Shown here: positions 1-64,000 of the stretch, in pieces | Layout: each line of letters begins with the position of its first letter | Position numbering within the stretch: position 1 is the first letter of the stretch | Assembly: GCA_903893815.1 (NCBI GenBank) | Contig: CAITNS010000018.1 | Coordinates: 1 to 64,000 of the forward strand | Direction: 5' to 3' | DNA from: an uncultured Bacteroidota bacterium | GTDB taxonomy: Bacteria > Bacteroidota > Bacteroidia > B-17B0 > Aurantibacillaceae | Length of the DNA stretch: 64,000 nucleotides | Translations under genes and position numbers: made by a program | The notes under the pieces: generated by a model | The model's input: the letters and a program-made list of their open reading frames with translations, nothing else | Told to the model about the DNA's origin: nothing | Database searches by the model: none

Positions 1-36
1 TACAGCCCCAGCAGCTCTTTTTTTTGACTTTTCCAT
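1..36 (-). CDS. N-terminal fragment of an unidentified protein (runs off left edge)
   Basis: An ATG on the minus strand at 34-36 opens a frame of 12 codons (MEKSKKRAAGAV) that reaches the window edge without a stop. It lies just downstream of a terminator-like hairpin that closes the preceding gene, so an independent transcript is plausible. The piece is too short to assign a family. It is basic and Ala/Lys-rich at its start. Whether it is a real start can only be judged from the sequence to the left. Confidence 0.35.
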   Translation of the reverse strand, partial: MEKSKKRAAGAV

Positions 37-39
37 GTA

Positions 40-82
40 CAAAAAAAAGATATTGAAACGACTTTCAATATCCTTTAATCAA
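40..82 (-). terminator. Rho-independent terminator after the TPR lipoprotein gene
   Basis: The minus strand reads a GATATTGAAA / TTTCAATATC stem with a 4-nt loop, followed by a run of eight T. It lies about 60 nt past the stop of the 140-712 gene and before the start at 36. Confidence 0.7.
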
Positions 83-139
83 ACCCTTTGCTGTATTAGG
101 TTACAGACGTTATTACCAACTATTTTTGGCCATTATACC

Positions 140-712
140 TTATTTATTCTTCTTTAAAAACTCTTGAATCAATTGCTCATCGGTTTTACCGAAATTTTTA
201 ATAGCCGCTTTAGCATCTTCAGCAAAAGTACTTTTAGGATATTCTCTAATCACTTGGCGGTAGTATTTTGCAGCTTCTTCTTCGTTATTTAATTTAGTAA
301 CATCATCATACAATTGAGCTAACAAAAATATAGCTGCGCCTCTATTTTTAAAACCTGGAAACTCATCAATACATTTTGTAAAAAACGCTTGAGCTTGTGA
401 AAATTTATTTAAAGTTTGTGCTACTTGTCCTGCTTTTAATAAAAAAACGGGTGCCAAGGTATCTTCCTTGCAAATATTAGCGAAATTATAAAAAGCTATA
501 ATGGCTTTCTGTGCATCATTATCGTTAACAGTTGTTGCCCTTAACAACACATCATCGGCAGCTTTAGCTTCTTTAAATAATGTTTGGCAATCATTTGATG
601 GAACTATGACTGAATCTTTTTTTACAATGGTTTGTTTTTCTGCTGGAGTATTACTTCCACAAGATCCAAACAACACTATTCCTGAAATTAAAAATCCAAT
701 TTTATATAACAT
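140..712 (-). CDS. TPR-containing lipoprotein
   Basis: This is a 190-aa protein with a short hydrophobic leader ending in a lipobox-like LFGSC, which makes Cys18 the likely lipidated residue, so the protein should sit in the cell envelope. The rest is helical, with tetratricopeptide-like pairs at about residues 80-170 (QAQAFFTKCIDEFPGF, AAKYYRQVIREYPKSTFAEDA), similar to the YbgF/CpoB and BamD style of TPRs. It lies 2 nt downstream of the peptide deformylase gene and is probably co-transcribed with it. The binding partner is unknown. Its role as a scaffold or assembly protein is inference from the fold only. Confidence 0.8.
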   Translation of the reverse strand: MLYKIGFLISGIVLFGSCGSNTPAEKQTIVKKDSVIVPSNDCQTLFKEAKAADDVLLRATTVNDNDAQKAIIAFYNFANICKEDTLAPVFLLKAGQVAQTLNKFSQAQAFFTKCIDEFPGFKNRGAAIFLLAQLYDDVTKLNNEEEAAKYYRQVIREYPKSTFAEDAKAAIKNFGKTDEQLIQEFLKKNK

Positions 713-714
713 GA

Positions 715-1314
715 TTATTTTTTTGGTTGAAACACTCTGGTTTTATAATCTGCTCTAAATTTGCCTTTACTAATATCGGTTAATTTACCTCCAATTAATT
801 TACGTTTAAACGGATTAATTTTATCCGTAAATAAAATTCCCTCAATATGATCGTATTCGTGCTGAATAACACGAGCAATCACACCATCATAAGTCTCTTT
901 ATGCTTTTTAAAATTCTCGTCGTAATACTCGATGGTTAATGTTGGTTTACGCAATACATCTTCTCTAATTTTAGGAATACTTAAACAGCCTTCATTAAAT
1001 TTCCACTCCTCTCCTACTTCCTCAATAATTTGAGCATTGATAAATGTTTTTTTGAAACCATTCATTTGCTTCATTTCTTCTGCAGTAAATTCTGGTTCCT
1101 CATCTTCATCCACTTCTGCAAACGGAGAAGCATCTACCACAAATAAACGAATCGCTTTATTAACTTGTGGGGCTGCTAAACCCACGCCATTAGCCTCGTA
1201 CATAGTTTCGTACATATCATTAATAAACTGTCCTAAATTGGGATAGTCTTTATCAATGTCAACACATTTTTTTCTTAAAACCGGATCGCCGTACACTACT
1301 ATTGGTAATACCAT
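715..1314 (-). CDS. def: peptide deformylase
   Basis: This enzyme removes the formyl group from the N-terminal Met of new proteins in the cytosol. All three family motifs are present: GVGLAAPQ at residues 43-50, EGCLS at 108-112 (metal ligand Cys110), and QHEYDH at 151-156 (His152 and His156 as ligands, Glu153 catalytic). The length of 199 aa is slightly above many homologues because of an acidic insertion at about residues 66-82 (EVDEDEEPEFTAEE). It is followed after 2 nt by the TPR lipoprotein gene. The ATG at 1312-1314 gives the standard N terminus (MVLPIVVYGDPVLR). Confidence 0.97.
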   Translation of the reverse strand: MVLPIVVYGDPVLRKKCVDIDKDYPNLGQFINDMYETMYEANGVGLAAPQVNKAIRLFVVDASPFAEVDEDEEPEFTAEEMKQMNGFKKTFINAQIIEEVGEEWKFNEGCLSIPKIREDVLRKPTLTIEYYDENFKKHKETYDGVIARVIQHEYDHIEGILFTDKINPFKRKLIGGKLTDISKGKFRADYKTRVFQPKK

Positions 1315-1346
1315 CTTTCTAATTCTGTTTTATTTTTCTTATTAAT

Positions 1347-1440
1347 GACTTAAAAGACTTTTTGACTCAAGAGATTAAAGAGATTTAAACTTTATGTTTT
1401 GTCCCTTCATTCTCTTCTGTCTCTCCAGTCCCTTCTATCC
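1347..1440. repeat. iterated-word intergenic repeat between guaB and def
   Basis: The left part is made of roughly 9-bp words (GACTTAAAA, GACTTTTT, GACTCAAG, AGATTAAAG, AGATTTAAA). The right part is pyrimidine-rich with two GTCCC units; on the other strand it carries two GGGAC units among GAGA/AGAAG words. The two halves are loosely complementary, so the block may be a decayed palindrome. It starts immediately after the guaB stop codon on the minus strand. No protein or RNA gene was recognised in it. Confidence 0.55.
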
Positions 1441-2934
<1,494 letters not shown>

Positions 2935-2946
2935 TTAAAATTCGGG

Positions 2947-2954
2947 CAAATATA
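2947..2954 (-). promoter_or_regulatory. TAnnTTTG -7 box of guaB
   Basis: The minus strand reads TATATTTG 30 nt upstream of the guaB ATG, matching the Bacteroidota -7 consensus TAnnTTTG. No clear TTTG was seen at the expected upstream distance. Confidence 0.5.
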
Positions 2955-3000
2955 CTCAAATTTTTCTGTTAAAAAAAAAGAGATTTTAGGTAGTGATTTA

Positions 3001-3260
3001 TAGGAACACGGATTTAACTGATTAGGCAGATTTATGCGGATTAAGAATTCAAAAATCTGTGTTGCTATTGTATTTAATAGGAACGCAGATGACGCGGATT
3101 AGGCAGATTTATACGGATTAAAAATAAAAATCCGTGAATATCCGCTTTATCTGTTTTATCTGTGTTGCTATTGTAATAGCCATATTTTAATAAGAACACT
3201 GAACGTATCAAAATAAAAAATCCGTGAACATCCGCCAAATCAGTTAAATCCGTGTTCCTA
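3001..3260. repeat. cluster of CGGAT-type palindromic repeats (gene-less relatives of the GxxExxY element arms)
   Basis: The 348-nt gap between guaB and the rhomboid gene is almost filled by this block. The outer arms 3001-3042 and 3219-3260 are inverted copies matching at 36 of 42 positions, with the first 23 identical. A second hairpin lies inside at 3076-3172 (arms GGAACGCAGAT... and ...CTGTGTTGCTATT), with a half unit at about 3050-3070. Within an arm the trinucleotide GAT recurs every 9-10 bp. The same arms flank the GxxExxY gene at 23545-24160. No ORF lies inside. Confidence 0.85.
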
Positions 3261-3264
3261 TTCT

Positions 3265-4035
3265 TTATTCCTTAGTTTCGGGTGGTTTATTTTCTTCTGA
3301 TTCTTTAAAATGATAAACGATTTGAAAAGGATCCAAGGAAGGTTTATTATTTTGCATTTGCCTGAGTATTTCTTCCGCTTGTTGCTCTTCTAATAGCTGT
3401 TGATTAGCAATCGCTTCTAAATCAATTTCTTCTTCGGGCCACTGGTATGCTATTGGCTGCGGACCGTCTTTTCGGTAATTATAAGCTACTAATACACCCG
3501 ATATTGCTCCAAATAAATGCCCTTCCCACGAAACACGAGTATCAAAAGGAAAAATACCATGCGTGATACTTCCATACATAAAAACCACAAAAGCCGACAC
3601 CATCATTAATTGTTTGTGTTTTCGAAACACGCCACTAAAAAATAAGAACGAAGCAAAACCATAAATTAAGGTGCTTGCGCCAAAATGGTAGTTGGGAATT
3701 AGATCACTGTTTCTTCCGCCAACCCACAACCAAATTCCGCTTATAACATAAATCCAAAGTATTGAATACCAAGCAATGGGTTTATAGAAATAAAAAATCA
3801 TAGAACTTAAAATAAAAATCGGGAGACTATTATTAATAATGTGCCCAAAATCACCATGAATAAAAGGAGAAAACAAGATGCCTTTTAAACCAGATATGGT
3901 TCTTGGATTGACGCCAAACAAGTAAAAATTTAGATCCCAATTGTAATCAGCTAAAAATACAATCCAGCATATTGCTAAAAACAATAAAGGATATTTAATA
4001 ACCGATAATAATTCTGAAAGAGGAAATTTTCTCAT
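3265..4035 (-). CDS. rhomboid family intramembrane serine protease
   Basis: This is a polytopic membrane protein with the rhomboid signature. The loop HGDFGHIINN carries the family His and Asn residues, GAST in a central helix carries the candidate nucleophile Ser, and EGHLFGAISG in a later helix carries the dyad His. The usual GxSG is GAST here, so the residue after the Ser is Thr. The hydrophilic Glu/Gln-rich tail of about 65 residues is cytoplasmic by inference. I chose the ATG at 4033-4035 (MRKFPLSELL), which precedes the first transmembrane helix. Alternatives are an ATG at 4068 and a TTG at 4116, but the TTG falls inside the terminator of the upstream gene. Confidence 0.85.
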   Translation of the reverse strand: MRKFPLSELLSVIKYPLLFLAICWIVFLADYNWDLNFYLFGVNPRTISGLKGILFSPFIHGDFGHIINNSLPIFILSSMIFYFYKPIAWYSILWIYVISGIWLWVGGRNSDLIPNYHFGASTLIYGFASFLFFSGVFRKHKQLMMVSAFVVFMYGSITHGIFPFDTRVSWEGHLFGAISGVLVAYNYRKDGPQPIAYQWPEEEIDLEAIANQQLLEEQQAEEILRQMQNNKPSLDPFQIVYHFKESEENKPPETKE

Positions 4036-4116
4036 AACCTGGGTTTCTCCAAAAACATACCAAGCCATAAATACTGACAATAATAGGATTTTTACAGTCA
4101 GTCTGTCTGAAAACAA

Positions 4117-4143
4117 AAAAGCCAGAGCTAAACTCTGGCTTTA
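4117..4143 (-). terminator. Rho-independent terminator of the aminotransferase gene
   Basis: The minus strand reads AGCCAGAG, a 5-nt loop, CTCTGGCT, then six T. It starts about 20 nt after the stop of the 4164-5363 gene and argues against a TTG start for the rhomboid gene within it. Confidence 0.85.
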
Positions 4144-4163
4144 AATCATAATATATTTATCTC

Positions 4164-5363
4164 TTAATTTGTTTTGCCTGGATATATTTTCAATGCTTCT
4201 TTTAAGCACAAGATAGCATTTTTTAAATCTTCTTTATTTAATACATAAGCTAAACGTACTTCGTTTGTTCCGGCACCTGGTGTTGAATAAAATCCTGTTG
4301 CTGGAGCCATCATCAATGTTTTACCATCAAACGAAAACTCTTCTAATAACCACTGACAAAATTTATCTGCATTATCAATTGGCAAGCGGGCAATACAGTA
4401 AAAGGCACCGCTTGGTTTCGGACAAAACACACCATCAATTTTATTGATTTCTTCAATCACATAATCCCTACGTGCAATATATTCTGTTTTCACACCATCA
4501 AAATAAGATTGAGGAGTATCTAATGCAGCCTCTGCTCCTATTTGTCCGTAGCTTGGTGGCGATAAACGAGCCTGAGCAAATTTCATGGCTGCTGCCATTA
4601 CTTCTTTATTTTTGCTAATCATAGCGCCAATACGAGCACCGCAAGCACTATAACGTTTAGAAATAGAATCTAACAATACGACGTTGTTTTCAATACCTTC
4701 TAAATGCATAACAGAAATGTATTCTTTACCATCGTAACAAAACTCACGGTACACTTCATCACTTAACAAATACAAATCGTATTTTTTTACTAAGTCACGC
4801 AATGCTTCTAATTCTGCTTTTGTATATAAATAACCCGTTGGATTTCCGGGATTACAAATCATAATTCCTTTTGTTTTAGGAGTAATTACCTTTTCAAAAT
4901 CACTAATTGGAGGCAATGCAAACCCCGTTTCAATATAACTTCTTACTGGTACAACTTTAACTCCAGCTGCAGTAGAAAAACCATTGTAGTTAGCATAAAA
5001 TGGTTCAGGAATAATGACTTCATCACCTTCGTTAAAGCAAGTTTTCATGGTAATTTCAATCGCTTCAGAACCACCACAAGTAATGATAACTTCAGATGCG
5101 TCGATATTGATATTATATGATTTATAATAATTGCATAATTTTTTACGGTAGCTTTCATTACCTGCACTGTGACTATACTCCAATACTTTAAAATCGGCTG
5201 TCTTAACTGCATTTAAAAAAGAAGGAGGCGTTTCAATATCAGGTTGACCAATGTTTAAGTGATAAATTTTAGTGCCACGTTTTTTAGCCGCTTCGGCAAA
5301 AGGAACTAATTTACGAATTGGCGAAGAAGGCATTTCAATTGCCTTAGTAGATATTTTTGGCAT
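4164..5363 (-). CDS. class I PLP-dependent aminotransferase (aspartate aminotransferase family)
   Basis: This is a fold-type I aminotransferase of 399 aa. Visible motifs are NPGNPTG at residues 171-177, SDEVYREF from residue 201, and SISKRYSACGARIG with the PLP-binding Lys236. The N terminus (MPSSPIRKLVPFAEAAKKRG) fits the aspartate/aromatic aminotransferase group common in Bacteroidota. The exact amino acid donor cannot be set from sequence. It is monocistronic, with its own terminator and a TAnnTTTG box (TATTTTTG on the minus strand, 5387-5394) about 23 nt before the ATG. Confidence 0.9.
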   Translation of the reverse strand: MPKISTKAIEMPSSPIRKLVPFAEAAKKRGTKIYHLNIGQPDIETPPSFLNAVKTADFKVLEYSHSAGNESYRKKLCNYYKSYNINIDASEVIITCGGSEAIEITMKTCFNEGDEVIIPEPFYANYNGFSTAAGVKVVPVRSYIETGFALPPISDFEKVITPKTKGIMICNPGNPTGYLYTKAELEALRDLVKKYDLYLLSDEVYREFCYDGKEYISVMHLEGIENNVVLLDSISKRYSACGARIGAMISKNKEVMAAAMKFAQARLSPPSYGQIGAEAALDTPQSYFDGVKTEYIARRDYVIEEINKIDGVFCPKPSGAFYCIARLPIDNADKFCQWLLEEFSFDGKTLMMAPATGFYSTPGAGTNEVRLAYVLNKEDLKNAILCLKEALKIYPGKTN

Positions 5364-5386
5364 AACGCAGTTTTAAATTTGTAGTG

Positions 5387-5394
5387 CAAAAATA
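5387..5394 (-). promoter_or_regulatory. TAnnTTTG -7 box of the aminotransferase gene
   Basis: TATTTTTG on the minus strand lies 23 nt upstream of the ATG, in the divergent region shared with the HD-domain gene. A facing TAGATTTG box on the plus strand at 5451-5458 could serve that gene. Confidence 0.45.
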
Positions 5395-5483
5395 AGCATT
5401 TATGCTCTATTTATGATACTATTTGTATGATAAAAACGGTATAAAAATAGTAGATTTGTTTGTTGTAATACTTCTTAAAAAAT

Positions 5484-6713
5484 ATGGTTTCAAACAAACG
5501 AAAAATTATTAACGACCCCATCTATGGCTTTGTAACATTGCCAGATGATTTGGTATATGATTTAATCAATCACCCTATTTTTCAGCGTTTGCGAAGAATT
5601 AAACAATTAGGTTTAACCAATTTGGTTTATCCTGGCGCCCTGCATACACGTTTTCATCATGCCATTGGAGCTATGTATTTAATGACAGAGGCTATACAAG
5701 TATTGAAGTCAAAAGATATTAAAATTACAGAGGAAGAATCAAGGTCAGCTATTGTAGCGATTTTATTGCATGATATTGGTCACGGTCCTTTTTCTCATGC
5801 TTTAGAGCATACAATTGTAAAAGGAATTCATCACGAAGATATTTCAACTATGTTGATGGACGAATTGAACAAAACTTTTAAAGGCAAATTAAGTTTAGCC
5901 ATTAAAATTTTTAAGAACGAACATCCTAAAAAATTCTTACATCAATTAGTCTCTAGTCAGTTAGATATGGACAGATTAGATTATTTAAATAGAGACAGTT
6001 TTTTTACTGGTGTATCAGAAGGTGTTGTGAGTAGCGACCGCATTATTAAAATGCTGAATGTAAAGGAAGGAAATTTAGTAGTTGAGGCAAAAGGAATTTA
6101 TAGTGTAGAGAGTTTTTTAATTGCTCGCCGTTTAATGTACTGGCAAGTGTATTTGCATAAAACTGTTTTAAGCGCAGAGAAATTATTAGTGAATGTTTTA
6201 AAACGTGCCAAAGAACTATCATTGGCTGGCGAAGATTTATTTGCGACTCCTGCTCTGTCTTTATTCTTAAAAAACAATTACAGTAAAAAAGATTTTATTA
6301 GTAAACCAGAATTATTACAGCAGTTTGTCTTATTAGATGATTACGATATTATGGCTTCTGTAAAAGTATGGATGAATCATAAAGACATTGTTTTATCAAC
6401 TTTATGCACAAATATCATTGATAGAAACTTATACAAAATTGAATTACAAAACAAAAACTTCACGCCTACTTACAAAAACCAAATTCAAGAAAAGGTGATG
6501 AAGAAATATAAACTAACGAAAAAGGAATCTGAGTATTTTGTATTTGCCGAAAACGTTAATAATAGTGCTTACAATTCCTCTAAAGTTCAGATCAACATCT
6601 TACACAAAAATGGCCAATTAATTGATGTAGCAAAAGCATCTGACCAATTAAATATAAAGATGTTGAGTAAAAAAGTAACAAAATATTTTCTGTGTTATCC
6701 AAAGGAGATTTAA
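5484..6713 (+). CDS. HD-domain phosphohydrolase
   Basis: This is a 409-aa cytosolic protein of the HD superfamily, with homology to dNTP triphosphohydrolase and SAMHD1-like proteins. It shows the metal ligands of an HD enzyme: His in RFHHAIG (about residue 58), HD at 96-97 within LLHDIGHGPFSHALEH, and a later Asp in SQLDMDRLDYL. The N terminus (KIINDPIYGFVTLP) is the usual one for the YdhJ-type group. The substrate is not known. It is a single gene ending at a bidirectional terminator. Confidence 0.85.
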   Translation: MVSNKRKIINDPIYGFVTLPDDLVYDLINHPIFQRLRRIKQLGLTNLVYPGALHTRFHHAIGAMYLMTEAIQVLKSKDIKITEEESRSAIVAILLHDIGHGPFSHALEHTIVKGIHHEDISTMLMDELNKTFKGKLSLAIKIFKNEHPKKFLHQLVSSQLDMDRLDYLNRDSFFTGVSEGVVSSDRIIKMLNVKEGNLVVEAKGIYSVESFLIARRLMYWQVYLHKTVLSAEKLLVNVLKRAKELSLAGEDLFATPALSLFLKNNYSKKDFISKPELLQQFVLLDDYDIMASVKVWMNHKDIVLSTLCTNIIDRNLYKIELQNKNFTPTYKNQIQEKVMKKYKLTKKESEYFVFAENVNNSAYNSSKVQINILHKNGQLIDVAKASDQLNIKMLSKKVTKYFLCYPKEI

Positions 6714-6718
6714 ACTCA

Positions 6719-6752
6719 TAAAAAAAAGCTGAACTCACATTCAGCTTTTTTT
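6719..6752. terminator. bidirectional terminator between convergent genes
   Basis: A run of A, a GCTGAA / TTCAGC stem with a 6-nt loop, and a run of seven T lie between the HD gene (plus) and the TPR gene (minus). The symmetry would serve both strands. Confidence 0.85.
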
Positions 6753-6755
6753 ATT

Positions 6756-7409
6756 TTATCCCGGCATACGGCTAATCTGCTTTTCCATTTGTTTTAATTG
6801 AGAAAGAATTTCGTCGTTTTTAGGTTTTAAATCTTTTGCTTTTTTGAAATGTTGTTTGGCAATTTTATATTGCATACGCTGAGCTTCAATATTACATAAT
6901 TGTAAATGAGCGGCTGCTAAGCTTTCTTTGTCTGGAATTCCAGCTTTTACGGCTTCCATTAAATGAATACGCGCTTGCTTTGTATTGCCTTTCTTTAATT
7001 CAATAAATCCTAACTGCATTAAGTTAGAACCTTCCATATCGCCTGTAATTTTTGATTTAATTTTTAAGCTCTGTCTGATGTTCGATTCTGCTTTATCTAA
7101 ATCATTTGAAGCCATCGATAAATTACTTTGTAACATATAATATCCCGAACGAATTGGTTTAAACAATAAACGAGGAAAAATAATTTTATCTAAATATAGC
7201 TGTGCTTTTTCAACATCACCATCTGTAACAGCTTCTTGCACAATACGCATGGTTCCCATCATAAAATACAAAACAATAGAAATAATGGCCAAAGAATATA
7301 ATATCCAGGCAGTTACTAAATCTAAAAAAAAATGAGATAAAACACCTAAAGCAATTAGGCCAATAATAAATTGTAATCGGTATAAAATGTAAAAGCGTAG
7401 GAACTTCAT
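6756..7409 (-). CDS. membrane-anchored TPR protein
   Basis: This is a 217-aa protein with two N-terminal hydrophobic helices at about residues 8-50, followed by a soluble domain of tetratricopeptide-like helix pairs at about 60-205 (YMLQSNLSMASNDLDKAESN, MQLGFIELKKGNTKQARIHL, HFKKAKDLKPKNDEI). It is probably an inner-membrane scaffold. The substrate or partner is unknown. It is transcribed alone, with a TAnnTTTG box (TATCTTTG, minus strand 7468-7475) and a small hairpin in the leader. Confidence 0.75.
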   Translation of the reverse strand: MKFLRFYILYRLQFIIGLIALGVLSHFFLDLVTAWILYSLAIISIVLYFMMGTMRIVQEAVTDGDVEKAQLYLDKIIFPRLLFKPIRSGYYMLQSNLSMASNDLDKAESNIRQSLKIKSKITGDMEGSNLMQLGFIELKKGNTKQARIHLMEAVKAGIPDKESLAAAHLQLCNIEAQRMQYKIAKQHFKKAKDLKPKNDEILSQLKQMEKQISRMPG

Positions 7410-7439
7410 AAGTTTATTTTAGTTAAAAATCAATCCAAT

Positions 7440-7463
7440 CCTCTAATTAGTTTATGTTAGAGG
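7440..7463 (-). promoter_or_regulatory. leader hairpin upstream of the TPR gene
   Basis: A 7-bp inverted repeat (CCTCTAA / TTAGAGG) with a 10-nt loop lies between the TATCTTTG -7 box at 7468-7475 and the ATG at 7409, so it would be in the 5' UTR. The function is unknown. Confidence 0.35.
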
Positions 7464-7530
7464 GCATCAAAGATAATTATTTTTTATTGACTTTAATATT
7501 TGTTTTCACGATCATTTAACGGAATTTTGA

Positions 7531-7570
7531 TCAAAAAAAAACGTCCTTCTATCTAAAGAAGGACGTTTTT
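7531..7570 (-). terminator. terminator of the metalloprotease gene
   Basis: A stem ACGTCCTTCT / AGAAGGACGT is flanked by T runs on both strands, about 18-55 nt after the stop codon. Confidence 0.85.
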
Positions 7571-7586
7571 AATAATTAAGTACTTA

Positions 7587-10436
7587 TTAGTTAATGATTA
7601 ATTTCTTAACCACTTTATTGTTATCGATAATTAATGAAACAAAATAGATACCAGCGGTTAATTTACCAGAAGCATTAACAGAATGCTTATTATTTACACC
7701 TGCATTTGCATTTAAGTCATTTTGTTCAACGATTCTACCAGTAACATCATACACTAAGATATTTACTTTTGAATTATTAGGTGACGTGAATTCAACTACA
7801 GAAGCAGCATTAGTAGGATTTGGATAAATTGATAATCCTAATGAATTTTCAAATTCACGGATACCAACAGGCGCAGAAATTTTAATATTATCAATGTAAA
7901 GATTCTGAGATTCACCACCATCTGCATCATTTTTAAACCAGAAACGGAATTTAACATCTCTCTTCCCAGTTAATGTAGATGTTCCAATTGAAGGTATAAC
8001 AGCTGTTTCCCATTTATAATTTGTTGCCGTATAACTTGTTGCAGTACTCCATGGATTATAAGGTGCGTTAACAGTACCACCCGATAAAGCTACCATTGTT
8101 GCAGTTATTGGACTACCAATAAATGTTTTCCAAGAACCACCACAATCTAAACTGTATTGAACTTTAAATGTATCGAGTGTTACACCAGTTTTTCGAGCAA
8201 ATGAATAGTCGAATTGAAAACTTACACTAGATAAATTAGAGAAATCATATGTACCAGATTCAATGATATCTACTTGTCCTGCATTTCCAAAAGCAGAAAA
8301 TCCTCCATTAGCATTTGGCAAAATTAAAGACTTTGTTTCACCTGCAACAAAACCAGCACCATATTGATTAGATACTTCCCATGTAGGAGAACCAATATCA
8401 TTATTAGCAGGAACAAACCATCCAGAAGCAAAACCTTGAAAATTTTCAAAGTTTTCAGATAATCTTGCAGTATCTGAAACGGATGGAAGAATATTAGAAT
8501 TCCAACTAGTAGTTACAGAACTAATTGTTTTTGTAGAAACTCCTTGAGCATTTGTTACAGTTAATGAAACCGAATAAGAACCAGGAGTTGAGTAAGTAAC
8601 AGATTGTGCAGCTAAGTTAGAAGTTGATGGTGAACCACCTTCAAATTCCCAAGCATAAGTAAATCCAGAACCATTATAAGATGTATTTGTGTACAATATA
8701 GACTGGCCAGCACAAGTACTCATTTTATTTGAAGCAAAATCAGCTACAGGAGCACAAGGAGAAACCGTAGATGGAGTATAAACAGTATCATTTTGATTTG
8801 TAGTTGAATTATAAGTGATTGTTCTATTTAAGATACCAGTAAAAAACAAATTCTCATTTGAAATCAACATACTTCTATTTCCAACTGCAGAAGTTGCAGA
8901 TAATCTTACTTTATCATTTTGCCCTTTTGTAAACATTTTAGGGCAAGAAGAATAATCCATGATATTTTCAATATTTGGTCTTACTGCATCACAAGTAGCC
9001 ATTGTTTTATTTACACCAGTTGTAGGTGAAGGAGTAGTTCCAATATTTAAATTATACTCTTCAAATTCACCATTAGTTAAAGATGCAGTTGCTCCTGTAA
9101 CAGGAACGTTACTTGTAATTACTCTCATTCTATATAATGCATAAGAAGCAGCGGGAATTACATGACTCGCTGTAAAGGTTTGTGCACCAAATACTGATGC
9201 TGAAGAAGTAAAAATATTTTCATTTACATCAGCAAAATCACCATCTTTATTATAGTCAATATAAACACCAACATAATTATTTTCAGCAGCTTTCGCTACA
9301 CTAGTAATAGTGATTGTTTGTGCGGTTCCACCAGCATTAAAATCGTTACCATAAACCATCGAAAAATCAGAATACTCACCTGCTGCACCAGTTGCTAAAA
9401 CAATTGAAGTATCATTTAATGGAACAATAGATGTTCCATTAAAGGTAAATAAGTTTCTTATGATTTTTCCATTTAATGAGTTTAATACAGTAACGTTATC
9501 CATTTTACCAAATTTAACTCTAGTAATATCAGAACTATCTACAGGAGTAGATACAACTGGCGCAGTAGTATATGCTGCTGGTTTTGGGCAAGTACTAAAG
9601 AAACCTGTTGTTGGAGGGGTATCAGCAATGTCATCATTTCCACATTCAAAACCTGGTTCGTTTGAGCTGCCAAAAGTATGGCTTAAACCAAACCAATGTC
9701 CAATTTCATGACTTAAAGAACGAGCATTTAAAACACCAGTTAAAAAATCATTACGATAAACAATAGCATCAGCTGCAGTAACAGGTGAGGTACCTGGTAA
9801 ATAAGTGTATCCAACAATAATTCCACCACCAACTACTGGTCCACCAGAAACAATGTTCTTAACAACATAGATATTTAAATACTTAGAAGGATTCCAGTTT
9901 CCTGCCGCATAAGTACTGTATTTATAATTAAACACATCTCCTTGAGACCATTGTGTATTATTGTCAAAATGGTGAATAATACCATTTGTACAATTTCCTT
10001 GAGGATCTTTTTGTGCCAATACAAAACGCATGTTAGCATCTTCATACAAAGGTTGAAACAAAGGATCTATTTGATTCACATCTGAACCTAATTTACCATA
10101 GTCGCTATTAACCTGTGCTAATGCACTGATACATTCACTATCATCAATATTTGCACCTGTTCCATAAGCTTCCCCTTGATGTAAAACATGGAATACAACA
10201 GGAACCGTATATATTGGCTGAACTGATGATGTTTTTGCAGCTGCATTTTGCTGTAAAAAAGCCTGATACTCTGCTCTAGAAGCGGCTTCAGCTGCATTTA
10301 ATTTAGCAGCATAACCTGGTAAATTTTTAATAAAATATTCGCGGGCTTGGTAAGTACCACAAGGTTGAATTTCCTGAGCCTTAATAGAAGCGGCCATCAA
10401 TAAACAGGCTGTAGCACTAAGTAATAATTTTTTCAT
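7587..10436 (-). CDS. secreted M43-like zinc metalloprotease with GEVED and PKD domains and a T9SS sorting domain
   Basis: This is a 949-aa exported protein. A signal peptide (residues 1-20, cleavage after IKA) is followed by a pro-region and a catalytic domain with HEIGHWFGLSH at 243-253 (zinc ligands His243, His247 and His253, catalytic Glu244). A Met-turn NIMDYS follows at 491-496. Between them, at about 300-470, sits an inserted GEVED-like beta domain (YVGVYIDYNKDGDF, GEFEEYNL). A PKD-like domain at about 565-650, a jelly-roll-like region, and a C-terminal type IX secretion sorting domain (SIYPNPT... to the end) complete it. Known M43 relatives are pappalysin-type extracellular proteases. 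The target is unknown. Confidence 0.92.
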   Translation of the reverse strand: MKKLLLSATACLLMAASIKAQEIQPCGTYQAREYFIKNLPGYAAKLNAAEAASRAEYQAFLQQNAAAKTSSVQPIYTVPVVFHVLHQGEAYGTGANIDDSECISALAQVNSDYGKLGSDVNQIDPLFQPLYEDANMRFVLAQKDPQGNCTNGIIHHFDNNTQWSQGDVFNYKYSTYAAGNWNPSKYLNIYVVKNIVSGGPVVGGGIIVGYTYLPGTSPVTAADAIVYRNDFLTGVLNARSLSHEIGHWFGLSHTFGSSNEPGFECGNDDIADTPPTTGFFSTCPKPAAYTTAPVVSTPVDSSDITRVKFGKMDNVTVLNSLNGKIIRNLFTFNGTSIVPLNDTSIVLATGAAGEYSDFSMVYGNDFNAGGTAQTITITSVAKAAENNYVGVYIDYNKDGDFADVNENIFTSSASVFGAQTFTASHVIPAASYALYRMRVITSNVPVTGATASLTNGEFEEYNLNIGTTPSPTTGVNKTMATCDAVRPNIENIMDYSSCPKMFTKGQNDKVRLSATSAVGNRSMLISNENLFFTGILNRTITYNSTTNQNDTVYTPSTVSPCAPVADFASNKMSTCAGQSILYTNTSYNGSGFTYAWEFEGGSPSTSNLAAQSVTYSTPGSYSVSLTVTNAQGVSTKTISSVTTSWNSNILPSVSDTARLSENFENFQGFASGWFVPANNDIGSPTWEVSNQYGAGFVAGETKSLILPNANGGFSAFGNAGQVDIIESGTYDFSNLSSVSFQFDYSFARKTGVTLDTFKVQYSLDCGGSWKTFIGSPITATMVALSGGTVNAPYNPWSTATSYTATNYKWETAVIPSIGTSTLTGKRDVKFRFWFKNDADGGESQNLYIDNIKISAPVGIREFENSLGLSIYPNPTNAASVVEFTSPNNSKVNILVYDVTGRIVEQNDLNANAGVNNKHSVNASGKLTAGIYFVSLIIDNNKVVKKLIIN

Positions 10437-10480
10437 TTTTATATAATTTATAAATTAAATAAATGGGGATTTATTTATCA

Positions 10481-10511
10481 CAAACTTAACGATTAATTTA
10501 ATTAATACAAA
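10481..10511 (-). promoter_or_regulatory. Bacteroidota-type promoter of the metalloprotease gene
   Basis: The minus strand reads TTTG, 19 nt, then TAAGTTTG, an exact match to the -33 TTTG and -7 TAnnTTTG consensus at standard spacing. The ATG lies 44 nt downstream. Confidence 0.75.
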
Positions 10512-10580
10512 ATATTGTTAAAAATTTGATAAGACCAAAATTGTTAAAATTTTAAGGTTCTGATTATCAATTAACTTGAT

Positions 10581-11315
10581 TTACTTTATTTCTTTCCAAT
10601 CGGTTAAATCTCTGATAACAACCGAGGCGCAGGTCATTCCGAATACTGCTGGAATGTAGGAAATAGTGCCATAAGCTGATTTTTTGAAATTAGTTCCATC
10701 CGTTTTCATTATGGAGCGTTTATCTGGTAATTCAGTTGAAAAAACAGCCTTAAACCCTTTTCTAATACCTACCTCTTTTAGCCTTTTACGCAAGTAATAA
10801 GCCATCGGGCAATGACAAGTTTTTGAAATATCCAATACTTTTAATTGGGTGGGATCCATTTTTCCTCCTGCTCCCATCGAAGACACTAAATTATGCCCCA
10901 TTTCTAAGGAAGTTTTAATTAGATGTACTTTGGGAGTAATACTATCGATGGCATCAATCACATAATCAAACTTTTGTTGAAGTAAAAGAACCATTTTTTC
11001 AGGATCTTGAAATTCAGAAATCACATTCAATTTTACAGAAGGATTAATTTGCAACATGCGTTCTTGCATCAGTTTAGCTTTACCCATACCATGCGTGGTT
11101 GATAAGGCTTGTAATTGACGGTTTCTATTTGTTGGATCAACCACGTCTCCGTCAACAATGGTTAACTCTCCAATTCCTGCGCGGCATAATGCTTCGGCTG
11201 CATACGAACCTACTCCACCTAAACCAACAATAAGTACATGTGCCTTTAGTAAATTATCAATTCCTGCATCGCCAACTAAAAGACGAGTGCGTTGCATCCA
11301 ATTTTTATCTTCCAT
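10581..11315 (-). CDS. tcdA: tRNA threonylcarbamoyladenosine dehydratase (ThiF/E1-like)
   Basis: TcdA activates and cyclises the t6A modification at position 37 of ANN-decoding tRNAs, using ATP. The E1-like nucleotide-binding fold is clear: GLGGVGSYAAEAL starting at residue 31, then VDGDVVDPTNRNRQ (Asp for Mg-ATP and the Asn/Arg pair). The C-terminal half (HCPMAYYLRKRLK, AYGTISYIPAVFGM) matches the TcdA/YgdL group rather than MoeB or ThiF. It overlaps the 3' end of the upstream tatD-like gene by 11 nt, so the two are probably translationally linked. Confidence 0.9.
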   Translation of the reverse strand: MEDKNWMQRTRLLVGDAGIDNLLKAHVLIVGLGGVGSYAAEALCRAGIGELTIVDGDVVDPTNRNRQLQALSTTHGMGKAKLMQERMLQINPSVKLNVISEFQDPEKMVLLLQQKFDYVIDAIDSITPKVHLIKTSLEMGHNLVSSMGAGGKMDPTQLKVLDISKTCHCPMAYYLRKRLKEVGIRKGFKAVFSTELPDKRSIMKTDGTNFKKSAYGTISYIPAVFGMTCASVVIRDLTDWKEIK

Positions 11316-11958
11316 TTGTATTAAATATGGTGGTAAAATTACTATAAATTTTTTCTTTTAAATCATCTATGTTAATATGAAAACTAGCTGCTGCTGCTTT
11401 ATAAACATCTTCTATTAAAATAAACTCATTATTATCTGTTTCAAGAAATAATTTTTCAAATTGTAAAACATTAAAATCACCGTCTTCTTTTTTGAAAACA
11501 GAATGATTTAAAGAAATGTAGAATCCTTTATCTGTTAATTGCTTCGCTAATTGAAATGACTTATTAAATCCATGAATAACTATGGGAATTTTAGAATGAT
11601 AAGAAGAACAAATTTTTATTAATTCATCAAAAGATTTTACGCAATGAATAAGGACTGGCTTTTGAAATTTAACCGCTAAATCTAACTGAGAGATAAATAT
11701 ATTTTTTTGAAGTTCTAAATCAACATCAATTACTTTATCTAAACCACATTCGCCAATGGCTAAGCAATTTGGATGTTGAATTATTTTTTCAAATTCCGAT
11801 ATCGAAACTTGTAAATCTGCGTCCCACGGGTGAATACCGATAGAGAAATATTTCTCTAAATAAAGTTCTGTATCAAAACCAAAACGGTTATTAAACAAAA
11901 ACACACCATTATCTTTCGATAAATGGTGTGTATGTATGTTAATGTATGGTTTTGTCAC
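11305..11958 (-). CDS. TatD family metal-dependent hydrolase
   Basis: The TatD family comprises TIM-barrel metal-dependent DNases/hydrolases. Seen are IHTHH (metal His pair) near the N terminus, SIGIHPW, AIGECGLDK (bridging Glu), a conserved His in LIHCVKS and another in VIHGFNKS, and an Asp in LETDNNE. At 217 aa it is shorter than the usual 255-265. The start is unusual: no ATG is available in frame, and the only good candidate is the GTG at 11956-11958. That GTG is the edge of a dispersed repeat (GACTCCGCTCAGTGTGACA) which fills the 23 nt after the upstream gene. The original start may have been altered by the repeat. Confidence 0.8.
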   Translation of the reverse strand: MTKPYINIHTHHLSKDNGVFLFNNRFGFDTELYLEKYFSIGIHPWDADLQVSISEFEKIIQHPNCLAIGECGLDKVIDVDLELQKNIFISQLDLAVKFQKPVLIHCVKSFDELIKICSSYHSKIPIVIHGFNKSFQLAKQLTDKGFYISLNHSVFKKEDGDFNVLQFEKLFLETDNNEFILIEDVYKAAAASFHINIDDLKEKIYSNFTTIFNTNGR

Positions 11959-11978
11959 ACTGAGCGGAGTCGAAGTGC
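11955..11978. repeat. dispersed repeat with core TGAGCGGAGTCGAAGTG at the tatD-like start
   Basis: The plus strand carries TGTCACACTGAGCGGAG followed by TCGAAGTGC. A related copy (CACTCCGCTCAGGATGACA) lies at 51967-51985; the shared 19 nt differ at 3 positions or fewer. The copy here occupies the whole space between the SPT-like stop and the GTG start of the tatD-like gene. Confidence 0.6.
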
Positions 11979-11981
11979 AAA

Positions 11982-13241
11982 TTATAATGCCTGAGAAAAA
12001 CCTTCTCTAATTTCCTCAGCGAAGTAATGACCACCAAATAATTTATCTTTAATTTTAGAGAAGCATTCAATTGTATACCTCACATCTTCTGATGTGTGCA
12101 TTGCTGTAGGAATTAATCTTAAAATAATCATTCCTTTTGGAATGACAGGATAAACTACCATTGAGCAAAAAATACCAAAATTTTCACGTAAATCAATTAC
12201 CATATTTGTAGCTTCTGGAATTGAACCATTCATGTATACAGGAGTTACGGGTGTATTTGTAACTCCAATATTAAATCCTGCTTCAACTAATCCTTTTTGC
12301 AATTCTGAAGAAATTTCCCACAATTTAATTCGGTATTCAGGATGTTTGTTTATTAATTCTAAACGTTTTAATAATCCGTAAACCAATGGCATAGGCAATG
12401 ATTTAGCGAAAATTTGAGAACGCATATTATAACGTAAATAGGTTACAACTTGTTTTGTGGAACTAACGTAACCTCCAATTAATGCAAAAGATTTAGCGAA
12501 AGTTCCAAAATAAATATCAATACCATCTTGGCAACCTTGTTGCTCACCTGTACCTCCACCATTTGGACCTAAAGTTCCTACTCCATGAGCGTCATCAACA
12601 AATAATCGGAATGTAAATTTCTTTTTTAACTCTACAATTTCCTTTAATTTTCCTTGGTCGCCACGCATACCAAAAACGCCTTCAGTAATTACTAAAATTC
12701 CACCACCTGTTTGATCGGCTAAGCGTTGCGCACGTATTAATTGTTTTTCACAATCTTCAACATCATTATGTTTAAATACAAAGCGCTTACCCATATGCAA
12801 ACGAACACCATCTAAAATACAAGCATGAGATTCTGCATCATAAACAATCACATCATGTCTATCAACTAGGGCATCAATTGCTGAAATCACTGCTTGATAT
12901 CCAAAATTACAAAGAATCGTATCTTCTTTTTTTGATAATTTAGATAATCCTTGCTCTAATTGCTCATGTAAGTCAGAGTTTCCACTCATCATTCGAGCTC
13001 CCATTGGCAATGCCAAACCAAATTTAGTAGCACCTTCAATATCTGCTTGTCTCACTTCAGGATGATTTGCTAATCCTAAATAGTTATTTAAACTCCAGTT
13101 TAATAATTGTTTTCCTCTGAAACCCATATGAGGAGAAACATCTCCTTCTAATTTTGGAAATGTAAAATAACCGTGAGATGCTTTTGAATGCTCTCCGATA
13201 GGTCCCATGTTTTTTTCTATTTTCTCGAATATATCTTTCAT
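11982..13241 (-). CDS. alpha-oxoamine synthase (serine palmitoyltransferase-like)
   Basis: This PLP enzyme of 419 aa condenses an amino acid with an acyl-CoA. Motifs are His139 in DAESHACILDG, DDAHGVGTLG from residue 216, and TFAKSFALIGG with PLP-Lys250. The family includes 2-amino-3-ketobutyrate CoA ligase, AONS, ALAS and bacterial serine palmitoyltransferase. The Bacteroidota context favours the sphingolipid enzyme, but that assignment is inference. A TAnnTTTG box (TAACTTTG, minus strand, 13283-13290) lies 41 nt upstream of the ATG. It is followed by the tatD-like and tcdA genes and may be the first gene of that operon. Confidence 0.85.
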   Translation of the reverse strand: MKDIFEKIEKNMGPIGEHSKASHGYFTFPKLEGDVSPHMGFRGKQLLNWSLNNYLGLANHPEVRQADIEGATKFGLALPMGARMMSGNSDLHEQLEQGLSKLSKKEDTILCNFGYQAVISAIDALVDRHDVIVYDAESHACILDGVRLHMGKRFVFKHNDVEDCEKQLIRAQRLADQTGGGILVITEGVFGMRGDQGKLKEIVELKKKFTFRLFVDDAHGVGTLGPNGGGTGEQQGCQDGIDIYFGTFAKSFALIGGYVSSTKQVVTYLRYNMRSQIFAKSLPMPLVYGLLKRLELINKHPEYRIKLWEISSELQKGLVEAGFNIGVTNTPVTPVYMNGSIPEATNMVIDLRENFGIFCSMVVYPVIPKGMIILRLIPTAMHTSEDVRYTIECFSKIKDKLFGGHYFAEEIREGFSQAL

Positions 13242-13316
13242 TAGATTTATAATGTATTTGATTTATGATGTAAACGTAATTCCAAAGTTATTGTTTTGGG
13301 CACAAAATTAATAAAA

Positions 13317-14090
13317 TTAAACGACTTTTTTAATCACACGTAACATGTGTGAGTATTTTTTATTTTCTGAGTGAAAAATGCCATAATGATCAAACTTATC
13401 AATACGAACGCAGCCGCTAGCGTGTATGATTTGTTGGTTTTCTAATACCATACCAACATGTACGATGTTTCCTTCTTCGTTATCAAAAAAAGCTAAATCG
13501 CCTGCTTCAGCTTCTTCAACAAAACTCAAAGGTGTTCCAATTTCAACTTGCTGACTAGCGTCTCTTGGTAATTGATACCCATTTAATTTATATACTAATT
13601 GGGTAAATCCCGAACAGTCAATACCAAAAGGACTTCGCCCACCCCACAAATAAGGTGCATTTAAAAATAAATAAGCGGTATCTTTTAAATCTTTAACCGT
13701 CTTTTTAATTTGAATATCAGATGTTTGTCCTTCAAATAAATATTCAGCGTCGCCAACCTTTAACTTTCCATTTTTAAAATTAGGCAAACTTGCACCAACC
13801 GTTATTGGGAAAACAGAATTATTACTGGCATTACTAATTACCTGAACCAACTCTGAACTTAAAGTATTATTAACTAAAGATTTATAATGGGCTATTGTGA
13901 TACGATTATGTTGTTTGGCGCTAATCCAACAAGGGTAATTATCGTAATTGGTAGAAATTTGAATCCAATCTTCTCGGTCTTCAATTATGGTGTAGGTTTC
14001 GCCAAATAATAATTGCGTTACCATTTCGCTGGTGCTAGATGGTTCTTTCCTACATGGAATAACACTAAGAGAACAAATGCCAAAATTCAT
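13317..14090 (-). CDS. NlpC/P60 family C40 peptidase with SH3-like domain
   Basis: This is a 257-aa cell-wall peptidase. The N-terminal half is a bacterial SH3-like region (about residues 5-60 and a second at about 90-120). The C-terminal C40 domain shows WGGRSPFGIDCSGF with Cys159 as nucleophile, HVGMV with His211, and His223 as the third polar residue. The family cleaves gamma-D-Glu to diamino acid bonds in peptidoglycan stem peptides. No clear signal peptide is visible (MNFGICSLSVIPCRKEP), so it may act on recycled muropeptides in the cytosol, as do the dipeptidyl-peptidase VI types. This location is inference. Confidence 0.88.
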   Translation of the reverse strand: MNFGICSLSVIPCRKEPSSTSEMVTQLLFGETYTIIEDREDWIQISTNYDNYPCWISAKQHNRITIAHYKSLVNNTLSSELVQVISNASNNSVFPITVGASLPNFKNGKLKVGDAEYLFEGQTSDIQIKKTVKDLKDTAYLFLNAPYLWGGRSPFGIDCSGFTQLVYKLNGYQLPRDASQQVEIGTPLSFVEEAEAGDLAFFDNEEGNIVHVGMVLENQQIIHASGCVRIDKFDHYGIFHSENKKYSHMLRVIKKVV

Positions 14091-14120
14091 ACGTAATTAA
14101 TATTATTTTTAATGGTAGTA

Positions 14121-14174
14121 GGTATAGCCATGTTATTTAATGCCTTTTGCAGTCAAAGAAACATGGCTATTTCA
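14121..14174. repeat. TAGCCATGTT hairpin repeat, copy 1
   Basis: A perfect 10-bp inverted repeat, TAGCCATGTT (14125-14134) and AACATGGCTA (14160-14169), is bordered by GGTA on the left and TTTCA on the right. A second copy with the same borders lies at 56718-56769. It sits upstream of the NlpC/P60 gene in the divergent gap. Confidence 0.7.
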
Positions 14175-14226
14175 GGGGACTAAATTAAAGCTTGTTTGAG
14201 TAAAACGTAAATCAATCTTAAATAGT

Positions 14227-14248
14227 TATTCACTATTCATTATTAATT
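14227..14248. repeat. short 7-bp iterated words
   Basis: TTATTCAC, TATTCAT and TATTAAT follow each other just upstream of the ABC transporter gene. This is a small member of the iterated-word class described in the findings. The 187-nt gap holds this block, the hairpin repeat and otherwise nothing recognised. Confidence 0.4.
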
Positions 14249-14301
14249 GATTTAATGATTTCTTAAGTTGTAATTTTATGCTCTTTTTTAAGACATCTAT
14301 C

Positions 14302-16047
14302 ATGAACATTTTATATACAAACATCAAACAATATAAACTATACCTTTTGTTAGCTCTAGGTTTAGCAACAATTAATATTTGTTTCTCGTTAAGCGATTCC
14401 ATTATTACTGGTAAGGCCATCAACAATGTTGCAATAAAAATTAATACATTTAATACATTCTCCGATTTCTCTAAAGCTATTATTCCTTGGTTATTATTAT
14501 CCGTTGGAGCAGCAATGGTATCTCGAATTGCAAAAAACTTTCAAGATTTTTTTACTAATATAATTATTCAACGAGTTGGAGCTCAAATGTATACAGACGG
14601 TATACAAAAAGCACTACAATTACCTTATCAAGATTTTGAAGATCAACGAAGTGGAGAAACATTGGGTAAATTACAAAAGGTAAAAGTTGATAGCGAGAAA
14701 TTTATTACCATCGCTATTTCTTTAGTTTTTCAATCTATTGTAGGAATTGGCTTTGTAATGTTTTATGTAACACAATTTGATTGGAAATTGTCTCTTTTGT
14801 TTTTAGCCACCGTTCCCGTTATTGGAGTCATTAGCTCTTTTTTAGGAAAAAAAATAAAAGTAATCTCTAAAGAAATATTAGGTGAAACAACTGCTTTGGC
14901 TGGCGCAACTACTGAATCTTTGAGAAACATTGAATTAGTAAAAAGTTTAGGCTTAACAAATCAGGAAGTGGAACGTTTGAATATTACAACAATTAAAATT
15001 TTAGGTTTAGAATTAAAAAAAGTACGTTTCATTAGGAGTTTAAGTTTTATACAAGGCTCAACTGTTCACTTTGTAAGAACCTGCTTAGTGTTTGTTTTAT
15101 ATTATTATGTGTTTCAAAAAACGATTTTACCTGGCGATTTAATTACCTTAATGTTTTTCTCTTTCTTTATTTTTAATCCGATGCAAGAGTTAGGAAATGT
15201 GATTATTACCTATAACGAAACCAAAGCATCAATGGAAAATTATGCTAAGTTGATGAACTCAAAAAGCGAAGCGAAACCGGAAAATCCTCAATCTATTGGA
15301 TTGATAAACAATTTACGTTTTTCAAACATTTCTTTCAAACACCAAACAGCTAATTCGCATGCTGTAAAATATATTTCGTTTCAAGCCAATGCAGGAGAAA
15401 CAATCGCCTTTGTTGGTCCTTCAGGGAGTGGAAAAACAACTTTAGTTAAAATGTTAGTTGGTTTATACAATCCAAACGAAGGAGATATTTTTTATAATGA
15501 AAAAAATGCTAAAGAAATTGATTTAACCGAATTAAGACAGCAATTAGGATTTGTGACTCAAGATGCGCAATTATTCAGTGGAACCATTAAAGACAATTTA
15601 TTATTTGTAAAACCAAGTGCTACAGACGAAGAAATTAATGATGTGTTACAAAAAGCAGCTTGCCAAAATTTACTGAAACGTGCCGAAAATGGTTTAAATA
15701 CAACAATTGGCGAAGGAGGAATTAAAGTATCTGGTGGAGAAAAACAACGATTATCTATTGCTAGAGCTTTATTAAGAAATCCACGTTTATTAATATTTGA
15801 TGAAGCGACATCCGCCTTAGATTCAATTACAGAGGAAGAAATTACTCAAACTATTAGAAACATTTCTTCTAAGCAAGATCAAATTACTGTTTTAATTGCA
15901 CACCGTTTATCTACCATTATGCACGCTGATAAAATATTTGTATTAGAACAAGGTAAAATTATTGAGCAAGGCAAACACACAGATTTATTAAATGAAAAAG
16001 GCTTGTACTATGCTATGTGGAGACAACAAATTGGTGAAAGAAAGTAA
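14302..16047 (+). CDS. ABC exporter half-transporter (membrane plus ATPase domains)
   Basis: The N-terminal half has six predicted transmembrane helices (type IV ABC exporter fold). The C-terminal ATPase has Walker A GPSGSGKTT, Q-loop VTQDAQ, signature VSGGEKQR, Walker B LLIFDEATSALD and the switch His in AHRLST. It probably works as a homodimer exporting a lipid, peptide or drug; the substrate cannot be told. I chose the ATG at 14302 (MNILYTNIKQ), while an in-frame ATG at 14278 adds eight residues. It converges on the glycosyltransferase gene with a 2-nt gap. Confidence 0.9.
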   Translation: MNILYTNIKQYKLYLLLALGLATINICFSLSDSIITGKAINNVAIKINTFNTFSDFSKAIIPWLLLSVGAAMVSRIAKNFQDFFTNIIIQRVGAQMYTDGIQKALQLPYQDFEDQRSGETLGKLQKVKVDSEKFITIAISLVFQSIVGIGFVMFYVTQFDWKLSLLFLATVPVIGVISSFLGKKIKVISKEILGETTALAGATTESLRNIELVKSLGLTNQEVERLNITTIKILGLELKKVRFIRSLSFIQGSTVHFVRTCLVFVLYYYVFQKTILPGDLITLMFFSFFIFNPMQELGNVIITYNETKASMENYAKLMNSKSEAKPENPQSIGLINNLRFSNISFKHQTANSHAVKYISFQANAGETIAFVGPSGSGKTTLVKMLVGLYNPNEGDIFYNEKNAKEIDLTELRQQLGFVTQDAQLFSGTIKDNLLFVKPSATDEEINDVLQKAACQNLLKRAENGLNTTIGEGGIKVSGGEKQRLSIARALLRNPRLLIFDEATSALDSITEEEITQTIRNISSKQDQITVLIAHRLSTIMHADKIFVLEQGKIIEQGKHTDLLNEKGLYYAMWRQQIGERK

Positions 16048-16049
16048 AC

Positions 16050-17171
16050 TTATTTGATACTTTCGAATAGTTGAATTAACTTTTGTTTTTCGGATTTCCA
16101 ATTATTAGCAACTGCTGCTATTACTGTATTACTTTTATATTCTAAATATTCTTTACTGCTTAAAAAATCGTGAATTTGAGACGCTATGTGTTTTGGATCA
16201 TGATTTTCGATAAATGTTCCAATATGATAGGTATTTATTAAATTTTCAATTTCTGGGAGCTTAGTTGCTAAAATTGGGATACCAGCATGCATATAATCAA
16301 ACACTTTGTTTGGCAATGAAAAATGATAATTCATATTAGAATCCTTATCAATCGTTACTCCAAGGTTTGCGTTAGAAGTATAATGCCTTAATTCGGATGC
16401 AGGAATCTTATCAATAAATTTGACTTTATTTTGCAGTTGATATTTTATGGTATTCTCCTTTAATTGATAAATCACATCGCCGCTTCCAATAATTAAGAGT
16501 AAATAATTATCATTTAAATACTGAAATGCTTCTACTAATTCTTCTGCACCACGCTCCACGTTTATTCCTGCACCTTGAAGAATCACTATTTTTTTAGTAA
16601 GAGGTAAATTTAATTCAGAACGTGATTTTAAACCAACTATTTTAGGGTAATGAGGAATGTTCCTCACAAAAATAAATGGTATTTTATACTTATTAGAAAA
16701 GTAATCAGCAATGCTTTGATTAACCGTAATACAATATTTTAATTCAGGAACAATCCATGATTCCAGTTTTTCCCAAATGCGTTTTTTGTTGGGATTGTTT
16801 TGTAACTCTGGCACTTCACAAAAAATTTCGTGACTATCATAAATCAATGGGATCCCTTTTAATTTAGAAACTAAATAATTAGGTAATAATGTATCTAAAT
16901 CGTTTGCTAAAAGCACATCTGCCTTTGAAAACAACAAAACAAAAAATAAGCGGATATTAAAAAACAGATAAAACAATGGACCTCTTTCAAATAACAGTTT
17001 CATTCGCTTACAATCGTAATCTCTTTTTTCTAGAGGGTTAGACGATTTTTGAACTCGACCAACAAGAAGTACTTTATAATGCAACTCAAATAAAACGGAA
17101 CATGTTCTTGAGACGCGTTGGTCAGTAACCAAGTCATTTATAACAGAAACTATTATTTTCTTTTTTTTCAA
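16050..17171 (-). CDS. GT4-like (GT-B fold) glycosyltransferase
   Basis: This is a 373-aa protein with a two-domain GT-B layout. The N-terminal Rossmann part includes LLANDLDTLLPNYL and the acceptor-side motif DSHEIF. The C-terminal part has the nucleotide-sugar region (GAGINVERGAEELVEAF, LLIIGSGD) and the family Glu loop (FDYMHAGIPILATKLPEIENLI). It transfers a sugar from an NDP-sugar in surface glycan assembly; donor and acceptor are unknown. It stands alone rather than within a glycan cluster. Confidence 0.85.
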   Translation of the reverse strand: MKKKKIIVSVINDLVTDQRVSRTCSVLFELHYKVLLVGRVQKSSNPLEKRDYDCKRMKLLFERGPLFYLFFNIRLFFVLLFSKADVLLANDLDTLLPNYLVSKLKGIPLIYDSHEIFCEVPELQNNPNKKRIWEKLESWIVPELKYCITVNQSIADYFSNKYKIPFIFVRNIPHYPKIVGLKSRSELNLPLTKKIVILQGAGINVERGAEELVEAFQYLNDNYLLLIIGSGDVIYQLKENTIKYQLQNKVKFIDKIPASELRHYTSNANLGVTIDKDSNMNYHFSLPNKVFDYMHAGIPILATKLPEIENLINTYHIGTFIENHDPKHIASQIHDFLSSKEYLEYKSNTVIAAVANNWKSEKQKLIQLFESIK

Positions 17172-17426
17172 AGAGATATTATAACAAACATAAAATTCAG
17201 AATAGAACTAAAAATAATGAAACAAATTTAACAAAATTAAATTGTCAAAATAAGTTCGTATAGTTTTTACTGAGTAAACCTAGCACTTCTCTTTAAAAAT
17301 AATGTAGTATGATATCACTTATAAAAGCAATCTATTTCTGTTAATAACAAAGTTAATAAAAAATAAAAGCAGAATTTATTAGGGCAATTTATTGCCGTAA
17401 ATTGCAGTGTAAATAAATCAATTAAC
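17172..17426. other. divergent AT-rich intergenic region with no recognised element
   Basis: This 255-nt gap separates the glycosyltransferase (minus) from the kinase-like gene (plus). Apart from a small inverted motif (GGCAATTTATTGCC) about 40 nt before the kinase start, I see no repeat, RNA or clear TAnnTTTG promoter. Confidence 0.4.
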
Positions 17427-18677
17427 ATGAAAAAGCAAGATGATTCTGTAAAAAGTAACGTTAAAGTTGATTTAACTAAAGGAAACAAAGCATCTAAAAC
17501 TGATAGTTTGCAACATAAGCGAGCTCATGTTTTTAAAAGTCAATTTCAAAATGATGAGTTTGAAGACGATGTGATTGTTCGTAACAGCAAACAACAGAAG
17601 GCTTCCACTTTCGAATTTAATGACATTCAACCTCAAAGTGAAGAAATTAAATTTTTAAAATCTGAATTAGAACGACTAAAAATATCTGAACAAAATCATT
17701 TTGATTCCTTAGCTCAAAATAATCAAATGTCGGGTACTTTAGATAAATTATTGCCAGACTTTCTTCACGAATTATCTTCACCTGTTGTTTTACTTGAATA
17801 CTCCTTAGAGAATTTAATTGTTGATTACCAAAAAGTAATTAAATCCTTAACAACTTTAGCATTTAATGAACAAACCAAAGAAGCTACCCTAGAAACTTTA
17901 AATTATGCTCAATCTCTGTATGTCCATAATTTTAAAGTAAGTAATAGTTTAGAGACAAGAGAAAAGAAAAAATTAATTTTAGATGCGCTAGCTCCTTATA
18001 AATTTAAACATACTCAAAGAGGGGCTGATTACATTGTTATTGCAGGAATAAATAGAATTGACGATCAACTTCATACTATTTTTAGTCATGCCGAAGGGGA
18101 AAAACTATTTGAATTAATGGTATCTCTAATATCTATCAGTCAATCATTTTCTATCTTAGATTCAGCTAAAACAAGAGCAAGAAACTTAATTAGTACTTTA
18201 AGAAATTACACAAACAAAAAAAATAGCACCGGTTCTGGAATTTTCGATTTAAAAACATCTATAGATATTGCTTTATTAATGATGGGGCACAGTCTAAGAT
18301 CAAGAACATTTGAATTTAAATATGATACTGCTTGCTTCCTAACTGGCGATATTCAACAATTATCGCATGTTTGGATAAACTTATTGTCACATGCTGTAGA
18401 ATCAACAGATTCTTCTGGCCATATTTTATTAAATGTATTTACCGAACAAAACGAAGTATTAGTGACTTTAAAAGATAATGGTAAAGTTATTACCGATGAA
18501 AATATTCAGTTTTTATTATCTTCCAATTACACCGCCAATTCATCTGAAAATATTAGCAAATTAATCACTTGTAAAAAATATTTGGATACTGTTCATGCAA
18601 AATTAGAAGTTGTCTCCAATCAGGAATCGACTTTATTCACTATTAGATTTTCTAATTATGCATCAAGCGACAAATAA
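17427..18677 (+). CDS. degenerate cytoplasmic histidine kinase
   Basis: This is a 416-aa protein with no signal peptide or membrane helix. A charged N terminus and coiled coil (about residues 70-100) lead into an H-box, FLHELSSPV, with His114. A long helical segment ends in a second-helix-like NLISTLRNYT at about 253-262. The ATPase region has an N-box HVWINLLSHAVES (317-326) in which the second Asn is His, and a G1 box DNGKV lacking the second Gly. The region where the G2 box should lie (SSENISKLITCKKYLD) has no glycines. It overlaps the receiver-PP2C gene by 20 nt. Weak or absent kinase activity is inference. Confidence 0.75.
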   Translation: MKKQDDSVKSNVKVDLTKGNKASKTDSLQHKRAHVFKSQFQNDEFEDDVIVRNSKQQKASTFEFNDIQPQSEEIKFLKSELERLKISEQNHFDSLAQNNQMSGTLDKLLPDFLHELSSPVVLLEYSLENLIVDYQKVIKSLTTLAFNEQTKEATLETLNYAQSLYVHNFKVSNSLETREKKKLILDALAPYKFKHTQRGADYIVIAGINRIDDQLHTIFSHAEGEKLFELMVSLISISQSFSILDSAKTRARNLISTLRNYTNKKNSTGSGIFDLKTSIDIALLMMGHSLRSRTFEFKYDTACFLTGDIQQLSHVWINLLSHAVESTDSSGHILLNVFTEQNEVLVTLKDNGKVITDENIQFLLSSNYTANSSENISKLITCKKYLDTVHAKLEVVSNQESTLFTIRFSNYASSDK

Positions 18678-19962
18678 TTCCGGATTAACTAATATTATCG
18701 AAATCGAGAGTAAATCGATTGAGCATACTATATTAATTATTGATGATGACAATAATTTGACGCTCTCTATTAAAGAGAAATTATATAATATTCCTGAATT
18801 TGACTTTATTGTAGAAACAGCAAACGACCCATTTACAGGTTTAAAATTGATGAATATTTTGCAAAATGAGGGAGTGAACGTTTCATTAATCATAAGCGAT
18901 TTATCAATGCCAGGAATGCAAGGTGATGTCTTTCTTGAAGAATCCATGAAGTTCTTTCCTGAGTCGAAGAAAATATTAATGTCAGGGAACCCTAATTTAG
19001 ATGCGGTTGTTCATTCTATTAATTCTGCGAATATCTACAGAATGTTAACCAAACCGATACAAGAATTAGATTTTCAGTTAACTATTAAACAGGCTATCGA
19101 ATCTTTAGAATTAGACTTGCGGTTAAAAGAAGTAAATTTAAAGCTAAAGCATATTAATTCCAATCTATCTAATTTAATTGAAGAAAAAATATATGAATTA
19201 GCATATAAAAACCAACAATTAACTGATAGTATTCATTATGCTGGACTCATACAAAAATCAGTTTTATCATCTGAAAATGATTTTTCTAATGAAATTCCTA
19301 ATGCTTTTACATTAATATTACCAAAAGATATTGTAAGCGGGGATTTTTTTTGGTACCATAATGATGAAAACCATTTAAGCTATTGCATTGCGGATTCAAC
19401 TGGACATGGAGTGCCAGGCGCATTTGTATCATTATTGGCATTTGGGGCCTTAAGAGAATCTTTTGAGCAAAACAAGTTAAAAGAAGATGTAAACTCAATC
19501 ATATGCGCTGCTAATAATCAATTCAGAAAAATATTAAATAATAACTCCAATAAAGATTCAGCTGAATTAGGTTATTTCTTTCTTGATTGGAAAACACTCG
19601 AATTAAAATATTGTGGATTTAAAACAACCTTATACATCATTCGTAAATCAGAACTGATTGAATTAAAAGGTGGGAAATTAATTTTTGGAGATGAAATTAT
19701 AGAGCAGTTAAATGAAAGTAATATTCAAAGATTTCAATTAATGGCAGGTGATAGTATTTTCATGACTTCGGATGGATTTACTGATCAATTTGGGGGAAAA
19801 AACAATAAAAAATTTGGAAGTAACCGTTTTAAAATGCTTATTAATTTGATTTCAAATCATCATCATAAAAATCACAAAAAACTTTTAATTAAAGAGTTTT
19901 TAGATTGGAAAGAAGACAATGAGCAAACAGATGATGTAAGTGTGTTTGGCTTAACTATTTAA
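18658..19962 (+). CDS. response regulator with SpoIIE-type PP2C phosphatase output
   Basis: This is a 434-aa protein. The CheY-like receiver at about 24-140 has acidic Asp29-Asp31, phosphoacceptor Asp81 (IISDLSMPG), Ser109 and Lys132 (LTKP). A coiled coil at about 150-190 follows, then a PPM/SpoIIE phosphatase with DIVSGDFFWY, ADSTGHGVPGAF, TSDGFTDQFGG and EQTDDVSVF, which include the metal-binding Asp residues. In partner-switching systems such phosphatases dephosphorylate STAS proteins. I chose the ATG at 18658, which overlaps the kinase-like gene by 20 nt; a TTG at 18610 would add 16 residues. The two genes form one signalling unit. Confidence 0.88.
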   Translation: MHQATNNSGLTNIIEIESKSIEHTILIIDDDNNLTLSIKEKLYNIPEFDFIVETANDPFTGLKLMNILQNEGVNVSLIISDLSMPGMQGDVFLEESMKFFPESKKILMSGNPNLDAVVHSINSANIYRMLTKPIQELDFQLTIKQAIESLELDLRLKEVNLKLKHINSNLSNLIEEKIYELAYKNQQLTDSIHYAGLIQKSVLSSENDFSNEIPNAFTLILPKDIVSGDFFWYHNDENHLSYCIADSTGHGVPGAFVSLLAFGALRESFEQNKLKEDVNSIICAANNQFRKILNNNSNKDSAELGYFFLDWKTLELKYCGFKTTLYIIRKSELIELKGGKLIFGDEIIEQLNESNIQRFQLMAGDSIFMTSDGFTDQFGGKNNKKFGSNRFKMLINLISNHHHKNHKKLLIKEFLDWKEDNEQTDDVSVFGLTI

Positions 19963-19968
19963 TAAAAA

Positions 19969-20949
19969 TCATTCAATTTTCTTAAATAAATCCATGGCAG
20001 CTTGATATGGATTTATTTGATTTTGTTCTAACTGTTTTTCAATTTTTAAAATCTCTTCTTTAATAATTGGATTTGAATAAAATCGTTCAATTAATGTATC
20101 GTTGATGGTTTGATGTAACCACTGCTTAGTTTGATGAGCACGTTTTGTCTTATAAAAACCACTTGATACGTTATGGCGCTTGTATTTATCAATCATGTCA
20201 TACACTTCTTTAATACCTTTATTTTCGGTACTCGAACAAGTTAACACTTCTGGAATCCAATTACTTTCGGTTGGTGGAAATAAATGTAAAGCGCGAGCAT
20301 ATTCACCACGAGCCATTTTAGCTTTATCAGTATTCGTTCCATCTGCTTTGGTAATTACAATACCATCCGCCATTTCCATAATACCGCGCTTAATTCCTTG
20401 CAATTCATCTCCTGCACCAGCTAACATCAATAATAGAAAGAAATCCGTTAACTGATGAACGGCTGTTTCACTCTGCCCTACTCCAACAGTCTCTATAAAT
20501 ATATAATCGTATCCAGCTGCTTCGCAAATAATAATACTTTCTTTCGTTTTACGAGCAACACCTCCTAGACTACCTGAACTAGGTGAAGGACGAATAAAGG
20601 CTTTAGGATGAACAGATAATTGCTCCATGCGCGTTTTATCTCCTAAAATACTTCCTTTACTTAACTGACTGCTTGGATCAATTGCTAATACAGCCAATTT
20701 ATGTCCACGACTAATAACTTCTATACCATAGCTTTCAATAAAAGTACTCTTCCCTACTCCTGGAACACCCGTAATTCCTAAACGAAATGAATTGCCACTG
20801 TGTTTGATAATCGTATTAATAATTTGCTGAGCTTGTTCTTGGTGCTCATGCTTAGTAGATTCAACAAGAGTTATCGCTTTACTCACATAGGAAATATTGG
20901 ATGATAAAATACCATCTGTCATTTCGTTTATGTTGAATTCTTTTTTCAT
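19969..20949 (-). CDS. meaB: methylmalonyl-CoA mutase-associated GTPase MeaB (ArgK family)
   Basis: This G3E P-loop GTPase protects and reloads B12-dependent methylmalonyl-CoA mutase. Motifs are the P-loop GVPGVGKST, the switch region DPSSQLSKGSILGDKTRM, ETVGVGQSE, and the base-specificity motif TKAD. The length of about 326 aa is typical. I chose the ATG at 20947-20949; a TTG nine bases upstream is the alternative. The mutase subunits are not in this window, so meaB is separated from its partner here. A TAnnTTTG box (TATTTTTG, minus strand 20960-20967) leaves only about 10 nt to the ATG. Confidence 0.92.
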   Translation of the reverse strand: MKKEFNINEMTDGILSSNISYVSKAITLVESTKHEHQEQAQQIINTIIKHSGNSFRLGITGVPGVGKSTFIESYGIEVISRGHKLAVLAIDPSSQLSKGSILGDKTRMEQLSVHPKAFIRPSPSSGSLGGVARKTKESIIICEAAGYDYIFIETVGVGQSETAVHQLTDFFLLLMLAGAGDELQGIKRGIMEMADGIVITKADGTNTDKAKMARGEYARALHLFPPTESNWIPEVLTCSSTENKGIKEVYDMIDKYKRHNVSSGFYKTKRAHQTKQWLHQTINDTLIERFYSNPIIKEEILKIEKQLEQNQINPYQAAMDLFKKIE

Positions 20950-21058
20950 TAATACCAAACAAAAATAAGATTTAATTTGTCTTTAATAATGATTCAAATT
21001 AACAATTGATAATTATTTTAATTGACACATAAATTCTTATCTTCAAAATCTTGTATTA

Positions 21059-23542
21059 ATGATTATGAAAAAACAACTCTTACTTCTTGCTCTTCCTCTA
21101 TTAGGATATATAAAACATTATGCTCAAAATTCAGCTGACATTATTCAGGGTTTAAAAAAATTAAATACCGTTGGAAGTGTGCTTTACGTAGCTGCACATC
21201 CTGATGATGAAAACACACGTTTACTAGGATATTTAGCAAATGAAAAGAAATTTAGAACTGGATATTTATCATTAACACGAGGCGATGGTGGACAAAATTT
21301 AATTGGAAAAGAACAAGGCGAACTACTAGGATTAATTAGAACACAAGAATTATTAGCAGCCAGAAGAATAGATGGTGCAGAGCAATATTTCACAAGAGCC
21401 AACGACTTTGGATATTCGAAAACACCCGAAGAAACCTTTACTTTTTGGAATAAAGACAGTATTTTGGCAGATGTAGTTTTATCGATTAGAAGATTTAAAC
21501 CAGATGTGATTATTTGTCGTTTTCCCACAACTGGCGAAGGTGGACATGGACATCACACAACATCAGCTATGTTAGCTGTTGAAGCTTTTGATGCAGCTGC
21601 AGATCCAAAACGTTTTCCTGAACAATTAAAATCTGTTCAAGTATGGCAAGCCAAACGCATTTTTTGGAACACCTTTAATTTTGGTACAACCAACACCACT
21701 GCTCCTAATCAATTAAAAATAGATGTGGGTGTATTTAATCCTTTATTAGGAAAAAGCTATGGCGAAATTGCTGCGGAGAGTCGCTCTTGTCATAAAAGTC
21801 AAGGCTTTGGTTCTGCTAAACAACGTGGTTCCAATATCGAATATTTTAAATTACTAAAAGGAGATAGTGTTGCAACGGATTTATTTGAAAGCATCAATAC
21901 TACTTGGGCAAAATTTAAAGGACAAGATAAAATTCAAAAATTAATAGATGATTGTATTAAAACATATAATCCTCAAGCACCTGAAAATAGCCTTCCAGAC
22001 TTAGTTGCTATTTACAAACAAATTCAAGCATTAGATGAATCAAATGAAAATTTACGCTATTGGAAAAAGCAAAAGCTAAAAGAGACAGAGTCTTTATTGC
22101 TAGCTTGTTCGGGTTTATGGTTAGAGGCTTCAACTTCTGATTATATTGGCATCACAGGCCAAGATGTTGCTATCACCACACAAATCATAAATCGTAATAA
22201 AAGCGATGTAAAATTAAATAGTGTTTCTTATTTAAATAGTGATACAACAACGGTGTTGACTTTAAAATCAAATGAATTGTATACTTTTAAACGTAAAGAA
22301 AAACTATCTAATTCACTATCTTTTTCAAATCCATATTGGCTAAATCAAAAACACGATATTGGTTTGTATACCGTTACTAATCCTAATTTAATTGGTAGAC
22401 CAGAAAATGAATCCAATACTAAAGTGGGTTTTAATATTTCTATTTTGGATTTAAATTTAAAAATTGAACGCCCTTTAGTTTATAAATTTACGGATCCTGT
22501 AAAAGGAGAAATTTATCGTCCCTTTGAAATACTAGCACCTGCAACGGTTAATATTCCTGAAAAGGTATTTGTATTTACAGATGCCACTCCTAAAACTATT
22601 TCTATTACCATTAAAGCAAATGCTGCTAATACAAATGGTACTTTACAATTAAAAGGCAGTGCTGGATGGAATATCACAATTAAAAATCCTGACTTCAAAT
22701 TAGCAAACAAAGGTGATGAAGCCATTATTGAAGCAACGATTGTTGCAGATAAAAATGCAAAGGACGGACAATTACAAGCATCTGTTTTAATAAATAGCGT
22801 TTCATACAATAAGAGCATTAAACGAATTGAGTACGATCATATTCCTTATCAATTTATTTTAAGCGATGCTGAAGCAGGTTTAGTAAATATTGATTTGAAG
22901 AAAACGGGAACTAACATCGGTTATATTCCTGGTGCTGGAGATGACGTGCCAGCTGCATTAAAACAAATTGGTTATAATGTAACAATTTTAACTGACGAGT
23001 TATTGAGTAATGGAAATCTATCTCAATTCAATGCTATCGTGTCTGGCGTTCGTGCTTATAACACCAATGATAGATTACAAGTGCACTATACCAAACTAAT
23101 GGAATACGTGAAAAATGGTGGTAATTTAATTGTTCAATACAATACAAATAACCGCATTGGTCCAGTAAAGGCTAATATTGGCCCTTACCCTTTCACTATT
23201 TCAAGAGACAGAGTAACAGATGAAAAAGCAAACATTGTGTTTAGTAACGAGAAGCATTCGGCGTTAAACTTTCCAAATCAAATTACTCAAAAAGATTTTG
23301 ATGGCTGGATTCAAGAACGAGGCATTTATTTTGCCACTGAAATTGATAAGCAATACGAAACTATTTTTAGTATGAAAGACCCTAATGAAAAAGCAAGCGA
23401 TGGTAGTTTAATTATTGGCAAATATGGCAAAGGCAATTTTGTGTACACAGGTTTAGTTTTTTTTAGAGAGCTACCAGCTGGTATTCCTGGCGCTTACCGT
23501 TTATTTGTAAATTTATTGAGTTTACCAGAAAATAAGCAGTAG
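21059..23542 (+). CDS. secreted PIG-L family deacetylase with C-terminal ThuA-like domain
   Basis: This is an 827-aa exported protein with a signal peptide at residues 1-22. The PIG-L domain has the zinc motif AAHPDDE (His47, Asp50) and a second histidine cluster GHGHH at about 162-166. The family de-N-acetylates GlcNAc-containing substrates. A beta-sandwich-rich middle (about 350-600) and a C-terminal glutamine-amidotransferase/ThuA-like fold (IPGAGDDVPAALKQIG... NGGNLIVQYN) follow. The next chromosomal genes are a small membrane peptide and an SSS symporter, which suggests uptake of the deacetylated product. A GxxExxY element lies between them. Confidence 0.88.
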   Translation: MIMKKQLLLLALPLLGYIKHYAQNSADIIQGLKKLNTVGSVLYVAAHPDDENTRLLGYLANEKKFRTGYLSLTRGDGGQNLIGKEQGELLGLIRTQELLAARRIDGAEQYFTRANDFGYSKTPEETFTFWNKDSILADVVLSIRRFKPDVIICRFPTTGEGGHGHHTTSAMLAVEAFDAAADPKRFPEQLKSVQVWQAKRIFWNTFNFGTTNTTAPNQLKIDVGVFNPLLGKSYGEIAAESRSCHKSQGFGSAKQRGSNIEYFKLLKGDSVATDLFESINTTWAKFKGQDKIQKLIDDCIKTYNPQAPENSLPDLVAIYKQIQALDESNENLRYWKKQKLKETESLLLACSGLWLEASTSDYIGITGQDVAITTQIINRNKSDVKLNSVSYLNSDTTTVLTLKSNELYTFKRKEKLSNSLSFSNPYWLNQKHDIGLYTVTNPNLIGRPENESNTKVGFNISILDLNLKIERPLVYKFTDPVKGEIYRPFEILAPATVNIPEKVFVFTDATPKTISITIKANAANTNGTLQLKGSAGWNITIKNPDFKLANKGDEAIIEATIVADKNAKDGQLQASVLINSVSYNKSIKRIEYDHIPYQFILSDAEAGLVNIDLKKTGTNIGYIPGAGDDVPAALKQIGYNVTILTDELLSNGNLSQFNAIVSGVRAYNTNDRLQVHYTKLMEYVKNGGNLIVQYNTNNRIGPVKANIGPYPFTISRDRVTDEKANIVFSNEKHSALNFPNQITQKDFDGWIQERGIYFATEIDKQYETIFSMKDPNEKASDGSLIIGKYGKGNFVYTGLVFFRELPAGIPGAYRLFVNLLSLPENKQ

Positions 23543-23544
23543 TT

Positions 23545-24160
23545 GGTTTAAATGGAACACGAATTGAGCGGATAAAGCAGATTAATGCGGATGAAAATTA
23601 TAGAGTAAATTAAGAAAGTAATACTAGAACGTATATAAAAATTTAAAAAACATTAAATGAATACTGATAAAAATAATTCAGAATCATTATTACATAAAGA
23701 TATAACTGAGGAAATAATCAGTGCATATTATTTTGTATACAATGAACTCGGTTTTGGATTTTTAGAAAAAGTATACGAAAACGCCATGCTTATTGAATTA
23801 AAAAGTAGAGGTTTTAAAGTTGAATCTCAAAAAATCGTCAAAGTTCACTTTAAAGATTCAATAATTGGTGAATATTTTGCAGACATCATAGTAGAAGATA
23901 AAATCATTTTAGAACTAAAATCTTGTGAAGCGTTAGTACCAGAACACGAAGTTCAATTATTTAATTACCTTAAAGCAACAAGCATAGAAGTTGGCTTATT
24001 ATTTAATTTTGGTAAACGAGCGGCATTCAAAAGAAAAGTGTTTACAAACGACAATAAAAAATTCACATTTACCAACTAAACACAAATAAATCCATTAACT
24101 ACAACAAAGAAAATCTGTGAGAATCAGCCAAATCAGTTTTATCCGCGTCTCTATTTAACC
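23545..24160. mobile_element. GxxExxY-gene element with inverted CGGAT-type arms
   Basis: The left arm (23545-23598) and right arm (24111-24160) are imperfect inverted copies. Both begin GGTT(T)AAAT and continue through the words GCGGATAAA, GCAGATT or GCTGATT, and GCGGAT or ACAGAT. They enclose one gene, the GxxExxY protein at 23657-24079. The same arm type occurs without a gene at 3001-3260. No transposase and no obvious target-site duplication are seen. Calling it mobile is inference from dispersal and from its position between functionally linked genes. Confidence 0.6.
23657..24079 (+). CDS. GxxExxY protein (PD-(D/E)XK-like nuclease superfamily)
   Basis: This is a 140-aa protein with the family-naming motif at residues 34-40 (GFLEKVY). 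A candidate PD-(D/E)XK active site follows: Asp76 in YFADIIVEDK, then Glu86-x-Lys88 in ILELKS, and later Gln100 in EVQLFNYLKA. The family is known as small, widespread in Bacteroidota, and of unproven function; nuclease activity is predicted from fold only. It lies alone between inverted palindromic arms, which makes it the likely resident gene of a repeat element rather than part of the flanking operon. Confidence 0.88.
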   Translation: MNTDKNNSESLLHKDITEEIISAYYFVYNELGFGFLEKVYENAMLIELKSRGFKVESQKIVKVHFKDSIIGEYFADIIVEDKIILELKSCEALVPEHEVQLFNYLKATSIEVGLLFNFGKRAAFKRKVFTNDNKKFTFTN

Positions 24161-24161
24161 A

Positions 24162-24287
24162 ATGAATAAACTAGAAGAAGAAAAATCACCAATCCTAAAA
24201 TCATGGCGTAATGTTTATGCTTTGGTTATTGGCGTATTAGTTGCTGTTATTGTTTCGCTTTACTTTTTCACTCAACAATATAAATGA
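24162..24287 (+). CDS. 41-aa single-pass membrane peptide coupled to the symporter gene
   Basis: This short ORF encodes a charged N terminus (MNKLEEEKSPILKSW) and one hydrophobic helix (about residues 19-36) ending in a short polar tail. Its TGA stop overlaps the ATG of the symporter gene (ATGA at 24284-24287), a classic translational coupling arrangement. The peptide may be an accessory subunit of the transporter; that is inference from position and size. It begins 2 nt after the right arm of the GxxExxY element. Confidence 0.7.
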   Translation: MNKLEEEKSPILKSWRNVYALVIGVLVAVIVSLYFFTQQYK

Positions 24288-25978
24288 GTTTTATTGATTG
24301 GATCATATTAAGTATCACACTTTTATCCATCGTTGGTTACGGTGTTTGGAAGAGCCGCCATACAAAAAGCATTGAAGGCTATTTATTAGCAGATAGACAA
24401 TTACCTTGGTATCATGTTGGTTTATCCGTTATGGCTACTCAAGCTAGCGCTATTACCTTTTTATCTGCTCCTGGACAAGGCTATACTGACGGTTTACGAT
24501 TTGTACAATTTTACTTTGGTTTACCATTAGCTATGGTTGTACTCTGTATTACCTTTATTCCTATTTTTCATAAACTCAATGTTTTTACGGCTTACGAATT
24601 TTTAGAAAAACGTTTTGATAATAAAACACGAACACTCACTGCCTTTTTATTTTTATTGCAACGCGGTCTCTCCACTGGGATTACCATTTATGCACCAGCT
24701 ATTATTTTATCTACCATTTTAAATATTGACGTTAACTATACCATTGTTTTAAATGGACTCATTGTAATCGCCTACACCGTTTATGGTGGAGCAAAAGCGG
24801 TATCCTACACACAACTGTTTCAAATGAGTGTGATTTTTGCCGGTTTATTTTTAGCCGCTTACATGGTCGTTCATTTATTACCTGATAACGTGAGTTTTAG
24901 TGACGCTTTACACATTGCTGGTAAAATGGATAAACTCAACGCTATTGATACCAAATTTGATGTGAATAATAAATACAATATTTGGTCGGGAATTATTGGC
25001 GGTTTCTTTTTACAATTGTCTTATTTTGGAACCGACCAATCTCAAGTTGGACGCTATTTAACAGGTAAATCTATTGCACAAAGTCGTTTAGGTTTGGTGA
25101 TGAATGGCTTGGTAAAAATACCAATGCAGTTTTTTATTTTATTAATTGGCGTACTCGTTTTTACATTTTACCAGTTTCATCAATCGCCCATCTTTTTTAA
25201 TAAAGTAGAAGTAAGTAGCATCCAAAACAGTGAATACAAAGAAGATTTTAAAGCATTAGAAAAAGCCTATGTTTTAGCTCATACCGAAAAACAAGTTGAA
25301 GTCAATAAGCTTATAGAAGCCATTCACAGTGAGGATGAGCAAGCAATTAATACAGCAAGAACAAACGTGCAAGCAGCTGATAAAAAAAGTAATGCGATTA
25401 GAAAAGAAGCAACTGCTTTAATGCAAAAAAATAATCCGAAAGCGGATGTGAATGATACAAACTATATTTTTTTAAATTTCATTACCACACAATTGCCAAT
25501 TGGTGTGGTTGGGTTATTGATTGCTATCATCTTTTTAGCATCTATGGGCTCGATGGCTAGCGGATTAAATTCATTGGCATCAACTACCATTATTGATTTT
25601 TATAAACGCTTATTTAAAAAAGAAGAAACAGACAAATCTTACTTATCGGCATCGCGTTGGACAACTGTTATCTGGGGTTTGTTTTGTATTATGGTGGCTT
25701 TTTATGCCAGCCGAGTTGGTAATTTAATTGAAGCCGTTAATATTTTAGGTTCTTTATTTTACGGAACCATTCTAGGCATTTTCTTAGTCGCCTTTTATAT
25801 GAAACGTATTAGCGGAACATCCGTTTTTTATGCGGCCTTGTTTGCCGAAGGATTTATTGTATACGCCTGGATAACGGATTTAACTGCCTTCTTGTGGTTA
25901 AACGTGATTGGATGCTTATTAGTAATGGCATTGGCATATATTATTCAGTTGATTTTAAATAAAAGAAAGGTTGTGTAA
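24284..25978 (+). CDS. sodium:solute symporter family protein (SSS)
   Basis: This is a 564-aa inner-membrane transporter with about 13 predicted helices and the LeuT-like SSS signature regions (EGYLLADRQLPWYHVGLSVM, ATQASAITFLSAPGQGY, SYFGTDQSQVGRYL, SMGSMASGLNSLASTTIIDFY). It takes up a small organic solute with Na+. An unusual charged helical insertion of about 90 residues (303-392) lies between two helices. The neighbouring PIG-L deacetylase and murQ suggest an amino sugar or glycan-derived substrate, which is inference. The start is coupled to the small peptide gene by a 4-nt overlap. Confidence 0.9.
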   Translation: MSFIDWIILSITLLSIVGYGVWKSRHTKSIEGYLLADRQLPWYHVGLSVMATQASAITFLSAPGQGYTDGLRFVQFYFGLPLAMVVLCITFIPIFHKLNVFTAYEFLEKRFDNKTRTLTAFLFLLQRGLSTGITIYAPAIILSTILNIDVNYTIVLNGLIVIAYTVYGGAKAVSYTQLFQMSVIFAGLFLAAYMVVHLLPDNVSFSDALHIAGKMDKLNAIDTKFDVNNKYNIWSGIIGGFFLQLSYFGTDQSQVGRYLTGKSIAQSRLGLVMNGLVKIPMQFFILLIGVLVFTFYQFHQSPIFFNKVEVSSIQNSEYKEDFKALEKAYVLAHTEKQVEVNKLIEAIHSEDEQAINTARTNVQAADKKSNAIRKEATALMQKNNPKADVNDTNYIFLNFITTQLPIGVVGLLIAIIFLASMGSMASGLNSLASTTIIDFYKRLFKKEETDKSYLSASRWTTVIWGLFCIMVAFYASRVGNLIEAVNILGSLFYGTILGIFLVAFYMKRISGTSVFYAALFAEGFIVYAWITDLTAFLWLNVIGCLLVMALAYIIQLILNKRKVV

Positions 25979-25981
25979 TAA

Positions 25982-26197
25982 TTTGGGCGTGCCCGCGAAA
26001 AGCGGTCAGGCTATCACTCCAATCTTTTACTTCACTTCGTTACATAAAAGGATTTCCGTTCTATCCTTCACGCAAACTGATTTTCAATTAAAATAATTTG
26101 CGTGAGTGATTGTAGCGTAAATCCTTTTGAGGTACGAAAAAAGATTGTAGCGAAAAGAGCACGACCCGCTGCTTCTTCAAGGGGCAAGCCCAAATAA
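25982..26197. repeat. 216-bp near-complete palindrome (TTGGGCGTGCCC type)
   Basis: The outer ends are TTGGGCGTGCCC and, inverted, GGGCAAGCCCAA. Further in, AATCTTTT pairs with AAAAGATT. The inner arms 26046-26076 and 26094-26125 pair almost fully (AAAAGGATTT...CACGCAAA). The loop is about 20 nt (ACTGATTTTCAATTAAAATA). The transcript would fold as one long hairpin. It fills the gap between the convergent symporter and DUF2911 genes and encodes no protein. Confidence 0.8.
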
Positions 26198-26215
26198 TCT
26201 AAAAATCCTAAAACA

Positions 26216-26250
26216 AAAAAAAGTCCTACCGTTACCGATAGGACTTTTGA
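26216..26250 (-). terminator. terminator of the DUF2911 gene
   Basis: A stem AGTCCTA / TAGGACT with flanking A and T runs lies about 20-50 nt past the stop. On the minus strand it ends in eight T. Confidence 0.8.
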
Positions 26251-26267
26251 ATTATAAAAACTCTAAA

Positions 26268-27122
26268 TTATTTTTTGCAATCTGCAATGATTTTATCTGC
26301 CATTTTAACGTAAGCATCATCTTGATCTGCTGTTGCTAAAACTTTTGCTTGTTCAGCAGTAACTGCAGCACCTTTTAAATCTTTTGCTTTAAATTGGATT
26401 TTTGCTTTCAATAAAACTACCCAATATGCTTTAGGATTATTTGCAATTGCTCTGTCAATCCACTCATTCGCTAATTTCAAATCTTTATCATTTTCATAAT
26501 AATAAGAAGCTGCTTGGTAATAAGGACGTGTATCTTTAACAACTGTTGACTCAATTGTTTTCATGATTTTAGAATCAATATCAGCCGTTACTTTAAAAGC
26601 CACACGAGTTTTTTCCCAAGATAATTCGATGTTAGCTGAAGTAGAAGTAATATCCGCTACATTAATTTCAAACGTTTCTACTTTCTCAGTTAAAGCTGTT
26701 GGTTTTACAGTAAAACGTAATACTTCATCTTCTTTTTTATAATCAGCAACATTACCACCTAATGTTAAATCTTTATATAACATTAATTCCCAACTGTCTT
26801 TATTAGGAACTGAATATAAAGCATAAGTACCCCCTTTTACTTCTGTACCTTCTACTTTTACATCTTCACCAAATGTGATTTTAGTAGCACCATTTGCACC
26901 TGTACGCCATACTTTTCCAAAAGAAACCACATCGCCATAAACAACACGACCTTTTGCACTTGGACGAGAATATTCAATCGTAATATCAGATAAAGCAAAA
27001 GCTTGTTTTACTGTTTGTAATGGACTTGGAGCTGGCACTTTTAATTGTGCGCTTAAAGATGTTGTTGTAAGAGCTGCAATGGCAATTGCTCCTGTAATCG
27101 TTTTTAGTTTGTTTAATAACAT
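26268..27122 (-). CDS. exported DUF2911 domain protein with C-terminal TPR-like region
   Basis: From the ATG at 27120-27122 the protein has a clear signal peptide (cleaved near TSLSAQ). The DUF2911 domain follows (ITIEYSRPSAKGRVVYGDVV, GKVWRTGANGATKITF, GGTYALYSVPNKDSWELML), and the C terminus has helix pairs resembling TPRs. The function of DUF2911 is not known; the family is common in Bacteroidota periplasm or outer membrane. A longer reading from a TTG at 27182 is less likely, because a TAnnTTTG box (27180-27187, minus strand) overlaps it. Confidence 0.85.
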   Translation of the reverse strand: MLLNKLKTITGAIAIAALTTTSLSAQLKVPAPSPLQTVKQAFALSDITIEYSRPSAKGRVVYGDVVSFGKVWRTGANGATKITFGEDVKVEGTEVKGGTYALYSVPNKDSWELMLYKDLTLGGNVADYKKEDEVLRFTVKPTALTEKVETFEINVADITSTSANIELSWEKTRVAFKVTADIDSKIMKTIESTVVKDTRPYYQAASYYYENDKDLKLANEWIDRAIANNPKAYWVVLLKAKIQFKAKDLKGAAVTAEQAKVLATADQDDAYVKMADKIIADCKK

Positions 27123-27179
27123 AGTTTTATTGGTTTTTAGTTTTCTGTATATAATACAATTAAAAGAAAATAATGTTTC

Positions 27180-27187
27180 CAAAGATA
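27180..27187 (-). promoter_or_regulatory. TAnnTTTG -7 box of the DUF2911 gene
   Basis: TATCTTTG on the minus strand lies 57 nt before the chosen ATG. No good TTTG was seen at the -33 position. Confidence 0.45.
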
Positions 27188-27211
27188 AAACTTTTAACGA
27201 GAAATGTTTGA

Positions 27212-27430
27212 TTAAGAATTTATTAAATCTACGTACAAATCTTCCACTTTTTTGCGCGCCCAGGGTGTTTTACGTAAAAACGTTAAACTCGATTTTATAC
27301 TTGGATTTGATTTAAAACAATTAATATCAACATGATAAGCTAATCCATCCCAACGGTAATGTTGCACCAAATGTTCTAAAATCATTTGCAGTGTTTTACC
27401 GTGTAGTGGATTATTTTTTTGTTCTGGCAT
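27212..27430 (-). CDS. VF530 family small DNA-binding-like protein
   Basis: This is a 72-aa protein matching the VF530/DUF2132 family: [55 protein letters not shown]. The structural family has a fold suggested to bind DNA. Its role is unknown. Its ATG overlaps the murQ stop codon (TAATG), so it is translated together with murQ. Confidence 0.88.
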
Positions 27431-28239
27431 TATTTACCTAAACTCTCTGTTGCTTTTCTCACGCTACCATGTTTTAATAATAATGCTTTGGCAATTTCAT
27501 AATCTTCTAAGCCAGTATTTTTCATTACCATTTTAGTACCTCTATCTACTAGTTTATCATTACTCAATTGCATGTCCACCATTTTATTTCCCTTTACGCG
27601 TCCTAATTTAATCATCGCAGATGTTGAAATCATATTCAATACCAACTTTTGAGCAGTACCCGATTTCATTCTTGTTGAACCAGTTACGAACTCTGGACCA
27701 ACAACAACTTCAACTGGAAATTTAGATACTGCAGCAACTGGTGAACCGTTATTACAAACAATACAACCAGTTTCAATATTATTTTTATTGCATGTTTCTA
27801 ATGCACCAATCACATAAGGTGTTGCTCCTGAAGCTGCAATTCCAACCACAACATCGTTTGTAGTAATTTTATACTCTTGTAGATCTGCCCAGCCTTGGTT
27901 TACATCATCTTCTGCAAACTCAACGGCCTTTCTAATAGCGGTGTCGCCACCTGCAATTAAACCCGACACAATTCCTTGAGCTATACCATAGGTTGGTGGA
28001 CATTCGCTTGCATCCAATATTCCTAATCGTCCGCTTGTGCCTGCTCCCATATAAAATAGGCGTCCTCCTTGTTGCATTTTAGAAACAATCACGTCCACTA
28101 ATTTCTCAATTTGAGGAATTGCTTTTTCAACAGCTAAGGGGACTGATTTATCTTCTTTATTCATGTTCATTAATAATTCCTGAACACTCATGGTCTCCAA
28201 ATTATTATAATATGAATCGGCTTCGGTTGTTTTGTTCAT
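27430..28239 (-). CDS. murQ: N-acetylmuramic acid 6-phosphate etherase
   Basis: MurQ cleaves the D-lactyl ether of MurNAc-6-P to give GlcNAc-6-P in peptidoglycan recycling. The SIS domain carries the family motif [22 protein letters not shown], followed by [16 protein letters not shown] and the helper region [20 protein letters not shown]. At 269 aa it is somewhat shorter than the about 300 usual, lacking part of the C-terminal UBA-like region. VF530 follows with TAATG overlap. The PIG-L/SSS genes nearby fit an amino-sugar salvage theme. Confidence 0.95.
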
Positions 28240-28242
28240 TTT

Positions 28243-28317
28243 ATTAAGTTGTTTGATATTTGTTTTTGGTTGTTTGAGTTACAATAATACTTTTCCAACA
28301 ACTAAAAACCAATAACT
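28243..28317. repeat. GTTGTTTG/AACAACTAAAAACC iterated repeat
   Basis: The gap between the sigma-54 activator and murQ has GTTGTTTGATATTTG and TTTTTGGTTGTTTGAG on the left and CCAACAACTAAAAACCAA on the right. These are related words in inverted orientation. No gene lies in the gap. Confidence 0.4.
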
Positions 28318-28328
28318 TCATTCTTTAT

Positions 28329-29480
28329 TTAAGCAAATTGCTTCACATCTTTATCGTTAATTTCTTTTCCGCACAAAATAATTAAACGCTCAATTACATT
28401 CCTAAATTCACGAATATTACCTGTCCAATCTTTTTGTTGTAAAACCTTAATAGCATCTTTGGTGATTGTTTTAATAGGCATTCCATAATCAGCACAAATT
28501 AAATTAACAAAATGTTCTGTTAGTAATGGAATATCTTCTTTCCTTTCGTTCAATGAAGGAACTTGGATAGGAATAACACTTAAGCGATGAAATAAATCTT
28601 CTCTAAACTCACCTTTTTCAATTTGTTTTTTTAAATCTTTATTAGTTGCTGCAATAATTCTAACGTCGACCTTAATTTCTTTATCACCACCTACCCTTGT
28701 AATTTTATTTTCTTGTAAGGCTCGCAATACTTTTGCTTGAGCAGATAAGCTCATATCTCCAATTTCATCTAAAAAGATTGTACCGCCTTCGGCTAATTCA
28801 AATTTTCCTTTACGGGTTGCAATAGCACTTGTAAAAGCACCTTTTTCGTGTCCAAACAATTCGCTTTCTATTAATTCGCTTGGGATTGCTGCACAATTTA
28901 CTTCAATCAATGGAGCATTAGCTCTGCTACTTTTATTATGGATTTCGCGAGCAACCAATTCTTTTCCACTGCCATTACTTCCTGTAATTAAGACACGCGC
29001 ATCAGTTGGAGCAACTTTATCTATCATATCGCGAATATTATTTAGCGCTAACGAATTTCCGATCATTTGATACGTTTTTCCTATTTTTTTCTTTAAAATT
29101 TTGGTTTCAACTACTAAAGTAGATTTATGCATAGCGTTTCGAATTGTTACCAATAAGCGATTTAAGTCAATTGGTTTTGACAAATAATCAAACGCTCCTT
29201 TTTTAACAGCATCCACTGCATTTTCAATATTGCCGTGGCCACTCATCATAATTAATGATGACTCGGTTCCATGCGCCATTAGCTTATTCAATAATTCATT
29301 ACCGTCTAATTTCGGCATTTTAATATCACTCAAAACAACATCGTAATGACCTTTTAAAGCCATTTCTAATCCCTGCTGACCATCCTCAGCTTCGTCTACC
29401 GTATATTTTTCAAATTCTAAAATTTCTTTTATGGTTCTGCGAATAGCCTTCTCGTCGTCTATAATTAATATTTTTGGCAT
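28329..29480 (-). CDS. NtrC-type sigma-54 response regulator lacking a DNA-binding domain
   Basis: This is a 383-aa protein. The receiver domain at 1-120 has phosphoacceptor Asp52 (LSDIKMP) and the Lys in LSKP. The AAA+ domain at about 140-370 has Walker A (TGSNGSGKE), the sigma-54 contact loop GAFTSA, Walker B (GGTIFLDEIGD) and the Arg finger region (FREDLFHRLSVIPI). The protein ends at about 10 residues after the AAA+ helical lid (GNIREFRNVIERL), so the Fis-type helix-turn-helix of NtrC is missing. It would have to activate from solution or find DNA by another route. Confidence 0.9.
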   Translation of the reverse strand: MPKILIIDDEKAIRRTIKEILEFEKYTVDEAEDGQQGLEMALKGHYDVVLSDIKMPKLDGNELLNKLMAHGTESSLIMMSGHGNIENAVDAVKKGAFDYLSKPIDLNRLLVTIRNAMHKSTLVVETKILKKKIGKTYQMIGNSLALNNIRDMIDKVAPTDARVLITGSNGSGKELVAREIHNKSSRANAPLIEVNCAAIPSELIESELFGHEKGAFTSAIATRKGKFELAEGGTIFLDEIGDMSLSAQAKVLRALQENKITRVGGDKEIKVDVRIIAATNKDLKKQIEKGEFREDLFHRLSVIPIQVPSLNERKEDIPLLTEHFVNLICADYGMPIKTITKDAIKVLQQKDWTGNIREFRNVIERLIILCGKEINDKDVKQFA

Positions 29481-29490
29481 AATTTATTTA

Positions 29491-29521
29491 GTTATGAGTT
29501 TTGAGTTATAAGTTTTGAGTT
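29491..29521. repeat. 14-bp tandem repeat (GTTATGAGTTTTGA)
   Basis: Two copies differing at one position (GTTATGAGTTTTGA, GTTATAAGTTTTGA) plus a third partial GTT lie directly upstream of the sigma-54 activator start. It can also be read as 7-bp words. Confidence 0.6.
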
Positions 29522-29552
29522 GTTTTTGTCCTCAATAATTTAAAACATATTT

Positions 29553-29969
29553 CTAAGTTATTTTTCTTCGTAATTGTTTCGTTTCACTTTTAGCCTTCTT
29601 ATTATCTAATCTCTTTGCTTTAACCGCCTTGCTAACTTTTGTTGGTTTTCGTGGCTTTGAAACTTTAAATCCTTGAAGAATTAATTTATAAAATTTATCT
29701 TTAAGTAACTCTTTATTTTTTAATTGTGTTCTGTCGGTTTGTTCTTGCAAATGAATCGTTGTTTCTTTTTCCAGCTTCTTATGCAACTTATAAAGCAATA
29801 TCATTTTCTCTTCTTCTGTTAATTTTTCAGACTCCGAAATATTAAACCATAATTCAACTTTTGATTCAACTTTATTTACATTTTGCCCACCAGCACCGCT
29901 AGAACGTGAAGTTTTAAACACACATTCTTTAATGAGTTCGCGGGCTTTTATGTCTTCAATCGTTTTCAT
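29553..29969 (-). CDS. arfB: alternative ribosome-rescue peptidyl-tRNA hydrolase ArfB
   Basis: ArfB (YaeJ/ICT1-like) hydrolyses peptidyl-tRNA on stalled ribosomes. The GGQ motif is at residues 27-29 (SSGAGGQNVNKVESKVEL). There are no codon-recognition domains, and the tail is basic (about residues 105-138, PRKPTKVSKAVKAKRL, KKAKSETKQLRRK), which in the family enters the empty mRNA channel. The length of 138 aa is typical. Confidence 0.93.
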   Translation of the reverse strand: MKTIEDIKARELIKECVFKTSRSSGAGGQNVNKVESKVELWFNISESEKLTEEEKMILLYKLHKKLEKETTIHLQEQTDRTQLKNKELLKDKFYKLILQGFKVSKPRKPTKVSKAVKAKRLDNKKAKSETKQLRRKIT

Positions 29970-29991
29970 TTTTTATTTCTTATTACGAATT

Positions 29992-30062
29992 TTATACGAA
30001 TGTACGAATCTGTGTTTGCTGAGCTAAGCTGTTAGATTCGCATATTCGTAATGATTCGTAAT
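29992..30062. repeat. ACGAAT-iterated palindrome
   Basis: The left arm has ACGAAT three times (spacings 11 and 8 bp). The right arm has the complementary ATTCG words three times. The arms pair over about 29 nt with few mismatches around a GCTGAGCTAAGC loop region. It lies between arfB and rlmB on the minus strand. Confidence 0.75.
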
Positions 30063-30064
30063 CA

Positions 30065-30838
30065 TTATAATCTTTGTTTAACTGCCTCAAATAAAATAAT
30101 ACCAGTTGCTACCGAAACGTTTAACGAAGCAATAATTCCAACCATTGGTATCTTTACTTGCATATCACTACGTTTTAAGTATTCGTTTGAAATACCATTT
30201 TCTTCAGAACCCATAATGATTGCTGATGGTTTTGTTAAATCGGCATTAAAATGGTAGCTCGTTGTCTTTTCGTGACAAGCAATAATTTGCAAGCCCGATT
30301 CTTTTAAATACTCAATGCTATTTTTTAAATTATCTACTCGGCAAACTTTCATTCTGTTTAAAGCACCTGCACTTGTCTTAACCGCATCTGCATTTATCTG
30401 TGCTGCTCCTCTACTTGGAATGACAATAAAATCAACTCCTGCACAATCAGCACTACGAGCAATGGCTCCAAAATTACGAACGTCGGTAATTCTATCTAAA
30501 ATTAACACTAAAGGTGTTTTTCCTTTTTCAAAAACATCAGCTAATAAATCTTCTACTCCGTAATAAGTAATTTGAGAGACAAATGCTAAAACCCCTTGAT
30601 GATTTTTAGAAGTAATACGATTGATTTTTTCGGGCGGTACAATTTGAATAGGAATATCTAAATCCTTAATTGCTTTACGCAATTCGCTATACAATTGATT
30701 AGATAAGCCTTTTTGAATTATGATTTTATCAATTTCTTTTCCTGCGCTAATGGCTTCAATAACAGCACGTGTACCAAAAATTAAATTCTCTAAATTCTCT
30801 TCACTATTTCTATTATTTCTTCCTCTGTGATGATCCAT
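30065..30838 (-). CDS. rlmB: 23S rRNA (guanosine-2'-O-)-methyltransferase RlmB (SpoU/TrmH)
   Basis: This SPOUT methyltransferase has the N-terminal substrate-binding domain (LIFGTRAVIEAISAGKEIDKI) and a C-terminal knot with motif 1 (LILDRITDVRNFGAIARSA), motif 2 (IIMGSEENGISNEYL) and motif 3 (KIPMVGIIASLNVSVATGII). It methylates the ribose of a 23S rRNA guanosine (G2251 in E. coli). I chose the ATG at 30836-30838 (MDHHRGRNNRN); an upstream start would lie inside the DUF1569 gene, whose stop is 2 nt away. Confidence 0.92.
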   Translation of the reverse strand: MDHHRGRNNRNSEENLENLIFGTRAVIEAISAGKEIDKIIIQKGLSNQLYSELRKAIKDLDIPIQIVPPEKINRITSKNHQGVLAFVSQITYYGVEDLLADVFEKGKTPLVLILDRITDVRNFGAIARSADCAGVDFIVIPSRGAAQINADAVKTSAGALNRMKVCRVDNLKNSIEYLKESGLQIIACHEKTTSYHFNADLTKPSAIIMGSEENGISNEYLKRSDMQVKIPMVGIIASLNVSVATGIILFEAVKQRL

Positions 30839-30840
30839 AC

Positions 30841-31299
30841 TTATAATAAATTGAATTGTTTTAAATGGTGATTGGCATGCTTGTGCAATAAATGCAACCA
30901 CTCTTCGTAATTAAACTCACCAAAAAATGGGTTTAAATTTTTAGAATCAGGGTTTGATTTATAAAACTCCATAAATGCTTTTATTTCTTTTTCAAGCTCC
31001 CAAATCGCTTCTGTTATCGAATGGTTTCTTAAGGGCGCTGGCTCCTCGCTCATCAATACATTTTTTGTATTTTCTTTAAAAGAAGTTTCGCTTAATGCAA
31101 AGGCTCTTACTTTAGGCAAAATAGCGTCGGGTGTCTGTGCCGGTAATTTAATTCTTCCGTGTGCATTGGCAAAAGAATCGGTCATATGCTCTATCATGCC
31201 TTGTGGAGATAAAACGCCCCATAAACCAACTTCATTATCCGATAATTGCTGTAATAAAGGAATATATTCTTCTTTTAAAAATTGCTCTTTTGAGTTCAT
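30841..31299 (-). CDS. DUF1569/DinB-like protein
   Basis: This is a 152-aa four-helix-bundle protein of the DinB/YfiT-like superfamily. The recognisable C-terminal DUF1569 signature is NPFFGEFNYEEWLHLLHKHANHHLKQF. Together with the His in IEHMTDSF it provides a candidate metal-binding triad. The function is unknown; relatives include thiol-dependent transferases. The rlmB ATG follows 2 nt after the stop, suggesting one operon. Confidence 0.8.
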   Translation of the reverse strand: MNSKEQFLKEEYIPLLQQLSDNEVGLWGVLSPQGMIEHMTDSFANAHGRIKLPAQTPDAILPKVRAFALSETSFKENTKNVLMSEEPAPLRNHSITEAIWELEKEIKAFMEFYKSNPDSKNLNPFFGEFNYEEWLHLLHKHANHHLKQFNLL

Positions 31300-31324
31300 A
31301 TAGAGATTATTATGTCTATTTTTT

Positions 31325-31332
31325 TATCTTTG
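31325..31332 (+). promoter_or_regulatory. TAnnTTTG -7 box of the small lipoprotein gene
   Basis: TATCTTTG ends 9 nt before the ATG at 31342, so the leader would be only a few nucleotides. Confidence 0.45.
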
Positions 31333-31341
31333 TAAAGATAA

Positions 31342-31482
31342 ATGAAAAAATCATATTTATACGTCCTAATTATAGCTATAACAAGTTCTTTACTGTTATC
31401 AAGTTGTTATATATTTAGAGGCAAAAATCATTGTGATACCTGCCCTACTTTTAATAAAAAACCAAAAAAGAGAAGGCATTAG
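31342..31482 (+). CDS. small (46-aa) lipoprotein with CDTCPTF motif
   Basis: This short ORF has a lysine start (MKKSYLY), a hydrophobic segment and a lipobox-like LLSSC with candidate lipid Cys22. A short mature tail has CDTCPTF and a basic end (KKPKKRRH). A consensus -7 box lies just upstream, which supports expression. Small lipoproteins of this type are common in Bacteroidota; no function is known. Its stop lies 1 nt from the end of the convergent TonB receptor gene. Confidence 0.65.
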   Translation: MKKSYLYVLIIAITSSLLLSSCYIFRGKNHCDTCPTFNKKPKKRRH

Positions 31483-31483
31483 A

Positions 31484-33766
31484 TTACTTAATCTTAAATC
31501 TCAATCCTGCATATAGCATTCTACCATAAATTGGTCCCCACACCATACTAGCATCAAAGTATTTATTAAATGGTGCATCGCTTGCTACTATGGGATTAGC
31601 TTGTTTGTAATCCATTGCATTTTCTACACCAACATACACATGAAAATCGGCGCGCTTAATTTTTGCCATATAAGTTATTTGTGCTAACACATTATAAAAA
31701 TTAGGCGAATACTCAGCTCGCTGATATGCTTCAGGATTATTTCGAGTACTTGGTAACCGTTTTTTACCATTGTATTGTAAGGTTGCATCAAATAGCCAAT
31801 TTTTGTTTTTAGTTTCATAACCAATATTAATAAACGCCCTATGCATCGACACTAAAGCTTTTTGAAGCAAACCAGTTTGATAATTTACTTTTGTATCCAC
31901 ATAACGATAAGCTGTTTTTACATTCAAACGTTTTCGAATTTCCCAACCAAACTCAATTTGTGCAGTGTTTGAATACGAAGGCCCGTTTAGGTTATAAAAA
32001 GATACTTCTTGGGTATTATTATCTACATCCACTATTACTTGTTGTGTAAAATCAGTACGATACAAATCAATGGTTACATAAGCATTTTTATAATTCAACT
32101 TCATTTTTTGAGTAAAGTTAAATCCATAGTTCCATCCTGTTTCTGGCTTTAAACCATAAGGCATTGTTAAATCACTTGGCTTAATAATCCAAGCCCTTGA
32201 AGTTGCCATTAAAGGGGTATTCTCTGCAAATACATTCACTGTTTTTAAAGCTCTACCCCCGCTAGTTCTAAAAACGGTTTTACTACCTTTTAGTGCATAA
32301 CGCATGTGTAAACGCGGGGTAAAAAACAAGCCATAATAGTTATGATAATCGGCACGTAATCCTGTCACTACATTAAATTTCTCACCTTTGTTATGAGCAA
32401 ACTCTGCAAAAGTACCAGCCACTTTTTCATGACGATCAAATTTGAATAAACGATAAGTTTCGCTGACGTTATCATCTAAATAACTTGCTCCAATTTTATA
32501 GGTGTTATCAGTTGTTTTAATTATTCCCTGAAAAATATAATTGGCATAAAATGTTTTTTGTAAACCAGTATAGGTATTTAAACCATAGGTATTATGTTGA
32601 TCATGATTTAAGTAGGATAACTGTAATCCCATACTTGTCCCTGGTTTCTTTCTGAATACAAATCCTGTTTTACTATATAATTCCCACTTTTTGTTTTTTA
32701 TTTCAACCAAATATAATGGTAAAGTATCTGCAACAACAACTGAATGCCCAGGACCGTGAGATATTGTATCAAAATCAATGGAAGGATGGTTTTGTCCACC
32801 GTTTCTAACATCCTCCAAATAGCCACCTCCAAATTGCGCTTCAAAACCTTTTCCTGAATTAAATGCATACTTGTTCATCACATTATATTGTTTACCAGTT
32901 GGAATATCCAAAAAACCATCGTGATTCATATCTTCTTTCAAAGGATTGAAATTTGCATGGGTTAATAATCCAACCGCAAACTTTTCATTAAAACGATGCT
33001 TCACGTTTAAATTATATTCGTTACGTGCATTTTGATTCACGTATGTATTAAAGTTTAAACGATCTGAGTTTTCTGGGTTTTGCAATTCGGTATTAATCTG
33101 TCCCGTAAAACTTTCATAACCGTTAATCACAGATCCTGCACCTTTACTTAATTGAATGGATTGAATCCAAGTCCCAGGAACAAAACTTAAACCATAACCA
33201 TTTGCTAAACCACGCATATATGGCATGTTCTCTTTCGTAATTTGAGCGTATTGGCCAGATAAACCTAACATTTGAATTTGCTTTGTTCCAGTAACCGCAT
33301 CTGCAAAATTAACATCCACACTCGGGTTGGTTTCAAAACTCTCAGATAAATTACAGCAAGCGGCCTTCATTAATGAATGCTCATTTAATGTTTCCATTTT
33401 GATGGCACTCATGTAGGATAATTCTGTTCCTGAAGATTGATAAACTACTTCTACTTCGTTTAGCTCTACTCCACCTTTTAATCGAATAGATAAGAACTTC
33501 GTGTTATCTTTAATTGCTAATGTGTCACTTTTATAACCAACAGCGGTTATAATTAAACGATTGGCTTCGGTAGTTGATGGAATAGAAAACAAACCATTGA
33601 CATCTGTTGTTGAACCTATAGATGTATTCAACCAAAATACGTTTACGCCAGGAAGTGCCGAAGTATCTTTCTTGTTTTGCGAAATCTCCACAACTCTGCC
33701 TTTTAATTGCGCAAAACTAGGTAATGACAAAACAAGCCCAAAAAGAGCTAATAATAACTTATTCAT
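31484..33766 (-). CDS. TonB-dependent outer-membrane receptor with carboxypeptidase-like N-terminal domain
   Basis: This is a 760-aa outer-membrane receptor: signal peptide (ending LPSFAQ), a carboxypeptidase-regulatory-like beta domain at about 20-100 (LPGVNVFWLNTSIGSTTDVNGLF), a plug domain (KQIQMLGLSGQYAQITKENMPY, QLSKGAGSVINGYESFTGQIN), and a beta-barrel ending in the usual aromatic-rich strand (MLYAGLRFKIK). It sits 5 nt after an HMA-domain gene and downstream of a HYC_CC_PP gene, which suggests metal transport. The particular metal is not known. A CC pair occurs in the plug (KAACCNLSESF). Confidence 0.9.
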   Translation of the reverse strand: MNKLLLALFGLVLSLPSFAQLKGRVVEISQNKKDTSALPGVNVFWLNTSIGSTTDVNGLFSIPSTTEANRLIITAVGYKSDTLAIKDNTKFLSIRLKGGVELNEVEVVYQSSGTELSYMSAIKMETLNEHSLMKAACCNLSESFETNPSVDVNFADAVTGTKQIQMLGLSGQYAQITKENMPYMRGLANGYGLSFVPGTWIQSIQLSKGAGSVINGYESFTGQINTELQNPENSDRLNFNTYVNQNARNEYNLNVKHRFNEKFAVGLLTHANFNPLKEDMNHDGFLDIPTGKQYNVMNKYAFNSGKGFEAQFGGGYLEDVRNGGQNHPSIDFDTISHGPGHSVVVADTLPLYLVEIKNKKWELYSKTGFVFRKKPGTSMGLQLSYLNHDQHNTYGLNTYTGLQKTFYANYIFQGIIKTTDNTYKIGASYLDDNVSETYRLFKFDRHEKVAGTFAEFAHNKGEKFNVVTGLRADYHNYYGLFFTPRLHMRYALKGSKTVFRTSGGRALKTVNVFAENTPLMATSRAWIIKPSDLTMPYGLKPETGWNYGFNFTQKMKLNYKNAYVTIDLYRTDFTQQVIVDVDNNTQEVSFYNLNGPSYSNTAQIEFGWEIRKRLNVKTAYRYVDTKVNYQTGLLQKALVSMHRAFINIGYETKNKNWLFDATLQYNGKKRLPSTRNNPEAYQRAEYSPNFYNVLAQITYMAKIKRADFHVYVGVENAMDYKQANPIVASDAPFNKYFDASMVWGPIYGRMLYAGLRFKIK

Positions 33767-33771
33767 GGTTA

Positions 33772-34116
33772 TTATTTTTTCTTACAATCTGTTGATTGAT
33801 ATTTGCAACAAGAAGGCAAAGTATTATAAGCTGACGAATCTGCTTTTTGATTTACTGTTTCGTGTCCTGATTTTGCAATAGTTTTTTCTATTTGCTCAAG
33901 AGTCACTTTTTTTGAATCAAAAGTTACTGTCAAAATTTGAGTTTCTTCTTTCCAAATCGCATTTTTAACGCCTTTGATGTCCGCAGCATTTTCTATACGT
34001 TCTTTGCATTCGTCACAGTTTCCTTTAACTGCAATAGTTGTTGTTTGAATAGTTGATTGCGCGTGAATCTTTATTGAAAAGATTAGCCCAATACATAATA
34101 TGATAATTGATTTCAT
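33772..34116 (-). CDS. periplasmic heavy-metal-associated (HMA) domain protein
   Basis: This is a 114-aa protein with a signal peptide (cleaved near HAQST). One HMA ferredoxin-like domain has the metal motif GNCDECKER (CxxC), and the C-terminal tail is rich in Cys (LPSCCKYQSTDC). Domains of this type bind Cu+, Zn2+ or similar ions. It is the middle gene of a three-gene group with the HYC_CC_PP protein and the TonB receptor, so it may hand metal to or from the receptor; that is inference. Confidence 0.88.
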   Translation of the reverse strand: MKSIIILCIGLIFSIKIHAQSTIQTTTIAVKGNCDECKERIENAADIKGVKNAIWKEETQILTVTFDSKKVTLEQIEKTIAKSGHETVNQKADSSAYNTLPSCCKYQSTDCKKK

Positions 34117-34176
34117 TTAATGATATAATTAAAATTTAATAAATAAGTTAAATAAGGAAAATCCTAATAACTATTA

Positions 34177-34584
34177 TCAAACTCTAATGACGCTGCATTC
34201 AACAATATCTTGCTGAACCAAATTGGGTGGATGAACTTTTCTATCGATTGATGAAAAATCGGTAATAAAAATTTTTAAAGGAGCGAAGTTAAAATCAGGT
34301 CTTACAATAAATAACCCATGTATTGGAGCCTTAATAGAATTAAGTAAAGTGTAAAATGTAAAGTCTTTTTGAAACGACACATGAACCAACTCATTCTTGC
34401 AACAACCATCATCGGTCATTGCCGCTTCTTCTTCTCCACCACAACAAGATTTAGTTTTAGAAAATAACGTCACCTTCTCTAACTCTCCTCCACAATAATG
34501 AGAAAATACAGATACACCAACCGTAGACAACACGTAAACGATAGCTACAAATGCTATAAATATTTTAGAAAAATTCTTTTTCAA
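34177..34584 (-). CDS. HYC_CC_PP family protein
   Basis: This is a 135-aa protein with an N-terminal signal/anchor helix followed by the three marks of the family: SHYCGGEL, paired cysteines (KSCCGGEEE and DGCCKNE), and a Pro pair near the C terminus (VHPPNL). The Cys/His-rich centre suggests metal binding. The family is seen beside TonB receptors and HMA proteins in Bacteroidota; its function is not established. It is the first gene of the metal-related operon, with a possible TAnnTTTG box (TAAATTTG, minus strand 34605-34612). Confidence 0.85.
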   Translation of the reverse strand: MKKNFSKIFIAFVAIVYVLSTVGVSVFSHYCGGELEKVTLFSKTKSCCGGEEEAAMTDDGCCKNELVHVSFQKDFTFYTLLNSIKAPIHGLFIVRPDFNFAPLKIFITDFSSIDRKVHPPNLVQQDIVECSVIRV

Positions 34585-34648
34585 AACCTGTTAATTTCTA
34601 CTGACAAATTTATAATGTATTCTTACTCAAAAATAACAAATTTGTTAA

Positions 34649-36694
<2,046 letters not shown>

Positions 36695-36819
36695 AAATTT
36701 ATATATTTATGGAAAACAATAGAAACCAAAAAACTGGGGTAATATTGCAAAATTAGCAATATAAGAATCTTAAAATGTTTCCTATAAGCTATTTGCCATT
36801 TTTGTGCAAAAACTATGCA

Positions 36820-37284
36820 ATGACAAAATACAATCTGAAATATAACTTTTTCATTCCTCTATTACGTTTGACACTCATTGCAATATTAATTTTGACACTT
36901 ACTATAACTATTAAAGACATTATTGCAAATGGTATACAAATAGACCTAAGTGTAATAGGTTTGTTGTTTTTCATTAGCGTTCCAACATTTATCATCTATA
37001 AAATTACAAAGCGCCTTATAACAGAATCAAACTATATAATACTAGACAAAGACAAAATTGTAATCTATAATTTAATTAAATTTCAAAAACTATCTTTTAA
37101 GACAAATGAATGTGTGTTTTTTAACTCCTATAGAACTCAATATGACACTTTAATTCTTAAACTTCCTACTGGTAAATACATTCACATTCTATCCTACGAC
37201 TACTTTGACTTTAAAAAATTAGACAAGCTATTTGTAGATAATGGAATAAATAAAGAGGGGTTTATTAGTGACACTGCAACATAA
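36820..37284 (+). CDS. hypothetical membrane protein
   Basis: From the ATG at 36820 the protein has about 154 aa, with two N-terminal transmembrane helices (about residues 10-30 and 41-60) and a soluble C-terminal part rich in beta-strand-like stretches (YIILDKDKIVIYNLIKFQ) that might be PH-like. No family is recognised. A longer start at 36775 is possible. A short stem ATATTGC/GCAATAT lies upstream at 36742-36762. It stands alone between ligA and an ABC transporter. Confidence 0.6.
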   Translation: MTKYNLKYNFFIPLLRLTLIAILILTLTITIKDIIANGIQIDLSVIGLLFFISVPTFIIYKITKRLITESNYIILDKDKIVIYNLIKFQKLSFKTNECVFFNSYRTQYDTLILKLPTGKYIHILSYDYFDFKKLDKLFVDNGINKEGFISDTAT

Positions 37285-37321
37285 AAACCGTTACATAACA
37301 TGGTATAATTAGTTACAAAAA

Positions 37322-38968
37322 CTAAAGTTCAACCACTTTATCTGCATAACGTAAAGCAGAATCCCGGTGACTGATAATAATCGTCGTTTTATCTTTCATA
37401 ATCGATTTCAAATTATTTAAAATCAATTCTTCAGTTTCTACATCCACAGCAGATAAGCAATCATCAAAAATTAAAATTTGAGGTTTAGAGATAATAGCGC
37501 GTGCAATTGAAATACGCTGTTTTTGTCCGCCCGATAAAGTCACACCTCTTTCGCCTACTACGGTATCAAAACCTTCAGGAAAAGCCATGATATTATCATA
37601 CACACCTGCATCTTTAGCGGCTTGTATTACTTCTTGTTCAGTATAATCATGATTGGTTGAGAAAGCAATGTTATTACGAATGGAATCTGAAAACAAAAAT
37701 ACTTCTTGAGGCACATAACCAATACTTTTACGCAACGCAAACACATCGTATTTCTTAATAGGTCGTCCATCTAAATAAATTTCTCCAGAAGTGGTATCGT
37801 ATAAGCGTGTCATTAAATTAGCAATGGTGGACTTTCCTATTCCTATTTGTCCTTTTATACCAATGGTTTTACCTTTTTCTATTTTTAGATTTAAATTTTT
37901 TAAAGCTTCAATTTTACTGTCCGTATAGGTAAATCCAACATTTTTAAATTCAATATAGCCTTCTATGTTTGTTTTAATTTCGGGAGTATTAATGATACTT
38001 GATTTTGTTTTTAAAAACTCATTGATACGTGTTTGAGAAGCAGACGCGCGTTGAATTAAAGACGTTACCCAACCTAAAGAAGCAAATGGCCAGGTTAATT
38101 TATATACGTACAAAATAAACTCAGTGATATTTCCTGGCTCAATAGTTTTATTAATAACTAAATGTCCGCCATACCAAACGGTGACAATAACGCTTACACC
38201 AATCATTAATACCATGACTGGCTGAAAAAAAGCTTCTACTATTGCTAAACGTAAATTATGTTTTTTGAAATCCGTGTTTAATATTTCTAATTCATTGATG
38301 TAATGTTTTTCGCGAGCGTAGGCTTTAATAACACGAATAGCCGAAAACGTTTCCTGCGCATGAGAAGTTAGCTTCGATAATTCTTGTTGAACAACCGTAC
38401 TACGTTTATTAATTAAATCGGATACTTTATAAATCACAACAGATAAAAAAGGCAAAGGTGCAAACACCAAGAAGGTTAATTGCCAATTTATTTTAAGCAT
38501 AAATGCCAAAACAATTACTACCGTTGAAAATGTATTAATTAAATACATAATAGCGGGACCAGTATACATGCGCACTTTACCAACGTCTTCACTAATGCGA
38601 TTCATTAAATCGCCTGTGCTATTGTTTTTATAAAAAGCAGCATCTAACGTTTGGTAGTGTTTGTATAATTCGTTTTTTTGATCAAACTCTATATGGCGAC
38701 TCATCACAATAATGGTTTGGCGCATTAAAAACAAAAAAAAACCGCTGGTTAAAGCTAATCCTAATAAAGTCAGGCCAAACACAATAAATTTTGAGGAATC
38801 TACAGCTTTGTGATTAGCAATTAAATCTACAATTTCGTTAGTGGCATTTCTAACAATAACACCTTGGTAAATAGAGAAAATAGTTGAAAGTACCACAAAC
38901 AATGCTCCCATTAATAAACGCCATTTGTACTTGATGAAATAAGCGTTTATGGATTTTAGGGAGTGCAT
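37322..38968 (-). CDS. ABC exporter half-transporter (membrane plus ATPase domains)
   Basis: This is a 548-aa type IV ABC exporter. Six transmembrane helices are followed by an ATPase with a P-loop variant KGQIGIGKST (where G-x-S/T-G-S-G-K-S is usual), signature LSGGQKQR, Walker B ILIFDDCLSAVD and switch His in SHRDSA. In Walker B the usual catalytic Glu is Asp (DD), and the signature helix leads into DCLSAVD. This resembles the YheI/LmrC-type half that pairs with a canonical partner; heterodimer formation is inference. The protein ends soon after the H-loop (ADKVVEL). Confidence 0.88.
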   Translation of the reverse strand: MHSLKSINAYFIKYKWRLLMGALFVVLSTIFSIYQGVIVRNATNEIVDLIANHKAVDSSKFIVFGLTLLGLALTSGFFLFLMRQTIIVMSRHIEFDQKNELYKHYQTLDAAFYKNNSTGDLMNRISEDVGKVRMYTGPAIMYLINTFSTVVIVLAFMLKINWQLTFLVFAPLPFLSVVIYKVSDLINKRSTVVQQELSKLTSHAQETFSAIRVIKAYAREKHYINELEILNTDFKKHNLRLAIVEAFFQPVMVLMIGVSVIVTVWYGGHLVINKTIEPGNITEFILYVYKLTWPFASLGWVTSLIQRASASQTRINEFLKTKSSIINTPEIKTNIEGYIEFKNVGFTYTDSKIEALKNLNLKIEKGKTIGIKGQIGIGKSTIANLMTRLYDTTSGEIYLDGRPIKKYDVFALRKSIGYVPQEVFLFSDSIRNNIAFSTNHDYTEQEVIQAAKDAGVYDNIMAFPEGFDTVVGERGVTLSGGQKQRISIARAIISKPQILIFDDCLSAVDVETEELILNNLKSIMKDKTTIIISHRDSALRYADKVVEL

Positions 38969-38987
38969 TATAAATTTAGAAAGCTTA

Positions 38988-39035
38988 AAGGTTTAGAAAG
39001 TTTAAAATATTTAACTTTTAAACTTTTTAAACCTT
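38988..39035. repeat. AAGTTTA-iterated palindrome
   Basis: AAGGTTTAGAAAGTTTAAAA (38988-39007) pairs with TTTTAAACTTTTTAAACCTT (39016-39035) at 19 of 20 positions around an 8-nt loop. The sequence to the left repeats the same 9-bp words (TTTAGAAAG, CTTAAAGG). It lies between the ABC transporter and arginase genes. Confidence 0.75.
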
Positions 39036-39050
39036 ATATATTTTATTTTT

Positions 39051-40004
39051 CTAGAAATCGTTATTTAATTGGTTAGTTGCTTTTTGTAAAATTTCGAAAG
39101 CATTTTCTGCCATTAAATTTTCTTTATCAAGTGTTGGGTTAATTTCTACCATTTCAAAACACACTATTTTTTTAGAACGCATGATATAGTAAATTAAATT
39201 TCCTGCTTCTTTTTCGGTAATGCCATTTGGCACTGGAGTTCCTGTACCGCTACTAATGCGGCTATCCATACTATCTACATCAAAACTTACGTAAATAATA
39301 TCACAGTGATCTAAGTAGTTTAAAGATTCAATCGCTACACGTTCTACGGCTTTCTTACGAATTTCTTGTAAGTTAAACACGCGAACTTTATTCTTTTTAA
39401 TTAAAAATTCTTCCTGTGGTTCAAAATCACGAAGCGCAATATAAACCAAATCGTTATAATTAATTTTAGGAGAAATACCTCCTAATGCTTTTAATTTCTC
39501 CCAGTATTCAATGGTTTCATCATCAGGCTTATTTTGCTGACGCTCTTTATTGTCTTCTCCCAATACGCAGGCAATTGGCATACCATGCATATTACCACTT
39601 GGTGTTGTGTAAGGTGTATGTAAATCAGCATGAGCATCAATCCAAATAACCCCGATACGTTTGTTTGGATAAGCCATTTTAATACCACTAATAGTTCCTA
39701 AAGCGGAGCTATGATCGCCTGCTAAAACAATAGGTACTTCTTCTTTTAATAAAGTCTTTTTTATTTCGTTAGCTAAACGTTCGTTTAAAGCATAAATACC
39801 TTTTACACGTTTTGCGTAATCGTTTACTACAGGCTCTAATAACAAGTGATTTTCGTTTGGAACTTCAACAGATTTAAATTTTTTAAAAAAATTACTTCCA
39901 AAATCTAAGGCAGCTATTTTAATGGCATCCACACCCATACTCGAACCACGAGTACCTGCTCCTATTTCACTTTTAACTTCAATTAATTTTATTGGCTTAA
40001 TCAT
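39051..40004 (-). CDS. rocF: arginase
   Basis: This is a 317-aa ureohydrolase with the complete binuclear Mn site: GDHSSALGT, WIDAHADLHTP (Asp-x-His-x-Asp) and SFDVDSMD. The substrate-loop motif PSGNMHGMP and the sequence SSGTGTPVPNGITEKEA match arginase, which hydrolyses L-arginine to ornithine and urea, rather than agmatinase or formimidoylglutamase. It is a single gene by spacing. Confidence 0.88.
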   Translation of the reverse strand: MIKPIKLIEVKSEIGAGTRGSSMGVDAIKIAALDFGSNFFKKFKSVEVPNENHLLLEPVVNDYAKRVKGIYALNERLANEIKKTLLKEEVPIVLAGDHSSALGTISGIKMAYPNKRIGVIWIDAHADLHTPYTTPSGNMHGMPIACVLGEDNKERQQNKPDDETIEYWEKLKALGGISPKINYNDLVYIALRDFEPQEEFLIKKNKVRVFNLQEIRKKAVERVAIESLNYLDHCDIIYVSFDVDSMDSRISSGTGTPVPNGITEKEAGNLIYYIMRSKKIVCFEMVEINPTLDKENLMAENAFEILQKATNQLNNDF

Positions 40005-40069
40005 AATAGATTATTTTAAGAGTTGTAAAGATACAAATCATTAGCGAAAAAGAGAATTAAAAGGCTTGT

Positions 40070-40687
40070 TTATAAGCTAATTTGAGGCTTAATTTTGGAT
40101 GAAATCTGAAAAACAGACTGTTTTGAGAGGTCTTTCAGACTAGGAATATCAAATATTAATGTATTGGTAACATTGGCAATAATTGCTTGTTTAACTTCTA
40201 ACTCAAATTCACCATTAAAAACCATTGCTTTAATTTTAAAGTTATTTCTTTTTAAATAATCAATCGATAATAAAGAATGATTGATGCATCCTAAATAACT
40301 TGAAATCACTAATACAATTTCGCAACCAAATTGCTTGGCTATATCAATCACATATTGAGTATCATTAATAGGTACTAATAAGCCTCCAGCCCCTTCTATA
40401 ATTAAATGATTGGCGGTTTTAGGTAATAGAATTTTATCTAATTCAATCTTTATACCATCTAACTTAGCTGCAAAATGAGGGGATAAGGGTTCTTGTAGCA
40501 AATACTTTTCGGGATGAAAAACTGTTTTTGTATTACTGATAAGCGATTTAACCGTATCCGAATCTTTCCCATCCACTACTCCACTTTGAATAGGTTTCCA
40601 ATAATCTGCCTGGAATGCTTCCGTTAAAATAGCTGATACAACTGTTTTACCAACGTTAGTTCCTATACCTGTTATAAATAGATTCAT
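40070..40687 (-). CDS. bioD: dethiobiotin synthetase
   Basis: BioD closes the ureido ring of dethiobiotin from DAPA, CO2 and ATP. The P-loop GTNVGKT is at residues 9-15, followed by WKPIQSGVVDGKDSD and the family motif IEGAGGLLVPIN. At 205 aa it is near the usual 210-225. Its ATG overlaps the stop of the upstream glycosyltransferase gene (TAATG), so it is translated as the last gene of a glycan operon. No other biotin genes are seen in the window. Confidence 0.92.
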   Translation of the reverse strand: MNLFITGIGTNVGKTVVSAILTEAFQADYWKPIQSGVVDGKDSDTVKSLISNTKTVFHPEKYLLQEPLSPHFAAKLDGIKIELDKILLPKTANHLIIEGAGGLLVPINDTQYVIDIAKQFGCEIVLVISSYLGCINHSLLSIDYLKRNNFKIKAMVFNGEFELEVKQAIIANVTNTLIFDIPSLKDLSKQSVFQISSKIKPQISL

Positions 40688-41829
40688 TATTTAAAAAGTT
40701 CTAAGTACTGAGCTTTAATTTTTTCAATATTTAATTGATGATTAATATAAGAAATACAAGTCTTACTCATAGCGTCAAATTCTGATTGACTTAAATTCAC
40801 CAACATTGCAATGGCTTCAATAAATTTAGCTTTATCATTTAATGCAATATCAAAGCCCACATATGCACTTTGTAAATGTCTCCAAGGGGTTTGGTCTGAA
40901 AGAATGACTGGACGAGCATGCTGCAATGCTTCTACAATAATATGCCCATAGTTTTCATTTTGGGTTGGCAAAAACAAAGCATGATATTGAGAAACTATTT
41001 TCCCAATCTCTGTTGGTTTTAAAACACCTTTATATTGAAAGTTAACATTCTGCGACAATCCTTTTTCGTTTTCCTTACAAGCAATCCAATAAGCATCATC
41101 TTCAATGGGTCCAAAAATATCAAATGTGATTTTAAAGTTTTTTATCTCCTTTAAAATATCAATTGCAAAATTCAAGTTCTTTTTTTCGGAGATACGAGAA
41201 ATGAAACAAAGTCTCAATTCTCCTTTTTTTTTCTCTACTGACTTTATTTCATTTGCCGTATTCGGCAAATTAGATACTTCAACGATGTGAACAGTTTTAC
41301 TTATGCGCTTTTTAATTTCTAACGTCTCTTGAGCCGAAGTAGATTGCCAACACACCTGTCTAAATAAACCAAAGGTTTTAGCATACATTAAAAACAATTG
41401 CTTCTTAAACGTTTTAATAGCCAGTGCTCCATCTCCTAACATGCCGCGAGGAGCTAAAATAATTTTTGACTGTATCTTCCCTTGTTGTTTCCATTTAAGT
41501 GGACCAACAGAAAATAACTTTGAAAACAAACTGTTTAAATAAACGGAATCATGTTGGGTATCCTGAATTAGTTTCAAAATAAATTCCGAATTCATATTCT
41601 CAGGACTCACATAAAATAAGGCTCTTCCTTCAAATGTTGTCCATTCATTAACCTTTACGTTATCGTATGGTTTATTGGATTTAAAATCTCTATCCGTGGT
41701 AATAATTTTAAAATCAATATCATTACCTAATTGTTTGGTAAGTGTTGCAATCGATTGAATAGGTCCTCCTGCCAAGTAACCTGGCAGAAACCAATCACAT
41801 AAAATTAATATGTTTTTTTTAGCAGTCAA
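40687..41829 (-). CDS. GT4-like glycosyltransferase
   Basis: This is a 380-aa GT-B glycosyltransferase: N-terminal FLPGYLAGGPIQSIATLTKQLG (glycine-rich acceptor loop), nucleotide-sugar region LRLCFISRISEKKNLNFAID, and the E-x7-E-like motif PTQNENYGHIIVEAL. It probably adds a sugar to a surface glycan or O-antigen. It overlaps asnB by 11 nt at its start and bioD by 1 nt at its end. Confidence 0.88.
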   Translation of the reverse strand: MTAKKNILILCDWFLPGYLAGGPIQSIATLTKQLGNDIDFKIITTDRDFKSNKPYDNVKVNEWTTFEGRALFYVSPENMNSEFILKLIQDTQHDSVYLNSLFSKLFSVGPLKWKQQGKIQSKIILAPRGMLGDGALAIKTFKKQLFLMYAKTFGLFRQVCWQSTSAQETLEIKKRISKTVHIVEVSNLPNTANEIKSVEKKKGELRLCFISRISEKKNLNFAIDILKEIKNFKITFDIFGPIEDDAYWIACKENEKGLSQNVNFQYKGVLKPTEIGKIVSQYHALFLPTQNENYGHIIVEALQHARPVILSDQTPWRHLQSAYVGFDIALNDKAKFIEAIAMLVNLSQSEFDAMSKTCISYINHQLNIEKIKAQYLELFK

Positions 41830-43726
41830 TTTGATGTGTATTTATCCAATTATTTAAAACTACTAAGTGCCATACCCTACTCCATGTAATTTTCGGGTCA
41901 TTACTTAAAAAACGATTCCAAATTAACAAAACAGCCTCTCTATTTACAAATGATCGTTTTGAAAACTGAGCAATGTTTTCTTCACAAAAATCTTTTAAAT
42001 CCTCTTTTAACCAATTTTTCCATGGCAAAACAAATCCCATTTTAGGTCGATTCACAATATTATCAGGCAATAAATCACCTAACGCATCTACTAATAATTT
42101 CTTTTGTGTATGAGGATATTTGTATTCGTCTTTTACACTTAATGCAAATTCAACTAATTGATAATCTAAAAATGGAACGCGAACTTCTAAAGCTACCGCC
42201 ATGCTCATTTGATCGGCATCACGCAATAAAATATTTTGCATGTAGGTTTGTATCTCAAATAAAGATACTCTGCTTAACACATGTTGTTTATCGGTTTCAC
42301 TTTTTTTTATGACGTTTTTAATAAAATAATCAGTGTTATAATTTTCTTTCAATAAACCAGCGTAATCTTTTTGATTAAATAATTTACGATTAATGGGATA
42401 TGCATTAAAACCATTAATCGTATCTAAAGCTAATATCTCAGCTGTTTTATCTCCTTGAACCGATTTCTTTTTAGCTGCTAATAATTTCCCTGCTAAACCT
42501 TTTGCCGGAATAATATTTAACCACCCTTTTTTTTCTAATTCGTAGTAACGTTTAAAAATATCATAGCCCGCAAATAATTCATCGCCACCTAACCCGGATA
42601 ATGCCATGGTGATACCTGCATTTTTGGTTGCTTTTGAAACAATATAACTATTCGGTCCATCACCACTTGGATGATCCATCGCTACTAAAGCCTCTGGTAA
42701 TTGTTTTAAAAAATCATTGGGCGTTAATTTTATTTCGTGATGTTCTGTATTAAATTTTTTAGCAATTAGCTTGGCATATTTTGCTTCCGTAAATTCTCCT
42801 TCATCAAAACTCACATTAAAGGTTTGTACTTTTTCGGAAGACACTTTGCTCATTAAACCAACAATAGCACTACTGTCAATACCTCCTGATAAAAACGCCC
42901 CAAAAGGCACATCAGCCGCTAAGCGTCTTTCAACTGAAGCAGTCAATAATTCATTAACTTTATTGCAGGTTTCTTTATAGCTTAATTCGTCTTTATGTTT
43001 ATTATTTTTTGAACTAGCAAAATCGTTGATGTTCCAATATTGTTGAATTCGTAATTCGAAATTCGTCACTCCAAACTCTAAAATATGTCCAGGCATTAGC
43101 ATAAACACCTCCTGAATCATCGTATTAGGTGCATGAACAGTAGTATATTGAATGTACTCCGCTACCGATTTTAAATTGATTTTTTTATCAATTAATCCCG
43201 AATGTATCAATGCTCTGATTTCTGAAGCAAACAATAATACATTATTTTTGAATTGATAATACAATGGTTTTATTCCCATTCTGTCTCGAGCAATGAGTAA
43301 CTTTTGATCAACCGTATCCCAAATAGCAAAAGCAAACATGCCATTGAAACGTTTAACACAATCCATTCCCCAACGCAAATAAGACGCTAAAATAACTTCC
43401 GTATCGGTATTTGTTTTAAAAATATAGGGTAAGTTTTTTGAGCCATGCTCTGCTCTTTGCAACTCTAACTTTAACTCTTTATAGTTGTATAATTCACCAT
43501 TATAAACCATAATATAACGTTTATCTTGAGATAGGAACGGCTGATTTCCTGCTTCCGATAAATCAATAATGGATAAACGACGATGCCCAAAAAAGCAATG
43601 TTCATCATTCCAAACGCCTTCCGAATTTGGACCACGATGCGCAATGGCATCGTTCATTTTTTTAATGGCAGAATGATTGTTCGAATTATTTATTTGATGA
43701 CCAACAATTCCTGCAATACCACACAT
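41819..43726 (-). CDS. asnB: asparagine synthase (glutamine-hydrolysing)
   Basis: This is a 635-aa two-domain enzyme. The class II glutaminase starts with catalytic Cys2 (MCGIAGIVG) and has HRGPNSEG, GHRRLSI and YNGELYNY. The synthase domain has the PPi-loop SGGIDSS and the C-terminal region LSGLGGDELFAGY. Copies within surface-glycan operons may amidate sugar carboxylates rather than make free asparagine, so the exact acceptor is open. It sits between an epimerase and a GT4 gene. Confidence 0.92.
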   Translation of the reverse strand: MCGIAGIVGHQINNSNNHSAIKKMNDAIAHRGPNSEGVWNDEHCFFGHRRLSIIDLSEAGNQPFLSQDKRYIMVYNGELYNYKELKLELQRAEHGSKNLPYIFKTNTDTEVILASYLRWGMDCVKRFNGMFAFAIWDTVDQKLLIARDRMGIKPLYYQFKNNVLLFASEIRALIHSGLIDKKINLKSVAEYIQYTTVHAPNTMIQEVFMLMPGHILEFGVTNFELRIQQYWNINDFASSKNNKHKDELSYKETCNKVNELLTASVERRLAADVPFGAFLSGGIDSSAIVGLMSKVSSEKVQTFNVSFDEGEFTEAKYAKLIAKKFNTEHHEIKLTPNDFLKQLPEALVAMDHPSGDGPNSYIVSKATKNAGITMALSGLGGDELFAGYDIFKRYYELEKKGWLNIIPAKGLAGKLLAAKKKSVQGDKTAEILALDTINGFNAYPINRKLFNQKDYAGLLKENYNTDYFIKNVIKKSETDKQHVLSRVSLFEIQTYMQNILLRDADQMSMAVALEVRVPFLDYQLVEFALSVKDEYKYPHTQKKLLVDALGDLLPDNIVNRPKMGFVLPWKNWLKEDLKDFCEENIAQFSKRSFVNREAVLLIWNRFLSNDPKITWSRVWHLVVLNNWINTHQIDC

Positions 43727-43729
43727 AGC

Positions 43730-44677
43730 TTATAATCCTATTGATTTAAGGTACTTTTCACTAGCCATCATTTTTTTAATACCGTCTTCTACTGTTATTA
43801 ATTCTCTTCCTAAAATTTCTTTCATTTTTGTATTGTCAGGCTGACGACGTGTCATATCACCTTCTTTAAGAGCTGGAACATGAACAATGGTAGATTTACT
43901 GTTAGTAATTTTTAAAACCAAATTAGCTAATTCTAATACTGTCATTAACTTATCGCTACCAATATTTATGACATCATTTTCTAATAGTTTTTTATTCATG
44001 ATAATGGCAATAGTATCAATATTATCGTCAATGTAAGTAAATGTTCGTGTTTGAGAACCATCTCCATAAATGGTAATATCTTCGCCTTTTAATGCTAAGG
44101 CTAAAAAACGTGATACGACAAAATCAGTACTTTGATTTGGTCCATATGTATTAAAGAATCGGAAAATAGTATAAGCTAAACCAAATTCTTGTTGGTAGCT
44201 TTTTAAAAAACTTTCTCCCACATTTTTAACCACTGCATAAGGCACACGAGAGTTTAGAGGTGTGCGGTGCTCGTGTTGAGGCAATTCAACTGGCTCTCCA
44301 TAAACTTCTGATGAAGAAGAGAAAAATATATGTTTGACTGATGAGTTTTTAGATAAATTTAAAATATGTTTAATACCAGATATATCGTTTAAAACTTTGA
44401 CAGGATTTTCTTGAGTTCTTAAAACACCTACCACTGCAGCAAAATGGTATACATAATGAAAATTATAAGCCAACATAATAGAAGAAATTTCGCGATAATT
44501 ATTAACGTCTGCTTTAATAAATTTCCAATTTTCATGCTCGGAAGATGGTAATTTCGATAAATATCCAGTAGACAAATCATCTACTACTACTACAAAATTT
44601 GTTTTATCCTGAACTAATTTTTCTACTAAAGCTCCTCCAACATTTCCGGCTCCACCGGTAACTAAAATTTTTCTCAT
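43730..44677 (-). CDS. NAD-dependent epimerase/dehydratase (extended SDR)
   Basis: The ATG at 44675-44677 gives MRKILVTGGAGNVGGALVEKL, the NAD-binding glycine motif of extended SDRs. Other motifs are DDLSTGYLSKLP, a catalytic Ser in FSSSSEVYG, and the Tyr-x3-Lys pair in VPYAVVKN. The length of about 315 aa fits nucleotide-sugar 4-epimerases, 4,6-dehydratases or UDP-glucuronate decarboxylases; which is not clear. It is the first gene of the glycan operon that ends with bioD. Confidence 0.87.
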   Translation of the reverse strand: MRKILVTGGAGNVGGALVEKLVQDKTNFVVVVDDLSTGYLSKLPSSEHENWKFIKADVNNYREISSIMLAYNFHYVYHFAAVVGVLRTQENPVKVLNDISGIKHILNLSKNSSVKHIFFSSSSEVYGEPVELPQHEHRTPLNSRVPYAVVKNVGESFLKSYQQEFGLAYTIFRFFNTYGPNQSTDFVVSRFLALALKGEDITIYGDGSQTRTFTYIDDNIDTIAIIMNKKLLENDVINIGSDKLMTVLELANLVLKITNSKSTIVHVPALKEGDMTRRQPDNTKMKEILGRELITVEDGIKKMMASEKYLKSIGL

Positions 44678-44764
44678 AAAGATATCTAAAATCAATAGCG
44701 AATATAGTAAAATTACCCTAGATATTAAGGCTTCAAATAGTTAAATCATAATGTAAAATTTGTG

Positions 44765-44772
44765 TACTTTTG
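44765..44772 (+). promoter_or_regulatory. TAnnTTTG -7 box of argS, placed next to the start codon
   Basis: TACTTTTG ends 5 nt before the argS ATG at 44778, so transcription would start at or within a few nucleotides of the ATG. Confidence 0.45.
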
Positions 44773-44777
44773 CCCTC

Positions 44778-46568
44778 ATGAACATTGAACATTTTTTATC
44801 TACAACTATATCCAAAGTCATTAATGAGTTGTTTGAATTATCAAGCAATACAAACGATATTATTCTTCAAAAAACAAAAAAAGAATTTGAAGGCGATTTC
44901 ACATTAGTAACTTTCCCCTATATCAAAGCCGCTAAAGCAACTCCCGAAAAAACGGGCGAATTAATTGGAGAACAACTCATAAAAAGTAATCCTTCTATTA
45001 CTAAATTTAATGTAGTAAAGGGCTTTTTAAACTTTTCCTTATCAAACGATTTTTGGTTAAATGAATTCAAAGACATTAATAAAACTAATAACTACGGTAT
45101 AAAAGCAGCGAAAAGTAGTGGCAAACAAATGATGTTGGAGTACTCATCTCCCAACACTAATAAGCCTTTACATTTGGGACATGTGCGTAATAATTTATTA
45201 GGATACTCCGTTGCCACTATCATGAAAACACAAGGTCATGATGTGATTAAAGTAAACTTGGTAAACGACCGTGGTATCCATATTTGCAAAAGTATGATTG
45301 CATGGAAACTATTTGGTAATGTTGAAACTCCACAATCTAGTGGACTAAAAGGCGACCACTTAGTAGGGAAATATTATGTAATTTTTGATAAAGAATATAA
45401 AAAAGAAATTCAAACCTTAATAGACGGAGGATCAACAAAAGAAGACGCTGAAAAGCAAGCGCCTATTATGTTACAAACACAAGAAATGCTTTTAAAATGG
45501 GAAGCGAGCGATAAAGAAACCATTGATTTATGGAAAACCATGAATGGTTGGGTGTATGATGGTTTTGCAGTTTCTTACAAAAAACTAGGTGTTGATTTTG
45601 ATAAAATGTACTACGAAAGCAACACCTATTTGTTAGGAAAAGAAGTGGTTCAAGAAGGTTTAGCAAAAAATGTGTTTTATAAAAAAGAAAATGGAAGTGT
45701 CGCTATTGATTTAACAGAAGATAAATTAGATGAAAAAATAGTATTGCGTAGCGATGGTACTTCGGTTTATATCACACAGGATATGGGCACTGCTATTGAG
45801 CGTTTTAAAGAGTTTCCTGCAATTAGTCAAATGATTTACACAGTTGGTAATGAGCAAGATTACCACTTTAAAGTGTTATTTAAAATTCTTGAAAAGTTAG
45901 GTTACTCTTGGGCAAAAGAATGTTACCATTTAAGTTACGGAATGGTTGAGTTACCAGAAGGCAAAATGAAAAGCCGCGAAGGAACTGTGGTAGATGCGGA
46001 TGATTTAATGGATGGCATGGTTGCTACAGCTAAAGAAACTACGGAAGAATTAGGAAAAGTAGAAGGCTTTACGCAAGAAGAATTAGAAACATTATATCAA
46101 ACAATTGGAATGGGAGCTTTAAAATATTTTATTTTAAAAGTAGATCCTAAAAAGAAAATGTTGTTTGACCCTAAGGAAAGTATTGATTTTAATGGGCATA
46201 CAGGACCTTTTATTCAATATACACATGCGCGTATTAAATCTATTTTAAGAAAATTTGACGGCAAAGCAACTGAAATTGTGATTGCAAACGACATTACACT
46301 TCACGAAAAAGAAAAAGAATTAATTAAGCTACAATACGATTTCCCTGCTATATTAGCAGATGCTTCTAATACCTATAATCCAGCTGTGGTAGCAAATTAT
46401 ATTTATGATTTAACGAAATTATTCAATCAGTTTTATAACGAGTGTCCTGTTTTAAAAGAGGACAACAATACGATTAAAGAATTTAGAATATCCTTAATTG
46501 ATAAAACATCAGAAATTATTAAAAACGGAATGTTGTGCTTAGGTATTGATGTTCCTGAGAGGATGTAG
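44778..46568 (+). CDS. argS: arginyl-tRNA synthetase
   Basis: This is a class I aminoacyl-tRNA synthetase of about 596 aa. It has an N-terminal Add1-like tRNA-binding domain, the HIGH motif as HLGHVRNN, the KMSKS region as KMKSREGTVVDADDLM, and the C-terminal anticodon-binding helical domain (ANYIYDLTKLFNQFYNECPVL). The ATG at 44778 is preferred over one six codons upstream, because the latter overlaps the -7 box. Confidence 0.95.
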   Translation: MNIEHFLSTTISKVINELFELSSNTNDIILQKTKKEFEGDFTLVTFPYIKAAKATPEKTGELIGEQLIKSNPSITKFNVVKGFLNFSLSNDFWLNEFKDINKTNNYGIKAAKSSGKQMMLEYSSPNTNKPLHLGHVRNNLLGYSVATIMKTQGHDVIKVNLVNDRGIHICKSMIAWKLFGNVETPQSSGLKGDHLVGKYYVIFDKEYKKEIQTLIDGGSTKEDAEKQAPIMLQTQEMLLKWEASDKETIDLWKTMNGWVYDGFAVSYKKLGVDFDKMYYESNTYLLGKEVVQEGLAKNVFYKKENGSVAIDLTEDKLDEKIVLRSDGTSVYITQDMGTAIERFKEFPAISQMIYTVGNEQDYHFKVLFKILEKLGYSWAKECYHLSYGMVELPEGKMKSREGTVVDADDLMDGMVATAKETTEELGKVEGFTQEELETLYQTIGMGALKYFILKVDPKKKMLFDPKESIDFNGHTGPFIQYTHARIKSILRKFDGKATEIVIANDITLHEKEKELIKLQYDFPAILADASNTYNPAVVANYIYDLTKLFNQFYNECPVLKEDNNTIKEFRISLIDKTSEIIKNGMLCLGIDVPERM

Positions 46569-46572
46569 TGCT

Positions 46573-48075
46573 TTAAGGGAATTGATATGCTCCTGCGGAA
46601 ACAGCTCCTGTGCCAACTCTTTGTTTTAAACCAGTAATATCAAAACTCAAAATTGTAGGATAAGGTTGGATTAAAGTAAATTCCCCTAAAGTTTTTGCAG
46701 CAGAATTTGTTCCGATTTTAAAATCATAGCCGCTTGGATTAGAAAAATCTGCATTGCTATTAAACACATTATTAGTATTTGTAATTAAAGTAGTGGTTGG
46801 AATTGAGCCTTTAATTAAACAATTAGTCACTTTACACAACTGCCCTGGACTAAGTGTTGAGGATTCAATAGCCATTTCTAACTCCCCGCCTTGGGTACCA
46901 TCAATAATTGAATTGGCGAAAAACATACTATCAATTGGCCAATCTTGAGTTCCATCATTATTACCTACGTAAACGCAAGGTTGCCCGCCTCTACCTCCTT
47001 CTTGATTATAAAAATTAGCAAAAGTGGTATGCAAAAACGTACAATTTCCTCCCATGGTGATGGCTGCGCAATATTCTTTACAATTAGCTATCACGTTATT
47101 TCCACTCCAAACTGTAAAATACTGAGTAAATAAGCCCCATTTAGAGCAATTTTTAATAATGGTGTTAGTTATTTTCAGTTTTTTCGGTTGGGTAGCACTC
47201 GACAAAATACTGGCCTGAATTCCAATAAAATTGTTTTTAATAATGGCGTAATTGATATAATTATCAGTATGCCCTTCGTTTATCCAAATTCTATCCCATT
47301 GTCCTGGCATATCTGCATAATCTGCTTCTCGTCTATCTCCTTGAAAAACGACTTCATTTCCTTGAGTTCCATTAACTTGTAATGTACCGTATCGATAAAC
47401 CCATAATCCCGCATTTTGATGAAAATACACTTTAACACCAGCGTTAATAACCAATTTTTGAGTAGAATCCACCACTAACCAACCATAAACAACATGAGGT
47501 CTGTTATCATCTGGATTACCTAAAGTTCCTCCACCCCAAACAACCGTTGTGTTGCTGTTAGTCGAAACAGTTGAATATGGTAAATAACCGTCTTTATATT
47601 GTATGGCCGTTGTAGGAAAATGATAATGCGCATTTTGTCCCCACGCTTCTAGCTTTACACTTTGCTCATTACCATTAACATCAAATACAATTTTATCTTG
47701 AATAATTAAAGGACTTAATGCAATGTTTGTTGGATTAACATTAACCTGCACAAAAATATAAATACTGTCATTAGCCAAAATCTCCACATCTTGCACCAAT
47801 CTGCCTGGCGTTCCATCTACATTTAAAAAAAAGTTCGAAGATTGTCCCTTTTCTAACCTAACTGACGAAATATTGATTTTTTGTTTATGTTTATTAATAA
47901 CTCTGATATTTCGGGTGGTAGAGCCAATCGTTGTAAAAACAGTGTCAAATAAAATAGAATCTTGAGAAAAATTAAGAGTTGCCGAAGGATCCGTTAAGAA
48001 TTTATCTTTTTTACAAGATATAAAACTAACTGATAAACAAATAGTTACAAATATAGCGGCAATAATTCGTGTCAT
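46573..48075 (-). CDS. right-handed parallel beta-helix lipoprotein
   Basis: This is a 500-aa protein with a signal peptide and lipobox FISC (lipid Cys21, then KKDK). An N-terminal Ig-like beta domain (LNFSQDSILFDTVFTTIG) is followed by a right-handed beta-helix at about 200-450 with repeated short turns (INYAIIKNNFIGIQASI, KITNTIIKNCSKWGLF, VIANCKEYCAAITMGG). Such proteins are often carbohydrate-binding or polysaccharide-acting; no catalytic residues are identifiable. It is anchored to the membrane, likely outer leaflet. Confidence 0.82.
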   Translation of the reverse strand: MTRIIAAIFVTICLSVSFISCKKDKFLTDPSATLNFSQDSILFDTVFTTIGSTTRNIRVINKHKQKINISSVRLEKGQSSNFFLNVDGTPGRLVQDVEILANDSIYIFVQVNVNPTNIALSPLIIQDKIVFDVNGNEQSVKLEAWGQNAHYHFPTTAIQYKDGYLPYSTVSTNSNTTVVWGGGTLGNPDDNRPHVVYGWLVVDSTQKLVINAGVKVYFHQNAGLWVYRYGTLQVNGTQGNEVVFQGDRREADYADMPGQWDRIWINEGHTDNYINYAIIKNNFIGIQASILSSATQPKKLKITNTIIKNCSKWGLFTQYFTVWSGNNVIANCKEYCAAITMGGNCTFLHTTFANFYNQEGGRGGQPCVYVGNNDGTQDWPIDSMFFANSIIDGTQGGELEMAIESSTLSPGQLCKVTNCLIKGSIPTTTLITNTNNVFNSNADFSNPSGYDFKIGTNSAAKTLGEFTLIQPYPTILSFDITGLKQRVGTGAVSAGAYQFP

Positions 48076-48138
48076 AGAACAAATTTATAATATAATAACG
48101 ATAAAGAAGAAATTTTATTATATTTTTGAGAAAAATAC

Positions 48139-48167
48139 TTGTGGTTTAAAGAATATTACTATCTTTG
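48139..48167 (+). promoter_or_regulatory. promoter of the L31 gene
   Basis: TTG (48139-48141), an 18-nt spacer and TATCTTTG (48160-48167) match the Bacteroidota -33/-7 consensus. The ATG lies 39 nt downstream, and a CTTTTGGTT-looped terminator follows the gene. Confidence 0.7.
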
Positions 48168-48206
48168 CGTTCCAAATTTTTTTGAAACATACAATAGCAT
48201 TATAAC

Positions 48207-48458
48207 ATGAAAGCAGAAATTCACCCAGAAAATTACAGATTAGTTGTATTTAAAGATATGTCTAACGGCTACACTTTTTTAACTAAATCTTGTTCAGATA
48301 CTAAAGATACTATCGTTCATGAAGACGGTGTTGAATACCCATTAGTGAAATTAGATATCTCTATGACTTCTCACCCATTCTATACTGGTAAACAAGTATT
48401 AGTGGATACTGCAGGTCGTATCGATAAATTTAAAACTCGTTACTCTAAAAAAGCGTAA
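48207..48458 (+). CDS. rpmE2: 50S ribosomal protein L31 type B
   Basis: This is an 83-aa ribosomal protein: [52 protein letters not shown]. The zinc-binding CxxC pair of type A L31 is missing, and the insertion typical of the type B (zinc-independent) form is present. It is a single gene with its own consensus promoter and terminator. Whether a zinc-dependent paralogue exists elsewhere cannot be seen here. Confidence 0.95.
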
Positions 48459-48478
48459 TCTTTTTTTAATAATATTCA

Positions 48479-48516
48479 AAAATCCATCTTCCTTTTGGTT
48501 GGTGGATTTTTTTATT
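48479..48516 (+). terminator. terminator of the L31 gene
   Basis: A run of A, a stem AATCCA(T)C / G(G)TGGATT and a run of seven T start 20 nt after the stop. Confidence 0.8.
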
Positions 48517-48535
48517 TAGTACATTAGACATTTAA

Positions 48536-49579
48536 ATGATCTTTCTTTTTTTATATACCGAAATAGCTGAATACTTTTTAGCTTGTTGCAAAGAACTCAG
48601 CAAGCATGGCGAAGTAAACATTATTCGCTGGCCAGTAAATAAAGAAGCGCCTTTTCAATTTCAAGAACATCAATCCTTAAAAATTTATTCGAAATCTGAT
48701 TATGATTTCAATCAATTAAAGCAATTGGTTGCGAACATTAATCCTGATGTTATTATTTGTAGTGGTTGGATTGATAAAGATTATTTAAAACTAACTAAGC
48801 AATATTTCAAAAAAATTCCAACTATCATGACCTGTGATACGCATTGGAACGGAAGCTTTAAACAACGCTTAGCAACTGTTATCAGTCGTTTTACCTTATT
48901 AAATATTTTTTCTCACGCTTGGGTTCCAGGCCAAATTCAAAAACAATATGTGTTGAATTTAGGTTTTAAGGAACAAAATATTCAAACTAGCTTTTATAGT
49001 TGCGACTTAGAACATTTCGAAACTATTTACCAATCTCAAAAAGCAAAAAAGCAATCGCAATTCCCTAAACGTTTTTTATACGTTGGGCGTTATTATGAAT
49101 TTAAAGGGATTAAAGAATTGTGGCAAGCCTTTATTGAAATGCAAACTGAACAACCTAACGAATGGGAACTATGGGGTTTAGGCATTGGGGATATTGAAGC
49201 TATTAATCATCCAAAAATTAAACACTTCGGCTTTGTGCAACCAAAAGATTTAGCAACATATACTTCTCAAACTGGAGTGTTTATTTTACCTAGTCGTTTT
49301 GAGCCTTGGGGAGTTGTAGTACATGAATTTGCTGCTTCAGGCTTTCCTTTATTATTAAGCGATGCAGTTGGTGCAAAAGAATCATTTTTACAAGAACATA
49401 AAAATGGTTTTACCTTTAAAGCGCAAGATATAGCTGATTTAAAACGAGTTCTTAAAACTATAGTACATACGCCTGAACAAGATTTACAAGCTATGAGTGT
49501 TTATTCCAATAAATTAGCGCAATCCATCTCTCCAAAAAAATGGACAGAAAATTTGTTGAAAATGGCAAATAGCCGTTAA
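48536..49579 (+). CDS. GT4-like glycosyltransferase
   Basis: This is a 347-aa GT-B enzyme. Seen are an N-terminal domain with DVIICSGWIDKDYL, the nucleotide-sugar binding start KRFLYVGRYYEFKGIKEL, and the family loop PSRFEPWGVVVHEFAASGFPLL with two Glu. The donor and acceptor are unknown. It precedes an aminotransferase class IV gene by 77 nt and is not in an obvious glycan operon. Confidence 0.86.
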   Translation: MIFLFLYTEIAEYFLACCKELSKHGEVNIIRWPVNKEAPFQFQEHQSLKIYSKSDYDFNQLKQLVANINPDVIICSGWIDKDYLKLTKQYFKKIPTIMTCDTHWNGSFKQRLATVISRFTLLNIFSHAWVPGQIQKQYVLNLGFKEQNIQTSFYSCDLEHFETIYQSQKAKKQSQFPKRFLYVGRYYEFKGIKELWQAFIEMQTEQPNEWELWGLGIGDIEAINHPKIKHFGFVQPKDLATYTSQTGVFILPSRFEPWGVVVHEFAASGFPLLLSDAVGAKESFLQEHKNGFTFKAQDIADLKRVLKTIVHTPEQDLQAMSVYSNKLAQSISPKKWTENLLKMANSR

Positions 49580-49656
49580 TCTTTCAAAAGCACTTCTTTT
49601 CAACAATTTTCAACAATACAACCATTTTGCAGCATATTTAATTATTTTTATGTGCC

Positions 49657-50502
49657 ATGCAGGATTCCTATTGTATATATAACGGGCATTTAATTAGCTT
49701 ATACGAACCAGCTATTAGTTTTTCTAATAGAGCGTTTCGTTATGGAGATTCTTTATTTGAAAGCATTCGTTTTACCAATGGAAAAATTATGTTTTTAGCG
49801 GATCATGTCAAGCGCATTAAATTAAGCATGACAACACTAAGAATGAATGTGCCTGCAGAATTTACATCAGCAAATATTGAGCAACTCATTTTACATTTAG
49901 TTGAACAAAACGATATAAAAAAAGAAGCACGTATTAGATTAACTGTTTTTAGAAACGAAGGTGGTTTTTATACACCCAACACAAATGACATTTCTTTTTT
50001 AATTGAAACAGAAGTCCTTGAAACACCTGGCTATGTATTAAATCAAAAAGGATTATGGGTAGATATTTATGCGGAGATAAAAAAACCGATGAATAAAATT
50101 TCTAACCTAAAAACTGGAAGTGCCCTCATGTATGTAATGGCAGGAATTACAAAAACTTCTTTGCGATTAGATGATTGTTTGTTGGTGAACGATAATGGCA
50201 ACATTATTGAAAGCATTAACTCAAATATATTTGTTGTAAAAAATGGGACACTATACACCTCGCCTATTATAGATGGTTGCATTGATGGCGTGATGCGAAA
50301 ACAAATTTTAGATATTGCCACACAACATAAATTACTAGCCTTTGAACAGCCATTAACGGTTCACACATTAACCAACGGCGACGAAGTGTTTTTAACCAAC
50401 GCCATTAAAGGTGTGCAATGGGTAGGACAATTTAAAAACAAGTTCTACACCAACCAAAAAGCGATTTTCTTTACCGAGAAATTAAACGAATTAGCACAAT
50501 AA
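49657..50502 (+). CDS. class IV PLP-dependent aminotransferase
   Basis: This is a 281-aa fold-type IV enzyme: FRYGDSLFESIRFTNGKI at the N terminus, PLP-Lys in ISNLKTGSALMYVMA, the phosphate-binding region DNGNIIESINSNIFVVKNG, and the C-terminal DEVFLTNAIKGVQWV. The family covers branched-chain aminotransferase, D-amino acid aminotransferase and 4-amino-4-deoxychorismate lyase. The short length and NAIKGVQ resemble the lyase (PabC) group, but I cannot decide. A YbjN-like gene follows after 1 nt. Confidence 0.85.
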   Translation: MQDSYCIYNGHLISLYEPAISFSNRAFRYGDSLFESIRFTNGKIMFLADHVKRIKLSMTTLRMNVPAEFTSANIEQLILHLVEQNDIKKEARIRLTVFRNEGGFYTPNTNDISFLIETEVLETPGYVLNQKGLWVDIYAEIKKPMNKISNLKTGSALMYVMAGITKTSLRLDDCLLVNDNGNIIESINSNIFVVKNGTLYTSPIIDGCIDGVMRKQILDIATQHKLLAFEQPLTVHTLTNGDEVFLTNAIKGVQWVGQFKNKFYTNQKAIFFTEKLNELAQ

Positions 50503-50503
50503 C

Positions 50504-50896
50504 ATGATACAAACATTTTACAAGTTGGTTGATGATGCCATCACCGATTTAGGACTAAACTCTGATGAAGTTCGTGGTGAACAACCAGGACAATGGAATT
50601 TAAAAAAAGGAAAATTTGATATTATGATTGACTTGTGGGAACAAGAAAATCAATACATATTTCAAGTAGTAGCTCCTTTATGTGGCATGCCCGAAGGAAA
50701 CCGAGAAGCCTTTTTGTTGCACTTGCTCGAAAAAAATTATGGATTAAGTTCGTTAGCTTACGCTGTATTAAACGAAACGGTATTTTTAAAATATACCACC
50801 GAAGCAAGATCTTTAGTTAAAGAACATGTGGTAGCAATTTTAACTAAGATTGCATTTTATGCAGAGCAAAGTTCTTTTGTTCCTGAAGAAAGATAA
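50504..50896 (+). CDS. YbjN domain-containing protein (type III secretion chaperone-like fold)
   Basis: This is a 130-aa cytosolic protein. The sequence (WNLKKGKFDIMIDLWEQENQYIFQVVAPL, FLLHLLEKNYGLSSLAYAVLNETVFLK, LVKEHVVAILTKIAFYAEQ) matches the YbjN fold: an antiparallel sheet with flanking helices, as in T3SS chaperones. No secretion system is nearby. The function is unknown. It is co-transcribed with the class IV aminotransferase gene (1-nt gap). Confidence 0.75.
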   Translation: MIQTFYKLVDDAITDLGLNSDEVRGEQPGQWNLKKGKFDIMIDLWEQENQYIFQVVAPLCGMPEGNREAFLLHLLEKNYGLSSLAYAVLNETVFLKYTTEARSLVKEHVVAILTKIAFYAEQSSFVPEER

Positions 50897-50910
50897 AATC
50901 TATTTTAAAA

Positions 50911-51070
50911 ATTAACCATAAAAGACATAAAAGTTCATAAAGAAAAATGTATTAAACGCCGCTGTGTTCTTTTATAGCTTTTAGTTTTCAAAATAAATAA
51001 ACACATAAAAAACCATAACAATAAAACCTTTTGTGTTTTTTTATAACTTTCATGGTTCAAAATAAATAAA
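50911..51070. repeat. CATAAAAG-iterated inverted and direct repeat
   Basis: The left arm has CATAAAAGA, CATAAAAGTT and CATAAAGAA in a row. The right end (TTATAACTTTCATGGTTC) is its inverted counterpart. In addition, 50963-51001 and 51032-51070 are direct copies, both running from TGTGTT to TCAAAATAAATAAA, 69 bp apart. The block fills the gap before the phosphatase gene and contains no ORF. Confidence 0.7.
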
Positions 51071-51073
51071 TAT

Positions 51074-51526
51074 ATGCAAAAAATTTTAATGGTATGCTTA
51101 GGAAACATTTGTCGCTCGCCATTGGCAGAAGGCATTATGCTTAAACTCATAAGCGAAAATAATATAAACATGCGTGTCGACTCGGCTGGGACTTCCGATT
51201 ACCATATTGATGAAGCTCCAGATAAACGAACCATTACTAATGCCGCTAAACATGATGTAGATTTAAAGCCTTTAAGAGCACGTCAGTTTAAAGCCTCTGA
51301 CTTTGAAAAGTTTGATAAAATTTATGTGATGGATAATAGTAATATGGCTAATGTTTTAGCTTTAGCTACAACCGAAGAACAAAAAGCAAAAGTTGATTTA
51401 TTGTTAAACGCTTCAAACCCAGGGATGAACTTAGAAGTACCAGATCCTTATTTTGGAGGTGAACAAGGTTTTGAAGATGTGTTTCAAATGGTTTACAAAG
51501 CTTGCCAAAACGTGGCTTTTGATTAA
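51074..51526 (+). CDS. low-molecular-weight protein-tyrosine phosphatase
   Basis: This is a 150-aa phosphatase with the P-loop CLGNICRS (Cys8-x5-Arg14), the DSAGTSDYH segment and the general-acid loop VPDPYFGG (the DPYF Asp). In bacteria it often acts on tyrosine kinases or substrates in exopolysaccharide control, but no kinase is next to it. It converges on the STAS gene with a 4-nt overlap of ends. Confidence 0.93.
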   Translation: MQKILMVCLGNICRSPLAEGIMLKLISENNINMRVDSAGTSDYHIDEAPDKRTITNAAKHDVDLKPLRARQFKASDFEKFDKIYVMDNSNMANVLALATTEEQKAKVDLLLNASNPGMNLEVPDPYFGGEQGFEDVFQMVYKACQNVAFD

Positions 51527-51867
51527 GCCAACAACTTCATAGCATCCTCTTTAGTATCTGCTACTTTAAAAAGTGTATTTAGTTTAGTAATGATTAATAG
51601 ATCGTTTACTTTCTTACTTACGCGACAAATAACACTATCTCCGCCGCTTGTGCGAGTTTTTGTTAGTAGTTGAATTAACACGTTTAATCCGCTACTGTTC
51701 ATGTATTTTAAATCAGACAAATCAATTATTAATTTATTTTTATCTAATTCTAATAACTCATCCATCTCCTTAATAAGACCCGTTGCTTGATTTTTGTCAA
51801 TCAACTCACCGCTTAATACTAAAATTTGAATGCTATTCTCTTCCGTTATTTTATAATCTAGAACCAT
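51523..51867 (-). CDS. STAS domain anti-sigma factor antagonist-like protein
   Basis: This is a 114-aa protein with a SpoIIAA-like fold: LVLSGELIDKNQA, LIIDLSDLKYMNSSGLNVLIQ. The phosphorylatable Ser is Ser58 in MNSSG. In partner switching such proteins are phosphorylated by an anti-sigma kinase and reactivated by a PP2C phosphatase. No kinase or anti-sigma gene is next to it. The receiver-PP2C gene at 18658 is a possible but distant partner. Confidence 0.88.
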   Translation of the reverse strand: MVLDYKITEENSIQILVLSGELIDKNQATGLIKEMDELLELDKNKLIIDLSDLKYMNSSGLNVLIQLLTKTRTSGGDSVICRVSKKVNDLLIITKLNTLFKVADTKEDAMKLLA

Positions 51868-51966
51868 AATACTTAAAATTGATATATTAAATTTAACAAT
51901 TAAAGTTGAAATAAAAAAATGCTTTATCTAATTAAGTTTCCTATTGCCCCCTCCGACTCCTCATTC

Positions 51967-51985
51967 CACTCCGCTCAGGATGACA
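51967..51985. repeat. CTCCGCTCAG dispersed repeat, second copy
   Basis: CACTCCGCTCAGGATGACA is related to the repeat at 11955-11978, where the minus strand reads GACTCCGCTCAGTGTGACA. It sits in the 159-nt gap before the Fur gene, followed by AGCTCAGAGTGA. Confidence 0.55.
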
Positions 51986-52026
51986 GCTCAGAGTGAAAGC
52001 TTGGAAAGACAAACTCAAAAAAAGTG

Positions 52027-52518
52027 TTACTTAGCAATAGTTTTTTTATGCTCACAAACCCCATTTTCTTTTAATCCTCTGCATTTTGCAAAGAAATTTA
52101 AAGAATGGTGAAACACATCAAAATTAAGCATATCCTCTGCCATTTTTTGAATTTGCATAATGCGTGGATCACAAAACTCAAATACTTTTTCGCAATCGCT
52201 ACAAATCAAATGGTCGTGTTGCTTAAACTTATAGGCTTTTTCAAATTGAGCTAAATTTTTACCAAACTGATGTTTGGTTACTAATCCTGCCTCCAACAAT
52301 AACTCAATGTTATTATAAAGTGTAGCGCGACTAACACGGTACTTTTTATTTTTCATCATCACATACAAGCCTTCAATATCAAAGTGCCCTTCGTGAGAGT
52401 ATATTTCATTTAAAATTGCAAAGCGCTCCGAAGTTTTACGATGCTTATTTTTTTCAAGGTAATCAGTCAAAATTTTCTCAACTGCTTCCTTGGTTTCCTG
52501 TGTCATTTTATCTCCCAT
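52027..52518 (-). CDS. Fur family transcriptional regulator
   Basis: This is a 163-aa metal-dependent repressor. The N-terminal winged helix (RFAILNEIYSHEGHFDIEGLYVMM, RATLYNNIELLLEAGLV) binds DNA. The C-terminal dimerisation/metal domain has HDHLICSDCEKV and the second Cys pair CRGLKENGVC, giving a four-Cys structural zinc site. It is not clear whether it senses iron, peroxide or zinc. Its ATG overlaps the stop of the RelA/SpoT gene (TAATG), so the two are translated together, which is an unusual pairing. Confidence 0.9.
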   Translation of the reverse strand: MGDKMTQETKEAVEKILTDYLEKNKHRKTSERFAILNEIYSHEGHFDIEGLYVMMKNKKYRVSRATLYNNIELLLEAGLVTKHQFGKNLAQFEKAYKFKQHDHLICSDCEKVFEFCDPRIMQIQKMAEDMLNFDVFHHSLNFFAKCRGLKENGVCEHKKTIAK

Positions 52519-54716
52519 TAGTTATTATCTATACGTGTAACACTGGTTACTCCCTTTACTTTCATTAAATTATCAATCAAATGGCTCAAATGTTTGGCAT
52601 CGTGCACAAACACCATTATTGTTCCATCAAAGATACCATCTTCTGTATCAAAACTAATAGAACGCATGTTAATATTTAACTGACTTGAAATAACTTTAGT
52701 CACATTGTTTACCAAGCCCATTTCATCAGTCCCTTTAATTTTAATACCCGCTAAAAACGAAATTAAATGATCATTATTCCATTTAGCTTTTACTACACGG
52801 TATGCGTAATTAGAAAGTAATTTAACGGCATTAGGACAATTAACACGATGTATTTTAATGCCTTCATTCACCGTAACAAACCCAAACACATCATCTCCCG
52901 GAATTGGACTGCAACAAGAGGACAAGCCGTAATCTAATTTTTGCATATCATCACCAATTACCAGCATATCGGAACTTCCTCTTACATTAGTAACTAATTC
53001 CTCAATTTTATTTTCTTTTTTCTTAGGCTTATATTTTTCAGGATGTAATTTAAAATCAACAAATTCTTTAATTTCTTTTACGTCTACATTTCCTAAAGCC
53101 GCTCTATAAAACAATTCGCCTGACGATGGCAATTTTAAAAATGCTACAAATTCATTTATATTTTTAATAGTATAATCTAATTTACATTTGTAAAATTTCT
53201 TTTCTAATATTTCTTTGCCACTTTCAGAAACCTTGCGCCGGTTTTCTTTTAAAGCGCTTTTAATTTTTGATTTAGCACGAGCCGTAACCACATAATTAAT
53301 CCAATCATCTTTTGGTGCTTGTTTGCTCGATGTTAAAATTTCCACTTGATCCCCACTTTTTAATTGGTAACTTAACGGAACTAATTTATGATTAACCTTA
53401 GCGCCAATGCATTGCTCACCTACCTTGGTATGAATTTCAAAAGCAAAATCTAAAGCCGTTGCAGTAGTTGGTAAATTTCGCATTTCTCCTTTGGGCGTAA
53501 ACACAAAAATTTCATCGGCAAATAAATTTAATTTAAAATCATCAATAAACTCTAAAGCGTTAGGGTCTGGATTATCTAGCATCTCGCGAATACGACGTAA
53601 CCAGTTCTCTAAATTACTTTCTTTCTCTGCAGCCGCATCTTTATATTTCCAATGTGCCGCATATCCCATCTCTGCTAATTCATCCATACGTACTGTACGA
53701 ATTTGTACTTCCACCCACTTACCTTCTGGCCCCATTACCGTTGTATGTAAACTCTCATAACCATTAGATTTTGGAGTAGAAATCCAATCTCTTAATCGAT
53801 CAGGATTTGGATGATAAAAATCGGTAATGATGGAATAAATTTTCCAACAATCTGCTTTCTCTCTTTCTGCAGTTGTATCAATCACTATTCTAATAGCGAA
53901 TAAATCGTAAATCTCTTCAAAAGGAACACCTTTATTTTTTATCTTATTGTAGATAGAATAAATAGATTTTGGACGTCCAAATATTTTAAACTTAAATCCT
54001 TGTTCTTTTAAAATATCATTTAAAGGATCAATGAAATTTTTAATAAATTTTTTACGAACGGGCTCTGTTTCTTCTAACTTTTGAACTACTTGGCTGTACC
54101 AATCTTCATTCGTGTATTTTAATCCTAAATCTTCTAACTCCGATTTAATAGCATTTAAGCCCAAACGGTGAGCTAATGGAGCGTATAAATACAAAGTCTC
54201 TCCAGCAATTTTCATTTGCTTGTCACGCTTCATGTGATCAAGCGTACGCATGTTATGTAATCTATCGGCTAACTTTATTAAAATCACTCTAACATCTTCC
54301 GAAAGAGTCAATAACATCTTTCTGAAATTCTCTGCTTGTATAGATGATGTATGATCAAATACGCCAGAAATTTTTGTTAAACCATCAATAATTTGAGACA
54401 CTTTTTCTCCAAACATTCCTTTGATATCATCCAAAGTCATGTCAGTATCTTCCACCGTATCGTGCAATAAGGCACATACTATAGCGGTTGTTCCTAACCC
54501 AATTTCTTCGGCACAAATTTGCGCCACCGCAATTGGGTGATAAATATAAGGTTCGCCCGATTTACGACGCATTTCTTTATGAGCTTCAACCGAAACCTCA
54601 AAAGCTTTACGTATAATTTCTTTGTCACCTTTTTCTAAGCGACGTTTACAGGCTTTTATTAAATTTTTGTAGCGATTTAAAATCTCTTTTTTTTCTGCTT
54701 CTAGGTCAATTTGCAT
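52518..54716 (-). CDS. bifunctional (p)ppGpp synthetase/hydrolase (RelA/SpoT)
   Basis: This is a 732-aa stringent-response enzyme. The hydrolase HD domain has LLHDTVEDT (His85-Asp86, Glu89-Asp90) and DRLHNMRTL. The synthetase has GRPKSIYSIYNKI, IYDLFAIRIVID and NGYESLHTTVMG. TGS (VFTPKGEMRNLP) and a C-terminal ACT domain (FLAGIKIKGTDEMGLVNNVT) follow. The hydrolase motif is intact, so it should make and break ppGpp. It lies upstream of the Fur gene with a 1-nt overlap. Confidence 0.94.
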   Translation of the reverse strand: MQIDLEAEKKEILNRYKNLIKACKRRLEKGDKEIIRKAFEVSVEAHKEMRRKSGEPYIYHPIAVAQICAEEIGLGTTAIVCALLHDTVEDTDMTLDDIKGMFGEKVSQIIDGLTKISGVFDHTSSIQAENFRKMLLTLSEDVRVILIKLADRLHNMRTLDHMKRDKQMKIAGETLYLYAPLAHRLGLNAIKSELEDLGLKYTNEDWYSQVVQKLEETEPVRKKFIKNFIDPLNDILKEQGFKFKIFGRPKSIYSIYNKIKNKGVPFEEIYDLFAIRIVIDTTAEREKADCWKIYSIITDFYHPNPDRLRDWISTPKSNGYESLHTTVMGPEGKWVEVQIRTVRMDELAEMGYAAHWKYKDAAAEKESNLENWLRRIREMLDNPDPNALEFIDDFKLNLFADEIFVFTPKGEMRNLPTTATALDFAFEIHTKVGEQCIGAKVNHKLVPLSYQLKSGDQVEILTSSKQAPKDDWINYVVTARAKSKIKSALKENRRKVSESGKEILEKKFYKCKLDYTIKNINEFVAFLKLPSSGELFYRAALGNVDVKEIKEFVDFKLHPEKYKPKKKENKIEELVTNVRGSSDMLVIGDDMQKLDYGLSSCCSPIPGDDVFGFVTVNEGIKIHRVNCPNAVKLLSNYAYRVVKAKWNNDHLISFLAGIKIKGTDEMGLVNNVTKVISSQLNINMRSISFDTEDGIFDGTIMVFVHDAKHLSHLIDNLMKVKGVTSVTRIDNN

Positions 54717-54755
54717 AGATACGGTTTGTGTGTATGAAGGTACATATTTTTAGGA

Positions 54756-54942
54756 TTAACCGCAAAGGCGCAATAAATTTAGTCGTAAAATTTTCATCTT
54801 ATTTTTCTTTTTCCTTGACGAAAAAGAAACAAAAAGTCAAGGCGAAAGACCAACCGCACTATTACCAAAGTATGATAGACTAATAAATAAAGTATTTTAC
54901 CTTTCTGTCCTTTGCGAAAAACTTTGCCTCTTTGCGGTTAAA
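54756..54942. repeat. GCAAAG-iterated palindrome with nested hairpin
   Basis: The outer arms are TTAACCGCAAAGGCGCAA (54756-54773) and its inverted relative (54910-54942), which carries CTTTGC three times. Inside, CCTTGAC (54813-54819) and GTCAAGG (54836-54842) form a second stem with a purine-rich 16-nt loop. The block fills the 255-nt gap between the RelA/SpoT and methyltransferase genes; no ORF lies in it. Confidence 0.75.
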
Positions 54943-54971
54943 CATTAAACTAAATCTTAAATTTACATCCG

Positions 54972-55640
54972 GTGCGAGTTTTTCAATATATATATTACTT
55001 TTTTAGATCGCTTTATTACAGGGGCTTTGTAAATACTTTTAAGTTATTAAGCTATGAAGGGAAATATGAAAAACAATTGGGAATAAACACTCATAGCATT
55101 GTAAACCTTAATAAATTAACCCTTGCGGGAGAAAATTCTCAACAAAATCACCATTACCAAGGAGCAAGTTACTATATCCTATTCTCTATTTTTGAGAAAT
55201 TACCAATTGAAACTAAAAACTTACCCTTAATTGATTATGGCTGTGGTAAAGGTAGAGCTTTGTTTGTGGCCGAACAGTGTGGTTTTACTAATTTAATTGG
55301 AGTTGATATTGCCAAAGAATTAATTAATGATGCTAATGCCAATAAAGCTGTTTATGTGCGAAAGAACAGTCAAAGCAAAATCGATTTTTTATTTGAAGAT
55401 GCTACTAAATATCTAATTCCAGATAACGCTCAAGTATTTTATTTTTTTAATCCCTTTGGAGAAGAGGTTTTACAAAAGGTTATTGATAATATTAAAGAAA
55501 GCGTAAAGCAACATCCAAGGAAAGTATATTGCATTTATTTAAACCCAAAATATAAAGCCGTTTTCGAGGAAAACGGCTTTAAAGTATTTTATATAGAAAA
55601 AAATAAAAGATATTTAGAGGGGATCATCTACACATATTAG
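54972..55640 (+). CDS. class I SAM-dependent methyltransferase-like protein
   Basis: This is a 222-aa protein with SAM-binding motif I DYGCGKGRALFVAEQ and VDIAKELINDA as the acidic ribose-binding region. A later strand (VFYFFNPFGEEVLQKVI) replaces the usual catalytic post-motif (NPF). The N-terminal 65 residues are mostly aromatic and basic. The substrate is unknown. The start is a GTG at 54972; no better ATG is nearby upstream. Confidence 0.75.
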   Translation: MRVFQYIYYFFRSLYYRGFVNTFKLLSYEGKYEKQLGINTHSIVNLNKLTLAGENSQQNHHYQGASYYILFSIFEKLPIETKNLPLIDYGCGKGRALFVAEQCGFTNLIGVDIAKELINDANANKAVYVRKNSQSKIDFLFEDATKYLIPDNAQVFYFFNPFGEEVLQKVIDNIKESVKQHPRKVYCIYLNPKYKAVFEENGFKVFYIEKNKRYLEGIIYTY

Positions 55641-55646
55641 TGGAAT

Positions 55647-56048
55647 TTATTTATCCAAAATATCTTTAATATTTGGGCGGAAATACAAATTACTTTTTAA
55701 AATTTTACCATCTTCTCTAAATATTGGTTGTCCTTGCTCATCCAACTTACTCATATTACTACGTTGAATTTCATCAAACACTTCTTCTATTTTATGTTGT
55801 AAGCCATGCTTTAAAATAGTTCCAAATAAAATATACAATTGATCACCTAAAGCATCAGCAATTTCAACAATATCGCCATTTTTACAAGCATCTAAATACT
55901 CTTCGTTTTCTTCTTTAATTAAATTGTAACGTAATGTATAATCACGCTCATTAATTAATGTAGGAGCATCTGCATTTCCAATCTGAAATGTTTCATGGAA
56001 ATGATGAACATGCATAATTTTATTTAAAAGTGCTTTTCTATCTTCCAT
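55647..56048 (-). CDS. MazG-like nucleotide pyrophosphohydrolase
   Basis: This is a 133-aa all-alpha NTP-PPase: EENEEYLDAC provides the EExxE motif and EIADALGDQLY the ExxD motif. It hydrolyses (d)NTPs or related pyrophosphates. The C terminus (FDEIQRSNMSKLDEQGQPIFREDGK) is typical of the phosphoribosyl-ATP pyrophosphohydrolase-like group found in Bacteroidota. It is 2 nt downstream of the OmpH gene. Confidence 0.88.
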   Translation of the reverse strand: MEDRKALLNKIMHVHHFHETFQIGNADAPTLINERDYTLRYNLIKEENEEYLDACKNGDIVEIADALGDQLYILFGTILKHGLQHKIEEVFDEIQRSNMSKLDEQGQPIFREDGKILKSNLYFRPNIKDILDK

Positions 56049-56050
56049 GA

Positions 56051-56686
56051 TTATTTTTTCTTTTTAGTGTTATATTCTTCGTTAATGCCTTTTAAAACTT
56101 CAGTTGTAATATCTAATTTAGGATTTGTCAATAAAATAGTTGGCATTAAATCAGAGTAAGATAAGATATAATCAAAACGTCCGTTATTGATTTTTTGTAA
56201 ATAATCTTTTACGCTTTTATTTAGCTCCATATTCTTTTCTTCTAACTCGATGCCTAAATTTTGCATTTGCAATTCTTTATTAGCCAATTCTTGCTGTTGT
56301 CTTTCTAAGCTAGCTTGTTGTTTTTGCAATTCAGATTGAGGAGCAACGCCCGCTTGTGCAGATTGCTGAAACGCTTCGTATTCAGATTGAAATTTAGCTG
56401 TCATACTTTGCATTTGAGATTCTAAAGACGCTTTTTTGTTTCTTATCACTTTAGTAAAATCAGCAATATATTGGTAATGCTCATTGATACTATCGGTATT
56501 CACATAAGCAATTTTTGAATCAGCTAATGTTGTATTACTTACTACTAAAGGTTTTACCTCTGATTTTTCAGTTCCTCCATTACTAGACGAACCAGTCGCT
56601 ACATTTTTTAAAGAATGAACTTGATAAAATAAAATAGCCACTGCAATTGCTAAAACACCATTAATAATTAAAGAAAGATTTTTCAT
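56051..56686 (-). CDS. OmpH/Skp-like periplasmic chaperone-type protein
   Basis: This is a 211-aa protein with an N-terminal hydrophobic segment, a conserved beta-strand KIAYVNTDSINEHY, and a long coiled coil (about residues 85-165, KASLESQMQSMTAKFQSEYE, ASLERQQQELANKELQMQ) that forms tentacles in Skp. The end returns to the core (FDYILSYSDLMPTILL). In E. coli, Skp holds outer-membrane proteins in the periplasm. Co-transcribed with a MazG-like gene. Confidence 0.88.
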   Translation of the reverse strand: MKNLSLIINGVLAIAVAILFYQVHSLKNVATGSSSNGGTEKSEVKPLVVSNTTLADSKIAYVNTDSINEHYQYIADFTKVIRNKKASLESQMQSMTAKFQSEYEAFQQSAQAGVAPQSELQKQQASLERQQQELANKELQMQNLGIELEEKNMELNKSVKDYLQKINNGRFDYILSYSDLMPTILLTNPKLDITTEVLKGINEEYNTKKKK

Positions 56687-56717
56687 ACGTTTTTGTTATT
56701 GTTTAAAATTTTCATAT

Positions 56718-56769
56718 GGTATAGCCAGTTTAATTATTTGTTAATGTTTTTGAAAACATGGCTATTTCA
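56718..56769. repeat. TAGCCATGTT hairpin repeat, copy 2
   Basis: Arms TAGCCAGTT (56722-56730) and AACATGGCTA (56755-56764) carry the same borders (GGTA left, TTTCA right) as copy 1 at 14121-14174. It lies in the gap upstream of the OmpH gene. Confidence 0.65.
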
Positions 56770-56859
56770 AAATATGATTTAAATTAATAGGTAAATATAA
56801 ATATTTACAGTCGAAGAATACTGTTATAAATTCACAAGAATATCAAAATTTATTAAAGA

Positions 56860-57450
56860 CTATTGAACGATTTTAAGAATCGTATTCACAATAATCTTAA
56901 AATCCACTAAAAGGCCATGTTGCTCGATATATTTTGCATTTAAGGTCAATTTAGCAGGCATGATGTCATTTATATAAGTCTGTTCTGGATTGGCAGATTT
57001 AGCCAACAAATCATTCTCATTAATAAATTCTAAAGAGGCAAAATCTGTAATACCAGGTCTTACAGCTAATACTTTTTGTTGTTCATTGGTATATAAATCA
57101 ACGTATTTTCTAACTTCTGGCCTAGGTCCAACTAAACTCATGGTACCAAAAATAACATTAAATAGTTGTGGTAATTCGTCTAATTTATATTTGCGTAAAT
57201 AGTAACCAATACTTGTTACCCGTGGGTCACGTCCGCCAACCGTTAATAAACCTTTTTTATCAGCATCTAAATGCATCGTTCTGAACTTAAAGAGTTTAAA
57301 ATCCCGACCATTTCTGCCGACTCTCGTTTGTAAATAAAATATTGGAAATCCAGATGTTACAATCATTAAAAAAATAATAATGATAAAAAACGGAAGCAAA
57401 ATTAAAATTCCAAAAAAAGATGCAAATATGTCGAATAGGCGTTTTAGCAA
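56860..57450 (-). CDS. sugar-1-phosphate transferase (PglC/WcaJ type)
   Basis: This 196-aa monotopic phosphoglycosyl transferase attaches a sugar phosphate to undecaprenyl phosphate, the first step of polysaccharide assembly. It has a single N-terminal membrane segment (LFDIFASFFGILILLPFF), the catalytic region KLFKFRTMHLDAD with Asp/Glu, RVTSIGYYLRKYKLDELPQL, and SLVGPRPEVRKYV. It lacks the extra domains of WcaJ (short form). It overlaps the DegT gene by 7 nt and starts the 56.9-64 kb cluster. Confidence 0.92.
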   Translation of the reverse strand: MLKRLFDIFASFFGILILLPFFIIIIFLMIVTSGFPIFYLQTRVGRNGRDFKLFKFRTMHLDADKKGLLTVGGRDPRVTSIGYYLRKYKLDELPQLFNVIFGTMSLVGPRPEVRKYVDLYTNEQQKVLAVRPGITDFASLEFINENDLLAKSANPEQTYINDIMPAKLTLNAKYIEQHGLLVDFKIIVNTILKIVQ

Positions 57451-58652
57451 AGGATTTTATTTACTGAATTAATAACGGCATTAATTACCGTTTGAGTTTG
57501 TTCTGAAGATAAATCATAAAACACAGGCAATGAAATTTCACGACTAAAATTATCATAAGTAATTGGATAGTTTTGTATGTCATAACCTAAATTCTTATAA
57601 AAAGAAGTAGATGGAACCGGAATAAAATGAACATTGACTGATACATCGCAATCAAAGATTTCTTTCATAATAGCATCACGTTGCACTTCAGTAATTCCTT
57701 TTATTCTTAATGGATATAAATGATAACATCCATTTTTTGTATCTGTAATATGAATAGGAATTTGAAAACGGCTATCTTTTGAAAAAGCATTATTATACCA
57801 ATCGAATATTTGCTTTCGCTTTAATTGAGTATCATTATCATAACGTTCTAACTCTATAAGACCAATAGCAGCTGATAAATCAGTCATATTGCATTTATAA
57901 CCAGCTACAATAATATCATATTTCCAATTCCCTTTTTGGGTTTTAGCTAAGGCATCTTTATTTTGACCATGCAGCGTATACATACATAAAAATTTATAGA
58001 CATCTTCATTATCAAAAGGAGCAGGTAAATTTAATGCAACTGCGCCGCCTTCGGCAGTGGTTAAATTCTTTACTGCATGAAATGAAAATACTGATACATC
58101 TGCTAAAGCGCCACATTTTTTGCCTTTATAATCTGCACCAAACGAATGCGCAGAATCTGATAGAACCATAATTCTACCGAGTATTTCTTGATTTTTAGAC
58201 TTGGGCTTAAATTGATTCTTATGTTTGACCACTAAAGCATTTATCTCATCATAATCACACGGAAAACCAGCAAAATCAACCGGCATAACTACTTTAGTAT
58301 TTGCAGTAATTGCCTTATCAATATTAGAAACATTAATATTAAAATCATCGGCGTTTACATCTACAAAAACAGGTTTAGCGCCGCAATGTATCACCACGTT
58401 TGCTGTTGCCGAATACGTATAAGCTGGTAAAATCACTTCATCGCCCTCGCCTACTCCAAACCAACGCAACATAATTTCTAATCCAGCTGTTGCCGAATTT
58501 AAACACAGGGTTGATTGATTGCCACAGTATGCAGTCAGTTTTTTTTCAAAATCTTTGGTACGTGGGCCTGTTGTAATCCAACCTGATTTTAAGGCTGCTG
58601 TTACTTCGGCTATAATTTTATCATCTATACGTGGTGGCGAAAATGGTATCAT
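57444..58652 (-). CDS. DegT/DnrJ/EryC1/StrS family sugar aminotransferase
   Basis: This is a 402-aa PLP enzyme that aminates a keto nucleotide sugar. Seen are NSATAGLEIMLRWFG, DEVILPAYTYSATANVV, DSAHSFGADYKGKK (PLP ring Asp) and SFHAVKNLTTAEGG with the PLP-Lys. The N terminus MIPFSPPRIDDKIIAEV is typical. It overlaps the preceding O-antigen ligase gene by 4 nt and the sugar transferase gene by 7 nt. Confidence 0.9.
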   Translation of the reverse strand: MIPFSPPRIDDKIIAEVTAALKSGWITTGPRTKDFEKKLTAYCGNQSTLCLNSATAGLEIMLRWFGVGEGDEVILPAYTYSATANVVIHCGAKPVFVDVNADDFNINVSNIDKAITANTKVVMPVDFAGFPCDYDEINALVVKHKNQFKPKSKNQEILGRIMVLSDSAHSFGADYKGKKCGALADVSVFSFHAVKNLTTAEGGAVALNLPAPFDNEDVYKFLCMYTLHGQNKDALAKTQKGNWKYDIIVAGYKCNMTDLSAAIGLIELERYDNDTQLKRKQIFDWYNNAFSKDSRFQIPIHITDTKNGCYHLYPLRIKGITEVQRDAIMKEIFDCDVSVNVHFIPVPSTSFYKNLGYDIQNYPITYDNFSREISLPVFYDLSSEQTQTVINAVINSVNKILC

Positions 58653-59881
58653 GATGTTTTATTTAGTTTATGAAAATTATAGTGTGTTAAAATACAAAAG
58701 AAAAATACAAAGAAAATAAATCCGGCCTGAGCCTGAAGCATCGATTCTACTAAAAAGTTAAAAATCATCAATACACTAAACAAGACAAGAATATAATTTC
58801 TTTTTACAAAACCATAAATCAAAGCGCCCAAAGTCATTAAAAGCAAAAGAATGAATCCAACAATACCAGTTCCAATAAAGGTTTGCAGAAATTGATTATG
58901 TGCATTTAATTTTTTGATCAAAGCTCCTGTTAAACCTTCTTTTTCGTATGCCTGATTTAATTGATCTTGAGTATCACCTGGAGATGATCCAAATAAAAAA
59001 TGAGATTTAATTAATTTCGAGGATTCTTTCCAAATAAGGATACGAACAGCTGTACTTTCCGCATCTGTTTTATCAATTTTTTCAATAGAAGAAGTCACTC
59101 TAAAAGCTACTATAATTCTTTCGAAAGGCCTAGGAGCTATTTTATATGCGACAAAAACACCCATAAAAAAAATAAGTATTGAACCTAATATAACTTTTCG
59201 GAAACCATGATTATACAAAACAACAAAAAGAGTACTTGGTATTAAAAGAAAAGCAGAAATTAACCCCATTTTTGAAGAGCATAGAAAGATAGAAGTTAAA
59301 ATCAATAAGGATATAAATCCTATTTTAATTCTAAAATTTGATAAATGTGCTAACCATGTGGGGTATAATAATATCACTAAGAATTGTGCGAAAACTAAAT
59401 ACATGCCAAAATAACTTGGGTGCATAAATAAATTATAATCACCATAAAAAAAGGCATTTACACCTTTAAAAATATAATTATAAAAGGCAGTAAATAAACA
59501 AATCGCGGTAGCTAACAAACAACCTGAGACAAAAGAAATTACTATTTTTTTTATCTGTATTTCGTTATATCTTGATGAGAAAATTAAAATTGGAAAAGCC
59601 AAGAAACACAATTTTATTTCTATAGAATTTAAAGCGATTGTTTTATTAAAAGAAAAAAAATAACCAATAACATGTAATAAAAAAAAACTAAAAAGCACAT
59701 AAGTCCATTTATTTTGAAATACTTTTTTTATTCCTGATTTTAAATCATCAAATGCAAAAAAACAAACTAACCAAACTATAATGAAAATAGCATAGTTAAT
59801 TCCAAATGGCAAAAAAAATGCAATGAGTAAAGGTAAATTATACCCAAAATGTAAATATGTATTTTTAAGTTTTGCTAACAT
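58649..59881 (-). CDS. O-antigen ligase/polymerase family membrane protein
   Basis: This is a 410-aa protein with about 11 predicted membrane helices and one large periplasmic loop (about residues 255-330, SIEKIDKTDAESTAVRILIW, GSSPGDTQDQLNQAYEKEG, AHNQFLQTFIGTG) with conserved His/Arg residues, as in the WaaL/RfaL and Wzy families. It joins or polymerises a glycan in the periplasm. It is part of the exopolysaccharide cluster. Confidence 0.85.
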   Translation of the reverse strand: MLAKLKNTYLHFGYNLPLLIAFFLPFGINYAIFIIVWLVCFFAFDDLKSGIKKVFQNKWTYVLFSFFLLHVIGYFFSFNKTIALNSIEIKLCFLAFPILIFSSRYNEIQIKKIVISFVSGCLLATAICLFTAFYNYIFKGVNAFFYGDYNLFMHPSYFGMYLVFAQFLVILLYPTWLAHLSNFRIKIGFISLLILTSIFLCSSKMGLISAFLLIPSTLFVVLYNHGFRKVILGSILIFFMGVFVAYKIAPRPFERIIVAFRVTSSIEKIDKTDAESTAVRILIWKESSKLIKSHFLFGSSPGDTQDQLNQAYEKEGLTGALIKKLNAHNQFLQTFIGTGIVGFILLLLMTLGALIYGFVKRNYILVLFSVLMIFNFLVESMLQAQAGFIFFVFFFCILTHYNFHKLNKTS

Positions 59882-59884
59882 GCT

Positions 59885-60895
59885 TTAACGCGATAAACTT
59901 TCGTGTTTTTTAATAGACTTTTTAAGCAAAATAAAGTCAAAAATACCCTTTAAATAACCTATTCCATAACTAAAATGAAGAATAAAAAATGTAAAGGCAA
60001 TTTTAATAGCGCTTGCAGGCTTTGTATTTTGTCGGAAAGCCATAAAACCAGCCATCAAAACATATAAAACTAAAAACAAGCTAAGGAAACAAAACACTTT
60101 TATTCCCATTAATAATGACAGCAGTAGGATAAATAAATAGCTCACAAAGGCAGCGGGAACAAGTTGTCTGGTTGTTGTAACCGTTTTATGCAACACATTG
60201 ACATACACTTTCCAATAGCCATATTGATAATACTGTTTGTATAATTTCTTAAAAGAAGCTCGTACAAAATACTTGCATTTAATTTCAGGATTCAAAAAAA
60301 TCTTGTAACCAGCTGAAGTAATTCGGTAATTAAACTCATCATCTTGATTTCTAATCAACTCTTCATTAAACAACCCTACTTTATCAAAAATCTCTCTTTT
60401 GTAGGCTCCAAAAGCAACAGTATCTACGTATCCTTTTTTATTTCCCGTTCTAAAATGAGCATTGCCCACACCAAATGATGAAGACATGGCACTACCAATA
60501 ATTTTAGAGGTTTCGTTTTCGTACACATTTTCTAAAACTCCTCCTACACACATAATAGATTCGCTTTCAGAAAAAGTCTCTATATTTTTAGCTACAAAAT
60601 GGTTGTCAACTTCCGAATGTGCACCGAGAATAATAACAACATCTGCTGTTGATTCTGTAATCCCTAAATTTAAAGCATATGGAGTTGTTTTTTTACTATT
60701 ATTTAAAATCAAAAAACGATTACTGCTTTTAACGAAATCCTTAATTATCTCAATCGTACCATCATTACTGCCACCATCACAAACATAGGTTTTAATTAAA
60801 TCTTTGCTATAGCTTTGTTGCGCAATAGATTGAAGACAACGTAAAATGTAGTCTTTTTCATTTAAACAAGGGATAACTATAGCAACTGTTTTCAA
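59885..60895 (-). CDS. family 2 glycosyltransferase
   Basis: This is a 336-aa GT-A enzyme: VAIVIPCLNEKDYILRCL, VCDGGSNDGTIEII, a DxD-like region (ILGAHSEVD), and a C-terminal part with three membrane helices (FVSYLFILLLSLLMGIKVF...). The layout resembles ExoA-like transferases with NQDDEFNYRI. It transfers a sugar to the lipid-linked glycan at the inner membrane. 3 nt upstream of the ligase gene and 1 nt downstream of the deacetylase gene. Confidence 0.9.
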   Translation of the reverse strand: MKTVAIVIPCLNEKDYILRCLQSIAQQSYSKDLIKTYVCDGGSNDGTIEIIKDFVKSSNRFLILNNSKKTTPYALNLGITESTADVVIILGAHSEVDNHFVAKNIETFSESESIMCVGGVLENVYENETSKIIGSAMSSSFGVGNAHFRTGNKKGYVDTVAFGAYKREIFDKVGLFNEELIRNQDDEFNYRITSAGYKIFLNPEIKCKYFVRASFKKLYKQYYQYGYWKVYVNVLHKTVTTTRQLVPAAFVSYLFILLLSLLMGIKVFCFLSLFLVLYVLMAGFMAFRQNTKPASAIKIAFTFFILHFSYGIGYLKGIFDFILLKKSIKKHESLSR

Positions 60896-60896
60896 T

Positions 60897-61706
60897 TTAC
60901 TTAGATTCTAATTCTTTAACTGCCATTTTAAAATTCACAAACTCAATTTTATTTTCCGCAAGATACTCTATCAACCACATATACCAATCTTTCCAAGTTT
61001 TATGAGAATGAGAAAAATAGCGGTCATGAAAATCAATTCCTAAATAGGGTAAATTTAAATCAACTGCTTTATCAATTATTTTTTTTGTTTCCTCGCAGCT
61101 TTGAAAGAAGTTTTTACTCTGCCATTGCTTTGGTTTCTCAATTATGTAGCTATCCATTATTTGAAATGGAAATTCCCACATCGTATCAATTTTAAACGGT
61201 GCTTTAAAGGCCATTTCGCTGCTATCAAACAAATAACCTGCCTTTGCCATATTTGTAAACGTATAATCATTAGTTCGTATGTAATGCATACGAGTACCAA
61301 ATGTACTTTGCTGTGACAAATCCTTGAACAAAGAATATTCTTTATATATTTTTTTAAAAGTTTCAAATTCAATTCCATGAGCTCCAACGTCACAACCCAT
61401 TTCTAGCATTTTTTTTATCCAAAAAGCAGATTGAGCATTGCTATATGACAAACCTACACCTTTATTCACTCCAATAAAATAAGTGGTTGGCACATGATGT
61501 TTTTGATTAAAAGCATGTAATTCTTCAATATGTTGCCACTGATTTTTAAAGATATCCCCTATTCTGTAAAAAAACTCAGCAAGAGAAATTTTACCTGTCA
61601 GTAACTCTATTTTACTTCGCACAAAAAACTTAGGAACCATTAAGTCCTGAAAATAATGCTCAGAGAGTGTTAAGTGATCAATATCATGAGAAACTATAGC
61701 CTTCAT
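60897..61706 (-). CDS. polysaccharide deacetylase-like (NodB homology) protein
   Basis: This is a 269-aa protein with the NodB-fold start SHDIDHLTL (Asp pair), PTTYFIGV, the metal-binding H in GAHGIEFET, and GTRMHYIRTNDYTFTNMAKAGYLFDSS (the R-x-H/Y region). It may remove an acetyl group from the glycan made by the cluster. Catalytic residues are partly atypical, so enzymatic activity is probable but not certain. It is followed after 1 nt by the GT2 gene. Confidence 0.78.
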   Translation of the reverse strand: MKAIVSHDIDHLTLSEHYFQDLMVPKFFVRSKIELLTGKISLAEFFYRIGDIFKNQWQHIEELHAFNQKHHVPTTYFIGVNKGVGLSYSNAQSAFWIKKMLEMGCDVGAHGIEFETFKKIYKEYSLFKDLSQQSTFGTRMHYIRTNDYTFTNMAKAGYLFDSSEMAFKAPFKIDTMWEFPFQIMDSYIIEKPKQWQSKNFFQSCEETKKIIDKAVDLNLPYLGIDFHDRYFSHSHKTWKDWYMWLIEYLAENKIEFVNFKMAVKELESK

Positions 61707-61738
61707 ACTAGAAGACTAAAATAACAAAAAGAGGGTGT

Positions 61739-62641
61739 TTATTTTTTGTTTTTAATAAATTTAATTAACCGAGGTAGTCTATTAACTTGCAAAAAGCTAT
61801 AAGCGGATACTTGACCGCCAAATCCCATATAAAAGTTAGCTAAACCTTGTTTTGAACCGCCACCAAAATCAAAAAATGTGGATTTATTGGCAAAAAATTC
61901 AATGGCGTATTGCATTAGTAAATGCATACTACCTGAATTATCAGACTTGTCGAAATTAGTTCCTTTTAAATACAAAGCATGTTTGCCATTACAAATAAAA
62001 TGACCCAATGCTTTGATTGTTAGATTTTCATCAAGCACTTTAAACGTATAAAGTGTTTTACTTTCTATACTATTTTTTAATAAATCATCTAATAAAGCAA
62101 CCGTCGGCTTAGTTAAATTCACCTCTCTTTCGAGAAAAGGGTTAAGATATTTTTGAGATAATGGTAGAACGTCCTTATCTTCTACTCTCTCAACAACAAA
62201 TCCATTTTCAATAGCTTTATTAATGTTTCGTTTCGTGTTTTGATTAAACTTGTATTCGGATTGATAATTAATAATATAGGTGTTTTTGGGAGTAATGAAT
62301 TCAGAAGCTATTTTATTTGATACATTTAATTCTATATCAATGAGTTTATAATGTAGAGTGATATAATTAAAAAATAATTGTTCAATTTCTAAACTCACTT
62401 TTCCAAACAAACCTAATTGTGACGTAAAAGGTGGTTGAGGCAAATAATTAAAACCGAATTTAGATTTAGATGTTAAAGGAAATACACTTTCATAATCTCC
62501 CATAATCAAAGCGCCCCATTGAGGGCAAGTTGCATTTAAGTAAAATGATTGAGCAAAAACAAAAGGAGTTTCTGAATTTAGAATCGTTTGATCCCACTTT
62601 TTAAAATCAATATCCTGATGTTGAAGGCGAGTAATAGTCAT
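61739..62641 (-). CDS. FemAB-like GNAT acyltransferase (paralogue 1)
   Basis: This is a 300-aa protein with the FemAB double-GNAT arrangement: N-terminal QDIDFKKWDQTILNSETPFVFAQSF, the central NTKRNINKAIENGFVVERV, and C-terminal HALYLKGTNFDKSDNSGSMHLLMQYAIEFF and FDFGGGSKQGLANFYMGFGG. In Gram-positive bacteria such folds add amino acids to peptidoglycan; in Gram-negative exopolysaccharide clusters they are thought to modify glycans. It abuts the paralogue at 62642. Confidence 0.78.
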   Translation of the reverse strand: MTITRLQHQDIDFKKWDQTILNSETPFVFAQSFYLNATCPQWGALIMGDYESVFPLTSKSKFGFNYLPQPPFTSQLGLFGKVSLEIEQLFFNYITLHYKLIDIELNVSNKIASEFITPKNTYIINYQSEYKFNQNTKRNINKAIENGFVVERVEDKDVLPLSQKYLNPFLEREVNLTKPTVALLDDLLKNSIESKTLYTFKVLDENLTIKALGHFICNGKHALYLKGTNFDKSDNSGSMHLLMQYAIEFFANKSTFFDFGGGSKQGLANFYMGFGGQVSAYSFLQVNRLPRLIKFIKNKK

Positions 62642-63598
62642 TTAAAAAAGCTCTCTTTTTTTAAATTTCAATAATATCTCTAAAGGTAAAATTGCTTTAT
62701 TTACAGTAAAATAAGGGATTAATTCAGGACCAAAACTTCTAAAAAATTTTTCCACCCCTTTTATCATAGAGCCTTCAAAATCAAATATTCTACACCCAAA
62801 ATCTTTAGCTTTTTCAATAGATTTTTGAACCAATAAATTATTAACACCTTGTACTCCAGAATTTTTATTCACTGCTGCAAGTATATAATAGCAGGTGTTT
62901 TTATCATAAATACAAAAAACAGCTCCTAGCAATTCGTTATTTTTTTTTGCAGAAAAACAAAAAGAGTTATTTTGGTTAGAAAATTTTGTAACAATATTTT
63001 TTAACACATTTTCATAAACATTAGCTCCTGTTGAAGAAAGAAATGATTCGAAAAAATCAAATTGAATATCTTTATCCAAAGCATTCTCTTCAATAATTAA
63101 ATCCTCTTTTAAAGACTTATTTATTTTATTACGATTTTTCGAATCAAAATTTGATTTAATTTCCTCGATTGACTTAGATAAATCTATTCGATAAGTATAA
63201 TTAGGAATGACTTTATATTTATCCCAAAATAAAGGTTGTAAATCTAATATCTCGGAAGGAAAAGCCAAAATGCATAAAGCTGCTTTTTGACGAGAAATGT
63301 ATTGACTCACTTCAGTCATTATTTCCTTAGTAGCATCGTTTTTGGCTGATTTATTTTTACTCTCATTTACAAAAAATAAACCACAATACGGAGAATATGG
63401 AGGAAGTTTTATAAAATCAAAACCAAATTTTTTAACTTTTAAATAATAAAACCCTCCTATTAGCTGTTCACTATTATTATAAATTCCTACACATGTGACA
63501 TTATCGTAGATAGATAACCACTCAACAGAACCTAAAACGCCAATGTGAGAAACGGCAATAGATGAATAGGCTGAAATACTTATCTCTTTTGAAATCAT
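62642..63598 (-). CDS. FemAB-like GNAT acyltransferase (paralogue 2)
   Basis: This is a 318-aa protein related to its neighbour: N-terminal PPYSPYCGLFFVNES, central KSNFDSKNRNKINKSLKEDLIIEEN, and C-terminal YYILAAVNKNSGVQGVNNLLVQKSI and FDFEGSMIKGVEKFFRSFG, matching the FemAB-like/BioF2-like GNAT group. Its ATG lies 18 nt downstream of the GT stop codon. Two such genes in tandem suggest two successive modifications or one heterodimer; both are inference. Confidence 0.78.
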   Translation of the reverse strand: MISKEISISAYSSIAVSHIGVLGSVEWLSIYDNVTCVGIYNNSEQLIGGFYYLKVKKFGFDFIKLPPYSPYCGLFFVNESKNKSAKNDATKEIMTEVSQYISRQKAALCILAFPSEILDLQPLFWDKYKVIPNYTYRIDLSKSIEEIKSNFDSKNRNKINKSLKEDLIIEENALDKDIQFDFFESFLSSTGANVYENVLKNIVTKFSNQNNSFCFSAKKNNELLGAVFCIYDKNTCYYILAAVNKNSGVQGVNNLLVQKSIEKAKDFGCRIFDFEGSMIKGVEKFFRSFGPELIPYFTVNKAILPLEILLKFKKRELF

Positions 63599-63615
63599 TT
63601 TATAAATTTATGAAT

Positions 63616-64000
63616 TTACTTTACTAATTCTTGATAAAATTCAACCAATCTCTTACTTTCTGCTTCCCAAGAAAATTCTTGATCTATTAATTGCTTTCCT
63701 GTTATTCCCATACTTTGTCTTAAACTACTATCTAATTTAAGTTTTTTAATGCTATTGGCGATTTCCTCTGCATCCATAGGATTTGCAAATATGGCAGCAT
63801 GATTAAATATCTTCTTCCAATACTCAAAATCCGACATGATCATAGCTTTACTACAAGCCATATATTCAAAAGCTTTCACAGGTAAACTAGTCACATGATT
63901 TTTAGTTGGATACAATAAAGCAATTCCAACGTCTGCACGTTTTATATAGGGATAAACATCTTCTAATTTAAATTGTCCGAAATAGGTTACATATTTATAA
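63616..64000 (-). CDS. GT4-like glycosyltransferase, C-terminal part (5' end outside window)
   Basis: The open frame continues to the window edge without an upstream stop. It reads ...YVTYFGQFKLEDVYPYIKRA and then DVGIALLYPTKNHVTSLPVKAFEYMACSK, which is the donor-binding half of a GT-B enzyme (the PTxxHxxSLPxKxFEYMA motif). The C-terminal helix (SWEAESKRLVEFYQEL) is complete. It is the most upstream gene of the cluster seen here. Confidence 0.85.
   Translation of the reverse strand, partial: YKYVTYFGQFKLEDVYPYIKRADVGIALLYPTKNHVTSLPVKAFEYMACSKAMIMSDFEYWKKIFNHAAIFANPMDAEEIANSIKKLKLDSSLRQSMGITGKQLIDQEFSWEAESKRLVEFYQELVK

Follow-up and report, generated by a model that had tools for sequence, protein, structure and literature searches.

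Among described systems, the locus reported here most resembles the REP/REPIN-RAYT systems (PMC2817692, PMC3116915, PMC3733652), for which the published case builds on flanking inverted repeats, co-evolution and a repeat abundance tied to gene presence (PMC2817692, PMC3116915). A small ORF within inverted arms is also known from the intervening sequences (IVS) of 23S rRNA, which carry an S23/four-helix-bundle ORF (PMC4990558). As in REPIN-RAYT systems, a single gene is bracketed by a pair of inverted repeats, and inverted doublets of about 100 bp that lack the gene are scattered through extragenic space; the repeats co-evolve with the protein, their number correlates with the matching gene, and the gene mostly stays in place. 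The locus is nevertheless unlike these systems in its enzyme, which has a PD-(D/E)XK nuclease fold in place of the Y1/HUH tyrosine transposase, and in its arms, which lack the GTAG/CGTC tag at the hairpin end and are arrays of 3–4 words with a period of 9–10 nt.

In the window, by which we mean the whole stretch of 64,000 nucleotides that was analyzed, a GxxExxY gene (23657..24079, + strand; 140 aa, PD-(D/E)XK fold with active-site residues D76, E86 and K88) lies between a left arm at 23554..23592 (+ strand) and a right arm at 24113..24151 (- strand), the latter being the inverted word array (inverted repeat I1). Each arm is composed of four words of 6–8 nt of the RCNGAT type, spaced 9–10 nt apart, which in the left arm read ACACGAAT, GCGGAT, GCAGAT and GCGGAT. 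The left arm, recognized in the sequence, fits the pattern GRRACRCRGAT-N3-RCDGAT-N3-RCDGAT-N4-RCRGAT with one mismatch and the right arm with none, and with up to 3 mismatches allowed this pattern has 64 matches in the genome against 0 for the reversed-pattern control; the arm consensus in the window dialect is GGAACRCRGAT N3 RCDGAT N3 RCDGAT N4 RCRGAT. The two arms are imperfect inverted copies with identical words and differing spacers of 3–4 nt, which agrees with the original prediction of inverted imperfect arms around the gene except for slightly shifted limits. What that prediction missed is that the arms consist of arrayed words, in a dialect specific to each clade, and are not plain terminal repeats. 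A PIG-L deacetylase domain protein (21059..23542, + strand; PF02585) is the left neighbor, and to the right follow a small peptide of 41 aa without Pfam match (24162..24287, + strand; read from the sequence) and a sodium/solute symporter (24284..25978, + strand; TIGR00813, PF00474). According to the ORF list and Pfam, GxxExxY is the sole ORF of the unit, with neither a transposase nor a second gene, and profile searches detected no DDE, HUH, serine or tyrosine transposase in it. Gene and arms form one unit, which is intergenic between PIG-L and symporter, with no rRNA within the 64-kb window.

The predicted identity of the gene is confirmed by 134.8 bits against TIGR04256 (cut-off 35) and 140.6 bits against PF13366 (PDDEXK_3, cut-off 22), making the window protein a full-length member of families that are defined by sequence only. 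D76, E86 and K88 are invariant in two alignments, as are G32, G34, E37 and Y40. The AlphaFold2 model (pLDDT 85) runs helix-helix-three strands-helix-two strands, and its best structural matches in the PDB are the Cas4 protein SSO0001 (4ic1, E 2.9e-5, with a modest VIA Z of 9.2), archaeal Hjc (2wcw/2wiw) and lambda exonuclease. The D-ExK and QxxxY motifs are likewise shared with Cas4/RecB-like and Hjc PD-(D/E)XK nucleases, the QxxxY motif resembling that of RecB/Cas4-type exonucleases. Unlike Cas4, the window protein is shorter, contains one Cys in 140 aa and so offers no room for a four-cysteine Fe-S cluster, carries the GxxExxY motif and has no cas genes nearby, where PIG-L and the symporter are found. 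A sequence search of the PDB with the window protein returned no match, as did PADLOC, and PHROGs returned weak matches only, of unknown function. An omega (dN/dS) of 0.16 between the window gene and its G019 ortholog indicates purifying selection. Based on the model, the enzyme is a predicted Cas4/Hjc-like PD-(D/E)XK nuclease unrelated to RAYT. Our literature search covered open-access papers and found there neither a described function or repeat link for GxxExxY nor a match to the arm-word strings.

The original prediction stood or fell with arms at most GxxExxY genes, and inverted arms were found at 58 % of 113 such genes in this genome and 60 relatives, against 4 % of 402 other ORFs and 4 % inverted matches for mismatched flank pairs as control, an arm being called when the inverted match of upstream and downstream flank exceeded the shuffled 99th percentile. 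A wider survey across phyla, comprising the GxxExxY core clade only, yielded arms at 57 % of 77 genes versus 2.3 % of control ORFs, and in more than 10 phyla. The arm-bearing records are labeled Bacteroidota, Ignavibacteria, Planctomycetota, Chloroflexota (Anaerolineales, Roseiflexus), Alphaproteobacteria, Acidobacteria, Omnitrophota, Hydrogenedentota and Nitrospinota, plus one Methanosarcinales bin, and as many of them are metagenome bins no single odd host label should be leaned on. The strict test detects no arm pair at about 42 % of the GxxExxY genes, for which decay, start-site error or other roles are candidate causes. Recurrence of 5-mers in the GxxExxY flanks peaks at lags 8–10. Plain 6-mer counts of one word over all flanks gave a weak signal, as words differ from clade to clade, and arm-to-arm alignment was used instead.

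This diversity of words is already visible within the genome under study, which encodes five divergent GxxExxY genes whose readable words are all different, namely ACGGAT in the window, ACATAG (C43), TACGAAT (C53) and CGCTAAG (C35). On the protein tree the words sort by clade, and the TACGAAT protein clade has kept TACGAAT or its variant TACTAAT in 10 genomes from several families. Between host families, arms are alike in 0–1 % of the pairs below 40 % protein identity and in 45 % of those at 60–85 %, while within the same genome none of 79 pairs below 40 % has similar arms. In a Mantel test of arm against protein similarity, 0 of 500 permutations reached the observed value, a co-variation that is also expected if both merely travel together. 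As arm similarity tracks protein identity across families, these sequence comparisons demonstrate a word dialect that follows the protein clade, and not the host, across host families and phyla.

The majority of arms enclose no gene. The gene-less copy predicted at about 3001–3260 of the window is real and occupies 3003..3258, with arms at 3003-3041 (+), 3080-3118 (+), 3130-3168 (-) and 3220-3258 (-), the inner pair of which folds with a z of -9.0. A gene-less doublet of the TACGAAT dialect, whose matching gene is found elsewhere in the genome (C53), lies at 29983..30062, its left arm being called by pattern and its right arm from the sequence, and a probable one of a CGCAAAG dialect, with AACCGCAAAGGCGCAA inverted (inverted repeat I2), at 54745..54952. 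In the whole genome, gene-less inverted doublets of about 105 bp occur in tens, in agreement with the predicted gene-bearing element plus non-coding derivatives. For the window dialect, 36 inverted pairs were counted, the gene-less ones of which mostly measure 95–117 bp in total, built from two arms and a loop of about 27 bp. Each of the 20 doublet sites considered in this genome is located between ORFs, and at 16 of these sites the neighboring genes are in tandem. We also observed one doublet that is tandemly amplified four times and another that is amplified twice (L233:1754-2268 and L235:1561-1804), the G019 ortholog being single copy.

Within the arms, word positions mostly hold 1.3–1.9 bits of information and spacers mostly 0.2–0.8 bits. 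When spacers and degenerate word positions of 26 de-duplicated pairs were compared with random re-pairing, the two arms of a pair were less alike than random (0.358 vs 0.436, z -2.96; second comparison 0.380 vs 0.467, z -2.90). With words conserved, spacers free and pairing below random, it is the words, as recognition sites, that are under constraint, and selection seems to disfavor perfect hairpins. Perfect palindromes are removed by hairpin nucleases such as SbcCD, and removal of this type would be the obvious reason for the avoided pairing. The doublets can fold, with z values of -1.8 to -9.0; a conserved RNA stem was considered as a candidate, which the covariation test did not support.

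Across the genus, the PIG-L/symporter junction is empty in one species; two species have arms without a gene there, two have an intact gene and one has a broken gene. The empty junction of G006, which has neither arms nor gene, supports the predicted insertion between linked genes, as only a short spacer separates the PIG-L stop from the small-peptide start (BLAST gap 32 bp). Gene-less arms are present in G017 and in G011 (G011:C32:3685-3957, L046), the latter with another palindrome (GATCGAGCGGAGTCGAGAAC...CTCGACTACGCTCG) nested between them. G000 and G019 have the arms together with an intact gene, G012 has them with a disrupted one, and G005 carries an unrelated palindrome. The presence/absence variation on which the original prediction depended was found at the window site as well as at gene-less sites, since some relatives lack a doublet at the doublet sites and others carry one of another dialect; at L232, for example, the ACGGAT doublet of this genome corresponds to an ACATAG doublet in G003 and G011. 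We found no recent insertion that shows a clean target-site duplication; empty sites are available only in relatives at 75–90 % flank identity, and the closest genomes (G000/G019) share the sites compared. Two close genomes were compared over five loci (including L237/L286, L242/L285, L239/L284 and window 23554-23592 vs G019), and the arms proved to have changed faster than the sequence around them, with differences at 24 of 390 arm sites compared to 40 of 1444 flank and 2 of 175 loop sites; the window left arm differs from G019 at 11 of its 39 sites. This could be due to mutagenic turnover or to conversion between copies.

The number of arms rises with the presence of a matching gene, although the genomes are related and the points behind the following p values are thus not fully independent. 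Four genomes with a gene of the matching clade (intact, intact, cut by a contig end and broken, respectively) contain 64, 41, 22 and 8 ACGGAT arms, whereas 16 others contain 0–9 (p=0.0017); for ACATAG the association with the matching gene has p=0.0022, and over 60 genomes the TACGAAT arms average 6.9 with the matching gene and 1.2 without it (p=0.0006). An exception is G008, which carries 15 TACGAAT arms without a matching gene; gene loss or incomplete assemblies could explain arms in such genomes. Concerning movement, 108 GxxExxY pairs at 60–90 % identity from different genomes have like arms and no common flanking DNA, whereas at 90 % protein identity or more 16 of 16 pairs share their flanks. 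In addition, a gene of the window clade sits at another locus in G011 with the same words. From this we conclude that the gene-bearing unit takes its arms along when it moves, that it does so rarely, and that the doublets are the numerous form.

Since each gene clade has its own word and genomes with the matching gene contain more gene-less copies, it is probable that the repeats are spread or maintained by the enzyme. That the protein acts on the arms, as originally proposed, gains support from the arm-protein co-variation across families and from the arm number rising with the matching gene, the action itself being something we still infer. We consider it probable that the locus represents a REPIN-RAYT-like system, reached independently and built on the PD-(D/E)XK protein GxxExxY. 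In such a system the protein would bind the word arrays at one word for every near-turn of the helix, bring two inverted arms together and cut at or near their GGAAC ends, whereby doublets would be excised or copied in trans, while the gene-bearing copy would mostly be inherited at a fixed site with rare moves. By descent the element does not belong to REPIN-RAYT, since it lacks a tyrosine transposase, the GTAG/CGTC tag and compensatory pairing, the pairing of free positions being avoided here; it also differs in occurring in Bacteroidota and more than nine other phyla.

Co-variation of arm and protein would also follow from co-travel by itself if the arms were the termini of a miniature transposon that a different enzyme mobilizes, with GxxExxY as cargo that profits or is trapped. 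Rare movement of gene-bearing copies and the lack of a readable junction signature would suit this explanation, which we regard as unlikely given that the dialect changes with the GxxExxY clade across more than 10 phyla, that doublet number follows the matching gene and that the unit holds no transposase or other gene. The foldability of the doublets and their location between tandem genes in 16 of 20 cases would in turn fit an element acting at the RNA level, comparable to 23S rRNA IVS or intergenic terminators, in which the arms form a processed or transcript-stabilizing stem and the protein processes RNA ends; analogous arms in the four-helix-bundle family known from rRNA IVS (PMC4990558) point the same way. 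A selected stem should however show compensatory changes, whereas the free positions pair below random, the words and not the duplex are conserved, and Rfam gave no match, rendering this reading quite improbable. Apart from its small ORF within inverted arms, the window unit also departs from the IVS in lying outside rRNA, in its unrelated protein, in its word period of 9–10 nt as opposed to 7 nt and in giving no hint of a conserved RNA stem.

The fold and the QxxxY motif would be compatible with a RecB/Cas4-like exonuclease that benefits its host in repair, defense or chromosome organization through Chi-like or self-marking word sites, so that doublets would be kept by host selection instead of spreading. 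Conservation of the words at many sites and purifying selection on the gene would agree with such a role, which we judge very improbable because sites differ between species, the dialect follows the gene and not the host, and PADLOC gave no match.

Arms of a similar kind surround an unrelated gene family that the original prediction did not foresee. Inverted iterated-word arms are present at 51 % of 53 genes encoding four-helix-bundle (S23/IVS-like) TIGR02436 proteins (L062-L091, L161 and L172-L191), with a strict 7 nt period (lags 7/14/21) compared to 8–10 for GxxExxY, and their arm-protein co-variation is present but weaker, with 12 of 500 permutations reaching the observed value. One gene of this family (L066, G000:C40:28542-28862) is armless and has neighbors about 50 and 4 bp away in an apparent operon. 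In the window itself, a near-perfect 20-bp hairpin at 38988-39035 (AAGGTTTAGAAAGTTTAAAA/TTTTAAACTTTTTAAACCTT) is similar to the 7-nt-word type.

Returning to the REPIN-RAYT-like reading, we see as an evenly balanced proposition that it extends to a hitherto undescribed class of DNA, selfish or domesticated, that spans phyla, in which each small PD-(D/E)XK nuclease would read an iterated word specific to its clade and would spread or maintain the corresponding gene-less doublets, recognition drift would generate several mutually non-interfering dialects per genome, and the four-helix-bundle genes with their 7-nt words would represent a second, unrelated protein on the same arm plan. GxxExxY genes are widespread and often multi-copy, with no described role found in the open-access literature. 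If the reading is true, a curated protein family of unknown function would gain a role as the cognate enzyme of word-array repeats, a large class of intergenic repeats (ACCACAGAGACACAGAG and relatives) in Bacteroidota, Planctomycetota, Chloroflexota and others would be explained, and the REPIN-RAYT way of life would have arisen again with an unrelated enzyme. The dialects would moreover offer a natural set of matched proteins and words in which to study DNA recognition by a small nuclease, with the prediction that each protein should bind its own word and not that of another dialect.
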